Of a stretch of DNA of 64,000 bases, positions 1 to 64,000 are shown in pieces. The DNA is from Paludibacteraceae bacterium (GTDB lineage: Bacteria > Bacteroidota > Bacteroidia > Bacteroidales > Paludibacteraceae), in NCBI GenBank assembly GCA_017450435.1, contig JAFSTO010000056.1:124001-188000 (forward strand). Direction: 5' to 3'. The notes beneath the pieces are model-generated. The model saw only the letters and a program-made list of their open reading frames with translations, was not told the DNA's origin and ran no database searches. The position numbers and the translations under genes were made by a program. Positions within the stretch are counted from its first letter, which is position 1; every line of letters begins with the position of its first letter.

Positions 1-3000
1 ATGTCGGGCAAAATGTTACTCTGCAAGTTGGAGTTAATAGCATGACGATAGCGGCAGGTTTTTCGGGGCGCGTACAGATTGCTGTAATCGCTCTGTCATT
101 TGTCACGGCACGTTTTTTTGCAAGCGGAGATATAGACCTTGTTCTATGGCGCATGAAACTTGAAAAGAATAGTGTTGCTACTGACTGGAAACCATATAGC
201 GCGTATGAGTATGCACCGACTTTTCAGTCAAGATGTATAGCCTACTCCTACAAACTCACCAAACCGCATGAGGTGGATTTCAAGTTGGCGAGTGCAGTTG
301 TGCAAGGTGTTATTTCGTCTATGCAGTCAGCCATTGCAGATATGAATATAGCCGCAGCAGGGTTGGAGCAAAAGACAATCAACCTGTCGCGTAGAGGGTG
401 GCATGATGCAGCAGAGGTCGCAGATATGCTTGACAGTATGCAGGCAGAAATGATGCTTGTAGGCAATCAACTACATCAGTTCCAGTTTGAGAGTGCTATC
501 AGTATCATCAATAAGAAAGACGGCGTGCGTATCTCATACGGCAGGCTTGAACACACTCAAGAGCCTTTTGTCACCAACTCCAATCGTGGTATATGGTATA
601 TCAATGACCAAAATCTGACTACAGATGTCGATGAAAGCCCATTAGATGACAATGTGGCTTACTATCTCTACGTGGAGTGTACAGAAGACACACAAACCGC
701 AGTTCCCATGCTTGTGGCACAAGGCAGCGATACGGCTCTTAACTATGCAGACGAGACAGTAGAGAGCGGCTATCCTATACATTTCTTGCTCGGAGTGCTT
801 TCGTCTGTCTTTGAAGATGAGCGTGTTTTCAATCGCACCAACGGCTTTACGGCTATTGAGGGTGGAACAATCACAACGGAGGTGCTGCAAGATGCCAACC
901 GCAACCTCATTATTGACTTCGTTAATGGACGTATCATAGCCCGTGGAACAGCGACTATAAGCGGCAATGTCGTATATAAGATAGAAGATGATGCACAGTT
1001 TCAAGCGGCTCTTGAACGTATATTAGAAGCAGAAAATTTCGTGCGAAACCTTGAAATAGGCGGTCGAAACCTCTTGCGTGATACGGCTTTCACAAAGGCA
1101 GGAACTGACCTTATCGGACACTCTTTCTACAATCCTAACAGCGGCAGTGCTGGCAAGACTATCAACGGTTGCTCTATGACTACTGCCAACGGAAAACTGA
1201 CCCTTGCGATACGCAATCCTGACATACGCTATATGCTAACGCAGACAGGAGAGAACGCAAAGGGCGATACTTATACTCTTTCGTTTGAGTGCTACGCTGA
1301 CCAAGCCTGCAAATTATGGTTTGGCGCGGGCTATTCTTCCTATGCACAATATGAGACAATCACATTAGGCACAAACAAGAAAAAATATGTAATCACGCAC
1401 GAAATCAAGGTAAATGCAAGCACAAACCCATACCGTATATTCTTTATACGTTTCACAGACCTTGACGATAATGCTTTAGATAGTGTTATTGATGTGCATT
1501 TCTCAAAGATGAAGTTGGAGAGCGGTACTGTCGCAACTGACTGGACTCCCGCCCCTGAAGATGCGGAAGAAGAGATTGCCGCAGCACAAGCAAGAGCCGA
1601 TGCCGCAATGCAGAACCTCTCTGATATGGCAAATGATAATATACTAACACCGCAAGAAAAGATTGATGTGCGCAGAGAATATGAGGAGATAGTGGCAGAG
1701 TTTACGCAGAACGAGGCACAAGGCATCAAATACGGAATTATAGACCCGCAAAACATCTATGCACGTTACAATAGCGGTGCGCTTGCGCTGTCTGCTTGTA
1801 ATGCGTATCTCAAAGCCTATATCACGGTCAGAGAAATGCTTGTAGGCGGTCGTACCAATACATTAGGACTTATCGGAGCGGGCGGAGCAGTCACAAACCA
1901 ATATATGCAAACGACAAGCCCTTTGAATAACCTCACTTTCAATGGCAGTACAATCACATTCACAGGCACATTCAAGACTTTCTATGAAGAAAATGTGAAA
2001 CTGCTCAATGCTATATCTGATGTTATCAACAGTCGTGCAGGAGAGAGCGGACAAAACCTGATAGGCGAAGAAAACCCTTTGACTCTTTCTGCAACAGGCG
2101 CAGATGCGACAAATGACTATTACTATAAGTGTATCGTTGGAAATGCCACTGAATTAGGATGGAGTAACATAAGCAGGCATAAGGCGGTTAATCCCGATTT
2201 TCTTGTTAATGGCAGAGAATATACTTTCTGTGTTGATAAGGTAGAAAGGCTTGCAGGAACGACAACGCAATTCACTATTCTGCTACATAACGGCTCATCA
2301 AGTACTCAACGTTACGATTTAGATGTTAAAAGCGGTAGGCAGACTTGTAAGATAACCGTTCCGTCAGACGGCAAGGATTATGTTGTTTTGCTGTATGCAG
2401 GTCTTCAAGGTGCGACAGCAGGGAATAGTCTGCGTTTCACCAACCTTGCACTATATGAGGGTTCGCACTCGGCAGAGTTCTATAAAGAGTACATCAAGCA
2501 CCTCACCGATGCGTTGCAAGGAACTACAGAAACTCGTGGCGGCATGGTGATGACCAATGTGCTTATGCTGAAAAACGAGGACGGTAACGTGACGGCAGGA
2601 ATGAGTGGATTGACCGGAGATAGTGCAACCCCCGAAAACGTATTTTTATGGGCTGACCCCAACGCAAGCAAAGGCTCTTATGGCAATGCACTTGCACAAT
2701 CAAAAAGAGACGTAACAGAAATCGGCAAGAACGACATTACCACGCTTATCAAGAAAGACGGAACGGCAAAGATAGGCGTGTTCAGCATTGACCAATCGAA
2801 AGCGAGAGTAAAAGTGTATAATGGAGATACTGTTACGGGTATTGTCGATATAGATGCTGAAAACGGAATGAAAATATACAAAGGCAGTTCTGCAACAGAT
2901 GCTAATCTAAAGATATTTATTACTCCTAACAGCGTAATGAATGATACTTGGAAGCCACGTAGCAAGGTTTCTATTAGTAAAGACGGTTTTGTGTCCTCTG

Positions 3001-3737
3001 GAACAAATAATAGTGCAACAAACAGCAGTGTTCATGTGGCAACAGGGGAATTTACGCTCTCATCAAAATCGAATTATCTAAAAATAGTTGCTACGAGTGC
3101 GTATGGTAGTATTCATCATGTCGATTATAATGGGACTAACACAAAAACGACAACGGTATCTGTTATATTGCAAATTAAAACTGGCTCTACATGGAATGAT
3201 CATTCAACTATATGCACAAGAACAGAGACGGCAGCGGGGTCTTATAGCAGTACTGATATGTGGGTAGATGCAAGTACAGGAGGAACAAAAACACTTTCAA
3301 ACATAACAGCCGGGACGTATCGTGTTGTACTGAAGGTTAGCGGTTCGCCTAATTATAGTCAATATACATATTCACTTCAAAAAGTGGAGTGTAGTGGTTG
3401 GTATCTGCCAAGTTATAGTGAAAAAACGATAATAGGTATTGATGGCTTGATTTCGGCAAAAGATAGCACGCACTGCTTTATTGTTGATAATAGTGGCTCT
3501 GCCCAAAAAATTATAGCAAGAGGACTTTCCACAACTAATACGGACGCAGAAGATGGGGAGTTGTATATCAGTAGCAACTTTATAGAATCATTCAAAGCAC
3601 TCTGTACTGAATTAAAATCCAGTTTTGAGGATGTACGTTTTGTCGGCTCGAATGGAGACCATGCAAATGCAATAGCAGCGAAATTAGAAAGTGTTAAAAA
3701 TTCACTAACTGTAACTAAAATAATAGCGACATCTTAA
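1..3737 (+). CDS. Large phage tail fibre / tail-tip protein, 5' end outside window
   Basis: The reading frame is open from base 3, so the true start lies to the left; the first ATG inside the window is at 42 (1231 residues from there). It is most likely a tail fibre or tail-tip protein of the prophage. Counting from the ATG at 42, a jelly-roll-like module typical of phage tail proteins recurs: one ends at about residues 38-52 (motif KLEKNSVATDWKP), a second spans about 338-508 (starts GGRNLL, ends KLESGTVATDWTPAPED), and a third, more diverged, starts near 670 (GQNLIG). Residues 508-530 are Ala/Glu-rich and helical-looking. The C-terminal third is Gly/Ser/Thr-rich and beta-like. Tail assignment is inferred from module type, size and position upstream of holin, lysin and DGR target. 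The receptor or substrate cannot be read from sequence. Confidence 0.75.
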   Translation, partial: VGQNVTLQVGVNSMTIAAGFSGRVQIAVIALSFVTARFFASGDIDLVLWRMKLEKNSVATDWKPYSAYEYAPTFQSRCIAYSYKLTKPHEVDFKLASAVVQGVISSMQSAIADMNIAAAGLEQKTINLSRRGWHDAAEVADMLDSMQAEMMLVGNQLHQFQFESAISIINKKDGVRISYGRLEHTQEPFVTNSNRGIWYINDQNLTTDVDESPLDDNVAYYLYVECTEDTQTAVPMLVAQGSDTALNYADETVESGYPIHFLLGVLSSVFEDERVFNRTNGFTAIEGGTITTEVLQDANRNLIIDFVNGRIIARGTATISGNVVYKIEDDAQFQAALERILEAENFVRNLEIGGRNLLRDTAFTKAGTDLIGHSFYNPNSGSAGKTINGCSMTTANGKLTLAIRNPDIRYMLTQTGENAKGDTYTLSFECYADQACKLWFGAGYSSYAQYETITLGTNKKKYVITHEIKVNASTNPYRIFFIRFTDLDDNALDSVIDVHFSKMKLESGTVATDWTPAPEDAEEEIAAAQARADAAMQNLSDMANDNILTPQEKIDVRREYEEIVAEFTQNEAQGIKYGIIDPQNIYARYNSGALALSACNAYLKAYITVREMLVGGRTNTLGLIGAGGAVTNQYMQTTSPLNNLTFNGSTITFTGTFKTFYEENVKLLNAISDVINSRAGESGQNLIGEENPLTLSATGADATNDYYYKCIVGNATELGWSNISRHKAVNPDFLVNGREYTFCVDKVERLAGTTTQFTILLHNGSSSTQRYDLDVKSGRQTCKITVPSDGKDYVVLLYAGLQGATAGNSLRFTNLALYEGSHSAEFYKEYIKHLTDALQGTTETRGGMVMTNVLMLKNEDGNVTAGMSGLTGDSATPENVFLWADPNASKGSYGNALAQSKRDVTEIGKNDITTLIKKDGTAKIGVFSIDQSKARVKVYNGDTVTGIVDIDAENGMKIYKGSSATDANLKIFITPNSVMNDTWKPRSKVSISKDGFVSSGTNNSATNSSVHVATGEFTLSSKSNYLKIVATSAYGSIHHVDYNGTNTKTTTVSVILQIKTGSTWNDHSTICTRTETAAGSYSSTDMWVDASTGGTKTLSNITAGTYRVVLKVSGSPNYSQYTYSLQKVECSGWYLPSYSEKTIIGIDGLISAKDSTHCFIVDNSGSAQKIIARGLSTTNTDAEDGELYISSNFIESFKALCTELKSSFEDVRFVGSNGDHANAIAAKLESVKNSLTVTKIIATS

Positions 3738-3752
3738 TGCCGCTATTTTTTT
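3722..3752. terminator. Bidirectional intrinsic terminator between tail gene and lipoprotein
   Basis: AATAGCG (3722-3728) pairs with CGCTATT (3741-3747), followed by a T run (3746-3752). The stem overlaps the stop codon of the rightward tail gene and the 3' end of the leftward lipoprotein gene. The opposite strand also has a T-rich tail, so it may serve both convergent genes. Confidence 0.6.
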
Positions 3753-4111
3753 AAGTACAAAGTATCTTTTGCGAAATTGCTAATGAGGATGTATGGTTTT
3801 TCTTCATTGTGGAACTCTCCTTCTCCCCATATAGAATTGTCTTCGCTTAAGATGTTAAAATTCGTTTCTGAAAGAATGGAATAAGTTAAATCGGTACGGG
3901 TATTTACTGCTTGCTCCCAAGAGTTTTGCCAGCGGTATTCTACCGACATGTCTTTCTTAAACTCAAACTCTAAAATTCCGACTATTCGTTCCGCCGCGAA
4001 TACATGACCTTTTATAGGCTCATTCGGGTCTAAAACAGGGTTGTTTTCGCAACTTGTTTCTGTAGCCATAATAGCAAAAAGAATTAAAAAGATTGATAAA
4101 TACTTTTTCAT
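3743..4111 (-). CDS. Small phage-borne lipoprotein (moron)
   Basis: 122-residue predicted lipoprotein: basic start, hydrophobic stretch (residues 4-16), then a Cys at residue 21 preceded by TETS, a plausible but imperfect lipobox. The mature part is acidic, beta-like and without recognised domain. It is inserted on the strand opposite to the tail gene, has its own promoter at 4143-4174 and shares a terminator region with the tail gene. That isolation suggests expression from the lysogen. By analogy with other lipoprotein morons it could affect the cell surface or superinfection, but nothing in the sequence proves it. Confidence 0.7.
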   Translation of the reverse strand: MKKYLSIFLILFAIMATETSCENNPVLDPNEPIKGHVFAAERIVGILEFEFKKDMSVEYRWQNSWEQAVNTRTDLTYSILSETNFNILSEDNSIWGEGEFHNEEKPYILISNFAKDTLYLKK

Positions 4112-4142
4112 ACACTTGAGGGTTAAGAGGTTAAATCGGGTG

Positions 4143-4174
4143 CAAAATTACTAAAATCTTTTCATATCAACAAA
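4143..4174 (-). promoter_or_regulatory. Bacteroidetes-type promoter for the moron lipoprotein
   Basis: Minus strand: TAATTTTG box at 4150-4143 and TTTG at 4174-4171, separated by 20 bases. This matches the primary-sigma consensus of Bacteroidetes (TTTG, 19-21 bases, TAnnTTTG). It lies 32 bases upstream of the lipoprotein ATG. Confidence 0.7.
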
Positions 4175-4223
4175 GAATACGAAAGAATAAGATAATTTTG
4201 CAACGATTTTCCTATTTATGCCC

Positions 4224-5057
4224 TCACCACTCATCATTAAATAGGTCATAGTCGCTGCCTACACCTGCCGAACATTCGATTTCATGCCCTATAAACTCTC
4301 TAACGCTCTCTTTCCAATAGACTTTGCCGCCTACCATATCAATGGCATCACTCGCTCTGACGACAAAATCTTCTATCTCCTTACGCGAGTAGTCTCTATG
4401 TCCGCTCATCAAGCCTATCTTGTAGAGGTCGCAGAAATCTCTTGTCTGCATAATGCAGTCCATGCTCATTAAGGGGATAATAACAGGTTCGATACTCGCA
4501 AAGGTCTTAAAACCCATATTGTGTAGTCGTTTCATGGCGGCAATACGCTCCGTGTTGGTGCTTGCGTTTGGTTCTCTATTGTCAAGCCCCGTAAGCGTAA
4601 ATCCCCATGCAATTCTTTTCTTGACCTCATCACTTCGCCGTTCAAGGTCAAGATGCTCAATAAAGTCTGCACGCTTGGTAAGGAACTTTACGTTGATACC
4701 CTGCGAGACGGCATAAAGAGCGGCTTTCCAATGCAAGTCTCGGTTCTCTTTGAGCATCGGGTCGGTTGTGAACGTGAAGAAAAGACCTGCTTTCTGCAAT
4801 TCAGGCAGATATTTGGCAACGTTGGCTTTGAAACGGTCAAAAGCGTCTTGCTCATCTTTGAAAGCCTTTTTGAGTTCAGTGTACGGCTTGCCGAGTGTCT
4901 TTGACAAAACTCCACGCTTGCAGTAGCAGTAATCGCAGTTGTTTGAACAGCCGATGTAGAAGTTACAAGCCCATTTAGCATACTCACCAGCGCGTGAGGA
5001 TGGCATATATATTACACTGCCATTCCCTCGTTTTCCTGTTGTTTTCAATTTTTCCAT
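4224..5057 (-). CDS. Radical SAM protein, spore-photoproduct-lyase / SplB-like
   Basis: 277 residues. Cys37, Cys41 and Cys44 form the CX3CX2C iron-sulfur motif of radical SAM enzymes (CSNNCDYC), inside a segment (ACNFYIGC) typical of the COG1533 'DNA repair photolyase' group. FTTDP (about 96-100) and FLTKRADF (about 125-132) are further family marks. Known members bind a [4Fe-4S] cluster and S-adenosylmethionine; the best studied repairs spore photoproduct in DNA. The phage substrate is unknown: DNA repair or nucleic-acid modification are both possible. It is the last gene of the leftward block and overlaps the preceding endonuclease-like gene by 13 bases. The family call is firm, the substrate is not. 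Confidence 0.8.
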   Translation of the reverse strand: MEKLKTTGKRGNGSVIYMPSSRAGEYAKWACNFYIGCSNNCDYCYCKRGVLSKTLGKPYTELKKAFKDEQDAFDRFKANVAKYLPELQKAGLFFTFTTDPMLKENRDLHWKAALYAVSQGINVKFLTKRADFIEHLDLERRSDEVKKRIAWGFTLTGLDNREPNASTNTERIAAMKRLHNMGFKTFASIEPVIIPLMSMDCIMQTRDFCDLYKIGLMSGHRDYSRKEIEDFVVRASDAIDMVGGKVYWKESVREFIGHEIECSAGVGSDYDLFNDEW

Positions 5058-5689
5058 GACCTATAATTTATTATTTTTGATACTGTTTGCTGCGTTATGC
5101 CGTATTTGCAGGCAATATCGACCTGCTTAAAGTTGCCCGTCTTGTATTCTGCTCGAATAGAGGCTATATCCGACATGGTAAGGTGGGTGTTAGAACTATT
5201 ACGATTGTTTTCACGTATAGATATAAATCTGCAATTTTCGGGGCAATAATTCCCATCATTGTCTATACGGTCAAGTGTAAGCCCTCTGCGATAACCATTA
5301 GCAATAGCCCAATTCACAAAGTTTACTGGGTCTTCCCATTCAGAGCAGATGCTAATTCCACGACCACCATATCTATGATAGCGTTTGTCTGTTTTCCTTC
5401 TGCACCTACCTTTAATACTCTTCCAAACATGATATACGTGGCATAGTACGGGGTCATTGCTGTAATTGTGCTTCGTATTGAATTGCGAAAAAGTTAGTCG
5501 ATTTTCCTGTTCCAAACAACCACAACTTTTTGTATTCCCATAGTGCATGGCATATCCGAGCACATGACAAGTGTTTCCGCAGTCACATTTACATTCCCAG
5601 ACGATATGAGTGTTTTTCCTCTCTTTGTCCATGCGCACGACGGTCAATCTACCAAAGCGCAATCCTGTGAGGTCTTTGAATTTGCCCAT
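5045..5689 (-). CDS. Phage HNH-type homing endonuclease-like protein with C-terminal HTH
   Basis: 214 residues. The N-terminal third holds a zinc-binding-like cluster (CKCDCGN at 33-38, Cys41, SCGC at 55-58) seen in phage AP2/HNH proteins. The middle contains LDRIDNDGNYCPENCRF (about 139-155), the classic degenerate HNH motif of free-standing phage endonucleases. The C-terminus (about 165-210) reads as a helix-turn-helix (QVDIACKYGITQQTVSKI) likely used for site recognition. Such proteins usually behave as selfish homing endonucleases inside phage operons. The gene sits between a regulator and the radical SAM gene, which fits an intruding element. Neighbouring genes do not look interrupted. 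Confidence 0.75.
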   Translation of the reverse strand: MGKFKDLTGLRFGRLTVVRMDKERKNTHIVWECKCDCGNTCHVLGYAMHYGNTKSCGCLEQENRLTFSQFNTKHNYSNDPVLCHVYHVWKSIKGRCRRKTDKRYHRYGGRGISICSEWEDPVNFVNWAIANGYRRGLTLDRIDNDGNYCPENCRFISIRENNRNSSNTHLTMSDIASIRAEYKTGNFKQVDIACKYGITQQTVSKIINYRSWKN

Positions 5690-5712
5690 AGTAGTATTAT
5701 TTAGATGTTTAT

Positions 5713-6606
5713 TTACTCAATATGTTCGGGATAGAGGTTCACATCTATTCCCCAAGTCAGACCGTTTTCTTCAAGCAGTTCGTCTAACTCTGTGAGCGAT
5801 TTCTTACCGAAATTTCGGAACTTCATCAATTCGGCACGGTGATAACGCAAAAGGTCGCGAAATGTATCAACCTCTGCCGCCCGTAACACATTAAGGCAAC
5901 GAATAGAAAGGGGGAAATCAGACAGGTGTTTTGTGAGTATCTTGCTTGTTTCCCATGTCTCTTCAGAAACAGTTATCGTCTTACCCTCTATGATTGAGTG
6001 CAGGTGCGCAATCTCATTATTCTTCTCATTTAACAACTCTTTGAGGTCGCTTATCTCGGAGTTAAGACGATAAAACGCTCCTTTTACGTGTGCGAACTTA
6101 CGCAACGCCTTGTACCATATCTGCCTTGTGCGTTCACGGGTAAGATGTCGTGTTTCACCAATCTCCTCAAAGGTCTTACCTTGCAGAGCATCCCACACAA
6201 TATCTACCTCACGCGGATAAAGGTCGAAATCGTCCATGTCTGTATATTGTTTCAACCCCTCAACGACAGCAAGCAAGGTCATCTTGATAGCCTCTATTCG
6301 TTGCGGAAACATGTTAAGGTTCTGCATACGTTCACGATATTTGGTGTGCATATCACGTAACTCGTTTGCCATTACCTGCCGCTCGTCAATAATTTTCTGA
6401 CGATATTCTTCGATGTCGGTTGTGGCTTGTTGTATGTCCCTTATAGTTGCAGCGTGCCGCTCCACATCGTTGCGGTTGGGGTAATAGAGTTTGTTTTTCT
6501 TGACGTATGACAACGTTCCCGCCTTGCAAAGGTTTCTGATGGTCTGTGCCGTAACACCGATTAAAAGAGCCGCATCAGCAGCCGATATGTACTTTTCTTT
6601 ACTCAT
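5713..6606 (-). CDS. Hybrid transcription regulator: MerR-like HTH, sigma-region-4-like and RNAP alpha-CTD-like domains
   Basis: 297 residues from the ATG at 6606; an alternative ATG lies two codons upstream at 6612. In 299-residue numbering: residues 9-50 are a MerR/excisionase-type HTH (ISAADAALLIGVTAQTIRNL); 52-100 look like coiled coil; 133-178 resemble sigma-70 region 4 (FEEIGETRHLTRERTRQI), close to the host RpoD segment in this window ([18 protein letters not shown]); 231-299 align with the C-terminal domain of RNA polymerase alpha, including FGKKSLTEL. By alignment with E. coli alpha, the UP-element contacts R265, N268, K298 and S299 correspond to R238, N241, K271 and S272 here, all kept. 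No catalytic RNAP domain is present. Likely role: phage regulator that docks on or mimics host polymerase. Upstream gene: the methyltransferase, whose stop overlaps the start. Confidence 0.75.
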   Translation of the reverse strand: MSKEKYISAADAALLIGVTAQTIRNLCKAGTLSYVKKNKLYYPNRNDVERHAATIRDIQQATTDIEEYRQKIIDERQVMANELRDMHTKYRERMQNLNMFPQRIEAIKMTLLAVVEGLKQYTDMDDFDLYPREVDIVWDALQGKTFEEIGETRHLTRERTRQIWYKALRKFAHVKGAFYRLNSEISDLKELLNEKNNEIAHLHSIIEGKTITVSEETWETSKILTKHLSDFPLSIRCLNVLRAAEVDTFRDLLRYHRAELMKFRNFGKKSLTELDELLEENGLTWGIDVNLYPEHIE

Positions 6607-6608
6607 AA

Positions 6609-7322
6609 TCAAAACATTTTAGTTTGTTGTAGGCACTCTTTATAAAATCTTTTCTCCTGCATAGAATAATACTGCTCATCTATTTCGCAGCCCACAAAAT
6701 CAAACCCCAGTTCGTATGCTGCTATGCGACTGCTACCGCTACCGAGGTGAGAATCGAAAATCTTATCTCCCTCTTTGGCATAGTTACGCAGTAGCCAAGC
6801 ATATAGAGCAACGGGCTTTTGGCATGGGTGATAGCGTTTCTCGTTGAGTTTCTTGTTTCCTTGCTGACACATAGCGTCCTGTACGCGGCGACTGCAAGTG
6901 CGTCCCTGTATCATACCGCTCCACATAAAGCGCACGATGTCGGTACGTGTATCAAAAGACTGGTAGGCAATCTCGCAACCGTACTGGTCGCTATCGCCGT
7001 TCATCTTATCCCATACAATCATTCCGCCACGCAGACCGAAGTAGTTTGCGCCGAAGATGATTTGGTTCTTACTCACGCGGAATAACTGCTCAAAATACTC
7101 CGGCTGCGGTTGTATGTCCCAGTCTTTCTTACCGTAGTTAGGAGCGTCCACGTGCAGCCATGAGCCGTTTTTCTGCTTGCACATATCGGGTTTGACGGAG
7201 GGCTTGTCGCCGCCTATGCCGTATGGTGGGTCGCAGATAGCGAGGTCAAAGAACTTATCGGGGAGTGTCTGCATATACTCCACGCAGTCCTGCTTATATA
7301 CTATGCTCTGTGGATTGACCAT
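6609..7322 (-). CDS. Orphan DNA adenine (N6) or N4-cytosine methyltransferase
   Basis: 237 residues. DPPY at residues 31-34 is the catalytic motif IV of amino-methyltransferases; the AdoMet-binding motif (FDSHLGSGSS) comes near the C-terminus (about 193-202). This order, motif IV before motif I, marks the beta class (N6_N4_Mtase fold). No restriction endonuclease gene is adjacent, so it is an orphan phage methylase, probably protecting phage DNA from host restriction or marking it. The target sequence cannot be read from the protein. It lies within the leftward block, with the hybrid regulator immediately downstream. Confidence 0.88.
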   Translation of the reverse strand: MVNPQSIVYKQDCVEYMQTLPDKFFDLAICDPPYGIGGDKPSVKPDMCKQKNGSWLHVDAPNYGKKDWDIQPQPEYFEQLFRVSKNQIIFGANYFGLRGGMIVWDKMNGDSDQYGCEIAYQSFDTRTDIVRFMWSGMIQGRTCSRRVQDAMCQQGNKKLNEKRYHPCQKPVALYAWLLRNYAKEGDKIFDSHLGSGSSRIAAYELGFDFVGCEIDEQYYSMQEKRFYKECLQQTKMF

Positions 7323-7352
7323 TATATCTATTATTCGTATGTGCTGCTTAAG

Positions 7353-7799
7353 TTACTTTTTCTTATCAGCGAAATGCTGCTTGACGCTCGCAATGCTGTT
7401 AGCCTTACCCTCCCGTGTGGCATAACCACGCTTACGCGGCTCTATACCCATATTCTTGATATTACGCAACATCGTTACCCGTGATACACCGTATTTTGCA
7501 GCAAGTTTGCGCATAGGCATAACGGCATAGTTGGCGATAATAAAAGCCTTATCTTCTTCCGAGAGTTTATTAACAAGTGCATGGCTGCGTATCTTCGTGG
7601 TTGTGCGTTTGTGAATTTCTTGCGATGACGGTCTTTCATCTGTAGATTGTGGCTCTTGCATAGGAGAAACAGAAATAATCTCTCTCGGCTCAAAGTCAGA
7701 ACAGGCACGGCAATCAGTGCGCGTATCATGGAAAAATCTGTCACAGAACCCTGCTGACAAATACACTCCGTTGATATATTTACAATCGTTACAGGTCAT
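7353..7799 (-). CDS. Phage protein with Cys-rich N-terminus and HTH C-terminus
   Basis: 148 residues. The N-terminus has CNDCKY (3-8) and further cysteines to about residue 36, likely a small zinc site; the middle is a linker; residues about 80-135 form an HTH of the type MRKLAAKYGVSRVTMLRNI. It may be a small DNA-binding regulator. The C-terminal architecture resembles the tiny HTH protein at 12712-12873 and the tail of the endonuclease at 5045-5689. The start overlaps the stop of the upstream gene by 4 bases (ATGA-type), implying translational coupling. Confidence 0.65.
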   Translation of the reverse strand: MTCNDCKYINGVYLSAGFCDRFFHDTRTDCRACSDFEPREIISVSPMQEPQSTDERPSSQEIHKRTTTKIRSHALVNKLSEEDKAFIIANYAVMPMRKLAAKYGVSRVTMLRNIKNMGIEPRKRGYATREGKANSIASVKQHFADKKK

Positions 7800-8098
7800 G
7801 GCTCATTTTGGTCTGTCAATTCAATAGGTATTTCGCTACCACTGGTATAGGCACTCTCATGTCGTATAGGAGCAGGGTTTATAACATCTGTTTCTAAAAA
7901 CACCGCGACACCGAGCAAACGTAGTTCATTTATATAGCGTTTTGCATCTAACATGGGTTGATAGACAGTGCCACGAGGAACAAAGCACCTCATCACCTGC
8001 CACCAACCGTCAAAGTACGCCTTGACAACGACCGTCCCTGTCGGAACTTTTGTCCGCAGACCGTCAAATAGTTTGATTTCGTGTAATCCGTTATCCAT
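7796..8098 (-). CDS. Hypothetical phage protein, 100 aa
   Basis: I place the start at the ATG at 8098, because the longer in-frame extension to 8371 overlaps the two well-formed genes upstream and reads through them with basic, low-quality sequence. The start overlaps the stop of the small Cys-rich gene at 8091-8249. The protein has a beta-rich N-terminal half (LRTKVPTGTVVVKAYFDGWW) and no recognised domain. Confidence 0.6.
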   Translation of the reverse strand: MDNGLHEIKLFDGLRTKVPTGTVVVKAYFDGWWQVMRCFVPRGTVYQPMLDAKRYINELRLLGVAVFLETDVINPAPIRHESAYTSGSEIPIELTDQNEP

Positions 8099-8249
8099 AG
8101 TTCTTAATACTCCAATTAGGGCATTGCTTGCCGTCTGTGGCATATAGTGGTAACTTATAAGGGTTGCGTCCCAATATATCGCACCATTGAATAAGAGCCA
8201 TATAATGACAGCAGTTGCCGCAACATTGATTTTCTTTCTTTGTCTCCAT
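8091..8249 (-). CDS. Small Cys-rich phage protein, 52 aa
   Basis: ATG at 8249, stop TAA at 8093-8091. The N-terminus reads METKKENQCCGNCCHYMAL, two Cys pairs that suggest a small zinc knuckle; a later Cys-Pro pair lies near the end. It fits exactly between the gene ending at 8251 and the ATG at 8098, which it overlaps by 8 bases. A similar mini-protein (HTCCECAFWNMAF) is at 21792-21950. Function unknown. Confidence 0.65.
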   Translation of the reverse strand: METKKENQCCGNCCHYMALIQWCDILGRNPYKLPLYATDGKQCPNWSIKNYG

Positions 8250-8250
8250 A

Positions 8251-8649
8251 TTATTGAATCAAGATAGACAATACCTCTTCGATAGCCTGCTCTGCCGCTT
8301 GTGGGTGTGTGGCAGCATCTCCGCTCTTGCGTATGCCGATACACTCTGCCGTGTTTCTTGTTGCAGCACACCAGTGATAACCTTTAGCGATGTTGCAAAG
8401 ATTGTTCGGAACAATCCATATCTCTACGCCCTTTCTCTCTCGCAACCAGTCCATAGTAGTAGCAAGCGTAGGAGCAGCCCAACCGTTCTCCTCATCATCG
8501 TTGCAAAAACGACCCTTGCATAATTCATATCGGGAGAAACTATCATTATGCGATGTCTTCTCATAATAATTCCCAACCGTCATGTCAAATCCTAAATCTC
8601 GCAATTTCATTGCGGCATTAAGCGATACTTTTTTTGTGCTTGTAGTCAT
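8251..8649 (-). CDS. Hypothetical phage protein, 132 aa
   Basis: 132 residues, mixed alpha/beta, with a Trp-rich central part (TMDWLRERKGVEIWIVPN) and an acidic, helical C-terminus. No catalytic motif recognised. It precedes the 52-aa Cys-rich gene with a one-base gap and is part of the leftward block. Small soluble phage proteins of this type are common in Bacteroidales prophages, but I do not recognise a named family. Confidence 0.6.
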   Translation of the reverse strand: MTTSTKKVSLNAAMKLRDLGFDMTVGNYYEKTSHNDSFSRYELCKGRFCNDDEENGWAAPTLATTMDWLRERKGVEIWIVPNNLCNIAKGYHWCAATRNTAECIGIRKSGDAATHPQAAEQAIEEVLSILIQ

Positions 8650-8694
8650 AGTTAGTTATACTTGTATATTCAGTATGTTTGCTGTTCTTTTTTA

Positions 8695-8859
8695 TTAAAC
8701 AATAGGCTTTGTATCATGCAGGCACTCTACAATCTGACCATGCCGACCGCCGAAGAACTCACACTCTTTGCAACTATAACTGCCTACTTTGCACTCACCG
8801 ATACCGTGAGGACACGGAGCATAACATATTCCGCCTACAGATATTATGATTGCCTGCAT
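8695..8859 (-). CDS. Small Cys-rich phage protein, 54 aa
   Basis: Start chosen at the ATG at 8859 (MQAIIISVGG); a longer form from 8901 would overlap the truncated coding remnant at 8844-8915. Cysteines occur in CYAPC and CKECEFF contexts plus one near the end, suggesting a zinc-binding mini-protein. Function unknown. Confidence 0.5.
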   Translation of the reverse strand: MQAIIISVGGICYAPCPHGIGECKVGSYSCKECEFFGGRHGQIVECLHDTKPIV

Positions 8860-8915
8860 ATTGATTTCTTCTTCAATTCCACGAGGTCTTTTAACACCCA
8901 ATCTGTTGCTTTCAT
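8844..8915 (-). pseudogene. 23-codon remnant of a paralogue of the 9259-9696 gene
   Basis: The ATG at 8915 overlaps the stop of the upstream gene (GTATGA). It encodes MKATDWVLKDLVELKKKSIC, then stops three codons later. The first 13 residues match the start of the gene at 9259-9696 (MKATDLMIKDLVL), and the DNA is identical over ATGAAAGCAACAGATT. It looks like a decayed duplicate whose start signal survives. Confidence 0.5.
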
Positions 8916-9262
8916 ACCTTTACACTGTTTTGTCGTTTTAGTTCGTTAAAATACTCTTCTCTGCTCGGAACGTTATACCTTTCACGCTCTTCAGGTGTTA
9001 AGTCTCGCTCTTCGCCACAAACCGCGCAACGCATAAGAGAAAAGGCACGCGGAGCAGTATTTGTCAGTCGCCAATCGTGTTTGCCTGTATTCAAACAATC
9101 ACACTTGCACACATCAAAACTAATTGATATGTGAGTTACGGCTTGAAAAATCTGACCACATCTACCGCACAGAATGTTGTTTACTTCCTCATCTTTAATG
9201 TCGAGGTTACGTTCACGCCAATCTATCTCATTGCCGCAATAAGGGCATTTAATTGTATTCAT
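8912..9262 (-). CDS. Phage zinc-ribbon protein
   Basis: 116 residues from the ATG at 9262, which overlaps the upstream stop (ATGA). The N-terminus starts MNTIKCPYCGNEIDW, and CGRCG follows about 30 residues later, together a zinc ribbon. A second Cys cluster (VCKCDC, then CAVCGEE) lies in the middle. The C-terminus is charged and helical. Zinc ribbons of this type bind nucleic acid or protein partners; no specific function is visible. Confidence 0.7.
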   Translation of the reverse strand: MNTIKCPYCGNEIDWRERNLDIKDEEVNNILCGRCGQIFQAVTHISISFDVCKCDCLNTGKHDWRLTNTAPRAFSLMRCAVCGEERDLTPEERERYNVPSREEYFNELKRQNSVKV

Positions 9263-9696
9263 AGTTCTATCTCTTTTGTTAGACCACATAAACACATAGC
9301 GTGTTGCAGGTCGTGAATTTTATAAAAATCTCTTTCAAGTACCACTTTCTTTGTAGTGTCGCGGAACTTGTCATAACTTGTCACCTCTATTCCCCACTCG
9401 CCTACGCTACTGTCATAGTCTATTACGGTTATAATACTATAACCGTCACCCGCATATACAGAGTATTGATAGATAGTGCAGCCATTTTTGTCCTTACCCT
9501 TGCCAAACCCATTTTTCAGCAAGATTTTGGAGGTGAGAGGTATGGGACGTAATTCAGATATGTCAATATCATCCTCTAATTCAGAATTGAACCATCTGCC
9601 ATTGACACTATCCCATGTTGTTATTATTTCGGCAATTTGAATAGGATTGTTTTTATATAAAACCAAATCTTTAATCATTAAATCTGTTGCTTTCAT
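9259..9696 (-). CDS. Hypothetical phage protein, 145 aa (MKATD family)
   Basis: Start placed at the ATG at 9696 because the small gene at 9710-9850 ends just upstream; the in-frame ATG at 9732 would overlap it. The N-terminal half is beta-rich (LVLYKNNPIQIAEI), followed by Trp/Asp-rich text, a pattern I associate with small barrel-like phage proteins, though I cannot name the family. A decayed copy of its N-terminus is at 8844-8915. Confidence 0.6.
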   Translation of the reverse strand: MKATDLMIKDLVLYKNNPIQIAEIITTWDSVNGRWFNSELEDDIDISELRPIPLTSKILLKNGFGKGKDKNGCTIYQYSVYAGDGYSIITVIDYDSSVGEWGIEVTSYDKFRDTTKKVVLERDFYKIHDLQHAMCLCGLTKEIEL

Positions 9697-9709
9697 AATC
9701 GCATCTCTT

Positions 9710-9850
9710 TTACTCAACGCTGTCAATTTCACAGCCGCAGGAATTATACAAATAGACTGTACGACCTTTTACTTTGATAATATCGCCGTCTTGCATGTTT
9801 CGCGCCCATTGTTTTATGGTGGCTTGTGCGTGTAAACTCAAATGTGCCAT
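9710..9850 (-). CDS. Small phage protein, 46 aa
   Basis: ATG at 9850, TAA at 9712-9710. The product begins MAHLSLHAQATIKQWARNMQ and ends with CGCEIDSVE. It fills the gap between the ASCH gene and the 9696 start, with a 13-base spacer to the next ATG. Unknown function; support comes from fit and composition only. Confidence 0.5.
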   Translation of the reverse strand: MAHLSLHAQATIKQWARNMQDGDIIKVKGRTVYLYNSCGCEIDSVE

Positions 9851-9852
9851 AA

Positions 9853-10224
9853 TTAACCTATTCTTCTGCCAAGTTTAATAATAAATACATCTTCATCGGG
9901 TGCGCCCCATTCAGGGTTGCCTCTGCCTATATCCAAGCCTTTGAACTCAAACAGCATTGTCATTTTGCCGCCTTGCCCTTTGTGAAAACGGACTGCATCA
10001 TACTGACGTATGCCATAATCACGCAGGAGATTTTGCGGCTTATAGTTCGGGTGTGAGTACATCTTTTCAAATATACCGTCCCAGTATTCTTTTTGTCCGA
10101 GGTTTCTATGATAGAGCAGGCGGTTGGCATAGTACGGACGTAAATCGCGGTACTCTTCGTGCTTCTCGCCACGCTCTATCATATCAAACCACTCGTATTT
10201 TAACGACAAATCAAGTGCGTACAT
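9853..10224 (-). CDS. ASCH-domain protein
   Basis: 123 residues from the ATG at 10224, four bases after the upstream stop; the longer form to 10281 would overlap that gene. The N-terminus reads YALDLSLKYEWFDMIERGEK followed by EEYRDLRPYY, the signature of the ASCH fold (PUA-like barrel), which binds RNA or modified nucleotides. ASCH proteins are frequent in phages and next to modification genes. A role in RNA or modified-base handling is inference. Confidence 0.78.
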   Translation of the reverse strand: MYALDLSLKYEWFDMIERGEKHEEYRDLRPYYANRLLYHRNLGQKEYWDGIFEKMYSHPNYKPQNLLRDYGIRQYDAVRFHKGQGGKMTMLFEFKGLDIGRGNPEWGAPDEDVFIIKLGRRIG

Positions 10225-10228
10225 AACC

Positions 10229-10909
10229 TTACTCGTCTTGAGATTCGTTATAATGGGAGCGTATGTACGCCTCATCTTCATCTGTTACGGTGTACGCTAA
10301 TTTTAGAAAGCGCATAGCCGTTTCGATGTTATCATCTGCTATCGGGAGGTAATCGGTTTTCAGTCGGAACGTCAATGATATGCGTTTGTTAATCACCTCA
10401 CGCGCTTCGTTGATTCGGCTGTTCATTTCTTCTAATGCCTCACTAACGCGCTCTATCAACTCATCATACTCTGCACGTGCCTTTTTGTAAGCCGTTTCAA
10501 GTTTCGCATTTTGCTCTTTTATGAGTTTGTTCTGTTCGTACACGTCACTGCTATACACCGCTTGCGGCTCAACGGCTAACATGTTGGTTCTGCCGTTATA
10601 ATCTTTGCCAAAACCGGGTACGAAACGCGGAATACCATATTCGTCAAGCAGTCCCGATGTCGTTGTTTGCTGCATAATGGCTAACACTTTATCTGCGTCC
10701 TCTTTGTTTGTAAACGCAATACGTCTGCCAATAAGCGGAATAGCGTACACAACCAAATCAGGTTTCAACTCTTCTGTGAGTTGCGGTTTAGTCGGTTCTA
10801 CGGGAAAAACGATGCCGTTCTCTGCCAGTTCGATTTTCTTGTAGGTCTTAATCTGTTCGGGGGAGAGGTTATAAATCTCCAAGTCCGAGAGTTCTGCAAA
10901 TTTCTTCAT
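10229..10909 (-). CDS. Hypothetical coiled-coil phage protein, 226 aa
   Basis: 226 residues. The N-terminus contains LSDLEIYNLSPEQIKTYKK, the middle is globular, and residues about 125-175 form a long charged heptad-like helix (EQNKLIKEQNAKLETAYKKA). No enzyme motif. Similar proteins occur in Bacteroidales phage early regions. It precedes the ASCH gene with only 4 bases between. Confidence 0.6.
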   Translation of the reverse strand: MKKFAELSDLEIYNLSPEQIKTYKKIELAENGIVFPVEPTKPQLTEELKPDLVVYAIPLIGRRIAFTNKEDADKVLAIMQQTTTSGLLDEYGIPRFVPGFGKDYNGRTNMLAVEPQAVYSSDVYEQNKLIKEQNAKLETAYKKARAEYDELIERVSEALEEMNSRINEAREVINKRISLTFRLKTDYLPIADDNIETAMRFLKLAYTVTDEDEAYIRSHYNESQDE

Positions 10910-10935
10910 GCTTCTAAAAATTTAGTTGTTGAAAG

Positions 10936-11271
10936 TTATTTTATCTCAATTACATGAGCGTTATTATATTTATATCTGCGTGCTACTTTTTCAGCGGCTG
11001 CCTTGTCATTAAACAACATGGCATAACTTGCATCATGCGACCACCAAAAACTTTTTGTCTTGTTTCTATCCACAAGGAACAATCGTTTTATCAAGTGTCG
11101 GTTGTATTGTGTAGATTGTACTATTGTAAACTTGCCTCTTGCGTGTGTGCTAAATCTGCTCTTTTCTGCGAGGAAAGCGCGTTTCTCTTCGTCTGAATAA
11201 GGCTCAAAATCATCATCAAAACAATCGTATAAATCAGATAATGCCTCTGCCTCTGTTACATAATCATTCAT
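10936..11271 (-). CDS. Hypothetical phage protein, 111 aa
   Basis: 111 residues; acidic N-terminus (DLYDCFDDDFEPYSDEEK), then a mixed domain with aromatic core (KSFWWSHDASYAMLF) and a basic helical end. No recognised domain. Located in the leftward block, 26 bases upstream of the coiled-coil gene. Confidence 0.6.
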   Translation of the reverse strand: MNDYVTEAEALSDLYDCFDDDFEPYSDEEKRAFLAEKSRFSTHARGKFTIVQSTQYNRHLIKRLFLVDRNKTKSFWWSHDASYAMLFNDKAAAEKVARRYKYNNAHVIEIK

Positions 11272-11289
11272 AACATTGTGCTTTAGGAG

Positions 11290-11478
11290 TTAAACATTGC
11301 CTATATCTTTAAGGTTCACACCGTCCACTTTGCCTTTGTCTATTGCTCTGCGAGCCTGCTTTGACAGATAGTGCTGTTTGCGAGTTCTACCATGTTTGGT
11401 TCTCACATTTATGCGCTCTTCAAGAGTATAACTCTCGCAAGGAACGGCGTAACCTGCTTTTCTCATTGATGTTTTCAT
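11290..11478 (-). CDS. Small basic phage protein, 62 aa
   Basis: 62 residues, strongly basic (RTKHGRTRKQHYLSKQARRA). Its ATG overlaps the stop of the upstream gene by 4 bases, so it is probably translated by coupling. It could bind nucleic acid; no family recognised. Confidence 0.55.
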   Translation of the reverse strand: MKTSMRKAGYAVPCESYTLEERINVRTKHGRTRKQHYLSKQARRAIDKGKVDGVNLKDIGNV

Positions 11479-11828
11479 TGTGCTTTACATTTTTCTATAA
11501 TAGAGTATATAGTACACATATCTTCAGTACTCAATTTTTCAAGATTGGCAGGCTTATCGCAAAATTGCGTAATAGCACTTTTCATTTTGCTACGTTTATT
11601 TGCCTCTTCAATCTCTTTAATGTCTTTTTCTGTTGCATGACGTGCGTGAGAGTAATCGTTGCCCATCATTTTACCGTCAGACTTTCGCCATGTGTAATAG
11701 TCAGTCTTGAATTGTGCCTTACTTACACTTGTTACGGTCAGCAATTCTTTTCGTGGCGGATAATTGCCTACATAGAAGTAAATTTTATCACCGACCTTTA
11801 TATCTTCAAAATTCTCATTAACCCACAT
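11475..11828 (-). CDS. First gene of the leftward phage block, hypothetical, 117 aa
   Basis: 117 residues. The N-terminal half (FEDIKVGDKIYFYVGNYPPRK) is beta-barrel-like; the C-terminal half is helical and charged. It lies directly behind the leftward promoter (11870-11902), so it is the first product of this block. Function unknown. Confidence 0.6.
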   Translation of the reverse strand: MWVNENFEDIKVGDKIYFYVGNYPPRKELLTVTSVSKAQFKTDYYTWRKSDGKMMGNDYSHARHATEKDIKEIEEANKRSKMKSAITQFCDKPANLEKLSTEDMCTIYSIIEKCKAQ

Positions 11829-11869
11829 ATTGTTTGTATTTAATTAAAGTGTTGTTTTAATTTCACGCT

Positions 11870-11902
11870 GCAAAGGTAATACTTATTTTTGAAATGTGCA
11901 AA
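11870..11902 (-). promoter_or_regulatory. Leftward promoter of the early/modification block
   Basis: Minus strand: TACCTTTG at 11878-11871 with TTTG at 11902-11899, spacer 20 bases. This is a good match to the Bacteroidetes primary-sigma promoter and lies about 43 bases before the ATG at 11828. It probably drives the whole 7.6-kb leftward gene array. Confidence 0.72.
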
Positions 11903-12128
11903 TTTTTAGATAACTTTTTTATAAAAATTTTTTAAGTGAAATCACAAAACGCTATAAATGAGCATTGTAGAAAAATAAAAAATTAGTTTGTCTTGCTGCT
12001 ATGTACGTGCGTGCGCGTTCACTAAATTCTTATTCGGACGGTATTACCCCTCTGCAATAACACTTTCTTGTCTGTTCGCATCTATTCTTTGGGATTATTA
12101 AATATCACAAATATAAGTCGTTTCACTA

Positions 12129-12161
12129 TTGCTCCAAAGCGGTTGCTGTATAGTAATTTTG
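12129..12161 (+). promoter_or_regulatory. Rightward promoter of the lysis/tail block
   Basis: TAATTTTG at 12154-12161 with TTG at 12129-12131, spacer 22 bases, slightly longer than the usual 19-21. The expected transcript start is near 12168, about 30 bases before the holin ATG. Confidence 0.5.
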
Positions 12162-12197
12162 TAGCGGCAAAACAAAGAACCTATAATTTACATCAGT

Positions 12198-12734
12198 ATG
12201 AACTGGCATGTAATATACGAACACTTGATAATTAAACTACGGGAGTTGCTGCAAACTACTTGGGGTTGGTTTTTACTTTTATGCAGTTTCCTCGTTGATT
12301 TCTTCGCGGGGTACAAAATGGCAATCGCAGGTATCGTGATTGTGGTGGCTCTTGATGCCTTTTGGGGAATTTGGGCTGCTATCAAACAAGGTAAATACGC
12401 ACGTAGCGAACTCGCACGAGATACATTGAGCAAAATAGCGGCATACGGAAGTGCTATACTTATTACGATAATGATTGAGCATGTTATCCAATGGGACAGC
12501 ATATTCCTTACAAGTGTTATCGCCGCGTTAATCTGTGCAACTGAACTTTGGAGTATCAGCGGAAACATTTTGATAGTGAACCCTAAAGCACATTTTTTCA
12601 AACTGCTGCGACCCGTTCTCAAAGGTGAGATAGCCCGAAAACTCGGAATAGGAGAAGATAAGGTAGATGAGGCGTTAGACGGCAGTGACCCTAAAAAGGA
12701 GACTACTGACAATGCCGAAACATCTGACCAGTGA
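12198..12734 (+). CDS. Phage holin (holin_4 type)
   Basis: 178 residues with four hydrophobic segments at about 22-38, 41-62, 79-96 and 101-118, and a charged cytosolic tail (PKKETTDNAETSDQ). The layout LDAFWGIWAAIKQGKY ... LARDTLSKIAAY matches the phage holin family common in Bacteroidetes and Firmicutes. The holin forms membrane lesions that let the endolysin (13176-13763) reach the peptidoglycan and time lysis. It is the first gene of the rightward block, and its last 23 bases overlap the next small gene. Confidence 0.85.
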   Translation: MNWHVIYEHLIIKLRELLQTTWGWFLLLCSFLVDFFAGYKMAIAGIVIVVALDAFWGIWAAIKQGKYARSELARDTLSKIAAYGSAILITIMIEHVIQWDSIFLTSVIAALICATELWSISGNILIVNPKAHFFKLLRPVLKGEIARKLGIGEDKVDEALDGSDPKKETTDNAETSDQ

Positions 12735-12873
12735 AGAAAAGAGGATTATATGGCGTTATCGCTATGAAATGAGTGCGCGTCAAATAGCCTCTCTTGTTAA
12801 TAGAACGCCCGCAACGATTGTGAATTACCTGCGTAGTTGCGGTGTGACAGTAAGGAGTAACAATAAGCAATAA
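12712..12873 (+). CDS. Small HTH protein, 53 aa
   Basis: ATG at 12712 inside the end of the holin gene. The product starts MPKHLTSEEKRIIWRYR and contains a helix-turn-helix (ARQIASLVNRTPATIVNYLR). I prefer this start over an in-frame ATG at 12685 that lies deeper in the holin gene. It may be a local regulator or a terminase-like small DNA binder; only the HTH is supported. Confidence 0.6.
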   Translation: MPKHLTSEEKRIIWRYRYEMSARQIASLVNRTPATIVNYLRSCGVTVRSNNKQ

Positions 12874-12882
12874 AACAAAGAT

Positions 12883-13017
12883 ATGTTCGATACCGCAAGA
12901 CGATACATGCTTAATGGTTTTGTGTGGATACTTACAATCATCACACTTCCAATCGGGTTGTTTGCCCTCTCAATGAGCAGCCTGATAGACCTCTTGCAGG
13001 ATATCGCAAACGAATAG
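12883..13017 (+). CDS. Small single-pass membrane protein, 44 aa
   Basis: ATG at 12883, TAG at 13015. It has a basic N-terminus (RRYMLNG), one transmembrane segment (FVWILTIITLPIGLFAL) and an acidic C-terminus (LLQDIANE). Lying between holin and endolysin, it could be a second holin component or antiholin; that is inferred from position only. Confidence 0.5.
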   Translation: MFDTARRYMLNGFVWILTIITLPIGLFALSMSSLIDLLQDIANE

Positions 13018-13084
13018 CCACGCTGCAAAAGCGTTGCCTTTGTGTTTTTCATGGTATTAGATAAAATGGTTAAGTGACGAGTAA

Positions 13085-13138
13085 CCTGCTGTGGGAGGAC
13101 AGCCTTTTTGAGGGTTAAGGTAGCGTCCTCTCCGCAGG
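13085..13138 (+). other. Intergenic hairpin upstream of the endolysin
   Basis: CCTGC (13085-13089) pairs with GCAGG (13134-13138), and GAGGAC pairs with GTCCTC further in, giving an interrupted stem. There is no T run, so it is not a standard terminator. It may shape the mRNA leader of the endolysin. Confidence 0.4.
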
Positions 13139-13175
13139 TGAAAGTTAAAACAAAAAGCGAGAAACATTAGTGGTT

Positions 13176-13763
13176 ATGAAGAAAACTATAATACTTGACA
13201 ATGGTCACGGCATAGAAACGCCGGGCAAGCGGTCTCCGATATGGAAAGACGGCACGCAACTCTTTGAGTGGGAGTTTAACCGCGATGTGGTTTGTCATAT
13301 AGCAGCCAAACTGACTGCTCTCGGTTTCGAGGTGCGAGTTATCGTTCCTGAATCGTCTGACATATCTCTTTCAGAGCGAGTACGCCGCACCAATGCTATA
13401 TGCAAAGAGAGAGGTGCAGGTAACTGTATTTTTATCTCAATACACGCCAACGCGGGCGGAGGTACAGGCTGGGAAGCATATACCACACCGGGACAAAACA
13501 ACTCTGACAAGTTCGCGGCTGTTCTCTATGAAGAGGCAGAGAAGAAATGGGGAAAACAATGGAAGATACGCAAGGACACTTCAGACGGAGATGCCGATAA
13601 AGAAGCAAATTTCCAAGTCATAAAAGGTGCAAATTGCCCTGCTGTACTTGTTGAGAATTTCTTTATGGACACAGAAAAAGATTGCCGATATATAATGTCT
13701 CCTATCGGGCGTGAGACTTGCGCAGATGTGGTTGTAGCGGCGATATACTCCTATTGTAAATAA
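13176..13763 (+). CDS. Endolysin, N-acetylmuramoyl-L-alanine amidase (Amidase_3)
   Basis: 195 residues from the ATG at 13176 (a GTG lies two codons upstream). Zinc amidase signatures: NGHG early (His11), Glu33 in the WEF context, the third ligand in SIHANAG near residue 91, and a C-terminal LVENFF holding the probable catalytic Glu. Members cleave the bond between muramic acid and the stem peptide. No signal peptide, so release depends on the upstream holin. Length matches single-domain phage amidases. Confident family call. Confidence 0.92.
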   Translation: MKKTIILDNGHGIETPGKRSPIWKDGTQLFEWEFNRDVVCHIAAKLTALGFEVRVIVPESSDISLSERVRRTNAICKERGAGNCIFISIHANAGGGTGWEAYTTPGQNNSDKFAAVLYEEAEKKWGKQWKIRKDTSDGDADKEANFQVIKGANCPAVLVENFFMDTEKDCRYIMSPIGRETCADVVVAAIYSYCK

Positions 13764-13798
13764 CACATAAAGTGTGATAGATAAAATACAAATAGAAT

Positions 13799-14092
13799 AT
13801 GGCACATTTTTCATTAAACCGACATATTGATTTCGGCATTGCGATAAGCGGTTTGCCGCTTACCAAGACCTACACCGCCGCCTTATACTCAAAGACGAGT
13901 GGGAAACGGATGCGTACAGAGGGAGTAGTGGAGGGTGGTAAGCATAAATTTGTTTGGGAGCATAACGACACACAAAATTTGCCTGAAGGCAATTACGCTC
14001 TTGAAATCTATGCCGATGACCAATCGCTCATGGGTTTTGTTATTGACTTTGTTTTTGTCCGTAAGACGAATTTTGACGGAGAAGACATCTAA
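13799..14092 (+). CDS. Hypothetical virion-associated protein, 97 aa
   Basis: 97 residues, predicted beta-sandwich: alternating hydrophobic strands such as KTYTAALYSKTSGKRM and YALEIYADDQSLMGFVIDF. Sits between lysin and tail appendage genes on the same strand. It resembles small beta proteins of phage tails or adhesion modules, but no family is recognised. Confidence 0.6.
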   Translation: MAHFSLNRHIDFGIAISGLPLTKTYTAALYSKTSGKRMRTEGVVEGGKHKFVWEHNDTQNLPEGNYALEIYADDQSLMGFVIDFVFVRKTNFDGEDI

Positions 14093-14106
14093 AACGACAC
14101 ACAACT

Positions 14107-14403
14107 ATGGCACAGAAAATCAAAATAACAGCCACTGACGGCTCTGAACTCATCATAGAGGCTTTGGGTGTCCTGTCACAAGGCGACCTTGAACAGGAGC
14201 GACAAGCACTGGCACAAGCCCTTGCAGAAGCAGAAGCCGCCAAGCAGGAATATGAAAATGCGACCCATAATATAGGCGATATAGCAGGGTTGTCTATTCA
14301 GATTGAATCTGCTAAAAACGAAATCATCAACGCCTTGCCCGATGAAGCAACCGAAGAAGATATTGATGGTATATTTGAGGGCGAGAGTGAAAGTATAGCA
14401 TAA
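14107..14403 (+). CDS. Small helical virion-associated protein, 98 aa
   Basis: 98 residues; short beta start (KIKITATDGSELIIEAL), then a long Ala/Glu/Gln coiled coil (about 27-52, LEQERQALAQALAEAEAA) and an acidic tail. Coiled coils of this sort often mediate trimerisation or attachment of fibre proteins. Next gene begins 11 bases downstream behind a strong Shine-Dalgarno sequence. Confidence 0.6.
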   Translation: MAQKIKITATDGSELIIEALGVLSQGDLEQERQALAQALAEAEAAKQEYENATHNIGDIAGLSIQIESAKNEIINALPDEATEEDIDGIFEGESESIA

Positions 14404-14414
14404 GGAGGACGGTT

Positions 14415-15326
14415 ATGGGAGAAACAAGTAATGTAACAGTACGCAGGTTGGCGAGGTTTTGGCGGACGGTCAAGACCTACATCAACAACAATGCCGTTTC
14501 CAAAATCAAAGAAGCGTTCACAACCAATGTGACGGTAGGCGCGGTTTCGGCAGGCACTCCTATCGCGGCAGGCACTGACATAGTGACAATAGTAAAGAAT
14601 ATGCTCGTTCAACTAAAAAGGGCGGTCATCGCAAGTTATCCGTCTGTTTCATTGTCTAACAACGGAACGGTATTCGGAGATTACGAGGTGGGTACAGAGA
14701 TACACCCCGCTCTTGGCAGTTCATATACAGACGGCAAATTCACGTCATATACCTCTCCAAGTGCCACAACGACACTCGATGCAGGCTGTGTTAAGGGAGC
14801 AACAACCTATTATCGTGAGATGATAGCATTATCAGGCAATACCGACACCTATATTTTGCCACAGGGTACAACGACATATCGGGTAGAACAGGAGTACGGA
14901 GCAAGTACAGCCACAGCAAAGAACTCTGACGATAGCAATGCCGGACTACAAATAGTAGCAGGTGTATGTAACAAGGGTGGAAACTACAATGCCTATCTTC
15001 GTCTTTTCACAGGCTTGTTTGCGAGCGTGGACGATATTCCGACAACCAACTTGCGCAGTTCTCTCACTATGGGCGCACTTGTCAAGTCAGCACCCTCTAT
15101 GAGCCTTGCCTTTTCAAACAAGGTTGTGGTGATAGCCGTTCCCGCAAGTTACACCCTTATATCGGCAATAGAGCCGCTGACAGGTGAGGACGAAAGACCT
15201 TATCTCGCTAAAAACGGAGAGGCAGTACAGATAGCAGACATCAACGGTGATATGCACAATTACAAGTTGTATGCTTTCGCTTATGATGCGGTATTCGGCA
15301 AATCGGTAAATCTTGTATTCAATTAA
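14415..15326 (+). CDS. Phage tail appendage protein, 303 aa
   Basis: 303 residues. The N-terminus is helical and basic (VRRLARFWRTVKTYINN), a type of attachment helix; the rest is Gly/Thr/Ser-rich beta sequence resembling fibre or appendage domains. AAGGAGG at 14402-14408 lies 6 bases before the ATG, an unusually strong Shine-Dalgarno for this bacterial group. The next gene starts 5 bases after the stop. Tail location is inferred from composition and neighbours. Confidence 0.6.
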   Translation: MGETSNVTVRRLARFWRTVKTYINNNAVSKIKEAFTTNVTVGAVSAGTPIAAGTDIVTIVKNMLVQLKRAVIASYPSVSLSNNGTVFGDYEVGTEIHPALGSSYTDGKFTSYTSPSATTTLDAGCVKGATTYYREMIALSGNTDTYILPQGTTTYRVEQEYGASTATAKNSDDSNAGLQIVAGVCNKGGNYNAYLRLFTGLFASVDDIPTTNLRSSLTMGALVKSAPSMSLAFSNKVVVIAVPASYTLISAIEPLTGEDERPYLAKNGEAVQIADINGDMHNYKLYAFAYDAVFGKSVNLVFN

Positions 15327-15331
15327 GAGTT

Positions 15332-16588
15332 ATGGCAGGAAAAGATTATAGGACGAAAGGCACATACGGTTTGGGTGGTCAAGTGCGTATTGCTAATAAG
15401 AATAGTCATGTCGATTACGACTATGGTGCATACGACAGTTTCGATGATATTCCGCAGTCATTATACGATACCGTGCAGATAGGCAAGACTATCGGCATTG
15501 TTACTGATGGTAAGATTACGGAGTATTGGTGGCAGAAACAGAAAGACGGCACTCTCGGTTGGGTTGTCAAGGGTGTGGATAACGACACGCTCAACGCTCT
15601 CATTGCTGCGGCTATGGAAAAAGGCGATGCAAAAGAGGTTATTGGTGTAGTTGGATATGGCGACACTTTGCCCGATGTGAATAATCTTGATGAGGGAGAT
15701 TATTTCCTTTATACCGACAATGAGAACGGACACGAACTCTTACTCGTTGAGGTTAAAAACGAGCAAACAGGAGTAAAAGGTTGGACTTCGGTAACACCCT
15801 CAACAGAGGTGATATATAAGACTATTGCAGAAGAAAGTAAACTCTTTGTGTGGAATGGAGAGGAATTTGTTGATGTAACGGGCGAGGTGGTGGATGATAC
15901 TATTTATGTCAATAATCTCAACACTTTACTTACTAAATCTCTTCCGCAAGGAGTTTACCAAGTCGTATTGGGACAGAAAGGCTATGGCGGTACTATTATA
16001 ACCTCAATAGGGACAAGCAAAATTCAACTCATAAAATGGGTAAGAAATACAGCCAAATTGACAGATTCTTTATCGGCTGCGAAAAACATTGTAGAGGCAA
16101 TTCCGACTACACCCCTTGACTTGTCTGAATATGATTATGTCCCCACCGATACTGACCTTGCTTTTTTCAGTCAATATAGCATACTCTACACAATGGGAGA
16201 TGCAACGGTCAAAGGCTCGTCTTATGTCCTCTCTGTTACGGCTAATGGGCGTATCTTGGAGAATAAAGACGGATGGGCAGAGCCAAAGTCAAACAACACC
16301 GCATGGGAGTGGAACAATTATGCTTATAATGGGCATACCCACGAGATAGGCAATATATACGATGATAATGGTGAGGACTTGGCTATCGCAGACGAAACGG
16401 ACGAATCGGCAGCGTTGGTATTCCCTATTGAGAGTGAAACGCTGCAATCAATCGCCAATGGTGAGTATGAGAGCGATGATACCGCTATGTTCAGCGGAGC
16501 AAGCGGATACACCCCGATGACAAGTGTACAAGTGGCGGCTCTTGTGCAGGTGGCGTTAGACGCTTTCGATGCCGCAAGAGCAGAATAA
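15332..16588 (+). CDS. Phage tail appendage / fibre-like protein, 418 aa
   Basis: 418 residues. The N-terminus (residues 1-20) is basic and glycine-rich (TYGLGGQVRIANKN). The region 37-170 contains repeated beta-blocks with LPDVNNLDEGDYFLYTD, a pattern of short fibre or collar-like phage domains that carry text such as GWTSVTPSTEV. The C-terminus ends with an Ala-rich helix. It lies in a run of tail-type genes ahead of the DGR target; receptor-related function is likely but not shown. Confidence 0.6.
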   Translation: MAGKDYRTKGTYGLGGQVRIANKNSHVDYDYGAYDSFDDIPQSLYDTVQIGKTIGIVTDGKITEYWWQKQKDGTLGWVVKGVDNDTLNALIAAAMEKGDAKEVIGVVGYGDTLPDVNNLDEGDYFLYTDNENGHELLLVEVKNEQTGVKGWTSVTPSTEVIYKTIAEESKLFVWNGEEFVDVTGEVVDDTIYVNNLNTLLTKSLPQGVYQVVLGQKGYGGTIITSIGTSKIQLIKWVRNTAKLTDSLSAAKNIVEAIPTTPLDLSEYDYVPTDTDLAFFSQYSILYTMGDATVKGSSYVLSVTANGRILENKDGWAEPKSNNTAWEWNNYAYNGHTHEIGNIYDDNGEDLAIADETDESAALVFPIESETLQSIANGEYESDDTAMFSGASGYTPMTSVQVAALVQVALDAFDAARAE

Positions 16589-16619
16589 ACGGAATAATAA
16601 CTAAATAGATTATACAATT

Positions 16620-17258
16620 ATGGCACAGACAGTAGCAACCCCTGCAAATCTGAATGATTTTGCACAGCAATTAGGAACGAGCCTCGCTGAAACATTAGGT
16701 GGCGGCGGTGGCAGTGGCGATAGCAATTATGTCGGCATAGGCAGTTATGTGGCTAAAAACGCAATCACGCACGATGATATTCCTCACTTATACATAGCGG
16801 TAGAAGCAAGTATCAGCCTTGAAGATGTTACCTTACGCTATTGCCGCAAGAAGAGGACAAAATGCCGCAGGAAAGGTCTTACCTATCACGACAATGGTGA
16901 TGGGTATAACGCCAAGACACGCGGCTGGCATCAAGTATGGTGTTTGCCGCTACACTCGACCAAAACACCGTTATTCGTTCCTGTCTTGAAAAATGCGAGC
17001 ACACCCGACTTCACGATAGGTGGTATTGCTTATTATGAGGTAACGGTAGGGAACTATAACACGTTCTATGATTTCGCAACCGATGCCGAGTATGAAACAG
17101 GCTATCTTGATGCGGACAAAGAACCCGTGTCTATCGGGACTATCCTTTCAAAAGCAGGTGGTATATGCCTAATCAAAGACGGTAAGCAGATTTCAAACTT
17201 TGCAACATTCCGTTTGCAGTATAATGAAGACAGAGATGAGTGGAGTATCGGTCGATAA
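16620..17258 (+). CDS. Phage tail-associated protein, 212 aa
   Basis: 212 residues with a Gly-rich linker (LGGGGGSGDSN, about 27-37) separating a short N-terminal helix from a compact beta domain. A basic Cys-containing stretch (RYCRKKRTKCRRKG) is notable. No named family. Same strand and spacing as the surrounding tail genes, so a virion or chaperone role is inferred. Confidence 0.55.
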   Translation: MAQTVATPANLNDFAQQLGTSLAETLGGGGGSGDSNYVGIGSYVAKNAITHDDIPHLYIAVEASISLEDVTLRYCRKKRTKCRRKGLTYHDNGDGYNAKTRGWHQVWCLPLHSTKTPLFVPVLKNASTPDFTIGGIAYYEVTVGNYNTFYDFATDAEYETGYLDADKEPVSIGTILSKAGGICLIKDGKQISNFATFRLQYNEDRDEWSIGR

Positions 17259-17277
17259 GGGTATAAAAAAATGCCGC

Positions 17278-17344
17278 TGAGATAGAATCTCAACAGCACT
17301 CCAATGATAGAATCGTGAAGTATGTTCTCGATAGCATCGAGAAC
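17278..17344 (+). repeat. Three phased short hairpins with GATAG[A/C]ATC cores
   Basis: Hairpin 1: TGAGAT, loop AGA, ATCTCA (17278-17292, wait-free perfect stem of 6). Hairpin 2: ATGAT, loop AGA, ATCGT around 17304-17316 with one G-T pair. Hairpin 3: GTTCTCGAT, loop AGC, ATCGAGAAC (17324-17344, perfect 9-bp stem). The loop centres are 25 and 24 bases apart. They occupy the gap between two tail genes and have no immediate T run, so operator or RNA-structure roles fit better than termination. Confidence 0.5.
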
Positions 17345-17393
17345 GGTGCAAAGATACAACTTTTTTCTGAATATACAAACTTTTTTTAGAAAA

Positions 17394-17822
17394 ATGAGCA
17401 ATAAAATTACAAATACGGGTTTTGTAGGCAAGGTCGTGTCGGAATTGTCGGAGTTTGTGCGCTATTTGGTCGGTGTACGGTCGAAAGCGGACAAGAAAAT
17501 CCTGCGTGCCGAACTTGCGGCTGAAAGTGCTACATTAAATGCTACTATTACCGCACAAAAGGCAGATAGCGATAGTAAGATAAGCACACTGACATCGGTA
17601 GAAAGCGCACACAATACCGCACACAACAATGCGGAGCAGGCTCTTGATACCAATATAAAGGACGATGAACTGACTATTGCCCACGCTTTTGAGAAAGTGC
17701 GTGCTGCGGTCGGAATGGAAGAGGACGGCGAGGTTGTCTTTGAAGATACCAACTACCTTGACAACTGCACAACCATAAAAGAGGCATTGATTGCCCTTGA
17801 TAACGCTATTGCTAACTTATAA
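17394..17822 (+). CDS. Small helical tail protein upstream of the DGR target, 142 aa
   Basis: Start taken at the ATG at 17394 (MSNKITNTGF) because the 24-codon extension upstream runs through the hairpin array. The body is strongly helical, Ala/Ser/Asp/Lys-rich (ILRAELAAESATLNATITAQ), typical of trimeric coiled-coil tail or adaptor proteins. It ends 11 bases before the DGR target ATG and may be an adaptor for it; this is inferred from position. Confidence 0.6.
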   Translation: MSNKITNTGFVGKVVSELSEFVRYLVGVRSKADKKILRAELAAESATLNATITAQKADSDSKISTLTSVESAHNTAHNNAEQALDTNIKDDELTIAHAFEKVRAAVGMEEDGEVVFEDTNYLDNCTTIKEALIALDNAIANL

Positions 17823-17833
17823 AAAATGAGATT

Positions 17834-18970
17834 ATGGCAGAGTTACAACGCATAAAAGTTTTTCAGACCGAAGCAGAGTTCTGTAATATACGTCACTCGC
17901 TGTATGTGCCAAGTACCGCGCATTGCGTAGAAACAAGCGAGGTGTTTTTTCAGTGTGAACGTAAGGCTAATATGGGTGATGTAGTGTTGTATGACAAGTT
18001 TCTTGAAGAAGAAATACTTGTATATTACACGGAGTACAACGCTACTACATACCCGCTTTCCACATATACGCCAACGGGCATTGTTGTCATTCCGCAATGG
18101 TTCTGTGGCGATGACTATGCACGTGTAGTGAGCCTTGTTAATATGTCTTGTACAACGCCTGAAACAGGAAAGGCAAGCAATAATGCAACATCTTGGGATG
18201 GCGGCTCTGACATTTACTTGGTATGGGGTGGATTTGAGAGTGAGAATTGGACTTATGCGAATATCTCGGAACTTACAGACTATGGCACAGATGGCAACCG
18301 CTACCAAATATATGTAGATAGCGGTAACAGTCCAACAGGTGGAAATGGCAGTTGGGGATACGTGCCGAGTGACAGTTATCATACGGGCTATAAGGGGAGT
18401 ACAGAAAACAATAGCAGCGATAAAACTGTTCATTGGTATAATGGTATGGGAGATGATTATAGATTGCCGAGTGCTTATACTAACCGTTTAGAGAGGAATC
18501 CTCTTTATGGTCGTGGTGCTGACGGCGATCAAAGTTCTTTCTTGTCGGACTATAACGGCAAGCAGAATACACAATATATTCTCGGCTATGAAACGAAACA
18601 ACCCAACTGGCAGACTGATGAGCAGATAGAAAATTCTTACAGAGGAGATAATTTGGGGCATTTCCCTGCCGCTCTTTGCTGCGCACGCTACCACACGGAC
18701 GGCACAGAGGCAGGCGATTGGTATCTCCCCGCAGCAGGCGAGTTAGGTTGTATTATGCCGCGTTTCGCTATCATACAAGCGGCTCTTAAGAAAGTCGCGA
18801 GCGTAAGTAGTACGGTTGCAGTTCCTCTCAGTGAGGGCTACGGCTATTGGTCGAGTTCAGAGACCAGTGAGAACGGTGCTTACTACTTGTACGCGTACAA
18901 GGGATACATGTACGGCGGCAGTAAGGGCGGCTTCAATTATGTCCGGGCGTTCCGGCTTCTGCGCATTTAA
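17834..18970 (+). CDS. DGR target protein with C-terminal variable C-type-lectin-like domain
   Basis: 378 residues. The C-terminal part resembles DUF1566 / formylglycine-generating-enzyme-like C-lectin folds: GDWYLPAAGELG, then YWSSSE and a terminal VRAFRLLRI. The last 51 codons (328-378, bases 18815-18968) are the variable repeat of the DGR. In it 18 codons differ from the template at adenines, giving Gly, Tyr, Ser, Thr, Ala and Phe where the template mostly encodes Asn. Likely role: displayed virion receptor-binding protein whose binding surface is diversified. The N-terminal part is probably the attachment domain. The gene is followed by the GC-rich DGR hairpin (18985-19019) and the accessory gene. 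Confidence 0.88.
   Translation: MAELQRIKVFQTEAEFCNIRHSLYVPSTAHCVETSEVFFQCERKANMGDVVLYDKFLEEEILVYYTEYNATTYPLSTYTPTGIVVIPQWFCGDDYARVVSLVNMSCTTPETGKASNNATSWDGGSDIYLVWGGFESENWTYANISELTDYGTDGNRYQIYVDSGNSPTGGNGSWGYVPSDSYHTGYKGSTENNSSDKTVHWYNGMGDDYRLPSAYTNRLERNPLYGRGADGDQSSFLSDYNGKQNTQYILGYETKQPNWQTDEQIENSYRGDNLGHFPAALCCARYHTDGTEAGDWYLPAAGELGCIMPRFAIIQAALKKVASVSSTVAVPLSEGYGYWSSSETSENGAYYLYAYKGYMYGGSKGGFNYVRAFRLLRI
18815..18968 (+). repeat. DGR variable repeat (VR)
   Basis: 154 bases aligned without gaps to the TR at 19712-19865 (offset 897). 28 positions differ: 26 where the TR has A, plus two where it has T (18901 and 18904). The last 34 bases, through CTTCTGCGCATTT, are identical and include the likely initiation-of-mutagenic-homing segment. 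The VR ends at the target gene's stop codon. Confidence 0.95.
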
Positions 18971-18984
18971 TCTTGAGCCTTAAG

Positions 18985-19019
18985 CCTTGCCGCCCAGCGT
19001 CTGTACGCGGGCGGCGAGG
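18985..19019 (+). promoter_or_regulatory. DGR target-site hairpin/cruciform
   Basis: CCTTGCCGCCC (18985-18995) pairs with GGGCGGCGAGG (19009-19019) with one G-T pair; inside, GCGT pairs with ACGC around the tetraloop CTGT, with one bulged A (18996). It starts 14 bases after the target stop codon. A hairpin with a 4-base loop just downstream of VR is known from the Bordetella phage DGR, where it boosts homing. There is no T run, and the TR has no such element. Confidence 0.8.
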
Positions 19020-19066
19020 ATAAGGAATTATATATTATTAACAACTTAAAAAGAAAGGAGAAAACC

Positions 19067-19546
19067 ATGATTGATTTGACTTCGGCTGACAAGCCGAAAA
19101 TCCGTAAAGAAAAGCCTTTTGAGGACACACTGCTGTACAAACAGACAATGGACTTCCGTGAGGCTATCAAGGGTATCTTGCAGAACATGAACGCACGTCA
19201 AGTGCCGATGTATGGTGTGCCAATGAACGATGCACTCCGTTCTGCGCTCGTCAATTACCGCCTCTGCTACTTGGAGGGCGCAAATAATTACAATGACAAA
19301 GTAGCGTTTATGAGGGCATCTTGCGAAAAATTCGCAGAAGTGGATGTCCTTGTGAACGAATGGTATGCAGTAGGAATAATAAACAAAAAGACCTATTGCC
19401 GCTTTGCTGCTATTGAGGGTGGTATATTAGAGGGGTCAAAAAGATTTTACGAGGCTATCAAGAAAAGACGAGATAACTCGGAAGATGAAATTAAAGCCCC
19501 CGAATCATCTGCAAATGGCAATGCCGAAACAAAAGAGACCGAATAA
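19067..19546 (+). CDS. avd: DGR accessory protein, Avd-like
   Basis: 159 residues, mostly helical (FEDTLLYKQTMDFREAIKGI; VNYRLCYLEGANNYNDKVAF; FAEVDVLVNEWYAVGII; AIEGGILEGSKRFYEAIKKR), with a charged unstructured tail from about residue 137. Length, four-helix pattern and position between VR and TR fit the accessory variability determinant family. Avd forms a pentameric barrel that binds the RT and template RNA during mutagenic cDNA synthesis. AAAGGAG at 19054-19060 stands 6 bases before the ATG. Confidence 0.82.
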   Translation: MIDLTSADKPKIRKEKPFEDTLLYKQTMDFREAIKGILQNMNARQVPMYGVPMNDALRSALVNYRLCYLEGANNYNDKVAFMRASCEKFAEVDVLVNEWYAVGIINKKTYCRFAAIEGGILEGSKRFYEAIKKRRDNSEDEIKAPESSANGNAETKETE

Positions 19547-19563
19547 TAACCCTTAAAACTTAA

Positions 19564-19899
19564 AGAAGATATGCGATTACCCGTACAATGCTACTATCTT
19601 GCATAAAGAAATAGCGTAACGGTTAGGAGTCAAGATTAAATGGGTGGCACACTCCGCAAGGAGTAATGGCAGCATAAGTATAAGATATGTCTGAAAGATG
19701 CCACAATGACTGTTGCAGTTCCTCTCAATGAGAACAACAACTATTGGTCGAGTTCAGAGAACAGTGAGAACAATGCTTACAACTTGAACACGAACAATGG
19801 TAACATGAACAACAACAATAAGAACAACAACAATTATGTCCGGGCGTTCCGGCTTCTGCGCATTTTGTATCACTCCTATTTGCAAATCGCATATCTTCT
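19564..19899 (+). ncRNA. DGR template RNA region bracketed by inverted repeats
   Basis: AGAAGATATGCGATT (19564-19578) is a perfect inverted copy of AATCGCATATCTTCT (19885-19899). Inside it, TAGGAGT (19624-19630) pairs with ACTCCTA (19872-19878). A local hairpin ACTCC-GCAA-GGAGT (19651-19664) has a GNRA loop. The TR (19712-19865) lies in the resulting closed loop. The 3' arm ends 11 bases before the RT start codon, so the fold could also affect RT translation. No protein gene is supported here. Confidence 0.7.
19712..19865 (+). repeat. DGR template repeat (TR)
   Basis: 154 bases, gapless match to the VR. Read in the VR frame it has 20 AAY (Asn) codons among 51, the usual design for adenine-directed mutagenesis: AAY codons with both adenines randomised give 15 amino acids and no stop. 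It sits between avd and the RT gene, on the same strand. It is not a gene, although it is open in frame. Confidence 0.95.
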
Positions 19900-19910
19900 A
19901 TTTATGAAAT

Positions 19911-21191
19911 ATGTTAGTAGAGTATGAAGAACTCTATGATGCCTATATTGACTGTCGAAAGCGCAAGCGTAGTTCCGCTAATTGCCAACAGTTTGAGATT
20001 GATGCAACTCGCAAGTTGTGGCAGTTGTGGAAAGACCTCAATAACGGCTCATATACAATAGGTAGGTCTATCGCCTTTATAGTTCACCACCCGAAAGACC
20101 GCGAGGTGTTTGCGGCTGATTTCAGAGATAGAATTGTTCATCATCTGATAATTCGGAGAATTGAAAAATTGCTTGAAGAAGAGTTTATCGAGGATTCGTA
20201 TTCGTGTCGTAAGGGCAAGGGTACTCTTTATGGTATAGAACGCTGCGAAATGTATATGCGAGAAGTGAGTGAAAACTACACAAAGAAAGCATATATACTT
20301 AAAGGAGATTTTAAGAGTTTCTTTATGCGCATCAATAAACCGAAGATGTATCAAGCCATTTGTGATTTGCTCGACAAACGAGGTAACTTTGACGAGGAGA
20401 GCAAAACCTTTATGAAACATGTGATACGGCTCATCGTATTCAACAGACCGCAAGACAACTGCATACGCAAACAGCCTAAATCTGCGTGGAAATGTCTGCC
20501 GAAAGATAAAAGTCTGTTCAGTTGTGAGGCGGATTATGGAGTTCCTATCGGCAACTTGACAAGCCAGATATTCGCCAACTTGTTTATGAGTGCTTTTGAC
20601 CATTGGATAAAAGATACTCTTGGGATAAAGGAGTACGGAAGATATGTTGATGACTTTTATATTGTAATGATATATTCGCAAGTGCTTGTCGCTCTAATAC
20701 CGCAAATAAGAAAGTTCCTATCTGACTATGGCGTAACTCTGCACCCGCACAAAGTGTCTATTCAAGAGGTAGAAAAGGGTATTCAGTTTTTGGGTCAGGT
20801 GATAAAGCCTTATGGCAGATTGGTAGCACGTAAAACGATAGGAACTCTTTACACAAAATTACAGACCTTTGACGACTTCATTGAATGGCACAAAATACAT
20901 GGTGAAAGGTTGTGCAAGGAAGATATAGAGTATATCGTAAGCAGTATAAATTCTTACTACGGCTATTTCAGGCAAAGCAAGAGTTATCGACTGCGTAAGA
21001 AAATAGCACAATCGGAACTTATAAAGCCGATACTTGAATATGCCACATTTGATACAAACTATACCAAAATTATTAAACTGAAGAAAGATGAAAAAGAAAG
21101 TAACAATATCGAGGCTTTTAGCCCGACTGGTCATGTTCGCTATTCTCGGCGTAGCCATCGGAGGGTGCAAGACAACAAAGCCGTTGGTTAG
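19911..21191 (+). CDS. DGR reverse transcriptase
   Basis: 426 residues from the ATG at 19911. RT motifs: DFKSFF with the first catalytic Asp at 133, VPIGNLTSQIFANL (211-224) carrying the GxxxSQ form typical of DGR enzymes, YVDD (245-248), and LGQVIKPYGR (294-303). It copies TR RNA into cDNA with errors at adenines, which replaces the VR. The final 35 codons lie in the start of the next gene (21088) in another frame and have odd composition, so the functional core is about 390 residues. There is a 45-base gap between TR and the start codon. All catalytic residues are present, so the enzyme should be active. Confidence 0.95.
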   Translation: MLVEYEELYDAYIDCRKRKRSSANCQQFEIDATRKLWQLWKDLNNGSYTIGRSIAFIVHHPKDREVFAADFRDRIVHHLIIRRIEKLLEEEFIEDSYSCRKGKGTLYGIERCEMYMREVSENYTKKAYILKGDFKSFFMRINKPKMYQAICDLLDKRGNFDEESKTFMKHVIRLIVFNRPQDNCIRKQPKSAWKCLPKDKSLFSCEADYGVPIGNLTSQIFANLFMSAFDHWIKDTLGIKEYGRYVDDFYIVMIYSQVLVALIPQIRKFLSDYGVTLHPHKVSIQEVEKGIQFLGQVIKPYGRLVARKTIGTLYTKLQTFDDFIEWHKIHGERLCKEDIEYIVSSINSYYGYFRQSKSYRLRKKIAQSELIKPILEYATFDTNYTKIIKLKKDEKESNNIEAFSPTGHVRYSRRSHRRVQDNKAVG

Positions 21192-21723
21192 TGAGAACAC
21201 ATCAGACCGTCTTATTGAGCGTGAGAAAGTGGACTCGCTTATCGGAGTTGCAGCGGATAGCGCACGCGCTCATATTGCCCTTGCTTGCGACAGCATGGGG
21301 AACGTGTATATTGCAGAGATTAACACACTGCAAGGCGAGCGTACTCGATTAGATATAGCGTTACATTCTGCATTGGAGCGATTGCAGACAGCACAACGAC
21401 AAGAGCAGAGCATAAACATGCAAGGGGTGAGTGGCGGCAAGCCACAAAAACCTATTATCACATACCTTGATGTCGATTGCGATGCAGATAGTCTTCAGAT
21501 ACTCGTTACCAAACTACGTGAACGTATTACATATATGGAGAAACACAAGGAGAAAGAGACTGTTGAGGTTAAGTATGTGCCGGACTATTACCGCAACTGC
21601 ACACGTGGCTTTTGGGTGCTTTTAGCCATTATGTTTGTATTATCTATATGGTGGATTGCTGATTATATTCCCGCGTTGAAAAAGTATAAGTTCGCGATTA
21701 AGGCGTTCTTTAAGATATTTTGA
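21088..21723 (+). CDS. Probable u-spanin (lipoprotein with C-terminal membrane anchor)
   Basis: 211 residues. The N-terminus (KKKVTISRLLARLVMFAILG) ends at a lipobox with Cys27 (AIGGC). The middle 28-172 is a charged, partly coiled-coil stretch that would span the periplasm. One transmembrane segment lies at 175-194 (FWVLLAIMFVLSIWWIADYI), followed by a basic tail (KKYKFAIKAFFKIF). Outer-membrane lipoprotein plus C-terminal inner-membrane segment is the layout of u-spanins such as phage T1 gp11, which fuse the two membranes at lysis. It is separated from holin and endolysin by the tail genes and overlaps the RT gene by 104 bases. Lipoprotein topology is clear; the spanin role is inferred. Confidence 0.65.
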   Translation: MKKKVTISRLLARLVMFAILGVAIGGCKTTKPLVSENTSDRLIEREKVDSLIGVAADSARAHIALACDSMGNVYIAEINTLQGERTRLDIALHSALERLQTAQRQEQSINMQGVSGGKPQKPIITYLDVDCDADSLQILVTKLRERITYMEKHKEKETVEVKYVPDYYRNCTRGFWVLLAIMFVLSIWWIADYIPALKKYKFAIKAFFKIF

Positions 21724-21791
21724 CGGATAAATAAGCCTGCTTGAAAGTGCTTATTTATTTAATGATGTATAACTAATTGATATAATGTGCA

Positions 21792-21950
21792 ATGGGAACG
21801 AGAAATAAGAGACATACCTGTTGCGAGTGTGCATTTTGGAATATGGCTTTTGACAACTCATGCAGCGAGAGAGTTCGTTTGTTTGGCGACTTCAGTAATC
21901 AAGCAGCAGACAAACCTGCGTGCAAACATTTTGAAAAGGAGAAGATATGA
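21792..21950 (+). CDS. Small Cys-rich phage protein, 52 aa
   Basis: ATG at 21792, TGA at 21948-21950, overlapping the next ATG (ATGA). The product begins MGTRNKRHTCCECAFWNMAF and has two more cysteines (SCSER, PACKHF), probably a zinc knuckle. It resembles the 52-aa protein at 8091-8249 in size and opening Cys pattern. Unknown function. Confidence 0.6.
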   Translation: MGTRNKRHTCCECAFWNMAFDNSCSERVRLFGDFSNQAADKPACKHFEKEKI

Positions 21951-22369
21951 AATGTGACGAGATAATCCCAATAAACATACCTATCTACAACACCTGCTTG
22001 TGGGTATTCTTTGGCTCAAAAGAAAATTGTGCCAATGCCTTGCAAAAGAATGGTCTTTCAGAACGAGCGGCAAAAGCATTTCTTGCCGAGGTTAATGACG
22101 AGCAATGCAATGGTATTTACATCTACAACAAAGAGGAAAATGTAGCCTTATTGTGGGTGAAAAAGATACCTGTTACAATTATGGAGTATGCTACGCTTGT
22201 GCATGAGATAGAGCATACTGTGTTCTATCTGTTTGAGCGTATAGGAATACAGCACACAAGAGAGAGTGATGAAGCGTATGCCTACCTGCAAGGCTATTTA
22301 TTCGCAGAGATTGATTGTGCAATAAATACTCTGAAAGAAAATGAAAGCAGTGAGGAGAAGAAAGAATGA
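21947..22369 (+). CDS. Zinc-peptidase-like phage protein (HExxH)
   Basis: 140 residues with HEIEH at 86-90 and a downstream acidic helix (ESDEAYAYLQGYLF, Glu106-Glu109) that could supply a third zinc ligand. This is the arrangement of small zincin-type peptidases. The N-terminal 80 residues are beta-rich, with several Cys. Catalytic activity is plausible, but the substrate is unknown. Start overlaps the upstream stop; stop overlaps the glycosyltransferase start by 4 bases, so the genes are coupled. Confidence 0.62.
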   Translation: MKCDEIIPINIPIYNTCLWVFFGSKENCANALQKNGLSERAAKAFLAEVNDEQCNGIYIYNKEENVALLWVKKIPVTIMEYATLVHEIEHTVFYLFERIGIQHTRESDEAYAYLQGYLFAEIDCAINTLKENESSEEKKE

Positions 22370-23589
22370 AAGAGCAAGTTATTATTTCATTAACATCATG
22401 GCGTAAGCGCATAGGCAATATACCTCGTGTGCTTGATACAATATGGGAGCAGACATATCAACCCGATATGGTTGTTCTCAACCTTGCAGAAGAGGAGTTT
22501 CCTAACAAGACATTGCCTGCCGCCGTTCAAGGATATATTGTTTCTCACCAACGGCTACGTGTGAACTGGGTCAAACAGAACACCCGCGTTTGGAAAAAGT
22601 TTCTGCCAACGTTCAATCTTTACCCTGACGCTTTGATAATACCGATAGATGACGATATACTTTATCCTCCGACCATGATAGAGGATTTTATGCGCGTACA
22701 TGAGCGTTTTCCCGATAGTCCAATCAGCGGTAATAGATTTTGGTATAAAGGTGTCAAATGTCATTGTGGTTGTGCAAGTCTTGTGCAAGCGAAACACTTT
22801 GCAGGATGGCAAGATTATTATAGCCGTACTCTCCGTGCTAATTGCCCGTCAAGTGATTTGTTCTATACATATCTTGCTGCGGCTAATGGTTATTTCTACG
22901 AGGAGAGTGATGTCGATTATATGACGACAGCAATCACTTATAATGAAGTTGATGGTTATTCTCGCTCTATGCCGGGTAATAAACTCGCAGTAAGCAGGAA
23001 AGCAATCTTTACTGCTATGGGTGTAGAGGTAGTACGCATGTTTACACATGATGACATTAAACCTTTCTGTGTGTTAGGTGCAGCACAAACAGAAAAAGGC
23101 AAGGAGATAGAGACAGAACTTCTTTCGTGGCTCGTGCCTAATTTTAATGTGTATGTGGTTCGCCATGACGGACGGACTTTTGAATATGCGGCAATACATT
23201 TTCTCCAAGAAGTGATGACACGTTGCGATGCTCCGTGTTTCTATTTGCATACAAAGGGGGCATACTATACACGCAATGTATCTCACAGGGTGCGTAATAT
23301 GTGGAAACATGAGTTTGTAGAAAAGCGTGACGAGTATTTGCGTGCCGTATTGTCAGAGAAAGCCATAGTCGCCACTCCTTACACTGGCACTGACAAAGTG
23401 ACATGGTATAATGGTTGGTGTGCCAATGCCGCCGCTATTCGCAAGCTGAACATAATAAAAACCGATGACCGTTTTTACTATGAATACAAATTATTCGATA
23501 AAGCAGAGGTAATAGGTATGCGTATGGGAGATGTGAATGGCGATAATCGTATTGCCATGCACAATGAGTTAAAAGAAAGATTTGATTGA
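22366..23589 (+). CDS. Glycosyltransferase, GT-A type with second domain
   Basis: 407 residues. The N-terminal region (ISLTSWRKRI ... VLDTIWEQTYQPD) and DDD at 95-97 (IIPIDDDILYPP) mark a GT-A-type transferase with a metal-binding acidic motif. Residues about 250-407 form a second domain with CFYLHTKGAY and HRVRNMWKHE, as seen in rhamnan-synthesis or capsule glycosyltransferases. Inferred role: modification of a surface glycan, or of phage DNA or virion proteins. It is coupled to the upstream peptidase-like gene and to the following stealth-like gene. A sugar specificity cannot be read. Confidence 0.72.
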   Translation: MKEQVIISLTSWRKRIGNIPRVLDTIWEQTYQPDMVVLNLAEEEFPNKTLPAAVQGYIVSHQRLRVNWVKQNTRVWKKFLPTFNLYPDALIIPIDDDILYPPTMIEDFMRVHERFPDSPISGNRFWYKGVKCHCGCASLVQAKHFAGWQDYYSRTLRANCPSSDLFYTYLAAANGYFYEESDVDYMTTAITYNEVDGYSRSMPGNKLAVSRKAIFTAMGVEVVRMFTHDDIKPFCVLGAAQTEKGKEIETELLSWLVPNFNVYVVRHDGRTFEYAAIHFLQEVMTRCDAPCFYLHTKGAYYTRNVSHRVRNMWKHEFVEKRDEYLRAVLSEKAIVATPYTGTDKVTWYNGWCANAAAIRKLNIIKTDDRFYYEYKLFDKAEVIGMRMGDVNGDNRIAMHNELKERFD

Positions 23590-23590
23590 T

Positions 23591-24325
23591 ATGGACATAT
23601 TGTATGTAGTAGGTTCAGGTTCAACTTGGAGTAATAACGAATTACGTTATTCATTGAGAAGTATAGCCAAGTTCGGAAGAAACATTGAAAGGGTGTATCT
23701 CGCAGGTTACAAACCCGCTTTTGTTAGTGAAGAAGTCAGGCATATACCCTGTACTGACGATTCTAAACGCAAGCACAAGAATATAATGCACAAGGTGCTG
23801 ACTGCTATTGAGAAGAGTAATATAAGTAACCGTTTTCTCATTAGTTCAGATGACCATTTCTATATAAGGGAAACAGATTTTAACCGCCTGCCTGTTTATT
23901 ATCAGTTAAGAGCATTACCGCAGACATTCTCCGAGAAGCAGTTAAAGAACAATTACTACAAGAGCCTTGCAGACACGCGCAGCCTGCTTACCAAATGGGG
24001 ATTACCTATATATCAAACCAATCCGCACTGCAACACACATTTTGATACCACACTATATCGTATGGCTCAACCGCTTTTCTTTGAGGCTATGGAGTTGCCT
24101 TATGGCGGCGAACTTAACTGTCTAATGGGAAATCTGCTTATCAACGCAGGCGAGAACCCAAGTTTCTTCAGGGACTGCAAGATAGATACTTTCTATAATG
24201 AAGAGGACTTATTGCAGCGACTAAAAGACGTTGAATGTTTTTCTATCGCTGACACGGCTATTCAATATGGAATAGGCGAGTATCTGCATCAACTATTCCC
24301 CAATAAATGCAAATATGAAAAATGA
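23591..24325 (+). CDS. Stealth-type hexose-phosphate transferase
   Basis: 244 residues from the ATG at 23591; the in-frame TTG at 23582 would overlap the upstream stop and is less likely. ELRYSLRSI at 17-25 and SSDDHFY at 85-91 match conserved blocks 1 and 2 of stealth proteins, which transfer sugar-1-phosphate in capsule and lipopolysaccharide polymers. Together with the upstream glycosyltransferase this suggests a phage-borne two-gene glycan modification cassette. Shorter than most bacterial stealth proteins, with conserved blocks 3 and 4 not obvious. Confidence 0.65.
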   Translation: MDILYVVGSGSTWSNNELRYSLRSIAKFGRNIERVYLAGYKPAFVSEEVRHIPCTDDSKRKHKNIMHKVLTAIEKSNISNRFLISSDDHFYIRETDFNRLPVYYQLRALPQTFSEKQLKNNYYKSLADTRSLLTKWGLPIYQTNPHCNTHFDTTLYRMAQPLFFEAMELPYGGELNCLMGNLLINAGENPSFFRDCKIDTFYNEEDLLQRLKDVECFSIADTAIQYGIGEYLHQLFPNKCKYEK

Positions 24326-24732
24326 CAAGAGAAGAAGCATTACGTATATTAAACGGAGAAAAACCTGTCGAAAAACCACGCCGTCCTGCTGTTCAGCGCG
24401 AACATCATCTTCAGACTGCTTGCGTGCAATGGGCGCGTTTGCAATTCCCCAAACTCACAATCTTCGCTATTCCTAACGGCGCATGGTGTGGGTATAAACA
24501 GGGGCGCAAACTCGTTGCGGAGGGGTTGCTAAAAGGTGTACCTGACATCTTTGTTGCTCTTGCTCGCAAAAACTATCATGGTTTGTTCATAGAAATGAAA
24601 GCAGGCAAGAAAGGGGTGGTGAGAGAGGAACAAACAGAAATGCTTACAAAACTTCGGCAGGAGGGCTATTGTTGTGCGGTATGCCGAACTTTTGAGCAGT
24701 TTCAACAAATCATCATTGAGTATATATCATAA
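24322..24732 (+). CDS. VRR-NUC domain nuclease
   Basis: 136 residues. REHHLQTACVQWARLQFP (26-43) with IPNGAWCGYK, then Asp75 (KGVPD), Glu91 and Lys93 (EMK) form the PD-(D/E)XK core of the VRR-NUC family. Phage members are small Holliday-junction or flap-type nucleases, acting in replication or recombination. It overlaps the stealth-like gene by 4 bases and ends the rightward block before the terminators. Confidence 0.88.
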   Translation: MTREEALRILNGEKPVEKPRRPAVQREHHLQTACVQWARLQFPKLTIFAIPNGAWCGYKQGRKLVAEGLLKGVPDIFVALARKNYHGLFIEMKAGKKGVVREEQTEMLTKLRQEGYCCAVCRTFEQFQQIIIEYIS

Positions 24733-24733
24733 A

Positions 24734-24762
24734 GGCTTTCGAGCCGATTTTCTTTTTTCTTT
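24734..24762 (+). terminator. Intrinsic terminator of the rightward phage block
   Basis: GGCT (24734-24737), loop TTCG, AGCC (24742-24745), followed by a T-rich tail GATTTTCTTTTTT. It begins just after the VRR-NUC stop, and the stable UUCG loop supports a terminator. Confidence 0.6.
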
Positions 24763-24781
24763 TAAGTTGTTATAGGCATCT

Positions 24782-24799
24782 CCCCGCTGTGAAGCGGGG
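24782..24799. terminator. GC-rich hairpin between VRR-NUC and integrase
   Basis: CCCCGCT (24782-24788) and AGCGGGG (24793-24799) form a 7-bp stem with loop GTGA; CTTTT follows at 24808 onwards on the plus strand. It lies between two convergent genes and may terminate either, most likely as a back-up for the rightward block. Confidence 0.5.
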
Positions 24800-24810
24800 A
24801 TTGCCGTCTT

Positions 24811-26010
24811 TTAACACGCCGATTTCGGAGGGTTTAGAACATAGTCTATTACTTTACGGTTTGCCTCGTCCACTTTTGACCAGTCGAAAGATATGTACCG
24901 CTTATCTGCAAGCGATGTACCTGTGTGTCCGAGTGCTTTACCTATAATACGCTCCGATATATCCAATTTATCCGCATAGGTCGCCCAAGTATAACGTGCG
25001 AGATAATAGTAACAACGGGGAAACTGCAATTCTTTGCCTATCTTGCGCAAATGCTTGTTGAAAAAGCTCTGAAAGGTTTTGTACGTTGTGTAATGTTCCG
25101 CAAAATTAAGCATATATTTTGTACCTGCATATTTATCAATAATTGTCTGCGCTTCGGGTTGTATGGTGAGATGTACAGGTTGAGGTTCGGAATGTGCTAT
25201 CTTTGTACGTATATATGATAATTCAGGAGTTGTAGGCTTTGGCATATTAAAAAGGTCTATCGGGTTAATACCGCAGAAATAGAATGAGAGCATAAAGAAA
25301 TCACGCACCGCAGCATCTACAGGTTCAAGGTCGGCATTTTTCAGAGCAAGGAACTTGTCTAACTGCAAAAACTCTTTTTCTTTTGCCGCTTGCTTTATTT
25401 TGAACTTACGGAATGGATATAATGATTGGTCTATCACTTCATCATCTATTGCCTTGTTGAAAACGCGGCGGAGACAACGCATAATGATTGAGCGAGTATT
25501 GGTACGAATACCATTATCTTCCATCCAACGGTCAAAAGCACATAAAGTTTTATAGTTAATCTCGTCAAATGCGATTTCGTCAGTTCTCATGTACTCATGT
25601 AGTGTGCGACTTGCATAGTCGTATATGCCGCGTGTTCCGCTGTTGCGGTATTGCTCTGCCACGATTGTCATCTGACGACTAAAAGAAACGGTTGCGGTTT
25701 CGTTTCCTTTCTCTGCATATTGCTTTATGTCTTTTGCGGTCATTGTACGCAATCTGCCTGACCGTTCAAGTACAAGGATGGCATTGAAATATGTAAGATA
25801 GGAATTATATAAGGTGGCGTTCACCTCCTTTGCGTTAGGCGCACTCTTGATGAGTGCCATTGACGGTTCGCCTTTGAAATACTTGTCGGGAATATACACA
25901 CCCGTTGAAACAGTAGTTGTGCTTGAAGCATTACAGATGAGCAGACGAATAGGAAGATTGCCCTTTTTGTCGGGTCTGCGTTTGTCGAGAAAGAAAGATA
26001 GTTTAGCCAT
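24811..26010 (-). CDS. int: Phage tyrosine recombinase (integrase)
   Basis: 399 residues from the ATG at 26010 (MAKLSFFLDKRR); a longer in-frame start at 26025 adds five residues. The N-terminal part holds the Bacteroides-type arm-binding domain (MAKLSFFLDKR, VYIPDKYFKG), then a core-binding SAM-like domain (about 105-200). The catalytic domain has ARYTWATYAD (His of the usual box II replaced by Tyr), LGHTG, and KRYISF with the nucleophile Tyr. The box I segment is FYFCGINPIDLFN, where the usual Arg position holds Cys, so the register of the first Arg is unsure. It excises and integrates the prophage at the att site next to it. Confidence 0.9.
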   Translation of the reverse strand: MAKLSFFLDKRRPDKKGNLPIRLLICNASSTTTVSTGVYIPDKYFKGEPSMALIKSAPNAKEVNATLYNSYLTYFNAILVLERSGRLRTMTAKDIKQYAEKGNETATVSFSRQMTIVAEQYRNSGTRGIYDYASRTLHEYMRTDEIAFDEINYKTLCAFDRWMEDNGIRTNTRSIIMRCLRRVFNKAIDDEVIDQSLYPFRKFKIKQAAKEKEFLQLDKFLALKNADLEPVDAAVRDFFMLSFYFCGINPIDLFNMPKPTTPELSYIRTKIAHSEPQPVHLTIQPEAQTIIDKYAGTKYMLNFAEHYTTYKTFQSFFNKHLRKIGKELQFPRCYYYLARYTWATYADKLDISERIIGKALGHTGTSLADKRYISFDWSKVDEANRKVIDYVLNPPKSAC

Positions 26011-26241
26011 AATTGTTTTGTGCAAGGAATGTGCAAGTTTTTATCAAATTTTAATTCGGTATCTATTAGGGGTCAAATGGTGGTTAAATATGACTAACAA
26101 TAAATTACCGATTTCCCAACACCTTGCTCAAAGCATATAAAAATACATGAACCAATCAGGTGTGTTATACGCCTAATTAGTTCATATTCAAAAGATTTAT
26201 AACTTATACGCCCGTTTATTCCTACATCTATTCGGTTTGGA
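26011..26241. other. Attachment-site region upstream of the integrase
   Basis: AT-rich, no gene seen. It holds a direct repeat TTATACGCC (26165-26173 and 26204-26212, 39 bases apart) and a repeated GTGCAAG near 26020-26040, candidates for integrase arm sites. The crossover itself should lie at or near the tRNA remnant that begins at 26242. No clear promoter for the integrase was found. Confidence 0.45.
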
Positions 26242-26290
26242 GACCCACAGCTTAGAAGGCTGTTGCTCTATCCAGCTGAGCTACCAGACC
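26242..26290 (-). pseudogene. Truncated tRNA-Arg(TCT) at the prophage junction
   Basis: Minus strand: acceptor 5' half GGTCTGG (26290-26284), D-arm GCTC...GAGC, anticodon stem ACAGC/GCTGT, loop CTTCTAA with anticodon TCT, variable loop GGGTC. After that, the T-stem (TCCAA) has no partner, the T-loop lacks the usual TTC, and no acceptor 3' half matching GGTCTGG occurs within 100 bases. So 5' two thirds of a tRNA gene end here, where the prophage begins. The missing 3' part may be at the left prophage end, outside the window. Confidence 0.65.
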
Positions 26291-26351
26291 ATTTGTTTCG
26301 GACTGCAAAATTACGAAAAAAAATCAATTCCGCCAAATTTTTGCATAAAGA

Positions 26352-26383
26352 TTTGGTCAATTCAATAAAAAAAACTAATTTTG
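26352..26383 (+). promoter_or_regulatory. rpoD promoter
   Basis: TTTG at 26352-26355, 20-base spacer, TAATTTTG at 26376-26383. Perfect fit to the Bacteroidetes consensus; the expected transcript start near 26390 leaves a 65-base leader before rpoD. Confidence 0.75.
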
Positions 26384-26455
26384 CAGTGTGTTTTACGTTA
26401 GGGTAGTGTGCCCTGACGTGTTATTGTGTGTATAAAGTCAACTTAAATTATATCT

Positions 26456-27316
26456 ATGCGACAGCTAAAAATCACTAAATCCATTACTAATCGTGAGAGT
26501 GCCTCGCTTGACAAATATCTTCAGGAGATAGGTCGCGAAGACCTTATTTCCGTTGAAGAGGAGGTTGAGCTTGCAGGGCGAATACGTAATGGTGACCAGA
26601 AAGCGCTGGAGAAACTGACACGTGCTAACCTCCGTTTCGTTGTATCTGTTGCCAAGCAGTATCAGAATCAAGGGTTAAGTCTGCCCGACCTTATCAACGA
26701 AGGCAACCTCGGTCTGATAAAAGCAGCAGAGAAGTTCGACGAGACACGTGGTTTCAAGTTCATTTCTTATGCGGTATGGTGGATTAGGCAAAGTATTCTA
26801 CAGGCTCTTGCTGAGCAGAGTCGTATAGTGCGTCTGCCGCTTAATCAGGTCGGTTCGCTCAACAAGATAACCAAGGCGTACTCGCGTTTCGAGCAGGAGT
26901 TTGAACGTAAGCCTTCGGCTGAGGAATTGGCTGAGCGTGTGGATTTGCCGGTAGATAAGATTGCTGATACGCTGAAGATGTCCGGACGTCAGATTTCCGT
27001 TGATGCCCCATTCGTAGAGGGTGAGGATAATTCATTGCTCGATGTTATGCCAAACGACGATTCGCCAAACGCAGACCGCGGTCTGATTAACGAGTCGCTT
27101 TCGAAGGAGATTGACCGTGCCTTGGCTACACTGACCCCGCGTGAGGCAGATATCATCCGTAAGTTCTTCGGAATAGGGGTACCGGAAAAGACTCTGGAAG
27201 AGATAGGCGAAGAGTTGCACCTCACGCGTGAGCGCGTGCGCCAGATAAAAGAGAAGGCAATCAAACGCCTTCGTGCCAACCAGCGAAGCCGTGTGCTGAA
27301 GACCTACCTCGGATAA
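26456..27316 (+). CDS. rpoD: Primary RNA polymerase sigma factor RpoD
   Basis: 286 residues, the short Bacteroidetes form that lacks the region 1.1 extension. Region 2 ([51 protein letters not shown]) recognises the TAnnTTTG element; region 3 and region 4 ([20 protein letters not shown]) follow. It is the vegetative sigma factor that directs RNA polymerase to housekeeping promoters. First intact host gene to the right of the prophage. Its region 4 is a useful reference for the phage hybrid protein at 5713-6606. Confidence 0.97.
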
Positions 27317-27361
27317 GACAGAGTCTGTTAAATTTTGGGAACTACCCGGATAATTGAAAAA

Positions 27362-27398
27362 AGAGAGTGTATCACCAGGGGGATACGCTCTCTTTCTG
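27362..27398. terminator. Bidirectional terminator rpoD / lipoprotein
   Basis: AGAGAGTGTATC (27362-27373) pairs with GATACGCTCTCT (27382-27393), 12 bp with one T-G. T-rich sequence follows to 27412; an A run precedes it, giving a T run on the minus strand as well. It separates convergent rpoD and the ileS-lipoprotein operon. Confidence 0.78.
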
Positions 27399-27436
27399 TT
27401 TTTGAGACGTGTGCCATATAATCACTGACTGCTTGC

Positions 27437-27970
27437 TTATTTCCTTGTCAGTGTGTGGGTGGTCAAACCCTCTTTCATCACCATCGTTCCGTTGTTGATT
27501 GATACGATAGTGTAAGCTTTTGGGGTAACGGCGTTTCCTACGGATGTTAGTTGGTAGGTGTCTATCGTTTTGCCGCTGAGCGACCAGCCGAACCAGCCGT
27601 TGCGGTGATAGGCGCCCTCTGCCGAACGGTCCATCAGGTCGTCTTCCGTAACGTTGTTTCCCTCGTCGTAGGTGTAGCCCCACTTGCCGTAATTCACCTC
27701 TACAGGTTCATAGACGCCGTCATTGTCCTTGTCAACCGAGTCGGTCGGGACATTGCAGGCTTCGCGAGTAAAGACGAATACAATCTTAGGATTTTCTATT
27801 GTAACGTCCTCCATTATGTCCTGCGACGGTGCTTCCCATCTGCCGATAATGTCTGATTCGGTGTACGACTCGGTGCTCAGATTACAACCCAGTAGCACAC
27901 AACTTATAATGCAGAGAAGAAATACTTGACGGCTGAGGGGGTACAGCTGTCGACTGAATGATGTGTTCAT
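27437..27970 (-). CDS. Lipoprotein, lipocalin-like, downstream of ileS
   Basis: 177 residues. Signal peptide with lipobox VLLGC (Cys at about residue 29). The mature region starts with ESDIIGRWEAPSQD and continues with beta-strands and YGKWGYTYDEGN, as in small lipocalin-like lipoproteins of Bacteroidetes. It shares 4 bases with ileS, so it is probably co-transcribed. In relatives ileS is often followed by other genes, so the pairing is incidental or lineage-specific. Function unknown. Confidence 0.75.
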   Translation of the reverse strand: MNTSFSRQLYPLSRQVFLLCIISCVLLGCNLSTESYTESDIIGRWEAPSQDIMEDVTIENPKIVFVFTREACNVPTDSVDKDNDGVYEPVEVNYGKWGYTYDEGNNVTEDDLMDRSAEGAYHRNGWFGWSLSGKTIDTYQLTSVGNAVTPKAYTIVSINNGTMVMKEGLTTHTLTRK

Positions 27971-30900
27971 AATGCTTTTTCTATTTTTACGTTAATGTTC
28001 ATATCTTCGATGTGTGTTGCGTCTGTAAGCATGTCGGTGAGGCGGACTTCGGTGGCGAGAACTTGACCTGAGATATACTCTCTGAAGTGTTCAACTGCAC
28101 TGTTGATGTTGTCGTTTCGCTCAATATGCAGAACGATGCGGTCGGTTATCTCTAATCCGGAGGTCTTCCTCAGATTTTGGATGCGGTTGATAATCTCGCG
28201 GGCTACACCTTCTTCTTTCAGCGCATCGGTCAGTTCGATATCGAGGGCAACGGTGAGTGTTCCGTCAGAAGCTACAAGCCAACCGGGCATGTCTTCCGTC
28301 AGAATCTCCACATCCTCCGGTGATAGCCGGTAGTCTGCTGATGTCAGCTGATAACAGCCGTTTCTTTCCATCTCGCTGATCTGTTCTTGTGTCATGGCGG
28401 CTATCTCTGCGGCTACGGCTTTCATCTGTGCTCCGACTTTCTTTCCGAGCACTTTGAAGTTGGGTTTAATCTTCTTCACCAGTTTCACTGTTGTATCGTC
28501 TTTGCCGACGATGAGCAGTTCTTTGATATTCACCTCAGTCCGTATCAGTTCTTCCACTCTGAGCAGAGCTTGTCTTGTGTCGTCGTCCATTGCGGGAATG
28601 ACGGCCTTGGCGAGCGGTTGTCTTACATTCTTTTCGGCGCGTTTGCGTAGGGAGAGGATGATGGAGGTGGCGTCTTGTGCCAGCGACATTGAGCGTTCGG
28701 TGTTGACGTCGATTAGCGCCTCGTCTGCTTTGGGCCATGTAGCGAGATGTACCGGCTCGCCCGTCAGGTCGTTGTAGAGACGGTCAGCAAAGAAAGGAGC
28801 GTTAGGTGCCATCAGTTTGGCTATTGTCACGAGACAGGTATAGAGTGTGTCGTATGCTGCCTGTTTGTCGGTGGTCATCTCGCCGCCCCAGAAACGCTTG
28901 CGGCAGAGACGTACATACCAGTTGCTCAGGCTCTCCTGAACGAAGTCGGAGATGGCTCGCCCTGCACGGGTCGGCTCATACTGCTCGTAGTATGCGGTGA
29001 CGTCTTTGACAAGACTGTTCAGACATGAGAGTATCCAGCGATCGATTTCGGAGTAGGCTTCTTTCGGTATGTTTGTTCCATGTGCGGCTTTGCTCCAGCC
29101 GTCCACGTTGGCGTATAGGGCGAAGAACGAGTAGGTGTTGTAAAGTGTGCCGAAGAACTTGCGGCGTATTTCCTCTACACCTTCGGGGTCGAACCTCAGG
29201 TTCTCCCAAGGCGAGGCATTAGTGAGCATGTACCAGCGCACGGCGTCGGCACCAAACTGACCAAGCGCCTCAAAGGGGTCAACGGCGTTGCCGAGACGCT
29301 TGGACATCTTGTTGCCGTTTTTATCAAGCACCAAACCATTGGAGATGACGTTGCGGAACGCCACTTTGCCTTCAATCATCGTGTGTATTGCATGCAGGGT
29401 GAAGAACCACCCGCGCGTCTGGTCAACACCTTCTGAGATAAAGTCAGCGGTGCGAGGAGCGTCAGTGTTCTCAAAAGGATAATGGTTTTGTGCATAAGGC
29501 ATAGCGCCGGAGTCGAACCAGACGTCTATGAGGTCGGTTTCGCGGTACATCGGTCTGCCGTCGGAGGCGGTGAGAACGATGTGGTCAACGTATGGGCGGT
29601 GCAGGTCGATGACTGACGGCGAGTAGTTCTCCTTGGAGTAGTCGCCCACCTTGAACTGCGGCCATGGGTTAGACTCCATGTTACCGGCTGCTACAGAGCG
29701 TTCGATTTCCTCAAACAGCTCTTTGATTGAGCCGATACATTTCTCTTCCTTGCCGTCTTCGGTGCGCCAGATAGGCAGCGGAGTGCCCCAGTAGCGTGAG
29801 CGACTGAGGTTCCAGTCGTTGAGGTTCTCCAGCCATTTACCGAAGCGTCCGGTGCCGGTGCTTTCCGGTTGCCAACGTATAGTGTTGTTGAGGGCGATCA
29901 TCTCGTCGCGTGCCTTGGTTGAGCGGATGAACCATGAGTCAAGAGGATAGTAAAGAACGGGTTTGTCGGTGCGCCAGCAATGAGGATAGGTGTGAACGTG
30001 TTTCTCAATTTTGAACACTTTGTCGGTGCGCTTCATCTCCATACAGAGTCGCACATCGAGGTTCTCCTCTTTTTGGGCAGCTGTCTCGTCGTACTTGCCG
30101 TCAATGGTGAAACGCGGGTCGTAGGCGTTTTTCACCCACTGTCCGGCGTAGGTGTTATATTCTGCTTTGTTGATGTGTCGCTCCACATAATCATCGTCAA
30201 GGTCTTCTATACGCCAATACTTGCCGGTGAAATCCACCATGGGTCTAAGCCCCTGCTCTTTCGTTAGCATATACAGTCCGGGCACTCCGGCAGCTTCTGC
30301 CACGCGTTTGTCGTCGGCACCGAAGGTGGGAGCGATATGTACGATACCGGTACCGTCGTCAGTTGTAACGTAATCGCCGGCGATAACCCGGAAAGCGCCG
30401 CCAAGCGATGTCTGAGTGGCGTCACAGTCCACTTTTACCCAAGGGAATAATTGCTCATATTTGAGTCCGACCAGCTCTGCTCCTTTGTATTCTTGCAAAA
30501 TCTCCGGAGTCTCGCCAAGTTCTTTCTGATAGGCAGCCAAGCGTTCTTTGGCAAGTATATACACAGCTTCTGTTCCGCTATATGGGTTAGCAGCGCGGAC
30601 GGCAACATAGTTGATTTTTGGTCCCACACAAAGTGCCGTGTTCGACGGCAGTGTCCATGGCGTGGTGGTCCATGCGAGGAAATACACCGGAAGTGTAGAG
30701 TGAAGTGAAGAGAGGTTAAGTTGCTCTTCTTGTCCGTTTGACAGTAAGAACTGTGCGGTGCAGGTTGTATCCTTCACGTCGCGGTAGCAGCCGGGCTGAT
30801 TCAACTCATGACTTGATAAACCCGTGCCGGCGGCAGGGGAGTAGGGTTGGATAGTGTAGCCTTTGTATAGGTAACCTTTGTTATAGAGTTCTTTGAGCAG

Positions 30901-31380
30901 ATACCACAACGTTTCTATATACTTGTTGTCGTAGGTAATATAAGGGTTGTCAAGGTCCACCCAGTAGCCCATCTGTTTGGTCAGAGCAGTCCACTCTTTT
31001 GTGTATTTCATCACCTCCTCACGGCAGGCAGCGTTGTATTCGTCCACGCTGATTTTCTTGCCTATATCCTCTTTTGTTATGCCGAGTTTTTTCTCCACGC
31101 CCAACTCTACGGGCAGTCCGTGTGTATCCCATCCCGCCTTGCGCTGAACCTGAAAACCTTGCATCGTCTTGTAGCGGCAAAAGGTGTCTTTGATTGTTCT
31201 GGCGAGAACGTGATGAATACCCGGCATGCCGTTTGCAGAAGGAGGACCCTCAAAAAACAAAAACTTTGGGCAACCCTCACGGCTGCTCACGCTGCGTTCG
31301 AACATTCCTGTTCGTTCCCACTCGGCTAATACCTCTGCCGACAACTGCGGCAAATCCAGTTTCTTGTACTCTTTATACAT
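27967..31380 (-). CDS. ileS: Isoleucine-tRNA ligase
   Basis: 1137 residues, class I aminoacyl-tRNA synthetase. The ATP-binding HIGH-like motif is PGIHHVLA (about 53-60) and the KMSKS loop is NKMSKRLGN (about residue 690). The editing domain (CP1) contains YFLAWTTTPWTLPSN; the C-terminus carries the anticodon-binding helical domain. It charges tRNA-Ile and edits valine. Length and motif set fit the long bacterial/eukaryote-like type found in Bacteroidetes. A standard promoter is at 31414-31444; the downstream lipoprotein overlaps by 4 bases. Confidence 0.97.
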   Translation of the reverse strand: MYKEYKKLDLPQLSAEVLAEWERTGMFERSVSSREGCPKFLFFEGPPSANGMPGIHHVLARTIKDTFCRYKTMQGFQVQRKAGWDTHGLPVELGVEKKLGITKEDIGKKISVDEYNAACREEVMKYTKEWTALTKQMGYWVDLDNPYITYDNKYIETLWYLLKELYNKGYLYKGYTIQPYSPAAGTGLSSHELNQPGCYRDVKDTTCTAQFLLSNGQEEQLNLSSLHSTLPVYFLAWTTTPWTLPSNTALCVGPKINYVAVRAANPYSGTEAVYILAKERLAAYQKELGETPEILQEYKGAELVGLKYEQLFPWVKVDCDATQTSLGGAFRVIAGDYVTTDDGTGIVHIAPTFGADDKRVAEAAGVPGLYMLTKEQGLRPMVDFTGKYWRIEDLDDDYVERHINKAEYNTYAGQWVKNAYDPRFTIDGKYDETAAQKEENLDVRLCMEMKRTDKVFKIEKHVHTYPHCWRTDKPVLYYPLDSWFIRSTKARDEMIALNNTIRWQPESTGTGRFGKWLENLNDWNLSRSRYWGTPLPIWRTEDGKEEKCIGSIKELFEEIERSVAAGNMESNPWPQFKVGDYSKENYSPSVIDLHRPYVDHIVLTASDGRPMYRETDLIDVWFDSGAMPYAQNHYPFENTDAPRTADFISEGVDQTRGWFFTLHAIHTMIEGKVAFRNVISNGLVLDKNGNKMSKRLGNAVDPFEALGQFGADAVRWYMLTNASPWENLRFDPEGVEEIRRKFFGTLYNTYSFFALYANVDGWSKAAHGTNIPKEAYSEIDRWILSCLNSLVKDVTAYYEQYEPTRAGRAISDFVQESLSNWYVRLCRKRFWGGEMTTDKQAAYDTLYTCLVTIAKLMAPNAPFFADRLYNDLTGEPVHLATWPKADEALIDVNTERSMSLAQDATSIILSLRKRAEKNVRQPLAKAVIPAMDDDTRQALLRVEELIRTEVNIKELLIVGKDDTTVKLVKKIKPNFKVLGKKVGAQMKAVAAEIAAMTQEQISEMERNGCYQLTSADYRLSPEDVEILTEDMPGWLVASDGTLTVALDIELTDALKEEGVAREIINRIQNLRKTSGLEITDRIVLHIERNDNINSAVEHFREYISGQVLATEVRLTDMLTDATHIEDMNINVKIEKAL

Positions 31381-31413
31381 TAGTTACAGCTTGTGTTATA
31401 GTTATATTCAGTG

Positions 31414-31444
31414 CAAAATTACTGCTTTTTTCTTACCTACACAA
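31414..31444 (-). promoter_or_regulatory. ileS promoter
   Basis: Minus strand: TAATTTTG (31421-31414) with TTG (31444-31442), spacer 20 bases. It lies about 34 bases before the ileS ATG. Confidence 0.75.
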
Positions 31445-31544
31445 GAAAAGACCGTTTTTTTATCATTATATTTATGCAAACAGTATGTAGATGATAACGG
31501 AAATATCAAATATTTGTATTTTTGTTAAGAAAAAACGTAAATTA

Positions 31545-31576
31545 TTTGTGTGTTTAAGAAAATAATAATAACTTTG
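31545..31576 (+). promoter_or_regulatory. Promoter of the DUF2059 gene
   Basis: TTTG at 31545-31548, 20-base spacer, TAACTTTG at 31569-31576. A weaker match (TATTTTTG, 31517-31524) lies upstream. Expected transcript start near 31583, 20 bases before the ATG. Confidence 0.7.
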
Positions 31577-31602
31577 TGCGGATTAACTAAATATCTCACA
31601 CT

Positions 31603-32490
31603 ATGAAACGTTATTTTTCTTTACTTATTGTCGGCATCGTGTCGTATGGTGCATTGTACGCTGACTCTTATCGTGATGCATTGAAGGTTTATTTGTCTAA
31701 TAATAACAGCAATAGTGCTCAGTATGAGAGCACCTTGGGTGAGGCTTTTGCCAAGGCATTCCCGCAGGAAACGGACAAAGAGAAGATTGGACAGATTATG
31801 TCGGAGTACGCTGCGACACAGATGGCAGACGACATGGCGGATATCTTCCTGCCGTCGTTTAAGAAATACGTTAGCGAAGCTGAGCTGAAAGAACTTATTG
31901 AGCTTTATCAGAACGAGCGTTTTGCGGCACTGCAAAACAAGTCAGCGGCTATCATGAGCGGCCTTGTCAATGACGAAGACTACCTGCAATTTATGAATAG
32001 CTTTGGTACTGCGCTTGGCAATATCGTTACCGGTCAGCCGGTGGTGGACCTGCCTGTTCCTGCAAACATTACCGAGTCATACGTCAAGACGTTTAATACG
32101 TATTATGAGGATTCGATGCTTGACGAGATGATTGGCGGAATGTTCGAATCCGTTTATGATATGGTGAAGAAAGGCTTGATAGGTCAGGGAATGGAAAATG
32201 TGGACGATGTGATTGAAAAAGTAAAGAAATACACAGCCACGAACATGCGTACCGTTCTGCTTGTTACTTTTCACAAGGCATATAGCGAGGACGACATAAA
32301 GTATATGTCTTTAGCGACTGCTTCTGATGCGTATCGTCATAGTATGCAAGCCACTATGGATGTGGTATCTAATCCTTTGGCACTCTCTCTTAATCTGTTT
32401 GAGAAGATGTCCGCATGGCTGAAGGCTAATTATCCTCAATACGGCGCCGCATTTGACGAGCTCATCAGCACAATGAAGACTATGATGTAA
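31603..32490 (+). CDS. Secreted DUF2059-type protein
   Basis: 295 residues with a cleavable signal peptide (KRYFSLLIVGIVSYGALYA). The mature protein is entirely helical; residues about 70-120 (MADIFLPSFKKYVSEAELK) resemble DUF2059, with a second similar segment at about 200-250. DUF2059 proteins are periplasmic and of unknown function. The last 11 bases overlap the 3' end of the convergent response-regulator gene. Confidence 0.75.
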   Translation: MKRYFSLLIVGIVSYGALYADSYRDALKVYLSNNNSNSAQYESTLGEAFAKAFPQETDKEKIGQIMSEYAATQMADDMADIFLPSFKKYVSEAELKELIELYQNERFAALQNKSAAIMSGLVNDEDYLQFMNSFGTALGNIVTGQPVVDLPVPANITESYVKTFNTYYEDSMLDEMIGGMFESVYDMVKKGLIGQGMENVDDVIEKVKKYTATNMRTVLLVTFHKAYSEDDIKYMSLATASDAYRHSMQATMDVVSNPLALSLNLFEKMSAWLKANYPQYGAAFDELISTMKTMM

Positions 32491-33163
32491 GATACAACTT
32501 ATATCCGCTGCCTTTGACATTGGTGATGACGATTCGCCCGTCGTGCGACAGTTTGTGACGGAGACGGTTGATATATACACTCAGTGAACGGGCGTTGAAA
32601 TAATTGTTTTCGCGCCAGATGCGCACAAGAATAAGACTCTTGTCAATTGTTTGTCCCTGCTTTGATGCCAACAGCTCAAGCAGGGCATTTTCTTTACCGG
32701 TCAGTTCAGCTGTCAGCTTTCCCTTGTAGTAGAGCAGTTGACGCGACGTATCAAGAGTATAGTCGCCGATGTCGTATGACTGCACGTGTTTGTCTTTCTC
32801 TATCACCCGTTTGACGAACGCTTTTATCTTGCGTGCTATCAGCTCTGCGGATACAGGTATTTGCAGAGCATCATCCGCACCGTTGTCAAAGGCAGACAGA
32901 AGTGCGTCCCTCTTTCCTTCAATAAGAACATATACGGGCATCTCGGTCAGTTCACGAACCCGTTTGAGGCACGACAATGTGTCGGTGTCGCCTTGGGCGG
33001 AGTAGATGAGCGCAAGGTCGTAATGGTGCTCTACTATCAACTGCGCGACATCATCAGGCATCATACAGCCTGACAATGTCGTGCGGATAGATTGTGCCTC
33101 AAGGGTCTCCTGTAGCAAAGGACCGAAGGCCGGGTTGTCTATAAGAAGCAGTAGTGAAGGCAT
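32480..33163 (-). CDS. OmpR/PhoB-type response regulator with degenerate receiver
   Basis: 227 residues. The N-terminal receiver lacks key residues: the phospho-acceptor position holds Tyr54 (LALIYSAQ where a D is expected), the Thr and Lys positions hold Ile, and the acidic pair is Asp9-Asn10. The C-terminal winged helix is intact (LTGKENALLELLASKQGQTI, then LSVYINRLRHKL and TNVKGSGYKL). Such atypical regulators act without phosphorylation. Its start overlaps the uxaA stop by one base, so it is transcribed from the uxaA promoter. No histidine kinase adjoins. A role in galacturonate metabolism is suggested only by context. Confidence 0.85.
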   Translation of the reverse strand: MPSLLLLIDNPAFGPLLQETLEAQSIRTTLSGCMMPDDVAQLIVEHHYDLALIYSAQGDTDTLSCLKRVRELTEMPVYVLIEGKRDALLSAFDNGADDALQIPVSAELIARKIKAFVKRVIEKDKHVQSYDIGDYTLDTSRQLLYYKGKLTAELTGKENALLELLASKQGQTIDKSLILVRIWRENNYFNARSLSVYINRLRHKLSHDGRIVITNVKGSGYKLYLTS

Positions 33164-34644
33164 TACAGTGTGACGCCGTTCTTGAAAATTGCTATTTCGT
33201 GGTAGCCGTTTTTCTCGTTGTTGGTTGGTGCGCCGTTGGCTATGTCTAACACAAAGTCGATAAAGCGGCGTGTCACTTGTTCCATCGGTTCGCCGTCAGC
33301 AATAACGCCGGCGTTGAAGTCTATCCATTTTGGCTTGCGGTTGAAGAGTCCGCTATTGGTGCTTATCTTAGCAGTAGGAACATACGTGCCGAACGGAGTA
33401 CCGCGTCCTGTGGTGAAGAGCACCATGTGGCAGCCGCAGGAGGCAAGGGCTGTGGACGCAACAAGGTCATTGCCGGGGGCAGAAAGCAGGTTCAGACCTT
33501 TGTTCTGAAGTCTGCCTCCGTAAGGCATGACACCGCGAACAAGCGACTTGCCACATTTCTGTGTGCAGCCCAACGCTTTGTCTTCCAGTGTGCTGATGCC
33601 GCCGGCTTTGTTGCCCGGCGACGGGTTCTCGCCCACAGGCTCACCATGCGAAAGGAAATAGTCTTTGAAGTCGTTGATGAGCGATACCGTCTGGTCGAAG
33701 AGCTCTTTGTCGGCGCAGCGGTTCATCAATATCGTTTCGGCACCGAACATCTCGGGCACCTCAGTCAGCACTGTCGTACCGCCTTGCGCCACGAGCCAGT
33801 CACTGAGCGTTCCTAACAGAGGGTTGGCTGTGATGCCGGAGAAGCCGTCTGAACCGCCGCACTTCAAGCCGACGCGCAGTTCGCTTACAGGTACTTCAAC
33901 ACGCTCGTCTTGTTGCATCAGGGAGTATAACTCGCGGGCAATCTTCAAGCCTTCTTCCACCTCATCACCTTCTACTTTTTGCGACACCATGAAGCGGACA
34001 CGCTCGTGGTCGTACTCGCCAAGGAACTGCTCAAACACGTCAGGCTGGTTGTTCTCGCAACCAAGCCCTACTACCAGCACTGCGCCTGCGTTGGGGTGTA
34101 GAACCATGTCGCGAAGAATAATCTTCGTGTTCTCGTGGTCGTCGCCGAGTTGCGAGCAGCCGTAGTTGTGGGGAAAGGCGAAAATGTTGTCAGCGCCGGT
34201 CTCCGCACGCAGACGCTCTGCTATCTTCTCAATGATACCGTTGACGCAACCGACAGTGGGCACAATCCAGAACTCGTTACGAATACCGACATCACCGTTC
34301 TTGCGACGATAACCTTTGAAGGTGCGGTGCTCGTCGGCAATGTTGAGAACCACCTGCTGAGGGTGATACTCGTATGAGAGCAGACCGGCAAGGTTGGTTT
34401 TGATGTTATGCTCGTTCATCCATGAACCTGCTTTCTTCGCCTCTCGGGCATGACCTATCGGGAAACCGTATTTGATGATGTTCTCGCCCTCTGAGAAATC
34501 TTTGATGGCAATCTTGTGACCGGCGGGCACATCTTCCAACACGGTGATTTGTCTTCCGTCAATGCTAAGTACTGAGCCCTTTGATTGAGGCTGAATAGCG
34601 ACAACAACGTTGTCCGCAGGGTTAATCTTTAGGATGTCTGTCAT
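33163..34644 (-). CDS. uxaA: Altronate dehydratase (UxaA)
   Basis: 493 residues. The N-terminal SAF domain (LKINPADNVVVAI, VPAGHKIAI) is followed by the UxaA catalytic domain with HNYGCSQLGDDHENT, VGLGCENNQ, KCGGSDGFSG and CGCHMVLFTTGRGTPFG. It dehydrates D-altronate to 2-keto-3-deoxygluconate in galacturonate breakdown, a product of pectin degradation. This fits the secreted pectate lyase gene at 37551-39350 nearby. Length fits fused UxaA proteins. The regulator gene follows immediately. Confidence 0.93.
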   Translation of the reverse strand: MTDILKINPADNVVVAIQPQSKGSVLSIDGRQITVLEDVPAGHKIAIKDFSEGENIIKYGFPIGHAREAKKAGSWMNEHNIKTNLAGLLSYEYHPQQVVLNIADEHRTFKGYRRKNGDVGIRNEFWIVPTVGCVNGIIEKIAERLRAETGADNIFAFPHNYGCSQLGDDHENTKIILRDMVLHPNAGAVLVVGLGCENNQPDVFEQFLGEYDHERVRFMVSQKVEGDEVEEGLKIARELYSLMQQDERVEVPVSELRVGLKCGGSDGFSGITANPLLGTLSDWLVAQGGTTVLTEVPEMFGAETILMNRCADKELFDQTVSLINDFKDYFLSHGEPVGENPSPGNKAGGISTLEDKALGCTQKCGKSLVRGVMPYGGRLQNKGLNLLSAPGNDLVASTALASCGCHMVLFTTGRGTPFGTYVPTAKISTNSGLFNRKPKWIDFNAGVIADGEPMEQVTRRFIDFVLDIANGAPTNNEKNGYHEIAIFKNGVTL

Positions 34645-34719
34645 GTTTATTGGTTATTTGCGCCCGCAACCGGGCTGTGGTTAAACGTCTGGCGGATGAG
34701 ACCGCTGAAAAGCTGACTA

Positions 34720-34750
34720 CAAAGGTAATGTTTTATTTCCAACCATGCAA
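34720..34750 (-). promoter_or_regulatory. uxaA operon promoter
   Basis: Minus strand: TACCTTTG (34727-34720) with TTG (34750-34748), spacer 20 bases. It lies 75 bases upstream of the uxaA ATG. Confidence 0.7.
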
Positions 34751-34787
34751 GAGAAAACGAAAAAAAGACACATACGTTGCTCTTAAC

Positions 34788-34818
34788 TTGCGTAATTCGG
34801 ACGTTTTTATTATTTTTG
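34788..34818 (+). promoter_or_regulatory. Promoter of the CotH-lipoprotein gene
   Basis: TTG at 34788-34790, 20-base spacer, TATTTTTG at 34811-34818; the ATG at 34844 follows 26 bases downstream. It is divergent from the uxaA promoter. Confidence 0.65.
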
Positions 34819-34843
34819 CATTGTAGTTTATTCGAATAGTTCA

Positions 34844-36313
34844 ATGTTCATCAGAAGAGGACAGTCGGTTATTCTGATGTCGGTGTTGTGTGCGGCACTG
34901 GCATTTGTGTCGTGTGATATGCGCGTGGGTGGAATTGCCGATGAGCCGGTAGAGGTGCGGGATAGTGCGGGGGGCTTCGATACCGACAGCGCAAACGTAG
35001 TGCCGGCGGACAATACTTCTGCAGAACGCCCTGACCAGAGATGGAACCCTGATTATCTTTTTGACCTTGCTTCGTTGCCGCAGATAACGCTGACGCTTAC
35101 CGAGGCGGATTGGAACACGTATCTTGCCAACTTTGATGCCAATCCCAATAACGGAGAGTATGTGCCGGCACGATGGCGGTATGAAAAGAACGGTGAGGTG
35201 TGGGAACGCGACTCTGTAGGCTTGCGCCCGAGAGGGAACACTTCGCGTGTCAGACCCGAAGGAACAGGAGGGGAAATGCATCGAAAGGATAATGCAGACT
35301 GGCATCACGCACATTTTGGAGTCAAATTCAATAAGTATCCGACAGGTGAACGTTTTTTCGGGTCAGACCGTGTTATTCTTAAGTGGCACAAGGCCGACCC
35401 GATGTACTGCCGCGAGGTGTACTGCTACGATTTGTTCCGCCGTTTCGGGGTGTGGTCGGCACCGAGAGCCTGCTACTGCCGGCTGACAATACATATAGAG
35501 GGCGACGGCAAACCCGCCTATTTCGGCGTTTACGAACTGGTGGAGAACCCGCGAAAGGGCTGGCTGCGGAGCCGGTGCAGGCAGGGGTTTATCCCCGACG
35601 AGAACGGTAATCTGTGGAAAGCGGCTTGGGGCGCCACACTCAGCGACGCGAATGCAACAATGGGGGTAAGCGACGACTATACAACTTACACTTACGACCT
35701 CAAGACTAATCAAACGGCGGGACTGACAGCGGCCAAGCAGGAGCTGCGCGACTTTATCAACGGCATGACACCGCTCAAGTCGGGAAGCGGGGAACTCAAG
35801 CAGTGGCTCGAAAAACACCTTGATGTTGACCTTTTTCTCAGAGCATTGGCGGTGAATGTGATGGTGGGAATGTGGGACGACTATTGGATTAACAGCAACA
35901 ACTATTATTTCTATTTTGACTCTAACCACCGCTTCTATTTCATACCTTTTGACTATGACAACACACTTGGAACAGATGGTATGGGAATTGACCCGGGGCG
36001 GCAGGATATGCTCAATTGGGGCAGTCGGGGAGGAGATAGAATGTTGATAAGAAAAGTACTGTCAATAAAAGAGTATGAAGACAGATATAAGTCGTATATC
36101 AAACAGTTAGCGGAGGGCGACTTTGCAGCCGGCGCTTCGCAACAACGCATCAGGCAGTGGCACGAAATGATTAAACCTTACGTGCAGAATGACACGGGAG
36201 AAGACTGCGAGATTTATGACGAAGCGGCGCCTTGGGGGAACAATTACGGATATAAGCTGCTATCTCAGAAAAATAACTTCTTTAATGTGAAAGTTGGCAG
36301 TATTTACTGGTAA
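34844..36313 (+). CDS. CotH-kinase-family lipoprotein
   Basis: 489 residues with a lipoprotein signal (VILMSVLCAALAFVSC, Cys at about 24). The mature part carries CotH-family blocks: GVKFNKYPTGERFFGSDRVI, FGVYELVEN, and NYYFYFDSNHRFYFIPFDYD with a late acidic pair. CotH proteins are secreted protein kinases in spore coats and cellulosomes; in Bacteroidetes they are surface lipoproteins tied to polysaccharide use. Here a pectate lyase lies two genes downstream. Kinase activity and target are unproven. Confidence 0.83.
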   Translation: MFIRRGQSVILMSVLCAALAFVSCDMRVGGIADEPVEVRDSAGGFDTDSANVVPADNTSAERPDQRWNPDYLFDLASLPQITLTLTEADWNTYLANFDANPNNGEYVPARWRYEKNGEVWERDSVGLRPRGNTSRVRPEGTGGEMHRKDNADWHHAHFGVKFNKYPTGERFFGSDRVILKWHKADPMYCREVYCYDLFRRFGVWSAPRACYCRLTIHIEGDGKPAYFGVYELVENPRKGWLRSRCRQGFIPDENGNLWKAAWGATLSDANATMGVSDDYTTYTYDLKTNQTAGLTAAKQELRDFINGMTPLKSGSGELKQWLEKHLDVDLFLRALAVNVMVGMWDDYWINSNNYYFYFDSNHRFYFIPFDYDNTLGTDGMGIDPGRQDMLNWGSRGGDRMLIRKVLSIKEYEDRYKSYIKQLAEGDFAAGASQQRIRQWHEMIKPYVQNDTGEDCEIYDEAAPWGNNYGYKLLSQKNNFFNVKVGSIYW

Positions 36314-36379
36314 TGCAATATTATTTTATTGCAGAATAAGAATAATTCATTACCTTTCAAAACAAAACTCATCATTTAT

Positions 36380-37513
36380 ATGAAATCTATCATCATCACC
36401 GGCGGTGCCGGTTTTATTGGTTCGCACGTTGTGCGTTTGTTCGTAAACAAGTATCCGGAGTATCTCATTGTCAATGTCGATAAACTGACCTATGCCGGCA
36501 ACCTTGCCAATCTCAAGGATATAGAAGACAAGCCTAATTACCGTTTTGTCCGTGCAGACATCTGCGACTTTGAGCGGATGTACGCCCTTATGCAGGAAGT
36601 GCACGCGGATGGTATTATCCATTTGGCTGCGGAGAGTCATGTTGACAGGTCAATCAAGGACCCCTTCACCTTTGCCCGTACCAACGTTATGGGGACATTG
36701 TCGCTCTTGCAGGCGGCTAAGCTCTACTGGGAATCGCTGCCGGAACGCTACGAAGGCAAACGTTTCTATCATATCTCCACCGACGAGGTGTACGGAGCCT
36801 TGGAACTGACTGACCCCGAAGGAGTGGAGCCTCCTTTTACTACAAAAGCTTCATCCGGAACACATCATTTAGCGTACGGAACAAAGTTCTTCCTCGAAAC
36901 GACGAAGTACAACCCGCATTCGCCATACTCGGCATCAAAGGCGTCAAGCGACCATTTTGTGCGTGCCTTCCACGACACATACGGAATGCCGACGATTGTA
37001 ACCAACTGTTCGAACAACTACGGACCATACCAGTTCCCTGAGAAACTTATTCCTCTCTTCATTAATAATATCCGTCACCGCAAGCCGCTTCCTGTTTATG
37101 GGAAAGGTGAGAACGTCAGGGACTGGCTCTTTGTGGAAGACCACGCACGTGCTATTGACCTGATTTTCCACAAAGGAAATGTAGCTGAGACTTATAACAT
37201 CGGCGGTTTCAACGAGTGGAAGAACATTGATATTGTAAAGGTTCTTATCCGCACCACTGACCGTTTGCTCGGACGTGCTGAAGGGGAGGACATGGATTTG
37301 ATTACCTACGTGACCGACCGCGCCGGACACGATTTGCGCTATGCTATCGATTCACGTAAACTGCAAAAGGAACTCGGTTGGGAACCTTCTCTGCAGTTCG
37401 AAGAGGGTATAGAAAAGACCGTTCGCTGGTATCTTGACAACCAAGACTGGCTCGACAATATCACTTCCGGTGATTACGAACGTTACTACGACGACATGTA
37501 CAAGAACCGATAA
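36380..37513 (+). CDS. rfbB: dTDP-glucose 4,6-dehydratase
   Basis: 377 residues from the ATG at 36380 (MKSIIITGGAGFIGS); an upstream in-frame TTG at 36329 has no support. Rossmann motif GGAGFIG at 8-14, STDEVYG (about 133-139), catalytic YSASK, and ESHVDRS identify the enzyme. It converts dTDP-glucose to dTDP-4-keto-6-deoxyglucose, the first dedicated step to dTDP-rhamnose, using NAD. Other rfb genes are not in the window. Confidence 0.95.
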   Translation: MKSIIITGGAGFIGSHVVRLFVNKYPEYLIVNVDKLTYAGNLANLKDIEDKPNYRFVRADICDFERMYALMQEVHADGIIHLAAESHVDRSIKDPFTFARTNVMGTLSLLQAAKLYWESLPERYEGKRFYHISTDEVYGALELTDPEGVEPPFTTKASSGTHHLAYGTKFFLETTKYNPHSPYSASKASSDHFVRAFHDTYGMPTIVTNCSNNYGPYQFPEKLIPLFINNIRHRKPLPVYGKGENVRDWLFVEDHARAIDLIFHKGNVAETYNIGGFNEWKNIDIVKVLIRTTDRLLGRAEGEDMDLITYVTDRAGHDLRYAIDSRKLQKELGWEPSLQFEEGIEKTVRWYLDNQDWLDNITSGDYERYYDDMYKNR

Positions 37514-37550
37514 CCTTAGTTACTACGTCTCAAGCTAACCGATATCTTTT

Positions 37551-39350
37551 ATGAAAACATCTTTTTCTATACGTTTTTATCAACTGTCCTTTATCCTTTG
37601 TTCGTTGTTGATTTGCTGTTCGGACTTTGTCGGTGCTCAGACTCCCGCCTTCCCCGGAGCAGAAGGGTGGGGGCGCTATGCCACCGGCGGCAGAGGCGGA
37701 AACGTATATTATGTTACTCGCCTGGACGACTGTACCGATCAGAACCTTGTGGAAGGAACACTGCGCTGGGCACTTCGAACGGGAGACGACACTCCGCGTA
37801 CCATTCTCTTCAAGGTTTGTGGCACTATATTTCTCAACAGCAAGCTCAAGCTGGAGCACCCCAACGTCACCATTGCAGGCCAGACAGCCCCGGGAGGAGG
37901 TATTTGTGTGGCAGGTGCCAATATCTATGTCTGCAAAAGCAATGTTATCATACGTCACGTGCGGTTTCGTGCAGGAGATATACCGAATACCAGTTACCCG
38001 TGTTTGGACGTGGAGAACGTAAAAAACGTCATTCTTGACCACTGCTCATTCACGTGGTCAATGGAAGAGTGTCTGACGATGTACGACACCGACTCCACCA
38101 CCGTACAGTGGTGCATCATCGGTGAAGGGTTGTATAACTCAAAGAACAACAAAGGTGCGCGGGCCTATGCCACGCAGTGGGGCGGCGAGCACTCAACGAT
38201 GCACCATACACTCATCACCAACTGCCATAACCGCACCCCGCGTTTCAATGGTACACGCGATGATGCACACCTCGAACGCGGCAGCCATGACCACGATGCC
38301 TTTGTGGACTCGGAGTTCCAGAATAATGTGATATTCAACTGGGGCAAGAAAAACTCACTCTATGGCGGCGAGAACGACACAACAGTCAATCATGATGCCG
38401 ATGGTAATGCTGTCGGATATTGCAGGGTGTATTTGCGCAACAATTATTTCCGTGCAGGGCCGACAACACTTGCCGCCGGTCTGTCTGACCGCTATTTCGT
38501 GCAGGGCAGTAAGGACAAGGATTACGGGCAGTGGTTGCTCAGTGGCAACAAGTTCGAGACGGGCAACAAGTTCAACGCTTCTCGTCCTATCTGGTCTGAC
38601 GACTCGCTTGCGCTCGTCAATCAGGATAACCTCTACGGCTACACCGATAACCTGCGCTCACGTGCTTTCAACCTCGATGGTCTGCCGCCTTCGCAGCAGA
38701 CGGCTGCCAGGTATCTCATTACCACCAAGGATGTTGACTCCGGCACTACTCTTGAGACGGCAGACGAGGCTTTCCTTGCCGTGACGCAACGAGCCGGCGC
38801 TGCCTTGCCGCGTTACGATGAGGAGGATCAACGTTTGTTGGCGGAAGCTGCCGGAGAAACAGACCCGCAGTTCGTCGGACAATCGGCAAAGTCGTATGTC
38901 GGTATTATTGACTCGCAGGAAGATATCAGTTTCTCCTCTGAGGATCATTTTTTTGTAGGCGGCGCTGCTGTTTACGGCGGCTATCCTTCGCTTGACGCGC
39001 TGCTCACCGATTCGCTTGCGCAGGATACGGACGGCGACGGCATGCCGGACCTCTATGAGACGGAGAAAGGACTGGACCCCGCCAATCCGGCTGATGGCGC
39101 TTTGCTTACCGACAGCGGTTACTCCAACCTTGAACTTTGGTTGAACGGAGTGGCTGACGGCGCTATCGATAAGGCTGAATACGAGACACTGACATACGTC
39201 TCACAACAACCGTTGCCGCAGGATGATGCCGTTGAGCAAGAGCAGACTACAATCAACCGGCGACAGCCGAAAACTGTGGTTATTGACGGAGCAACGCTGC
39301 TCATTGAGAAAAACGGCAGACGCTATTCAATAGGAGGTTCAGAACAATAG
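37551..39350 (+). CDS. Secreted pectate lyase-like protein (PL1-like beta-helix)
   Basis: 599 residues with a signal peptide ending after FVGAQ. The mature domain starts TPAFPGAEGWGRYATGGRGG and shows the right-handed beta-helix pattern of polysaccharide lyase family 1 with blocks TIAGQTAPGGG, VIIRHVRFRAGD and LDHCSFTWSMEE. The C-terminus has a calcium-binding thrombospondin-3-like repeat (DTDGDGMPDLYETEKGLDP) and a tail ending in SIGGSEQ. It should cleave pectate outside the cytoplasm. The uxaA operon nearby points to galacturonate use. Confidence 0.88.
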   Translation: MKTSFSIRFYQLSFILCSLLICCSDFVGAQTPAFPGAEGWGRYATGGRGGNVYYVTRLDDCTDQNLVEGTLRWALRTGDDTPRTILFKVCGTIFLNSKLKLEHPNVTIAGQTAPGGGICVAGANIYVCKSNVIIRHVRFRAGDIPNTSYPCLDVENVKNVILDHCSFTWSMEECLTMYDTDSTTVQWCIIGEGLYNSKNNKGARAYATQWGGEHSTMHHTLITNCHNRTPRFNGTRDDAHLERGSHDHDAFVDSEFQNNVIFNWGKKNSLYGGENDTTVNHDADGNAVGYCRVYLRNNYFRAGPTTLAAGLSDRYFVQGSKDKDYGQWLLSGNKFETGNKFNASRPIWSDDSLALVNQDNLYGYTDNLRSRAFNLDGLPPSQQTAARYLITTKDVDSGTTLETADEAFLAVTQRAGAALPRYDEEDQRLLAEAAGETDPQFVGQSAKSYVGIIDSQEDISFSSEDHFFVGGAAVYGGYPSLDALLTDSLAQDTDGDGMPDLYETEKGLDPANPADGALLTDSGYSNLELWLNGVADGAIDKAEYETLTYVSQQPLPQDDAVEQEQTTINRRQPKTVVIDGATLLIEKNGRRYSIGGSEQ

Positions 39351-39364
39351 GCGATAATCAGAAT

Positions 39365-39401
39365 AGAGAGAGACGGTCGAAAAGGCTGTCTCTCTTTTTT
39401 T
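39365..39401 (+). terminator. Terminator after the pectate lyase gene
   Basis: AGAGAGAC (39367-39374) pairs with GTCTCTCT (39388-39395), followed by a T run. It belongs to the same hairpin style as the dispersed AGACGGT repeats. Confidence 0.65.
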
Positions 39402-39502
39402 AGTGGTATATTCTTGTTCCTCTCACACAACATCTGTGCGCTGTCTCTTTATTTTACAGTTTCCTTAATTTATCAGGGAACGAAAAATAATTCAATATTT
39501 TA

Positions 39503-39533
39503 TTGTGCAAATAAAAAAAATATAGTAATTTTG
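39503..39533 (+). promoter_or_regulatory. Promoter of the PotD-like gene
   Basis: TTG at 39503-39505, 20-base spacer, TAATTTTG at 39526-39533. Expected transcript start near 39540, about 64 bases before the ATG. Confidence 0.7.
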
Positions 39534-39603
39534 CAAGGAATTATGCAACGTATCGTTCGCATCTGTCATGTTATTATTTAAAAACAATCATTAACAACAG
39601 AAA

Positions 39604-40917
39604 ATGAAAAGAACAAAAGCTTTTGTGGCGCTATGCGCTGTAATGGTATTCGGCGTGGCGTCTGTTTTCGCTGCCGATCGTGCTCACACACTTAAAGTGT
39701 ATAACTGGGCGGATTATATCGATATGGAGAACGTGCTTAACACTTTTCCGGCTTGGTATAAAGAGCAGACCGGTGAGGATGTGAATATTATCTATCAAAC
39801 GTTTGACATCAACGAGTCAATGCTGACGGAGATAGAGGTAGGCAAAGAAGATTATGATGTTGTATGCCCTTCTGAATATATCATTGAGCGTATGCTTCGC
39901 CAAAATCTTCTGCAGAAGATACAGAAGCAGCTTATCCCGGACGAGATTAACTACTTTGACAACGTGGCTCCGTTTGTTGTGGAGAAGTTCCAGCAGATGG
40001 CGCCGGATGGAGTGGTTGCTGCAGACTATACTGTAGGCTATATGTGGGGCACAACCGGCTGGCTGTATGATACTGAATATGTTAACCGCGACGAACTGCA
40101 CTCGTGGGGAGCTTTGGTCAACCCGAAGTTTGAAGGCAAGATATTTGTAAAAGACGCTTTCCGTGATGTGTATTCCGTGCTTGTGCAATACGCTTATCGT
40201 GATGAGATAGCACGCGGTGAGGTGACCCGCGACGAGCTTGTGAGATATGTCACACCCGAACGTATCGAGCGCGTGGAGAAAGTGCTTGTTGAAGGGAAAG
40301 ATAATATTGCCGGATGGGAGGTTGACTTCGGTAAAGAAGAGATGACAAAAGGCAGGATGTGGCTTAATCTCAGCTGGTCAGGTGACGCCCAGTGGGCTAT
40401 CGAACAGGCCGAGGAAGTGGGGAAGACACTTGATTATATTGTTCCGGAAGAGGGCTCCAATGTCTGGTTTGACGGATGGGTGATACCTATATATGCTAAA
40501 AACACAAAGGCGGCTACTTACTTCATTGACTATATGTGCAAACCGGAAAATGCTATCTTTAATATGGAAGAGATAGGATATGTGTCGGTTATCGCTACTC
40601 CGGAGATTTTGGAGTGGGCTAATGATGAAGAGGCTTGGCCGGAATATACCGATGCTACGTATTTCTTTGGTGAAGGGGCTGACTCTGTCCACCTGAACAA
40701 CGTTTATTATCCGGATGCGTCAGTCATTGCACGTTGTGCATTGATGCATGATGCCGCTGATAATACCGAAGCCCTGATTTCCATGTGGAACAGGGTTAAA
40801 GGAGACAATATGTCGGTTGGTATATTGATATTCTTGTGTGTTGTGATTGTTGCAGCTGCCGCATATTTTGTGATAACCTGGGGCAGCAAACGTAAGCAAG
40901 TCAAAAAGAGAAGATAA
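39604..40917 (+). CDS. PotD-type polyamine-binding protein with C-terminal membrane anchor
   Basis: 437 residues. Signal peptide (RTKAFVALCAVMVFGVASVF), then a spermidine/putrescine-binding PotD domain with VYNWADYIDMENV, CPSEYIIERM, GYMWGTTGWLYD and WSGDAQWAIEQA. Unusually, the C-terminus adds one transmembrane segment (about 404-426, SVGILIFLCVVIVAAAAYFV) and a basic tail KRKQVKKRR, so the protein would be tethered to the inner membrane. No polyamine permease or ATPase gene is in the window. Substrate recognition is inferred from family. Confidence 0.83.
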   Translation: MKRTKAFVALCAVMVFGVASVFAADRAHTLKVYNWADYIDMENVLNTFPAWYKEQTGEDVNIIYQTFDINESMLTEIEVGKEDYDVVCPSEYIIERMLRQNLLQKIQKQLIPDEINYFDNVAPFVVEKFQQMAPDGVVAADYTVGYMWGTTGWLYDTEYVNRDELHSWGALVNPKFEGKIFVKDAFRDVYSVLVQYAYRDEIARGEVTRDELVRYVTPERIERVEKVLVEGKDNIAGWEVDFGKEEMTKGRMWLNLSWSGDAQWAIEQAEEVGKTLDYIVPEEGSNVWFDGWVIPIYAKNTKAATYFIDYMCKPENAIFNMEEIGYVSVIATPEILEWANDEEAWPEYTDATYFFGEGADSVHLNNVYYPDASVIARCALMHDAADNTEALISMWNRVKGDNMSVGILIFLCVVIVAAAAYFVITWGSKRKQVKKRR

Positions 40918-40945
40918 CAACACCTTACTCTTATAAAGCAGTAAT

Positions 40946-43900
40946 ATGAGGAGACATACAATTTTGTTAAGGCTGGTAGTACTCTGCGTGGCTATTCATG
41001 TTATTCCGGCAATCAGTGAGTATTGCGGGGAGATATCCGCTCAGCAGTCTGCCATCTATTCGTCAGCTGATGCCTCACTGACCGAAGGCATACGTCTGTA
41101 TGAGGCCGGTCATTATGCTGCGTCACAGCGTATATTAAACACCTTTCTGGCAGGTGAGATAGCAGAGGACGAGCGCGATGAGGCGGAGTTCTATTTTGCT
41201 GTCAACGCTTTTGAACTGCGACAGAAGAATGCGGCGCAACTGCTGAAAGCATACGCCAAGGTCCACACTTATTCACCATATCTGTCGGAGGTGCATTTTA
41301 TGCAGGGCGTGCTGTGGGCGGAAAAACGGAAGTTCAAGCAGGCACTCAAAGAGCTTGACTTGGCGCAGTCGAAAGACCTGTTCAGTCACCATGTTGACGC
41401 CTGTCTCTTCTATAAAGGTTATTCGCACCTGCACATGCAGGAGCCGCAGGCAGCACTCGGGTTCTTCAGCCGGCTACATAATAACGAGGCGAGTTTGTAT
41501 TATCTTCAGTCGCGCTACTACTATGCCTACTGCCAATATGTGCTGGGTAACTTCGTGAAGGCGCTGCCGGACTTCCTCTTCGTGGAACAGACAACGCAGT
41601 ATAGTGGAATAGCACCGTATTATATCATCCAGATTTATTATGCACAGCAGCAGTATGACGAGGTGCTTGCCAGGGCCGACAAGCTGCTGAAGAACGACCC
41701 GAAGAACGAAAACAACTGCGAACTATACCGCATACTCGGCGAGATAAGTTACCACAACGGGGAGTACGCCGAGGCTATTGACCACTTCAAGCACTACAGC
41801 TCGATGGCCGAAGAGCAGAACGCTGCACTTGTCAGAGAAGACCTCTATCTGCTGGGTATGAGCTGCTACGAGCTGCACCAGTATGACGACGCTGTCAACT
41901 ATTTCAAAAAAGTGAAACTTGAGGGTGACAGCCTCTCGCAATCAACGCAGTATCATCTTGGTAATGCTCTGGTGAAGTCTGCTACGGACGCAGATCGCAG
42001 TGCCAAGTTAGCACAGGCAAAGGTGTATTATGGAGCGGCAATGAGAATGACGTTCTCAAAAAAACTGAGGGAAGAGGCGATGTTCAACTATGCACTCACC
42101 ACTTACCAGTCTTCTACAGCGCTTGGCGAATCGGTTACGGCGTTCATGGATTTCCTTAAGGATTTTCCGAAGTCAGAACATCGTCCGATGGTTTATTCGC
42201 TGCTCTCTGATGCGTTTATGATGTCGAAGAACTACGGTGCTGCTCTGGATGCCCTTGAGAAGATTGAGGAGCCGGACAAACGTATGCTTGAGACCAAGCA
42301 GTATCTGCGTTATCAGATTGGTACCGACTTCTTCCTGCAAGGCAAACACAAGCAGGCTTTGAAGCATTTTGAAGACGTATTGAGCAACGCTGCGGACAGC
42401 AGGTTGGCGTCTTCTAAGGATAATCGTACGTACAAGACCGAAGCTCTTTATATGAAGGCGGAAGCGGCTTTCAGGTTGCAGCAGTACGACATTGCCGCAC
42501 AAGCGATGGCTGAGTTTCAGAAACAACCCAACGCAGGCAGTAGCAAGAACTACGAACTTGCGCAGTACTTAGAGGGTTATATCCGTTTCCAACAACGCGA
42601 CTATAAGGCAGCAGAGAGTTCTTTTCTCGGTTTTGTGCAAGTGGCTGATGCTCAGACAGCGACCTATGCAGATGCTCTTAACCGTATAGGTGACTGCTAC
42701 TTCTCGCAACGCGACTTCGTCAAGGCTGAGAGCTATTACGCCAAAGTCATAGCTTTAGGAGCCAGCGGGGCAGACTACGCTATCTTCCAGCGTGGTTATG
42801 CGCTCGGACTACTCAAGCGCTACGGGGATAAGATTGCCACACTTGACAGGCTCGTCTCGCAGTTCCCGAGAAGCGACTACGCCGATGACGGACTCTATGA
42901 GATTGCCAGGGCTGAACTGCAGAGAGAGGATAACAACGCCGCCATCGAAGCCTACGACCGTCTGCTCGCAACATACCCGAACTCCAATATGGCGAGAAAA
43001 GCAGCATTGGAGAAAGCGATGATTTTCTACAATATGCATAAGACCAACGAGGCTATTGATGCATATAAGGCGGTGATAAAAAACTACCCGTCAACGGAAG
43101 AAGCGTATGCTGCCTTGGACGGAATGGAGGTGTGCTACGTAGAGACTAACAGGGTAACTGAATACCTGGCATACACCAAGACGCTCGGGCGTATCAACAT
43201 GAAGATGACTTCTAATAAGGAGGACTCACTCACCTATATTGCCGCCGAGCTGCAATATATGCAAGGCAACTACAAAGAGGCTGCGGAAGGGCTTCGCGCA
43301 TACCTCGATAATTACTGCGACGGCGGCAGGTATTGTACAGCGGCACAATATTTCTGTGCGGATGCGTATTATCAACTCGGCAATAAGGATGCTGCGTTGC
43401 TTGAGTTTAAGAATCTGTGTGAGATGAAGGCTAATCCGTATATGGAAACTTCACTGCTGAGAGCTGCCGAACTTACCTATGACAGGGAGGATTATCCGGA
43501 GGCGCTGAAATATTTCCGCCGCCTGCAAAAACAATCGTCTGAAATACGCACTTCGGATATCGCCCGTTTGGGTATATTGCGTTGCAGTTATCTGCTTGGC
43601 GACAACACCTCCGTCATAGAGGTTGCTACGGAGCTTATTGACGACCCCGCAACGGTGCCGGACACACGAAACGAAGCTCTCTATAACAGAGGAAAGGCCT
43701 ATTTCGCACAAGGACTGTATCTGAAGGCTATTGACGACCTGCGTCCGCTGGCAGAGGAGACAAGAACCGCAGTCGGAGCCGAGGCAAAATATCTTATTGC
43801 CGAGGCACTGTTCAACCAAGGCGATTTAGATGAGGCGGAAACAGAGGTGATGTCGTTCGCACAGATGAACACCTCACAGCAGTACTGGCTCGCCAAGGCT

Positions 43901-44110
43901 TTCATTCTCCTGGCTGATATCTATACACGACGCGGAGACGACTTCCAAGCCGAACAATACCTGCTCTCGCTACAGGCTAACTATCATGGACAAAACGACG
44001 ATATAGCGCCTACGATTGAGGAGAGACTGCAGCTACTCAATGAGCGAAAGAATGACAGGGTGGAAGAACCGGAAGATGCAGAAGCGTCTGCTGATGAAGA
44101 GGATTTATAA
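40946..44110 (+). CDS. Large secreted TPR protein
   Basis: 1054 residues. Basic start and hydrophobic leader (VVLCVAIHVIPAI), then about 20 or more tetratricopeptide-type helical repeats across nearly the whole length, for example YHNGEYAEAIDHFKHYSSMA and AYFAQGLYLKAIDDLRPLAE. The C-terminus is acidic. TPR arrays act as scaffolds. The next gene is an outer-membrane barrel, a pairing often seen in Bacteroidetes. Function unknown; repeat count was made by eye. Confidence 0.85.
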   Translation: MRRHTILLRLVVLCVAIHVIPAISEYCGEISAQQSAIYSSADASLTEGIRLYEAGHYAASQRILNTFLAGEIAEDERDEAEFYFAVNAFELRQKNAAQLLKAYAKVHTYSPYLSEVHFMQGVLWAEKRKFKQALKELDLAQSKDLFSHHVDACLFYKGYSHLHMQEPQAALGFFSRLHNNEASLYYLQSRYYYAYCQYVLGNFVKALPDFLFVEQTTQYSGIAPYYIIQIYYAQQQYDEVLARADKLLKNDPKNENNCELYRILGEISYHNGEYAEAIDHFKHYSSMAEEQNAALVREDLYLLGMSCYELHQYDDAVNYFKKVKLEGDSLSQSTQYHLGNALVKSATDADRSAKLAQAKVYYGAAMRMTFSKKLREEAMFNYALTTYQSSTALGESVTAFMDFLKDFPKSEHRPMVYSLLSDAFMMSKNYGAALDALEKIEEPDKRMLETKQYLRYQIGTDFFLQGKHKQALKHFEDVLSNAADSRLASSKDNRTYKTEALYMKAEAAFRLQQYDIAAQAMAEFQKQPNAGSSKNYELAQYLEGYIRFQQRDYKAAESSFLGFVQVADAQTATYADALNRIGDCYFSQRDFVKAESYYAKVIALGASGADYAIFQRGYALGLLKRYGDKIATLDRLVSQFPRSDYADDGLYEIARAELQREDNNAAIEAYDRLLATYPNSNMARKAALEKAMIFYNMHKTNEAIDAYKAVIKNYPSTEEAYAALDGMEVCYVETNRVTEYLAYTKTLGRINMKMTSNKEDSLTYIAAELQYMQGNYKEAAEGLRAYLDNYCDGGRYCTAAQYFCADAYYQLGNKDAALLEFKNLCEMKANPYMETSLLRAAELTYDREDYPEALKYFRRLQKQSSEIRTSDIARLGILRCSYLLGDNTSVIEVATELIDDPATVPDTRNEALYNRGKAYFAQGLYLKAIDDLRPLAEETRTAVGAEAKYLIAEALFNQGDLDEAETEVMSFAQMNTSQQYWLAKAFILLADIYTRRGDDFQAEQYLLSLQANYHGQNDDIAPTIEERLQLLNERKNDRVEEPEDAEASADEEDL

Positions 44111-44166
44111 TCCCGACATCCGTTAACACGACTCTGCTACTCGTTAATCAAATCCCGACATCCGTT
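44109..44166 (+). repeat. 16-bp direct repeat between TPR and barrel genes
   Basis: AATCCCGACATCCGTT occurs at 44109-44124 (overlapping the TPR stop codon) and again at 44151-44166, 42 bases apart. No dyad or mobile element is visible. Its role is unknown. Confidence 0.5.
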
Positions 44167-44216
44167 TATATAACACCCGAATGTTATTCGGGAGACAACA
44201 ATACTCCAACTCCAGT

Positions 44217-46004
44217 ATGCAAAATAGAAATATCATATCTTTGGTCTTATTAGCGCTTTGTTGTGGCGCTTATGCCCAGTCGGATGAGACAGCTTTGCCG
44301 GACTCTGCCGCCGTTGAGCGCACGGTGTATGTGGAACGCGAGTTCCAGCCGACTATTCAAGCGGCGGGTAAGATAGCTGTGATGCCGCAGATATACGAAC
44401 CGCAGATTGTGCTCCGGCAGCCGGAATACTCGTCATTCAGTGCCCCTCTCTCACTTGACTATAACGTTCGTCAACTGGACTTCTCTACACTTAACTTCAG
44501 GCATCCTGAGGCGCTTCACGGCTTTCTTGAGGCCGGGGTGGGGCATGCTAATTCATTATTCTCGTTCAACTACAGGGTCACCGACTCGCAGATGCAGTCG
44601 CGTAGGCGCGATAAGAGAAACACAGCCAACGACCTTGTTCTTGACATTCACGCCGACCATCTCGCACAATGGGGCCTCAAGACACGCTCCGTTACATCGC
44701 TCGGATTTGACTTCGCCAAGCAACTGCCGACAACGCAGATTTATTTTGGTGTCAATGGTGCCAACGATTTTTTCAGCCGATACGGATGTTATTACACCCC
44801 TGATGCGGCAGACCCCGCTATAGGAACATACTCTGTCAACAGACTGAAGAACATAACTGACAGTTTGAAGCAGAGTATCTGGACGGCTGACGCCTTTGTC
44901 GGAGTGAGAAGTCTTCCCAATGCAGACCTTGAATACTCCGCCCAAGCAGGGTATGAGGCTTTCATTGCGCCGGGCTTTGGTATAGAGCACCAGATTCACA
45001 CGCTCGGCTCCTTCGAGTGGAGCTCCGATGTACACCATGTCGGATTTGAGGCGGATATGCAAAACCGCTTTTATTCTACCGATTCCGCTTTACGCTCCAA
45101 CCACCGTATTCATATTGAGCCATACTACGCCTATGAGGGCAACCGTATCAGACTGCACGCCGGCGTCAATCTTGATTTTTCCGCAGGCAAAGGACGGGTA
45201 GCAGGCATATCACCTAATATCCGGTTTGAAGCGGACATCACGCAAAACTGGTTCGCAGCGTACGCCAATGTTTTAGGTACGTATGAGGCTAACGGAGTAA
45301 GAGGGGAGTTTAAGGAGAATATATATCGTACACTAAGCTGCCTGTATTATGACAATCTGTCAGGAACATATATCCCTGTTGATGCGGAGGTCGGCTTTAA
45401 GATTCGGCCGTATGCTACTCTTCTTATGGAACTGCACGCCGGCTATCGGCTCACCCTTGACCAACACGTCAATGTCTTCAGCCGTGAACACTACGGCATG
45501 TTTGAGCATGAGCGGCAGAATGTATCCACATGGCGCATTGGAGCGGATTTTCACTACCACCTTAGAGACATGGTTGTACTTAACTTTGGCGGCAATTATT
45601 ATATTTACAACGCTCATAGTGCTATGGGAGTCACTACTGCCATGCCAACGGGACTTATTATGTCAAACGGTAATTCTATCGCCTTCGACGGACAACAGTG
45701 GGATGTGCATGCACGCGTGGATGTGAATATCAACCGTAAGTGGCTTGTCTATTCCGACAACTATCTGATAGGCAAGCGCAATGCCTGCGTCTATGACCTT
45801 GCAACCGACACTTATTCAACGGCTATCCTCAGACCTGCCTTTGACCTTAATCTCGGAGTGCAATATAACGTCAACCGTTGGCTTTCTGTCTATGCTCAAC
45901 TCAATAACTACCTCGCGTGGACAGAGAAACTGTCGTTCTATACCTTCTACGGACATGAGGCAGCAAGAGCTAACTGTATGATAGGAATGACATGGAGCTT
46001 CTGA
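44217..46004 (+). CDS. Outer-membrane beta-barrel protein
   Basis: 595 residues from the ATG at 44217; an in-frame ATG at 44181 gives an unlikely polar extension. The N-terminus is a signal peptide (IISLVLLALCCGAYA). The mature part contains alternating amphipathic strands with aromatic ends and finishes MIGMTWSF, the terminal-Phe signature of outer-membrane barrels. Close to the N-terminus VERTVYVEREFQPTIQA resembles the linker of TonB-dependent-receptor-like proteins, but no plug domain is seen. It follows the TPR gene and probably works with it. Substrate unknown. Confidence 0.82.
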   Translation: MQNRNIISLVLLALCCGAYAQSDETALPDSAAVERTVYVEREFQPTIQAAGKIAVMPQIYEPQIVLRQPEYSSFSAPLSLDYNVRQLDFSTLNFRHPEALHGFLEAGVGHANSLFSFNYRVTDSQMQSRRRDKRNTANDLVLDIHADHLAQWGLKTRSVTSLGFDFAKQLPTTQIYFGVNGANDFFSRYGCYYTPDAADPAIGTYSVNRLKNITDSLKQSIWTADAFVGVRSLPNADLEYSAQAGYEAFIAPGFGIEHQIHTLGSFEWSSDVHHVGFEADMQNRFYSTDSALRSNHRIHIEPYYAYEGNRIRLHAGVNLDFSAGKGRVAGISPNIRFEADITQNWFAAYANVLGTYEANGVRGEFKENIYRTLSCLYYDNLSGTYIPVDAEVGFKIRPYATLLMELHAGYRLTLDQHVNVFSREHYGMFEHERQNVSTWRIGADFHYHLRDMVVLNFGGNYYIYNAHSAMGVTTAMPTGLIMSNGNSIAFDGQQWDVHARVDVNINRKWLVYSDNYLIGKRNACVYDLATDTYSTAILRPAFDLNLGVQYNVNRWLSVYAQLNNYLAWTEKLSFYTFYGHEAARANCMIGMTWSF

Positions 46005-46020
46005 TAATCTGTTTTCTGAA

Positions 46021-46959
46021 ATGAATTACTTAAAAATACTTCGCCCCGTCAACCTCTTGTTCATTATCGCCGTTATCTGCGTGATGGATAAAGGTGCGGT
46101 TAAGGCGCTTATGCTGCAGTACCAATTGTCCGAACCTCTCTTGTGGTGGCAGTTGCTGCTGCTTATCGTTGCTATTGTGCTTATTGCTGCAGGAGGATAT
46201 GTTATCAACGACTATTTCGATGTCAAGATTGATGCTATCAACCGTCCTGAGCGGCTTATCGTGACACGAGGTATCAGCAAACAGCAGGCAATGACACTCT
46301 TTCAGTGCCTCACCGCCGCCGGCATACTGTGCGGAGGAGCACTTGCTGCTGTACTCAAGAGTATGCCGCTCGGACTGACTTTTCTGCTTGTGCCGGGTAT
46401 CCTGTGGTTCTATTCGGCAAGCTATAAGAGACAGTTCCTTATAGGCAACCTCACCGTCGCTTTCCTTGCTGCTCTGGTTCCGATGACGCTTGCGATTGCA
46501 GCTGATGCTGCTATTAAGAACGAGTTTGGGCAGGACTCGATGCTCGGCCAGTATCTTATCAACGCTATCTATCTGCGTCTCGCAGCCTTTGCTGCCTTCG
46601 CTTTTCTCACCACTTGGGCTCGTGAGATAATCAAAGACACGGAAGACCAGGAGGGAGACAGAGAAATGGAGTGTCATACTATACCGGTGGTGCTTGGAGA
46701 TACAGCAAGCAAGGTTTGTGCTACATTGGTTATTCTGATTGTCATGACTCTGCTTGTTTTAGGTAATGTGTTCTATATCAAAGGGGGCTTCGATATCACC
46801 AACAACGCCACCAAATACGACCTGTTGCTGCAGCTCTGCTTCATCGTTACTCTCGTTATCCTCTGGAGAGCACGCCTACCGCAGGACTACCATAATGCAC
46901 AGCTCGCAATGAAACTCTCAATGCTGCTCGGCACCCTTCTCCCACTCGTTGTTTTTTAG
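46021..46959 (+). CDS. UbiA-family prenyltransferase
   Basis: 312 residues, about eight to nine membrane segments. The two acidic motifs of UbiA enzymes are NDYFDVKID (63-71) and DTEDQEGD (about 205-212). In Bacteroidetes this subgroup, next to maf, is annotated as geranylgeranylglycerol-phosphate geranylgeranyltransferase-like; the exact substrate cannot be read. It starts 16 bases after the barrel gene, so the four genes 40946-47773 may be one transcription unit. Confidence 0.88.
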   Translation: MNYLKILRPVNLLFIIAVICVMDKGAVKALMLQYQLSEPLLWWQLLLLIVAIVLIAAGGYVINDYFDVKIDAINRPERLIVTRGISKQQAMTLFQCLTAAGILCGGALAAVLKSMPLGLTFLLVPGILWFYSASYKRQFLIGNLTVAFLAALVPMTLAIAADAAIKNEFGQDSMLGQYLINAIYLRLAAFAAFAFLTTWAREIIKDTEDQEGDREMECHTIPVVLGDTASKVCATLVILIVMTLLVLGNVFYIKGGFDITNNATKYDLLLQLCFIVTLVILWRARLPQDYHNAQLAMKLSMLLGTLLPLVVF

Positions 46960-47089
46960 TTTCAAATGCACGAAGAAGTGACCAAGTGACAGGCACCGGC
47001 GTATCAACGTACCGTCCTCTACACTTGGCTGAAACAAGGTTGGAACACTCGGGCGAAACAAGAATACAAATATTTTTCAATAATCGTCA
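46960..47089. repeat. Intergenic copy of the CAAGTG / AGACGGTA repeat family
   Basis: The 130 bases between UbiA and maf carry AAGTGACCAAGTGAC (46977 onward) and, on the minus strand, GCCAAGTGTAGAGGACGGTA (47036-47005 region) with two GTTTC[GA]GCC-type blocks. This matches parts of the copies at 47.8, 56.1, 57.7 and 62.6 kb. No gene or promoter is evident. Confidence 0.5.
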
Positions 47090-47773
47090 ATGAAAGACCA
47101 TCTTATACTTCTTGCTTCCAAAAGCCCTCGCAGACGCGAACTGCTTGCCGGACTCGGTATCCCTTTTCGTGTTGTTGACGTCAATGCGGATGAGAATTAC
47201 CCGAGCGAACTGCGTGAGGGTGACATTCCTCTTTTTATAGCTCGCAGCAAAGCCGCTGCTTATGCCGAGCCGCTTGCAGAAGGAGAGGTGCTTCTTACTG
47301 CCGACACTATCGTCTGGCTCGACGGAGAAGTGCTTGGCAAACCAAAGGACGAGGGCGACGCCGTCAGGATGCTGCACAGACTATCCGGCAAGACACATCA
47401 GGTCTATACCGCCGTCTGTCTTCGCTTTCGCTGCGGGGCCCCCATGAACAACGTGAAATGGGGTGAAAGCGGGGTTTCCGCGAACAATGTTCCACCCACG
47501 TGTAGAGACAGTATCATTTTACCGTCTCTCTCCGACAACAGTACTATCGGCGAGCGGGCTTTCGTCAGCCGTTCTGACGTCACCTTCCGTACACTCTCCG
47601 ACGAGGAGATATACCACTATGTCCGCCACTACCGTCCGCTCGACAAAGCCGGAGCATACGGCATACAAGAGTGGATAGGATACATAGGCTGTGTTAAGAT
47701 GGAAGGCTCTTTCTATAACGTGATGGGACTCCCTACCGCCGCTCTCTACGACGAACTCAAGAAAATTTTGTAA
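47090..47773 (+). CDS. maf: Maf-type nucleoside triphosphate pyrophosphatase
   Basis: 227 residues. Maf motifs: LASKSPRRRELL (8-19), ADTIVW (71-76), GKPKDEGDA (83-91), and the C-terminal RPLDKAGAYGIQEWIGYIG (182-200). Maf hydrolyses non-canonical dTTP/UTP-type nucleotides and slows division. Usual length is about 190. The surplus of about 35 residues lies at 114-156 between TAVCLRFR and VSRSDVTFR, and corresponds to a repeat-like insertion at 47429-47557 that keeps the frame. Whether the enzyme stays active is unknown; the core motifs are intact. Confidence 0.9.
   Translation: MKDHLILLASKSPRRRELLAGLGIPFRVVDVNADENYPSELREGDIPLFIARSKAAAYAEPLAEGEVLLTADTIVWLDGEVLGKPKDEGDAVRMLHRLSGKTHQVYTAVCLRFRCGAPMNNVKWGESGVSANNVPPTCRDSIILPSLSDNSTIGERAFVSRSDVTFRTLSDEEIYHYVRHYRPLDKAGAYGIQEWIGYIGCVKMEGSFYNVMGLPTAALYDELKKIL
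47429..47557 (+). repeat. In-frame repeat-like insertion inside maf
   Basis: Insert of about 129 bases encodes residues 114-156. Its right part holds GAGACAGTA (47505-47513) and TACCGTCTC (47520-47528), a near-palindrome like AGACGGTA...TACCGTCT found in intergenic repeats, preceded by CCACCCACGTGTA, similar to the GTTTCGCCCAAGGGTAGAGAC block at 57.7 kb. Boundaries are approximate. Confidence 0.5.
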
Positions 47774-47779
47774 AAAAAA

Positions 47780-47880
47780 CCAAGTGACTATGAACTTGGT
47801 CACTTGGTACTTATGAGAGACGGTAAAAATACCGTCTGACACCACACTTCACGTGGCTCGAGGGGCCCCGTGTCTCTACC
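47780..47880 (+). repeat. Hairpin array downstream of maf
   Basis: CCAAGTGAC (47780-47788) pairs with GTCACTTGG (47799-47807). AGACGGTA (47818-47825) pairs with TACCGTCT (47830-47837). A GC-rich segment GGGGCCCC follows. Belongs to the dispersed repeat family. The rest of 47774-47957 holds no gene that I can see. Confidence 0.6.
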
Positions 47881-47957
47881 TTTTGGCGGTAAAATTCACC
47901 ATTTAGCGCTGTACACCATTAAGCGTAGCGTCTGCATTAATAAATATCGCAGCGGTC

Positions 47958-49655
47958 TTACTTTACTTTTAGTAATGCTCCTTTCCATGCCGGTAGCGTG
48001 ATGCGGAACGGACGTGTAGGGCATAAGTAACCACGATACTCTGAACCCGTCAGGAGGTCGGTGAAAACCAACTCATGCTCTGAAGGTTCTATGCCAAGGT
48101 GGGCAAAAGCCTCCTCCGGAATGCGTACCTCAATGTCAGCCTGTTTGTCATCGAAATTAAGAACTGCCAATACTATGTGGCTGCCGGCAGTATGCTTGCC
48201 GTTGTAATGACGCAGGTATGCAAAGTGCTCGTGTCGGTTGAATTCCGCCCCTTGAGCGTACTCTAAGTCGTACATCTCACCCTCACTGATGGCTTTCTCT
48301 TTGCAGGCGATGTTCAGCAGACGGGTGTAGAACTCACGCAGTTCGTGTTGCTCGTCGTCGAGTTTGGCACCGTCCCACTTACCTTTGTTCGACCACGCCT
48401 GAACGGCAGGAATACCGCAGTAATCGAAGATGCTGGTTCGTCCGTCAATGCCGGAGAAACCTTCTGCCTGCATGCCCTTCTCTCCTAATTCCTGCCCGGC
48501 ATAAACCATCACGGGATTAGTGCCGAGAGTAGCTGCTACTATCATAGCCGGCTGAGCGCACATGCCGCGTCCGCAGAAGAACCCTGACGCTATGCGCTGC
48601 TCATCGTGGTTCTCAAGGAAATAAAGCATACGGTCGCGTATGTCGTTGGTCTGCTGCCATTGCTGACTGATACCTTCTGCGGGATAGTTCTTCGATGTTA
48701 CGGCTCTCAGATAATCGTACATGCCCACTTTGTCATACAGGTAGTCGAAACCCGCATCAAGGTAGCCTTTATATAACGCCGGGGTATAAATCTCTGCAAT
48801 GAAGATGACGTGAGGATACTGCTCCTTCACTTTTGGTAGCGCCCACTGCCAAAACTCCTGAGGAACCATATCCGCCATGTCGCACCGAAAGCCGTCGATT
48901 CCTTTGGCTGACCAGAAAAGCAGGATATCCAGCATCTTCTTCCATGTGTCAGGCGTCGGGTGGAACTGTTTCTCTCGGCCTCCGCGGTAGAACACACCGT
49001 AGTTCAGTTTTACCGTCTCATACCAATCGTCCTTTCCCGGATGGGCAGTGAAGCAGTCGTTGCCGGTCACCTTGGCAGGATACTCCTCATAGTCGCCTAT
49101 GTCAAAACGCGGAGAGAACTTCTCCCCCGGCAGGTAACTGAAGTTGTTGAGTGGCGAAAAAGCCCACTCCGGGTGGTCGTTTGCACCAAGGTCTTCCACA
49201 CCGGCAGGCAGGTTGTCTGAGTGGTACTCACGAGCCACATGATTGGGAACAAAGTCCATTAGAACTTTCAAGCCGGTCTTATGGGTGCGTTCTATCAGGG
49301 CCTCCCATTCCTGCATACGTTTAGGTACGTCAACCGCAAGGTCAGGATCAACGTCATAATAATCCTTGACTGCATACGGTGAACCCGCCTTGCCTTTCAC
49401 TATAGCAGGGTGGTCACGTCGAATACCGTAGCGGTAGTAATAAGTCTGAGTGGCGTGTTCCAGAATACCGGTGTACCACACATGGGTGGCACCAAGGTGC
49501 TTGATTTGGCGGAGCACTTTCGGAGTTATGTCGTTCATCTTGCCGCAACCATTCTGCTCAATGTCGCCATTATGAACAGGGTGAGCATTGAAATTGGCAA
49601 ATGTACGCGGCAGTAGTTGGTAGATTACTGTCTTAGGCATAGTTGTGTTTTTCAT
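47958..49655 (-). CDS. Alpha-amylase family glycoside hydrolase (GH13)
   Basis: 565 residues, no signal peptide, so probably cytoplasmic. GH13 landmarks: MDFVPNHV (133-140), catalytic nucleophile Asp259 in GFRCDMAD, acid/base Glu288 in FIAEIY, and Asp351 in FLENHDEQR. A C-terminal beta domain follows from about 450. It hydrolyses or transfers alpha-glucans; exact specificity is open. It has no partner genes in the window, and no clear promoter was found. The 168 bases upstream (49656-49823) hold no gene. Confidence 0.9.
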   Translation of the reverse strand: MKNTTMPKTVIYQLLPRTFANFNAHPVHNGDIEQNGCGKMNDITPKVLRQIKHLGATHVWYTGILEHATQTYYYRYGIRRDHPAIVKGKAGSPYAVKDYYDVDPDLAVDVPKRMQEWEALIERTHKTGLKVLMDFVPNHVAREYHSDNLPAGVEDLGANDHPEWAFSPLNNFSYLPGEKFSPRFDIGDYEEYPAKVTGNDCFTAHPGKDDWYETVKLNYGVFYRGGREKQFHPTPDTWKKMLDILLFWSAKGIDGFRCDMADMVPQEFWQWALPKVKEQYPHVIFIAEIYTPALYKGYLDAGFDYLYDKVGMYDYLRAVTSKNYPAEGISQQWQQTNDIRDRMLYFLENHDEQRIASGFFCGRGMCAQPAMIVAATLGTNPVMVYAGQELGEKGMQAEGFSGIDGRTSIFDYCGIPAVQAWSNKGKWDGAKLDDEQHELREFYTRLLNIACKEKAISEGEMYDLEYAQGAEFNRHEHFAYLRHYNGKHTAGSHIVLAVLNFDDKQADIEVRIPEEAFAHLGIEPSEHELVFTDLLTGSEYRGYLCPTRPFRITLPAWKGALLKVK

Positions 49656-49823
49656 GTTTAGCGGGTAGGTCTCTCAATGTTATAAGCGGTAGGTGATGAG
49701 TGTGCTGCCCACGGGTGAGACGGATAGTTGTGTTTTGTGCGCGGCATATACCGTCTCTCAAACTGGAAGCTGATTGTGGAGAGGAGTGCGCACACTCCTT
49801 ACTCCACATTCGGCTTTTGTTTT

Positions 49824-51026
49824 CTATTGTTTATTGACGATAGCCATCGTGTCGGAAGCAATCATCAGCTCTTCGTCGGTAGGTATAACCACTACCTTCA
49901 CCTTTGAGTCCGGCGCAGAGATTATCGCCTCTTTGCCGCGTATGGTGGCGTTGAGTTCATTGTTGAGCTTGACGCCCATGAACTCCAGTCCCTCGCATGC
50001 AGCCTCACGCATTGATGCCTGGTTCTCGCCAACACCTGCGGTGAACACGATGATATCCACGCCGCCCATTGCAGCAGCGTAGGCTCCGATGTACTTGCGA
50101 ATACGGTAGTTGTACATCTTCTCCGCCAGCTGAGCACGTCGGTTGCCTTCTTTGCAAGCATTCTCAAGGTCACGCATGTCGCTGCCTATGCCACTCACAC
50201 CGGCTACTCCCGACTGTTTGTTCAGGTAATTGGACATGCCGTCTGCGTCTAAGCCGAGTTTCTTCTGCAGGAAGGTCACTGCACCGCCGTCCACATCGCC
50301 GCTTCGGGTTCCCATCATCACACCCTCCAGAGGCGTCAGACCCATTGACGTGTCCATGCATTTGCCGTTTTTCACGGCAGCCAACGAGCCGCCGTTACCG
50401 ATGTGGCAGGTGATAATCTTCACATTATTGTAGTCTTCACCAAGGAACTCGCACGCACGTGCGGACACGTAACGATGTGAGGTGCCGTGGAAGCCGTAGC
50501 GGCGTACACCGTATTTCTCATACACCTCGTATGGCAGAGCGTACATGAACGAATAGTCGGGCATCGTCTGGTGGAAAGCCGTGTCGAACACGCCTACCTG
50601 AGGCAGACCCGGCATCAGTTCGCTCACGGCGCGGATACCTTTCAGGTTAGCGGGGTTGTGCAGGGGAGCGAGGTCGCTCACCTCTTCGAAGGCGCGAATG
50701 ACCTCATCGGTGATTAGTACCGACTCCGTGAAACGCTCACCACCGTGCACCATACGATGACCTACTGCGTCAATCTCATTCAGACTCTTGATGGCGCCCA
50801 TCTCGGCATCGGTCAGAAGAGAGAAGATGAACTTGACACCCTCGGTGTGCTCGGGAATGTCGTGCATTACCTTAACTTTCTCGCCGTTAGGCAGTTTTAC
50901 CTTCACAAAAGCGTTGTCCAAGCCGACGCGCTCTGCTCCGCCGCTGGCGATGACAGACTTGCTGTCCATGTCGTACAGCGCGTATTTGATTGACGAGCTG
51001 CCGCAGTTTAATACAAGAATTTTCAT
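49824..51026 (-). CDS. ackA: Acetate kinase
   Basis: 400 residues, standard length. Signatures: MKILVLNCGSSSIKYALYD, VGHRMVHGGERF, HIGNGGSLAAVKNG, TSMGLTPLEGVMMGTRSGD. It converts acetyl phosphate and ADP to acetate and ATP, yielding energy in fermentation. It lies 52 bases behind pta, so the two are probably co-transcribed from the promoter at 52159-52189. Confidence 0.97.
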   Translation of the reverse strand: MKILVLNCGSSSIKYALYDMDSKSVIASGGAERVGLDNAFVKVKLPNGEKVKVMHDIPEHTEGVKFIFSLLTDAEMGAIKSLNEIDAVGHRMVHGGERFTESVLITDEVIRAFEEVSDLAPLHNPANLKGIRAVSELMPGLPQVGVFDTAFHQTMPDYSFMYALPYEVYEKYGVRRYGFHGTSHRYVSARACEFLGEDYNNVKIITCHIGNGGSLAAVKNGKCMDTSMGLTPLEGVMMGTRSGDVDGGAVTFLQKKLGLDADGMSNYLNKQSGVAGVSGIGSDMRDLENACKEGNRRAQLAEKMYNYRIRKYIGAYAAAMGGVDIIVFTAGVGENQASMREAACEGLEFMGVKLNNELNATIRGKEAIISAPDSKVKVVVIPTDEELMIASDTMAIVNKQ

Positions 51027-51078
51027 TATATCTGTTGAGTTAGAAATTACACTTATAATTACCGCTGTGAGTCAGTTG

Positions 51079-52077
51079 TCAGCCGATAGCCTGGTTAGCT
51101 GTTATCACAATCATTTGCACTATATCCTGCACTTTGCAACCGCGGCTAAGGTCGTTTACAGGAGCAGCTATGCCTTGCAGTATAGGACCGATAGCGTTAG
51201 CGCCGCTGAAGCGCTCTACCAGTTTATATCCGATGTTGCCTGCCTGCAGGTCAGGGAAAACAAGCACGTTAGCTTTGCCTGCCACAGGCGAGCCGGGAGC
51301 CTTGCTTGCGCCTACTTTTGCCACAAGAGCTGCGTCTGCCTGCAGTTCACCGTCGAGCTGAAGCTCCGGTGCCAACTCGTGCGCTATTCGTGTAGCTTCC
51401 GTCACTTTGTCTATAAGCTCATGCTTAGCGCTGCCTTTCGTCGAGAACGACAACATCGCCACGCGAGGCTCTATCTGACCGAGTGTGCGTGCTGTCTCGG
51501 CTGTGGAAACAGCGATTTGTGCCAACTCCTGTGCGTTAGGGCACGGGTTGACAGCGCAGTCGGCAAACACCAGAAAACCATCCTCACCAAGCTCTTTTGC
51601 AGGGGTGAACATAAGAAAAGCACCGCTGACGATACCTACACCGGGTTTGGTTTTCAGAATCTGGAAAGCCGGACGGATAGTGTCGGCTGTAGTGCCACGG
51701 GCACCTGCCAGCTCGCCGTCAGCATCGCCTGCCTTAATCATGAGACAACCTAAATACAGCGGGTCTTTAGCCTTAGCTACTGCCTGCTCCTCTGTCATGC
51801 CTTTCGCTTTGCGAAGCTCGTAAAGCAGATGAGCGTAGTCCGACATCTTGGGGTCGGTGGCAGGGTCAAAGATGGTGGCTTTGTCGATGTTTTTGTATCC
51901 GTTTTCTGCAGCCATGCGGCGGATGGTGGCAGGGTCGCCGATAAGCGTCAGCTCTGCTATACCCTCGCCCAGCACAATGTCGGCGGCTTCAAGAGTACGG
52001 GGCTCGTCACCCTCAGGCAATACAATACGTTTTTTGTGCGCTTTGGCACGTGCGGTCATTTGTGATAAGATGTCCAT
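51079..52077 (-). CDS. pta: Phosphate acetyltransferase
   Basis: 332 residues, the short form that consists of the catalytic PTA domain only (no N-terminal regulatory domain). It starts LSQMTARAKAHKKRIVLPEGDEPRTLEA and has the conserved SKAPGSPVAGKANVLVFPDL block near residue 250. It makes acetyl phosphate from acetyl-CoA, feeding AckA. First gene of the pta-ackA operon. Confidence 0.96.
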   Translation of the reverse strand: MDILSQMTARAKAHKKRIVLPEGDEPRTLEAADIVLGEGIAELTLIGDPATIRRMAAENGYKNIDKATIFDPATDPKMSDYAHLLYELRKAKGMTEEQAVAKAKDPLYLGCLMIKAGDADGELAGARGTTADTIRPAFQILKTKPGVGIVSGAFLMFTPAKELGEDGFLVFADCAVNPCPNAQELAQIAVSTAETARTLGQIEPRVAMLSFSTKGSAKHELIDKVTEATRIAHELAPELQLDGELQADAALVAKVGASKAPGSPVAGKANVLVFPDLQAGNIGYKLVERFSGANAIGPILQGIAAPVNDLSRGCKVQDIVQMIVITANQAIG

Positions 52078-52158
52078 TATTGTAGAATTTAGAGATTAAG
52101 TTACAAAGCGAAAAAGAATTAGACGCGACGTGATGCTTTGTACACGCTTTCTTTATTG

Positions 52159-52189
52159 CAAAGATAGTAAATAATGTCGGATATAACAA
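52159..52189 (-). promoter_or_regulatory. pta-ackA promoter
   Basis: Minus strand: TATCTTTG (52166-52159) with TTG (52189-52187), spacer 20 bases. It is 82 bases before the pta ATG and back to back with the promoter at 52227-52257. Confidence 0.75.
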
Positions 52190-52226
52190 TATAATATAGA
52201 AAAAATAAAAAAAAATGCGCAAAAGC

Positions 52227-52257
52227 TTTGCCAAGTAAAAAATTATTAGTAATTTTG
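52227..52257 (+). promoter_or_regulatory. Promoter of the OmpA-like gene
   Basis: TTTG at 52227-52230, 19-base spacer, TAATTTTG at 52250-52257. The leader to the ATG at 52364 is about 100 bases. Confidence 0.65.
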
Positions 52258-52363
52258 CGGCTTGAAATGATATGGGTGGCATACGGGTGTGCCGTAAAGC
52301 CCCATGTTGTTGCGTCAGATTATACATGAAAAACAAACCCAAACCAACATTGTATATATAATT

Positions 52364-54088
52364 ATGAAACGTCATTCTTTTCTCGCTTGCTTGCTTTTGT
52401 GCTGTGTCTCACTGACGGTGGCAGCTAAGGACATTATTGTCCCTGATACATTGACCGGAGGCATTTATCCCTACGAGAAAGGTGTTAAATATAGTAATGC
52501 AGCTCCGGAACCAAAGGAATCTCATTGGGTAATATATGTTCCGATGGGTATGACTTTTGCCGATATGGACGAGTCGAATGGCGCTAAGCTCGGCTCGGGT
52601 TTGAGCGACCTCACGGTGAACCTCGGTATAGGTGTCGAGTATGACTTTACACCTATTTGGGGTGTCCAATTGGAGTTTATGGCCGCTAACTATGGTAAGA
52701 ACTCCTTCACGGCAACCAAGCAGAGCGACGGTTCCCGCAAGGCGGGTACATCGTTCGGAAATATGTACAACATGGCTGCATTACTGTCGTTTGACTTTAT
52801 GGACGCCTTCTTCCCCAAGAGAAGACAGACGATATTCAACCTCTACGCTAATCTTGGTGGCGGTATCGGAGTGTTTACCTACACTCCGGAGTCAACCGAG
52901 GCGAGTGGAAACTTCTTCAAGCCGGTGTCTGTTAACACCAAGGCCGGCAGCGGATACGGATATGCACCGTTCTTCGCTTTCGGACTGCTTGCAGACTTCA
53001 ATATTACGAGAACATTCTCAATGGGTATCCGCGGTATGTATGACTACTACATGTCTGACCTGCTTGACGGACCGGTTAGGAAAGAGACGGGCTTGAACAG
53101 TGAGCCGCGTGCAAACAGCAACAATGACGGTCTGTTTACAGCCGACCTTGTTCTTCGCTGGAAGATTAACGCAAAAGAAAAGTCTCACGTATCTAACGCC
53201 AGCGATCGGATGATTGCAGATGCGGTGGCTATAGCAGAGGCTCGTGAGGAGCAGGTTCATCAGCAGGCTGAGGAGATTCGTAAGGCTATCAAGGACACCG
53301 TGGTCATCTCGCACAAGGACACTCTTGTTGTGATGAACGAGAAGCGTAAGACCCTGACGGCTGACGACTATTACTTCGTATATTTCGGCAACGACAAATA
53401 TTCGCTTGATGACCAGGCACTCGTAGATATCCAGAAAGTGGCGTTCCGCTTGGAGCAAGACTCTACCTTGTGTCTTGAGTTGGCCGGTTTCGCCGACAAC
53501 ACCGGTTCCAGCAAGCGTAACGAGGAACTGGCCAAGAGACGTTCGGAGGCAGTGCGTGACATGCTTGTCAACGTTTATGGTATTGATCCGAGCAGACTCC
53601 TGCCGATGGGTAAAGGCCAACTTACCAATGTCAAGTCTTCCTTCGCGCCTAACCGCCGTGTGAATATGCACGTTGTGACAAGAGAGCAGCTGGAGAAGAC
53701 CCGTCAAGAGGTAGAGGAGCAGGAGCGCAAGAAAGCTGAGAAGGTGGCAGAACGCGAGGCGAGAAAGTCCGGGGATGAAGCTACAGAGGCTGAGGCTCAA
53801 CCGGAAAAGTCGGAAGCAGAAAAGCTGTCGGAGCTTGACCTGCAATATGACCACGAGAAGTTCCTTGGCGTGGAGGTCGTTAATCAGAAGACAACACTCT
53901 CCAGACTTGCACGCAAATACTACGACAATACCAATTGCTGGGTATATATTTACAGAACCAACAGGGACGTCATCAAGTCGCCGTCATATCTCTGGCCTAA
54001 CTCCAAACTGTATATTCCGATTCTTTCAGATGATGAGAAGAATATTACAAAGGAAGAAGCCCTGGAGTTGATGAAAACTGTTAAGTAG
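52364..54088 (+). CDS. OmpA-family outer-membrane protein with C-terminal LysM-like domain
   Basis: 574 residues from the ATG at 52364; the extension to 52304 uses a non-ATG start. Signal peptide KRHSFLACLLLCCVSLTVAA. An N-terminal porin-like barrel (about 35-290) is followed by a linker helix, and an OmpA peptidoglycan-binding domain (LELAGFADNTGSSKRNEELA, then KRRSEAVRDM and FAPNRRVNMHVV). A charged repeat-like segment precedes a LysM-like end (TTLSRLARKYYDNTNCWVYI, LYIPILSDDE). It should anchor the outer membrane to peptidoglycan. Confidence 0.85.
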   Translation: MKRHSFLACLLLCCVSLTVAAKDIIVPDTLTGGIYPYEKGVKYSNAAPEPKESHWVIYVPMGMTFADMDESNGAKLGSGLSDLTVNLGIGVEYDFTPIWGVQLEFMAANYGKNSFTATKQSDGSRKAGTSFGNMYNMAALLSFDFMDAFFPKRRQTIFNLYANLGGGIGVFTYTPESTEASGNFFKPVSVNTKAGSGYGYAPFFAFGLLADFNITRTFSMGIRGMYDYYMSDLLDGPVRKETGLNSEPRANSNNDGLFTADLVLRWKINAKEKSHVSNASDRMIADAVAIAEAREEQVHQQAEEIRKAIKDTVVISHKDTLVVMNEKRKTLTADDYYFVYFGNDKYSLDDQALVDIQKVAFRLEQDSTLCLELAGFADNTGSSKRNEELAKRRSEAVRDMLVNVYGIDPSRLLPMGKGQLTNVKSSFAPNRRVNMHVVTREQLEKTRQEVEEQERKKAEKVAEREARKSGDEATEAEAQPEKSEAEKLSELDLQYDHEKFLGVEVVNQKTTLSRLARKYYDNTNCWVYIYRTNRDVIKSPSYLWPNSKLYIPILSDDEKNITKEEALELMKTVK

Positions 54089-54120
54089 TAAAACATATTG
54101 CAGTCGCATGTCGGCTGCAC

Positions 54121-54194
54121 GGTCCCATAGCTCAGTCGGTTAGAGCATCTGACTCATAATCAGGGGGTCCTAGGTTCAAGCCCTAGTGGGACCA
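54121..54194 (+). tRNA. tRNA-Met(CAT)
   Basis: Cloverleaf: acceptor GGTCCCA (54121-54127) with TGGGACC (54187-54193) and discriminator A; D-arm GCTC/GAGC; anticodon loop CTCATAA with anticodon CAT; T-arm with GGTTCAAGCCC. CAT could also be isoleucine tRNA modified to lysidine, but the overall sequence is Met-like. A terminator follows at 54203-54247. Confidence 0.93.
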
Positions 54195-54202
54195 CACTCA
54201 TG

Positions 54203-54247
54203 AAAAACAGGTTGGTAAGCTTTCCAAAGCCACAAACCTGTTTTTTT
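54203..54247 (+). terminator. Terminator downstream of tRNA-Met
   Basis: AAAAACAGGTT (54203-54213) pairs with AACCTGTTTTT (54235-54245), ending in a run of seven T. It separates the tRNA from typA. Confidence 0.78.
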
Positions 54248-54267
54248 ACGCTTTATTCTATACACAC

Positions 54268-56097
54268 ATGCAGAAACTTCGTAACATCGCTATTATTGCA
54301 CACGTTGACCACGGCAAAACAACGCTGGTGGACAAGATGCTTTATACCGCGCATCTCTTCCGCGATAACGAGCAGAAGGGAGAACTTATTCTTGACAATA
54401 ACGAGTTGGAGCGTGAGAGGGGTATAACGATTCTCGCCAAGAACGTCTCTATCGACTATAAGGGATATAAGATTAACATCATCGACACTCCCGGTCACGC
54501 CGATTTCGGCGGTGAGGTAGAGCGTGTTCTTAATATGGCTGACGGTGTTCTGCTGCTGGTTGACGCCTTTGAAGGTCCTATGCCGCAGACACGTTTCGTG
54601 CTGCAGAAGGCTCTCGAGATGAACCTTAAGCCGATTGTTGTCATCAATAAGGTTGACAAGCTGAACTGTCGTCCTGACGAGGTGCAGGAGGCAGTGTTCG
54701 ACCTGATGGTAACGTTGGATGCTACGGAGGAGCAGCTTGACTTCCAGACCATCTACGGTTCGGCTAAGAACGGCTGGATGTCCACCGACTGGCGCAAACC
54801 CACCACTGACCTTACTGCGCTGATGGACGCAATCATTGAGTATATACCTGAGCCACAGGTGCTTGATGGTACGCCGCAGATGCTTATCACTTCGCTCGAC
54901 TACAACCCATACGTAGGGCGTATAGCTGTCGGACGTATTCATCGCGGAGCGCTGACAGAGGGGCAGAACATTACTCTTGCCAAACGTGACGGCACGATGG
55001 TTAAGAGTAAGATAAAGGAACTGCGTACCTTCACCGGACTTGGTCAGATGAAGGTTGATAAAGTAGAGTGTGGTGACATCTGTGCATTGGTCGGTATTGA
55101 CGGGTTTGAGATAGGTGACACCGTGTGTGATTACCAGAACCCGGAGCCGCTTACTCCTATCGCCATTGATGAGCCGACGATGTCAATGGTCTTCACTATC
55201 AACGACTCGCCCTTCTTCGGCAAGGAGGGTAAGTTCGTTACTTCCCGACATATACACGAACGTCTGATGCGTGAACTGGACAAGAACCTTGCACTTCGCG
55301 TGGAGAAGAGTCCGGCAGACGATGTGTGGAACGTGTTTGGACGCGGTGTCTTGCATCTTTCTGTACTTATTGAGACGATGCGCCGTGAGGGCTATGAGTT
55401 GCAAGTGGGGCAACCGCAGGTTATCATCAAGGAGATTGACGGAGTCAAGTGTGAGCCTGTGGAGCAGCTGACGGTGAACACGCCCGAAGACTGTTCGGGA
55501 AAGATAATAGAGTACGTGGCGATGCACAAGGGTGAGATGACGGCAATGAACACCATAGGTGACAGACTGCAACTGGATTTCGTCATTCCTTCGCGAGGTA
55601 TCATAGGTATGAGAACATACGTGCTGAATATTTCGGCAGGTGAGGCGATAATGAATCACCGTTTTCTTGAGTATCAGCCTTATAAAGGTGAGATTGAGAA
55701 ACGTCAGAACGGCTCGCTTATAGCGATGGAAACCGGTACGGCTTACGCCTACGCTCTGGATAAACTGCAGGACAGAGGCAGGTTCTTTATTTATCCGCAG
55801 CAAGAGGTTTATGCCGGACAGGTAGTCGGCGAGAGCTCGAAAGACAAGGATATAGTCATCAACGTGACCAAGTCGAAGAAACTGACGAACATGCGTTCCA
55901 AGTCCGCCGACGACAAGGCGGTACTGCCACCGCCGGTAATCTTCTCCCTTGAAGAAGCGTTAGAGTATATCAAGGAGGATGAGTATGTAGAGGTGACACC
56001 ACAGTCAATGCGTATCCGCAAAATCATCCTCGACGAACTGGAGCGCAAACGTGCACGCTCGCGTGCAGGACTGCCTGCCGAGACTGACGAGGAATAG
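54268..56097 (+). CDS. typA: GTPase TypA/BipA
   Basis: 609 residues. G-domain motifs AHVDHGKTT (11-19), [16 protein letters not shown] and NKVD are followed by EF-G-like domains and the BipA-specific C-terminus ([20 protein letters not shown]). It is a ribosome-associated GTPase needed for stress and low-temperature growth. Starts just after the terminator, so it needs its own promoter; none was obvious. Confidence 0.97.
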
Positions 56098-56107
56098 GGA
56101 GTTGTTA

Positions 56108-56191
56108 AGTACCAAGTGACAAAGTACCAAGTGACAAAGTACCAAGTGACAAAGTGCCGCCAAAGTGTTAAGACGGTATTTGTTACCGTCT
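56108..56191 (+). repeat. Three 15-bp tandem repeats plus AGACGGTA hairpin
   Basis: AGTACCAAGTGACAA occurs three times in tandem (56108-56152), then a partial copy AGTGCCGCC. AGACGGTA (56171-56178) pairs with TACCGTCT (56184-56191). This is the clearest example of the dispersed repeat family. The 211-base gap before tig has no gene. Confidence 0.7.
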
Positions 56192-56308
56192 CTCAAGGTG
56201 GTTGGTCTATCAAAAGTACGATGTCCGAAGTGCAGCAGTGCGATGCTTGACGGACAGAATACAACTTTATGACAATAAAGAAAACATTAACAGTGAAATT
56301 ATATAATT

Positions 56309-57640
56309 ATGCAAATCACAAAGACAGACATTGATCAACTTAATGCGAAGTTGACACTCGTAGTTGAGCCTCAAGACTACGAAGAGAAAGTGCAAAAAGA
56401 GTTGCGCACCATACGCCAGCGTGCCAATATTCCGGGCTTCCGTCCCGGTAAGGTTCCTGCAAGCCTTATTCAGCGTCAATACGGTAAGGCTGTGCTTGCT
56501 GAGGAGATAAACAAAGTGATTGGTGAGCTCCTCTACAACTATATTCGTGAGCAGAAGCTTAATATCCTTGGTGAGCCTCTTTCCAATGAGGAAGACACAC
56601 CGGAGCTTGATTTTGACAACCAGACCTCTTTCACTTTCGTCTTCGATATAGCTCTTGCTCCTGAGTTCAATGCGAAGCTTACCGCGCAGAACAAACTGAC
56701 GGAGTATCAGATTGAGGTGACCGACGAGATGGTTGACAACCAAGTTAAGGCTTACGCTGAGCGTTTCGGTTCGTATGAGAGCCCGGAGACAGCAGATGAG
56801 AACGACATGCTGCGTGGCGACCTCTTGGAACAGGCTGAGAACGGCAAGAAAGTAGAAGGACAGGTTCTTACACCTGCATATATGTCGGCAGCACAGAAGA
56901 AACTGTTTATCGGCGCCAAGGTGGGAGACGTTATCACCTTCAACCCGAAAAAAGCTTTCAAGAACGAAGCAGAACTGACCTCATTGCTTAAGATTAGCAA
57001 AGAGGAGGCACAAGACCTTAAGTCAGACTATACTTTTACCGTAAGCGGCATCAACCGCCACACGGCTTCACCTATTGACCAGTCGCTCTTTGACAAGGTT
57101 TACGGCGAGGGCACTATTGCAGACGAGGCTGCTTTCCGTGCTAAGATTCGCGAGGAGATACAGGCCAATATGGATGAGGACGCCAAGTATAAGTTCGGAC
57201 TTGACGCCAAGGCTGCCGTGATGAAGAAGATGGAGAAAGTGGCGTTCCCCGAGCCGTTCCTCAAACGCTGGCTGAAGGTGGCAAACAAGGACCTTACTGA
57301 CGAGCAGATTGAGAAGGACTGGGATAAGACTCTTGACCAGCTGCGTTGGCAACTTGCCAAGGACCAGTTAGCAGAGCAGTTCGACATCAAGGTGGAAGCA
57401 GACGAGGTGCGCGCATACGCCAAAGAGGTGGCTCGTATGCAGTTCATGCAGTACGGCATGAGTCATGTGGAGGACCAATATCTGGAGTCGTTCGCACAAG
57501 ACATGCTCAAGGACGAGAACCAGACACGCGGGTTGTACGACCGAGTGCAGGAGAATAAGATTTACGCTGCACTGAAAGACGTGGTGAAGATTGAAACGAA
57601 GAAAATCTCACAGGAAGACTTCGGCAAACTCTTCAAATAA
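56309..57640 (+). CDS. tig: Trigger factor, peptidyl-prolyl isomerase chaperone
   Basis: 443 residues. The ribosome-binding N-domain carries GFRPGKVPASLIQRQYGKAV (44-63). A long FKBP-like and C-terminal helical region follows (about 150-440). Trigger factor folds nascent chains at the ribosome. Bacteroidetes forms are divergent in the isomerase domain, as here. No promoter recognised; the gene follows repeat DNA. Confidence 0.92.
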   Translation: MQITKTDIDQLNAKLTLVVEPQDYEEKVQKELRTIRQRANIPGFRPGKVPASLIQRQYGKAVLAEEINKVIGELLYNYIREQKLNILGEPLSNEEDTPELDFDNQTSFTFVFDIALAPEFNAKLTAQNKLTEYQIEVTDEMVDNQVKAYAERFGSYESPETADENDMLRGDLLEQAENGKKVEGQVLTPAYMSAAQKKLFIGAKVGDVITFNPKKAFKNEAELTSLLKISKEEAQDLKSDYTFTVSGINRHTASPIDQSLFDKVYGEGTIADEAAFRAKIREEIQANMDEDAKYKFGLDAKAAVMKKMEKVAFPEPFLKRWLKVANKDLTDEQIEKDWDKTLDQLRWQLAKDQLAEQFDIKVEADEVRAYAKEVARMQFMQYGMSHVEDQYLESFAQDMLKDENQTRGLYDRVQENKIYAALKDVVKIETKKISQEDFGKLFK

Positions 57641-57683
57641 AACAGACTACAGCACGTTATGCGACACATGTCGCACGATGTTT

Positions 57684-57726
57684 ATACACAACAGAGACGG
57701 TCAGAAAGACCGTCTCTGTTGTGTAT
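57684..57726 (+). terminator. Long hairpin downstream of tig
   Basis: ATACACAACAGAGACGGTC (57684-57702) pairs perfectly with GACCGTCTCTGTTGTGTAT (57708-57726): 19-bp stem, loop AGAAA. No T run follows. It contains the AGACGGTC core of the dispersed repeat family and probably acts as a terminator or mRNA stabiliser. Confidence 0.6.
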
Positions 57727-57812
57727 ATGAACATATATCCCGACCTTTTTTCGCCACCGGGTGTTCCGACATTGTTTCGCCCAAGGGTAGAGACGTTAAC
57801 GTTGTTCGTGCG

Positions 57813-59804
57813 TTATTTTCTTCGTGCGGTGAGGCGTTGTATGAACGAGTAGGTTGACTCGCCGCTACGTGCGTATTCGTTCAGGAGTATATTATCCTCT
57901 TCTTCCTCTATATGTTGGGCTGGGAAAAGCACTATCACGTTTTTGTCTGCGAAGTGTCGTCTTATCGTCTGCGGCACGTTGGTCATGTCTTCCGCCCACG
58001 ATGTTGTTGAGCGTCGTGCCTGTACTATTATCAGCAGTTCGTCGTCGCTCATCGTTGTTGATATGCGTGGTAGTATCGTCCATGAGTTGATTGTCTCTTG
58101 CGTTGCTTCTGCATGCAGTTGTTCTACGATGTTACCCACACACTGCTGCCAACCGTTGTAGTCGTACTCTTTCTCTGCGTTGACGGGCACAAGGACACGC
58201 ACTGTGCGGATGTTCGATAGCGGTGTGACGGCGTTATATAGCCAAATCTGCTGTCCCGCCAGCGGTATAAGCGGACCGACGGCTTTGCCGAACCCTTTTT
58301 CCTCCTTGCCTATTGTCATGCCTGTCACCACATGTGTTATTCGTCTGTCTTTGACTACGGCTCTGATGCCGTTAGGTACGTTCACGGCTTTCTGCTTGTG
58401 CATATAGATGTTGATGTCGTGTTCCGCCGCCTGTCGTGCCGTATCGTTAAGCAGGCGGTCGGCAGCCGCAGTGTCGTCGTCAGTGCGTAGTATAGCAGCG
58501 GCGTGGAGACGTGTTTCGGGGTGACGGTTAAGGAGCAGGATAGCAAGCTCCAGCAGACCTCTGTTGGTGTCGGGATTGGCCACAGGCAGCAGCACTTGAC
58601 GCTCGGTGTTGTTGCTGTCGGTATTGTCACTCATGCCGGTCTGTTCCGACTCATCAGCAAGACTACGAGCCGCTTGCTCGGTGAAGAATGAGGCGACGAT
58701 GCATGACGCCAGAATCATCAGTATCGTACCGTTCAGCACCTCCTCCGACAACAGATGTGTGCCGTCAGGCATGATGATGCCGTAACCTATCGTCACTGTG
58801 GCTAAGGCGCCGGCAGCGTGAGCGTTACTCAGACCATAAAGCATGCGACGACGGGCACGAGAGAACCCCATTATCTTTTGTGCTATGAGAGCGGCTACCC
58901 ATTTGGAGACTAACGCAACAACAATCATCACAACTGCCACCATCGCTGCTGCCCAGCCCTGAGCTAACACTCTGAGGTCGATGAGCGTGCCTACGCTAAG
59001 CAGAAAAACCGGTACGAACACGGCATTGCCAACGAAAGTTATTCTGTTCATCAGCGGCGACAGGTGCGGGATATGTTTGTTGAGCGAGAGTGCTGTCAGA
59101 AAGACGCCGAGTATAGGCTCTATGCCTGAGAGGTATGCCAGTGCTCCGCCGATGGTGGCGAGCAGCATGACGAAGAGCCATTCGGCTATAGAGTCGTTGT
59201 AGCGGTAGAAGAACCAGCGTGCTATACGCGGCATCACAACGAAGATGAGCGTGAGCATCACTGCACTACCTGCCACCATTCGCCATATAAGCGACATCGA
59301 CGCCGTCTCCTGTTCGGCAATGCTACTCACTGCCGCAAGGATAATCATCGCTCCCGTCACAGCGAACACCGTTCCGCCCACGGCTATAGCTACCGACTTG
59401 TCGCGCTGCACACTGTAGCGGCTGACTACAGGCCAGGTGATAAGCGTGTGGGAGGAGAAGAGTGAGGCGAAAAGCAGGGTGGTGAGCCAAGGCATTGAGA
59501 GCCACATACCGGTAGCGATACCAAGTAGCAGAGGAATGAAAAAAGTCAGGCAGCCGAAGAGGATACTACGTTTGCGCTCGCGGCGAAAGTCGTCGATATC
59601 GATTTCTACTCCTGAGAGGAACATTATATATAGTATTCCTAACTGACAGAAGAGGTCTAACGTCGGCGTTCTGTCCACCAGGCCCAAGGCATGCGGGCCA
59701 ATCACTATGCCGGCGAGGATGAGTCCGACGATTGACGGCAGGTGAATCTTGCGGCACAATAGCGGCACGATAAGAACCAGTGCCAGCACCAAGGCTATTG
59801 TCAA
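57813..59804 (-). CDS. CPA2-type cation/proton antiporter with UspA-like tail
   Basis: 663 residues. Residues 1-380 have about 12-13 membrane helices (IALVLALVLIVPLLCRKIHL; LSGVEIDIDDF; GVFLTALSLNKH) typical of monovalent cation/proton antiporter family 2. The C-terminal 260 residues are cytoplasmic and resemble a universal-stress-type nucleotide-binding region with DTNRGLLELAILLLNRHPET. The start is a TTG at 59804; no in-frame ATG occurs before the upstream TAA, so a non-ATG start is likely. uvrA ends 62 bases upstream. Confidence 0.82.
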   Translation of the reverse strand: MTIALVLALVLIVPLLCRKIHLPSIVGLILAGIVIGPHALGLVDRTPTLDLFCQLGILYIMFLSGVEIDIDDFRRERKRSILFGCLTFFIPLLLGIATGMWLSMPWLTTLLFASLFSSHTLITWPVVSRYSVQRDKSVAIAVGGTVFAVTGAMIILAAVSSIAEQETASMSLIWRMVAGSAVMLTLIFVVMPRIARWFFYRYNDSIAEWLFVMLLATIGGALAYLSGIEPILGVFLTALSLNKHIPHLSPLMNRITFVGNAVFVPVFLLSVGTLIDLRVLAQGWAAAMVAVVMIVVALVSKWVAALIAQKIMGFSRARRRMLYGLSNAHAAGALATVTIGYGIIMPDGTHLLSEEVLNGTILMILASCIVASFFTEQAARSLADESEQTGMSDNTDSNNTERQVLLPVANPDTNRGLLELAILLLNRHPETRLHAAAILRTDDDTAAADRLLNDTARQAAEHDINIYMHKQKAVNVPNGIRAVVKDRRITHVVTGMTIGKEEKGFGKAVGPLIPLAGQQIWLYNAVTPLSNIRTVRVLVPVNAEKEYDYNGWQQCVGNIVEQLHAEATQETINSWTILPRISTTMSDDELLIIVQARRSTTSWAEDMTNVPQTIRRHFADKNVIVLFPAQHIEEEEDNILLNEYARSGESTYSFIQRLTARRK

Positions 59805-59865
59805 TATGGGTGAGTTGGTAACGATAATAAGGTGTGTGTTGTGGCACCCGGTGCCGTGTTATGTG

Positions 59866-62520
59866 TTATAGATATTTGGCAGTGAAAGACTTGCGCGAGC
59901 GCCGAACCTTGCTTAGCGGTCCATCCGCTACTATAGTGCCGCCTCCACGGCCGCCCTCCGGACCAAGGTCTATGATGTAGTCGGCGGCGCGAATAACATC
60001 GAGGTTGTGCTCGATGATAATGACTGTATTGCCTTTGTCAACAAGACGTTGCAGCACGTCCAAAAGGACTCGTATGTCATCGAAATGCAGACCTGTAGTG
60101 GGTTCGTCAAGGATATAGAGTGTCTTGCCCGTGGTAGGACGGGCAAGCTCCGATGCCAGCTTCATGCGCTGTGCCTCACCGCCGGAGAGGGTGGTGCTGC
60201 TCTGACCAAGCTTCAGGTAACCCAAGCCTACCTGCTGAAGGGTTTTTATTTTTTGAAGGATATGCGGTTGTGCTTCGAAGAACTCCACTGCTTGGTTGAT
60301 GGTCATATTCAGCACCTCGCCGATGTTCTTTCCCTTGAATCGTGCTTCGAGTGTCTCTTTGTTGTATCTCATGCCGTTGCATGCCTCACATTGCACGTAC
60401 ACGTCCGGCAGGAAGCGCATCTCTATCGTCTTGTATCCGTTGCCTGAGCACTCTTTGCAGCGGCCGTCGCCGGTGTTGAACGAGAACCGTCCGGCTTTCC
60501 AGTTGCGAATCTTCGACTCCGGCAGCATGGCAAACAACTCGCGTATGTCGCTGAAGACGCCGGTATAGGTGGCAGGGTTGCTGCGAGGCGTCCTGCCGAT
60601 AGGCGACTGGTCAACAGCGACAATCTTGTCTATCCGTTTCTTGAATAGTTGGTCGGCAAGCAGCACTTTCTCTTTGCTGCTCATAACGTATATATTGTCA
60701 TACGCCATTGGCGGAGTGAGGCTGCGTGTGAGTCGTTGTGAGAGGGCGGGGTAGAGCGTCTTGTTGACGAGTGTTGACTTGCCGCTACCGCTCACGCCGG
60801 TCACGCAAATCAGTTTGCCTAACGGGAAAGCGGCTTTGACGCTGTTCAGGTTATTGCCTCGTGCGCCTTCCACCACCAGCCATTGCTGTTTGTCATCTAT
60901 GGGGCGCGAGACTGATGGTGGCACAATGCGCGTACCTGTCAGGTATTCGGCTGTAAGAGTGTGTGAGCGGAGCATGTCAGCGTACGTGCCCTCGAAGACG
61001 ATGTTGCCGCCAAGGCGACCTGCCCCCGGACCGATGTCAACTAACCAGTCGGCTTCGCGCATGATCTGCTCGTCGTGCTCCACCACAATAACGGTGTTAC
61101 CCATGTCGCGAAGCTCTTTCAGCGATGTTATCAGCCTCTCATTGTCACGTTGGTGCAAACCGATACTCGGCTCGTCAAGGATATACAGCACGTTCACCAG
61201 TCGTGACCCAATCTGTGTGGCGAGACGGATACGCTGACTCTCGCCGCCCGACAGACTGTCGGAAGGACGGGAGAGGGAGAGGTATGTGAGCCCCACCTGC
61301 TCCATGAAGCCTAATCGCGAGGAAATCTCTTTTATTATCTCCGTTGCCACTGCCTGTTGCCTTTCGGTCAGTCCGGTCAGTGTATCCAAGTACAGCCTTA
61401 GCTGGCTGATGTCCATTGCAGACAGCTCGGCGATGTTCTTTTCTCCGATTCTGAACATCAGGCTCTCTTTCCTGAGTCTTGCTCCGTGGCACTCCGGGCA
61501 CTCCACCCACTGTAGTTCCTCGCTGCCGTTATCGTCATTGTCTTCGTTTTTCTTCGCCCATGTGGCGTCGCCGCCTTGCAGCCACTGCAGTACTTCATCT
61601 TCCTCCGGCAGTTCGTCGTCAGCCGGCTGACTGATTTTTATCCTTCCCAGTCCTCTGCAGCAGGGGCACCAGCCTTGTGGTGAGTTGAAAGAGAAGTGGT
61701 GCGGCGCCGGGTCGTCGTAGCTGATGCCTGTTGTCGGGCACATGAGTGTGCGGGAGAAATAGCGCACCTCGCCTTCGCTCTCCACCATCATCTGACCTTC
61801 GCCCATCTGCATGGCTTGGTTGATACTCTGGCTGATACGCTTTAAATCGTTATCCTCACGCGATAGAGCGGCTGCTCCGACTTGTATCTTCAGGCGGTCA
61901 ACCACCACCTCTATGGAGTGGTTTTTATATCTGTCGAGCCTCATGCTGAAGGTTATCTCTCGTATCTCTCCGTCCACTCGCACATACACGAATCCTTTGC
62001 GTCGTATCTGGTCGAAGAGCTCGCGGTAATGGCCTTTGCGGTTCTTTACTACAGGCGCGAGGATTAGCACTTTCTTTCCCTCGTAACGCTCTGTGATAAG
62101 TTTCAGTATCTGGTCGTCGGTGTAATGCACCATCTCTTCGCCTGTCTCATACGAGTAGGCTCTGCCGGCTCTGGCGAACAGCAGACGCAGGTAGTCATAC
62201 ACCTCGGTTACCGTGCCTACGGTGGAGCGCGGGTTGCGTGACGTGGTTTTTTGGTCGATACTGATGACAGGGGAGAGACCGGTAATCTTATCCACGTCAG
62301 GGCGCTGCATGTTCTGCATGAACCCGCGAGCGTAGGAAGAGAACGTGTCTATATACCGGCGCTGACCCTCGGCGAAGATTGTGTCGAAGGCGAGGCTGGA
62401 CTTGCCGCTGCCGGACAAACCGGTGATGACGGTCAGGCTGCCGCGGGGAATACGTACAGACACGTTGCGCAGGTTGTTAACCCGCGAACCCGTTACTTCT
62501 ATCCAATCGGTGAATGACAT
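59866..62520 (-). CDS. uvrA: UvrABC system protein A
   Basis: 884 residues, slightly short of the usual 930-960. Two ABC ATPase halves: Walker A GLSGSGKSS and GVSGSGKST, with LSGGE signatures (LSGGESQRIRLA, LSGGEAQRMKLA). Zinc fingers include CPCCRGLG, CPECHG and CKECSG...CEAC. UvrA finds DNA damage and loads UvrB in excision repair. Transcribed from the promoter at 62543-62573, and followed by the antiporter gene. Confidence 0.95.
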   Translation of the reverse strand: MSFTDWIEVTGSRVNNLRNVSVRIPRGSLTVITGLSGSGKSSLAFDTIFAEGQRRYIDTFSSYARGFMQNMQRPDVDKITGLSPVISIDQKTTSRNPRSTVGTVTEVYDYLRLLFARAGRAYSYETGEEMVHYTDDQILKLITERYEGKKVLILAPVVKNRKGHYRELFDQIRRKGFVYVRVDGEIREITFSMRLDRYKNHSIEVVVDRLKIQVGAAALSREDNDLKRISQSINQAMQMGEGQMMVESEGEVRYFSRTLMCPTTGISYDDPAPHHFSFNSPQGWCPCCRGLGRIKISQPADDELPEEDEVLQWLQGGDATWAKKNEDNDDNGSEELQWVECPECHGARLRKESLMFRIGEKNIAELSAMDISQLRLYLDTLTGLTERQQAVATEIIKEISSRLGFMEQVGLTYLSLSRPSDSLSGGESQRIRLATQIGSRLVNVLYILDEPSIGLHQRDNERLITSLKELRDMGNTVIVVEHDEQIMREADWLVDIGPGAGRLGGNIVFEGTYADMLRSHTLTAEYLTGTRIVPPSVSRPIDDKQQWLVVEGARGNNLNSVKAAFPLGKLICVTGVSGSGKSTLVNKTLYPALSQRLTRSLTPPMAYDNIYVMSSKEKVLLADQLFKKRIDKIVAVDQSPIGRTPRSNPATYTGVFSDIRELFAMLPESKIRNWKAGRFSFNTGDGRCKECSGNGYKTIEMRFLPDVYVQCEACNGMRYNKETLEARFKGKNIGEVLNMTINQAVEFFEAQPHILQKIKTLQQVGLGYLKLGQSSTTLSGGEAQRMKLASELARPTTGKTLYILDEPTTGLHFDDIRVLLDVLQRLVDKGNTVIIIEHNLDVIRAADYIIDLGPEGGRGGGTIVADGPLSKVRRSRKSFTAKYL

Positions 62521-62542
62521 CGTGTGAAACGGAATTAGACTA

Positions 62543-62573
62543 CAAAATTACTGCTTTTTTTCGGATTATGCAA
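62543..62573 (-). promoter_or_regulatory. uvrA promoter
   Basis: Minus strand: TAATTTTG (62550-62543) with TTG (62573-62571), spacer 20 bases, 23 bases upstream of the uvrA ATG. Confidence 0.72.
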
Positions 62574-62587
62574 GTATTCAGTGCATA

Positions 62588-62665
62588 ATCCGAACAAGTG
62601 ACCAAGTGACCAGGTACCAGGTACAACGTGCCGCCCAAGTGTCGGAATATACCGTACAAGTGTCG
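62588..62665. repeat. CAAGTG-unit repeat region
   Basis: Contains CAAGTGACCAAGTGACC, CAGGTACCAGGTAC, GTGCCGCCCAAGTGTCGG and ATACCGTACAAGTGTCG. This is another member of the dispersed family, with degenerate palindrome. No gene is present between uvrA and the tRNA. Confidence 0.55.
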
Positions 62666-62721
62666 TTTGAACGCCTTTTGAACGTCTTTTGAATATTTTT
62701 TTGCATTTTTTTGCTCAAAAA

Positions 62722-62753
62722 TTTGTTTGTTTCAAAAAAAAGCAGTACCTTTG
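62722..62753 (+). promoter_or_regulatory. Promoter of tRNA-Arg(ACG)
   Basis: TTTG at 62722-62725, 20-base spacer, TACCTTTG at 62746-62753; transcript start expected near 62760, about 69 bases before the tRNA. Confidence 0.7.
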
Positions 62754-62828
62754 CAGCCGCTTTTGAAACGAAGAGTTAGGTGGTTCCCGTTTTGGGAATA
62801 AGGAGGGGCTCCTGGTTTCAAAGCGTTC

Positions 62829-62902
62829 GGCTCGTTAGCTCAACTGAATAGAGCATCTGACTACGGATCAGAAGGTTGCAGGTTTGAATCCTGCACGAGT
62901 CA
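62829..62902 (+). tRNA. tRNA-Arg(ACG)
   Basis: Acceptor GGCTCGT (62829-62835) pairs with ACGAGTC (62895-62901), discriminator A. D-arm GCTC/GAGC, anticodon loop CTACGGA with anticodon ACG, T-arm with GGTTTGAATCC. It is intact, unlike the tRNA-Arg(TCT) remnant at the prophage junction. Confidence 0.93.
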
Positions 62903-62904
62903 CA

Positions 62905-62949
62905 TAAAAAAACGACATTTGAAAGTTCACTTTCAAGTGTCGTTTTTTT
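62905..62949. terminator. Bidirectional terminator tRNA-Arg / YtxH operon
   Basis: AAACGACA and TTGAAAGT pair with ACTTTCAA and TGTCGTTT, a long stem ending in a T run (62942-62949). A-rich sequence on the other side gives a T run on the minus strand, so it can also stop the leftward operon (63010-63942). Confidence 0.8.
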
Positions 62950-63009
62950 GTTTATGTGGGTGCCTTCCCCGGATTTTCTGGTCTCTCTGGATTCTCCGGT
63001 CCTTTCTAT

Positions 63010-63264
63010 TTACTTTTTCCTTCTGAAGATTCTCTTCAGTATCGGGAGGACGAGACCTACGTACTCTAACTTCGGCAGGATAGTGCTGAAGATATTCTTT
63101 ATCCGGTTGACTTTGTTCACCGACTCCTGCCATGAGGCGCTTATCTCGTCGGTCTCTTTGCGTAGGCGGCGTTCCTCTTTCGCTGCTTTGTTCTCCCATT
63201 GCAGGCGAAGCTGCTCTATCTCTTCCAACGAACGGAGTGTTGCGGGGTCAATATTGTTGTTCAT
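63010..63264 (-). CDS. Hypothetical helical protein, YtxH operon, 84 aa
   Basis: 84 residues. A charged coiled-coil region (EEIEQLRLQWENKAAKEERR, 14-33) is followed by a hydrophobic C-terminal stretch (YVGLVLPILKRIFRRKK). It is the last gene of the three-gene leftward operon and overlaps the preceding gene by 17 bases. Function unknown. Confidence 0.7.
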   Translation of the reverse strand: MNNNIDPATLRSLEEIEQLRLQWENKAAKEERRLRKETDEISASWQESVNKVNRIKNIFSTILPKLEYVGLVLPILKRIFRRKK

Positions 63265-63685
63265 TGTTGTTTCTCCTTTCTATTTCTTCGTCGTTGGTTG
63301 TTTTGTCGTTCAGTTTGGAGATTAAAGCCGTCGGGTTAGCCAGTCCGTCCGGTGAGAAGATTATCCCGCTCAGCGCTGCAACGATAGGATTGATGATCAG
63401 TGGTTGCCTGAAGGCGATGACCAAAGCCAGCACCATCAGGAACAGTGCTGCCATTATGAGGCACGCTGCCCACAGCGGTATCCATTTGCTCAGAACAAGT
63501 GCGAGAGCAAAGGTGCCGAAGGCAAAGGCGGCAAACACACCTAAGACAGCCACCAGCACCAGCAGTATCAGCCCGATGATTCGGCTCAGCTTCTCCAGCA
63601 GAGTGAGTAGCAACAGGTCGTAGCGCGTGGAGAGCAGGCGTTTGGCGGAATCAATCAGCCGGCTGTATCTTGACGTGTCAATCAT
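63248..63685 (-). CDS. Phage-holin-family (DUF1469-like) membrane protein
   Basis: 145 residues with two or three membrane segments (IIGLILLVLVAVLGVFAAFA; WAACLIMAALFLMVLALVIA) and a polar tail. It resembles the DUF1469/actinobacterial-holin-like membrane proteins, which are chromosomal and not phage lysis genes. It works with the upstream YtxH gene in an envelope-related unit common in Bacteroidetes. Confidence 0.75.
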   Translation of the reverse strand: MIDTSRYSRLIDSAKRLLSTRYDLLLLTLLEKLSRIIGLILLVLVAVLGVFAAFAFGTFALALVLSKWIPLWAACLIMAALFLMVLALVIAFRQPLIINPIVAALSGIIFSPDGLANPTALISKLNDKTTNDEEIERRNNNEQQY

Positions 63686-63942
63686 GCCTTAACTTCGCTT
63701 ATTCCTTCTTCCACTGCAGCCTCTATCTCGGCGTCGTTGAACCAGTCTTTAACGCGGGCGATGACCTTACGATAGAGAACTTCCAGCTCTTCTTTGTTGA
63801 GTTTGGCACCTTTCTCCAATGCGATAGCTTTGATTTGTGCACGCATCTCTTCTCCTGTCTTAGGAGCAAGCAGAAGGGCTGCTACGCCTCCTGCTATAAC
63901 GCCGCCCAAGAACGCGGCGCATACTTTTCCAAAATCTGCCAT
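63682..63942 (-). CDS. YtxH-domain small membrane protein
   Basis: 86 residues. One N-terminal membrane segment with GGVIAGGVAALLLAPKTGEE, the YtxH signature, then a charged helical tail. First gene of the leftward operon; overlaps the following gene by 4 bases. YtxH proteins are stress-linked and of unknown mechanism. Confidence 0.88.
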   Translation of the reverse strand: MADFGKVCAAFLGGVIAGGVAALLLAPKTGEEMRAQIKAIALEKGAKLNKEELEVLYRKVIARVKDWFNDAEIEAAVEEGISEVKA

Positions 63943-64000
63943 AGTTGTATTAGTTTAATGGGTTAATGGTTAAACGGTTTAGAGGGTGTGGTTTGGAGTT

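Follow-up and report, generated by a model that had tools for sequence, protein, structure and literature searches.

A prophage protein fusing a winged helix–turn–helix head to sigma-70 region 4-like and RNA polymerase alpha-CTD-like domains, a candidate accessory transcription regulator

Several phages are known to interfere with the parts of host RNA polymerase (RNAP) that read promoters. Phage T4 modifies Arg265 of the alpha subunit through Alt and ModA and appropriates sigma through AsiA and MotA, according to the sections of the T4 account drawn on here (PMC2988021), and jumbo phages encode minimal sigma factors with a single helix–turn–helix (HTH), as well as gp33 (PMC7824862, main text). 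Phages also encode small proteins with the annotation 'RNA polymerase alpha subunit, C-terminal', among them A0A6J5M7I6, A0A2P1JY10 of Rhodococcus phage Finch and a protein of Bacillus phage Goe8. Here, we analyse a 297-amino-acid (297-aa) protein that resembles each of these systems in part. The two promoter-reading surfaces targeted are the same as in T4, namely the alpha C-terminal domain (alpha-CTD) and sigma region 4 (sigma-4); in contrast to T4, which in those sections (PMC2988021) modifies or binds the host domains, the phage here has its own copies of both, fused in one chain. Like the jumbo-phage single-HTH sigma factors and gp33, the protein provides a sigma-4-like HTH that stands alone in a phage, and the terms 'CTD', 'region 4' and 'RpoA' are absent from the main text of that study (PMC7824862). 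With the small annotated proteins it shares a phage-borne alpha-CTD outside RpoA (for A0A6J5M7I6 and the Finch protein, by annotation alone); unlike it, the Goe8 protein has no sigma-4 or HTH_17 match. The earlier note on this DNA knew of no described family with this domain order, and none was found among the titles and abstract openings given by a full-text search that covered papers other than bioRxiv preprints and most subscription titles.

The gene lies in a 64,000-nucleotide stretch of the source genome, that of a gut bacterium (G000:C41:124001-188000; hereafter the window, to which coordinates refer unless a contig or locus is given). An open reading frame (ORF) on the minus strand at 5713-6612 has an ATG at 6606 that gives 297 aa, in agreement with a gene at 5713..6606 (minus strand), and its product is arranged as winged HTH, possible coil, sigma-4-like HTH, possible coil and alpha-CTD. 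Directly upstream of it, in the same series of minus-strand genes, is a DNA methylase gene (Pfam N6_N4_Mtase; 6609..7322, minus strand); further downstream is a gene for a radical-SAM protein (Pfam; 4224..5057, minus strand), a 51% relative of which is present in a sister phage (G561) that is without the 297-aa protein gene. Terminase-, portal-, capsid- and tape-measure-like ORFs are located upstream on the same contig and a tyrosine-recombinase-like ORF adjoins rpoD (RpoD-like ORF at 26456-27316, plus strand), the phage-structural and recombinase names being read from the sequence by eye. The prophage stretch is also collinear with phage regions of two other genomes. Together, these phage-like ORFs and the collinearity bear out the earlier description of a phage protein and, on the evidence of its sequence surroundings, the gene is a prophage gene.

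A profile search recovered HTH_17, Sigma70_r4 and RNA_pol_A_CTD in that order, all above their Pfam cut-offs, confirming that three modules are joined in one chain. In the numbering of a 299-aa version of the protein (all other residue positions use 297-aa numbering), HTH_17 covers 8-54 (30.5 bits, cut-off 27, E 4.4e-7), Sigma70_r4 (PF04545) covers 143-172 (25.1 bits, cut-off 24.1, E 1.2e-5) and RNA_pol_A_CTD covers 220-282 (59.1 bits, cut-off 23.8, E 3.5e-16); the Sigma70_r4 match, the weakest of the three, spans profile positions 18-47 of 50. The winged-HTH head (6451..6591, minus strand; residues 6-52), assigned by Pfam and by the model, has predicted helices at 9-16 and 20-28 and strands at 34-37 and 40-44. 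It is followed by a long modelled helix that may form a coiled coil (6313..6453, minus strand; residues 52-98), the sigma-70 region 4-like HTH (6097..6186, minus strand; residues 141-170, within an entire fold of about 101-175), a second modelled helix and possible coiled coil (5989..6096, minus strand; residues 171-206) and the alpha-CTD-like domain (5767..5955, minus strand; residues 218-280).

The head had been described as MerR-like, which stands as far as the winged HTH is concerned; by Pfam, however, it is an HTH_17 domain and not a member of the MerR family, neither MerR nor MerR_1 matching the protein to E 10, and some of its relatives have MerR matches below the cut-off. MerR family regulators carry a C-terminal effector domain behind a dimerization helix, and these effector domains vary; in the 297-aa protein, a long helix behind the head is followed by sigma-4 and alpha-CTD. 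In PHROGs, the head best matches excisionases, a terminase small subunit and a MerR-like regulator, which would suit an architectural or excisionase-like protein whose HTH_17 head serves excision or packaging and whose other modules only add DNA affinity. We consider such a role very improbable, because a function outside transcription would hardly account for two RNAP-derived modules in the same chain, and the gene is not beside the integrase-like ORF.

The best PDB match of the protein is a 330-aa RNAP alpha subunit (9n9p_A, E 1.2e-19), with region 4 of RpoD/SigA lower down. Structure prediction of the protein alone strongly supports the alpha-CTD fold, and the modelled domain fits 9zum and 3n97, the latter comprising alpha-CTD plus sigma-4 on UP/-35 DNA; support from the models for the sigma-4 fold is moderate, with Foldseek matches backing a sigma-70 region 4 HTH. 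Residues R236, N239, N265, G267, K269, S270 and E273 are equivalent to R265, N268, N294, G296, K298, S299 and E302 of Escherichia coli alpha, so that the four equivalents named by the earlier note (R265, N268, K298 and S299) are all present. The domain thus shares both fold and DNA-contact residues with RpoA and is 57% identical over its length to the RpoA that this genome encodes; the window clade (three rows) adjoins one RpoA of its own genus (support 82/71) in a tree of weak resolution. In contrast to RpoA, no alpha-NTD family is found among Pfam matches to E 10, matches to NCBIfam RpoA models are restricted to residue 187 onward and the place of the alpha-NTD in the model is taken by the HTH, helices and sigma-4; the protein should therefore not be built into polymerase in the way that RpoA is, and the claim that it has no catalytic RNAP part holds. 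With region 4 of RpoD/SigA it shares the HTH fold, and the recognition helix of the window copy (HLTRERTRQI) equals that of the host RpoD in the window except for one residue in ten, the likeness being as claimed. Unlike RpoD/SigA, the protein has no Pfam match to E 10 for sigma-70 region 2, which serves -10 recognition and core binding, has four fewer residues than host RpoD between two helices, and belongs to a family in which the -35 contacts are variable.

The protein is under purifying selection, to judge from comparison with an 88% identical protein, L080 (dN/dS 0.152 overall, from one pair; 0.113 for the head, 0.164 for sigma-4 and 0.255 for the alpha-CTD). Residue conservation was counted over 19 related, non-independent rows, among which are a cluster of three near-copies and other close pairs. 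Of the alpha-CTD equivalents, N294 is kept in 19/19, R265, G296 and S299 each in 18/19, and N268 and K298 each in 16/19, N268 being missing in L085, L005 and L033 and K298 in L086, L048 and L002. Of the sigma-4 equivalents, Q589 is kept in 18/19, R586 in 17/19, R588 in 14/19 and R584 and E585 each in 10/19. These alignments indicate that the best-kept surface is the DNA-contact surface of the alpha-CTD, and that the DNA contacts of sigma-4 are kept only partly. The window copy and L080 have all five sigma-4 recognition residues of host RpoD; in L084, the next-closest homologue, four of the five are changed and one is kept.

One relative bears on the independence of the head. Over bases 1-200 of its gene, L028 is 70-73% identical to five relatives (shuffled control mean 60, maximum 65), as against 82-90% over the 100 bases upstream and 96-100% over bases 200-650. 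Its head has a dS of 1.5-1.8, and dS for sigma-4 and alpha-CTD is 0-0.08 with four of the five relatives and 0.03 and 0.34, respectively, with the fifth, L004, whose final part of the alpha-CTD shows 82-83% identity compared with 98-100% among the other relatives. Because the head has diverged while both the upstream 100 bases and bases 200-650 stay close, the sequences show exchange of the head alone in L028.

We propose, with a probability of about one half, that the 297-aa protein is an accessory phage transcription regulator in which sigma-4 and alpha-CTD add promoter contacts beside a site chosen by the head. The interchangeable winged HTH would select the target site, the sigma-4-like HTH and the alpha-CTD would contribute promoter-type contacts adjacent to it (to a -33/-35 element and to A-tract/UP DNA, respectively) and the two long helices would hold the modules, probably forming a dimer, such that the protein would in effect duplicate, without the polymerase, the apparatus that reads the upstream part of promoters. 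From a site upstream of a promoter, it could stabilize host RNAP there and so act as an activator. DNA binding, dimerization and action at promoters are all steps that we infer: binding to DNA is supported by the fold and by the contacts of the alpha-CTD, and activation or competition would be a further step from there. Both activities suggested by the earlier note, recruiting host RNAP and blocking host promoters, are plausible. We lean towards the activator or recruiter, because the head gives a choice of site and was exchanged alone, and because the detached sigma-4/alpha-CTD pair would sit where the holoenzyme's own pair does, with 3n97 as a precedent. No target site was found for the protein, which counts against a promoter regulator.

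Competition for host-type -33/UP DNA is a serious rival, although we regard it as rather unlikely. If the -33 and UP DNA recognized by its sigma-4 and alpha-CTD is that used by the host holoenzyme, the protein could be a competitor or decoy that occupies host or resident-prophage promoters and shuts them off, or that titrates activators using the alpha-CTD. The identity of all five sigma-4 recognition residues to host RpoD in the window copy, the nearness of the alpha-CTD to the RpoA of its own genus and the freedom of this domain from an NTD that would anchor it in polymerase all favour competition; the presence of an HTH head and its exchange, however, suggest particular targets rather than global competition, and the host-like contacts are largely changed in L084.

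Of 178 genomes in the genus, 11 match the head-to-sigma-4 profile over its full length, and all 11 have the alpha-CTD; in 77 others the match is confined to the sigma-4 stretch or its vicinity. Among 393 genomes drawn evenly from the taxonomic order, the source genome and G173 gave full matches and 28 gave partial ones. Scanning genome contigs for relatives yielded 10 loci, four from Paludibacteraceae (rumen, reticulum and omasum samples) and six from uncultured Bacteroidales, and two unannotated phage records from human faeces encode relatives with 28-32% identity over 93-96% of the query. All three domains exceed Pfam cut-offs in five of the nine HTH-type members scanned (the window protein, L085, L030, L029 and L048), and the alpha-CTD does so in all nine; sigma-4 is below its cut-off in L086, L005, L004 and L084, as is HTH_17 in L004 and L084. 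In IMG/VR, 19 loci match the family profile: four are of the HTH_17 type (L028, L029, L030 and L038), six have sigma-4 and alpha-CTD with another N terminus (L031, L032, L033, L034, L035 and L041) and nine have the alpha-CTD only by the profiles used (L036 is cut by a contig end). N-terminal to sigma-4 is a Cro/C1 HTH in L041 and a homeodomain-like HTH in L035, and this joining of sigma-4 and alpha-CTD to various heads in other phages indicates that the pairing recurs.

As the relatives keep the domain layout, the family is real and represents an apparently undescribed type of phage gene regulator. More tentatively, and with considerable doubt, we suggest that Bacteroidota phages, and separately other phages, have built a polymerase-free promoter-marking factor from host sigma-4 and alpha-CTD with an exchangeable head. 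If true, host polymerase could be re-aimed or blocked in modular fashion through upstream promoter contacts planted at chosen sites. Phage proteins that modify or bind the alpha-CTD and sigma-4 of the host are already known. A family with its own fused copies of both, led by a swappable head, would meet the same need in a new way, and in Bacteroidota it would lend itself naturally to redirecting transcription. It also makes testable whether sigma-4 and alpha-CTD detached from polymerase can direct promoter choice.

Family genes and other alpha-CTD genes are also found in different settings. In another phage type (L116, L023 and L109), an S24-peptidase-like (UmuD/LexA-like) gene comes after the family gene, and in these and L112 a UmuC-like polymerase gene also follows, all names being read from the sequence. 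Records in a plasmid collection (from C. difficile, Streptomyces and others) contain genes with an alpha-CTD whose annotation is RNA polymerase subunit alpha; as some of these records are chromosome-sized, only part can be true plasmid genes.

Promoters of the Bacteroidota type consist of TTG, a spacer and TAnnTTTG. A scan of the prophage for such promoters revealed sites sharing a near-identical upstream block: at five sites, the box AAAAAGTTATC is directly upstream of the -33 element. One of them (TTTG ... TAnnTTTG; 11871..11918, minus strand, with the box pattern at 11898-11918) heads the minus-strand gene run that includes the 297-aa protein gene, and the others are at G000:C41:81927, 93591, 99934 and 107266. 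G000 contains the exact pattern AAAAGTTATNNRAWWATTTGC five times, always in the prophage, G475 contains it twice and G529 six times, the phages of the latter two encoding 88% and 59% identical versions of the protein, respectively; the pattern is absent from eight genomes with only distant homologues. GTTAT stands at the fixed place in 5/18, 3/18 and 7/16 promoter-like sites of the three phage regions (anywhere upstream, 8, 7 and 7) and in 0/97 sites in 360,502 bases treated as host DNA (5/97 when any position within 40 bases upstream is counted), a set in which C41:1-60000 is assumed to be host and five stretches were picked for weak promoter match, which works against the contrast. Fisher P values for the fixed place are 5.6e-5, 0.0033 and 3.0e-7, which are optimistic as the copies are partly duplicates.

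This distribution, the absence of GTTAT at that place from host sites and the box heading the operon of the gene itself would be consistent with the 297-aa protein reading AAAAAGTTATC as master activator of a phage regulon that includes its own operon. The sister phage in G561 makes this highly improbable. Among the 178 genus genomes, G561 is the only further one with the pattern, at five sites in one phage and one elsewhere (C13), and its phage is of the same type with the same box layout, keeping a Cro/C1-type regulator (57%), a second alpha-CTD protein (51%) and the neighbour of the latter (60%). The HTH-sigma4-alphaCTD gene was not found there: tblastn against the phage gives only the alpha-CTD of the second protein, the genome has no head-to-sigma-4 profile match at E 1e-8, and the phage region has no N in 120 kb. 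As this phage keeps its boxes without the gene, the 297-aa protein is, by sequence comparison, not required for the box, and absence from one of the four phages of this type implies that the gene is not essential to them. The pattern is also present in 60 IMG/VR stretches, 10 of them with a -7 element behind it, so the box extends beyond this phage type; no relative of the 297-aa protein is encoded in any of the 60 within the stretch examined. The sites are predicted to be a phage promoter class that extends to the sister phages of G475, G529 and G561, for which the Cro/C1-type regulator and the second alpha-CTD protein, present in all four boxed phages, would be better candidate readers; in G529, however, a stop interrupts the matched stretch of the Cro/C1-type regulator.

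The second alpha-CTD protein of the prophage (154 aa; C41:98711-99175, equivalent to L021:14711-15175; PF03118, 40.9 bits, mid-protein) is kept in four phages, having lost the K298 equivalent in 4/4 and the N268 equivalent in 3/4, losses that make binding to UP DNA less likely for it. Its neighbour belongs to a family of about 245 aa with the motif FxPHxxxRYxxR (L021:15172-15909, L107:7238-8002, L013:8182-8907 and L286:1209-1943), for which the libraries searched gave no relatives and no recognised family. In all five phage loci where it is found, a member abuts or overlaps an alpha-CTD protein, which is the second protein in the phages of G000, G475 and G561 and the HTH-sigma4-alphaCTD protein in G529 and L013/L029. 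Such adjacency could mean that alpha-CTD proteins work with this family as a two-gene module, for example as DNA-binding partner and autoregulator of a small effector. For the window gene we find this hard to credit, as the methylase occupies the corresponding place beside it and the searches made assign the neighbour to no recognised family.

The window also contains a diversity-generating retroelement (17834-21191), with a reverse-transcriptase-like ORF at 19911-21191, a template copy at 19709-19865 and a variable copy at 18812-18968 at the end of an ORF, in which the template has A at 26 of 29 mismatches.
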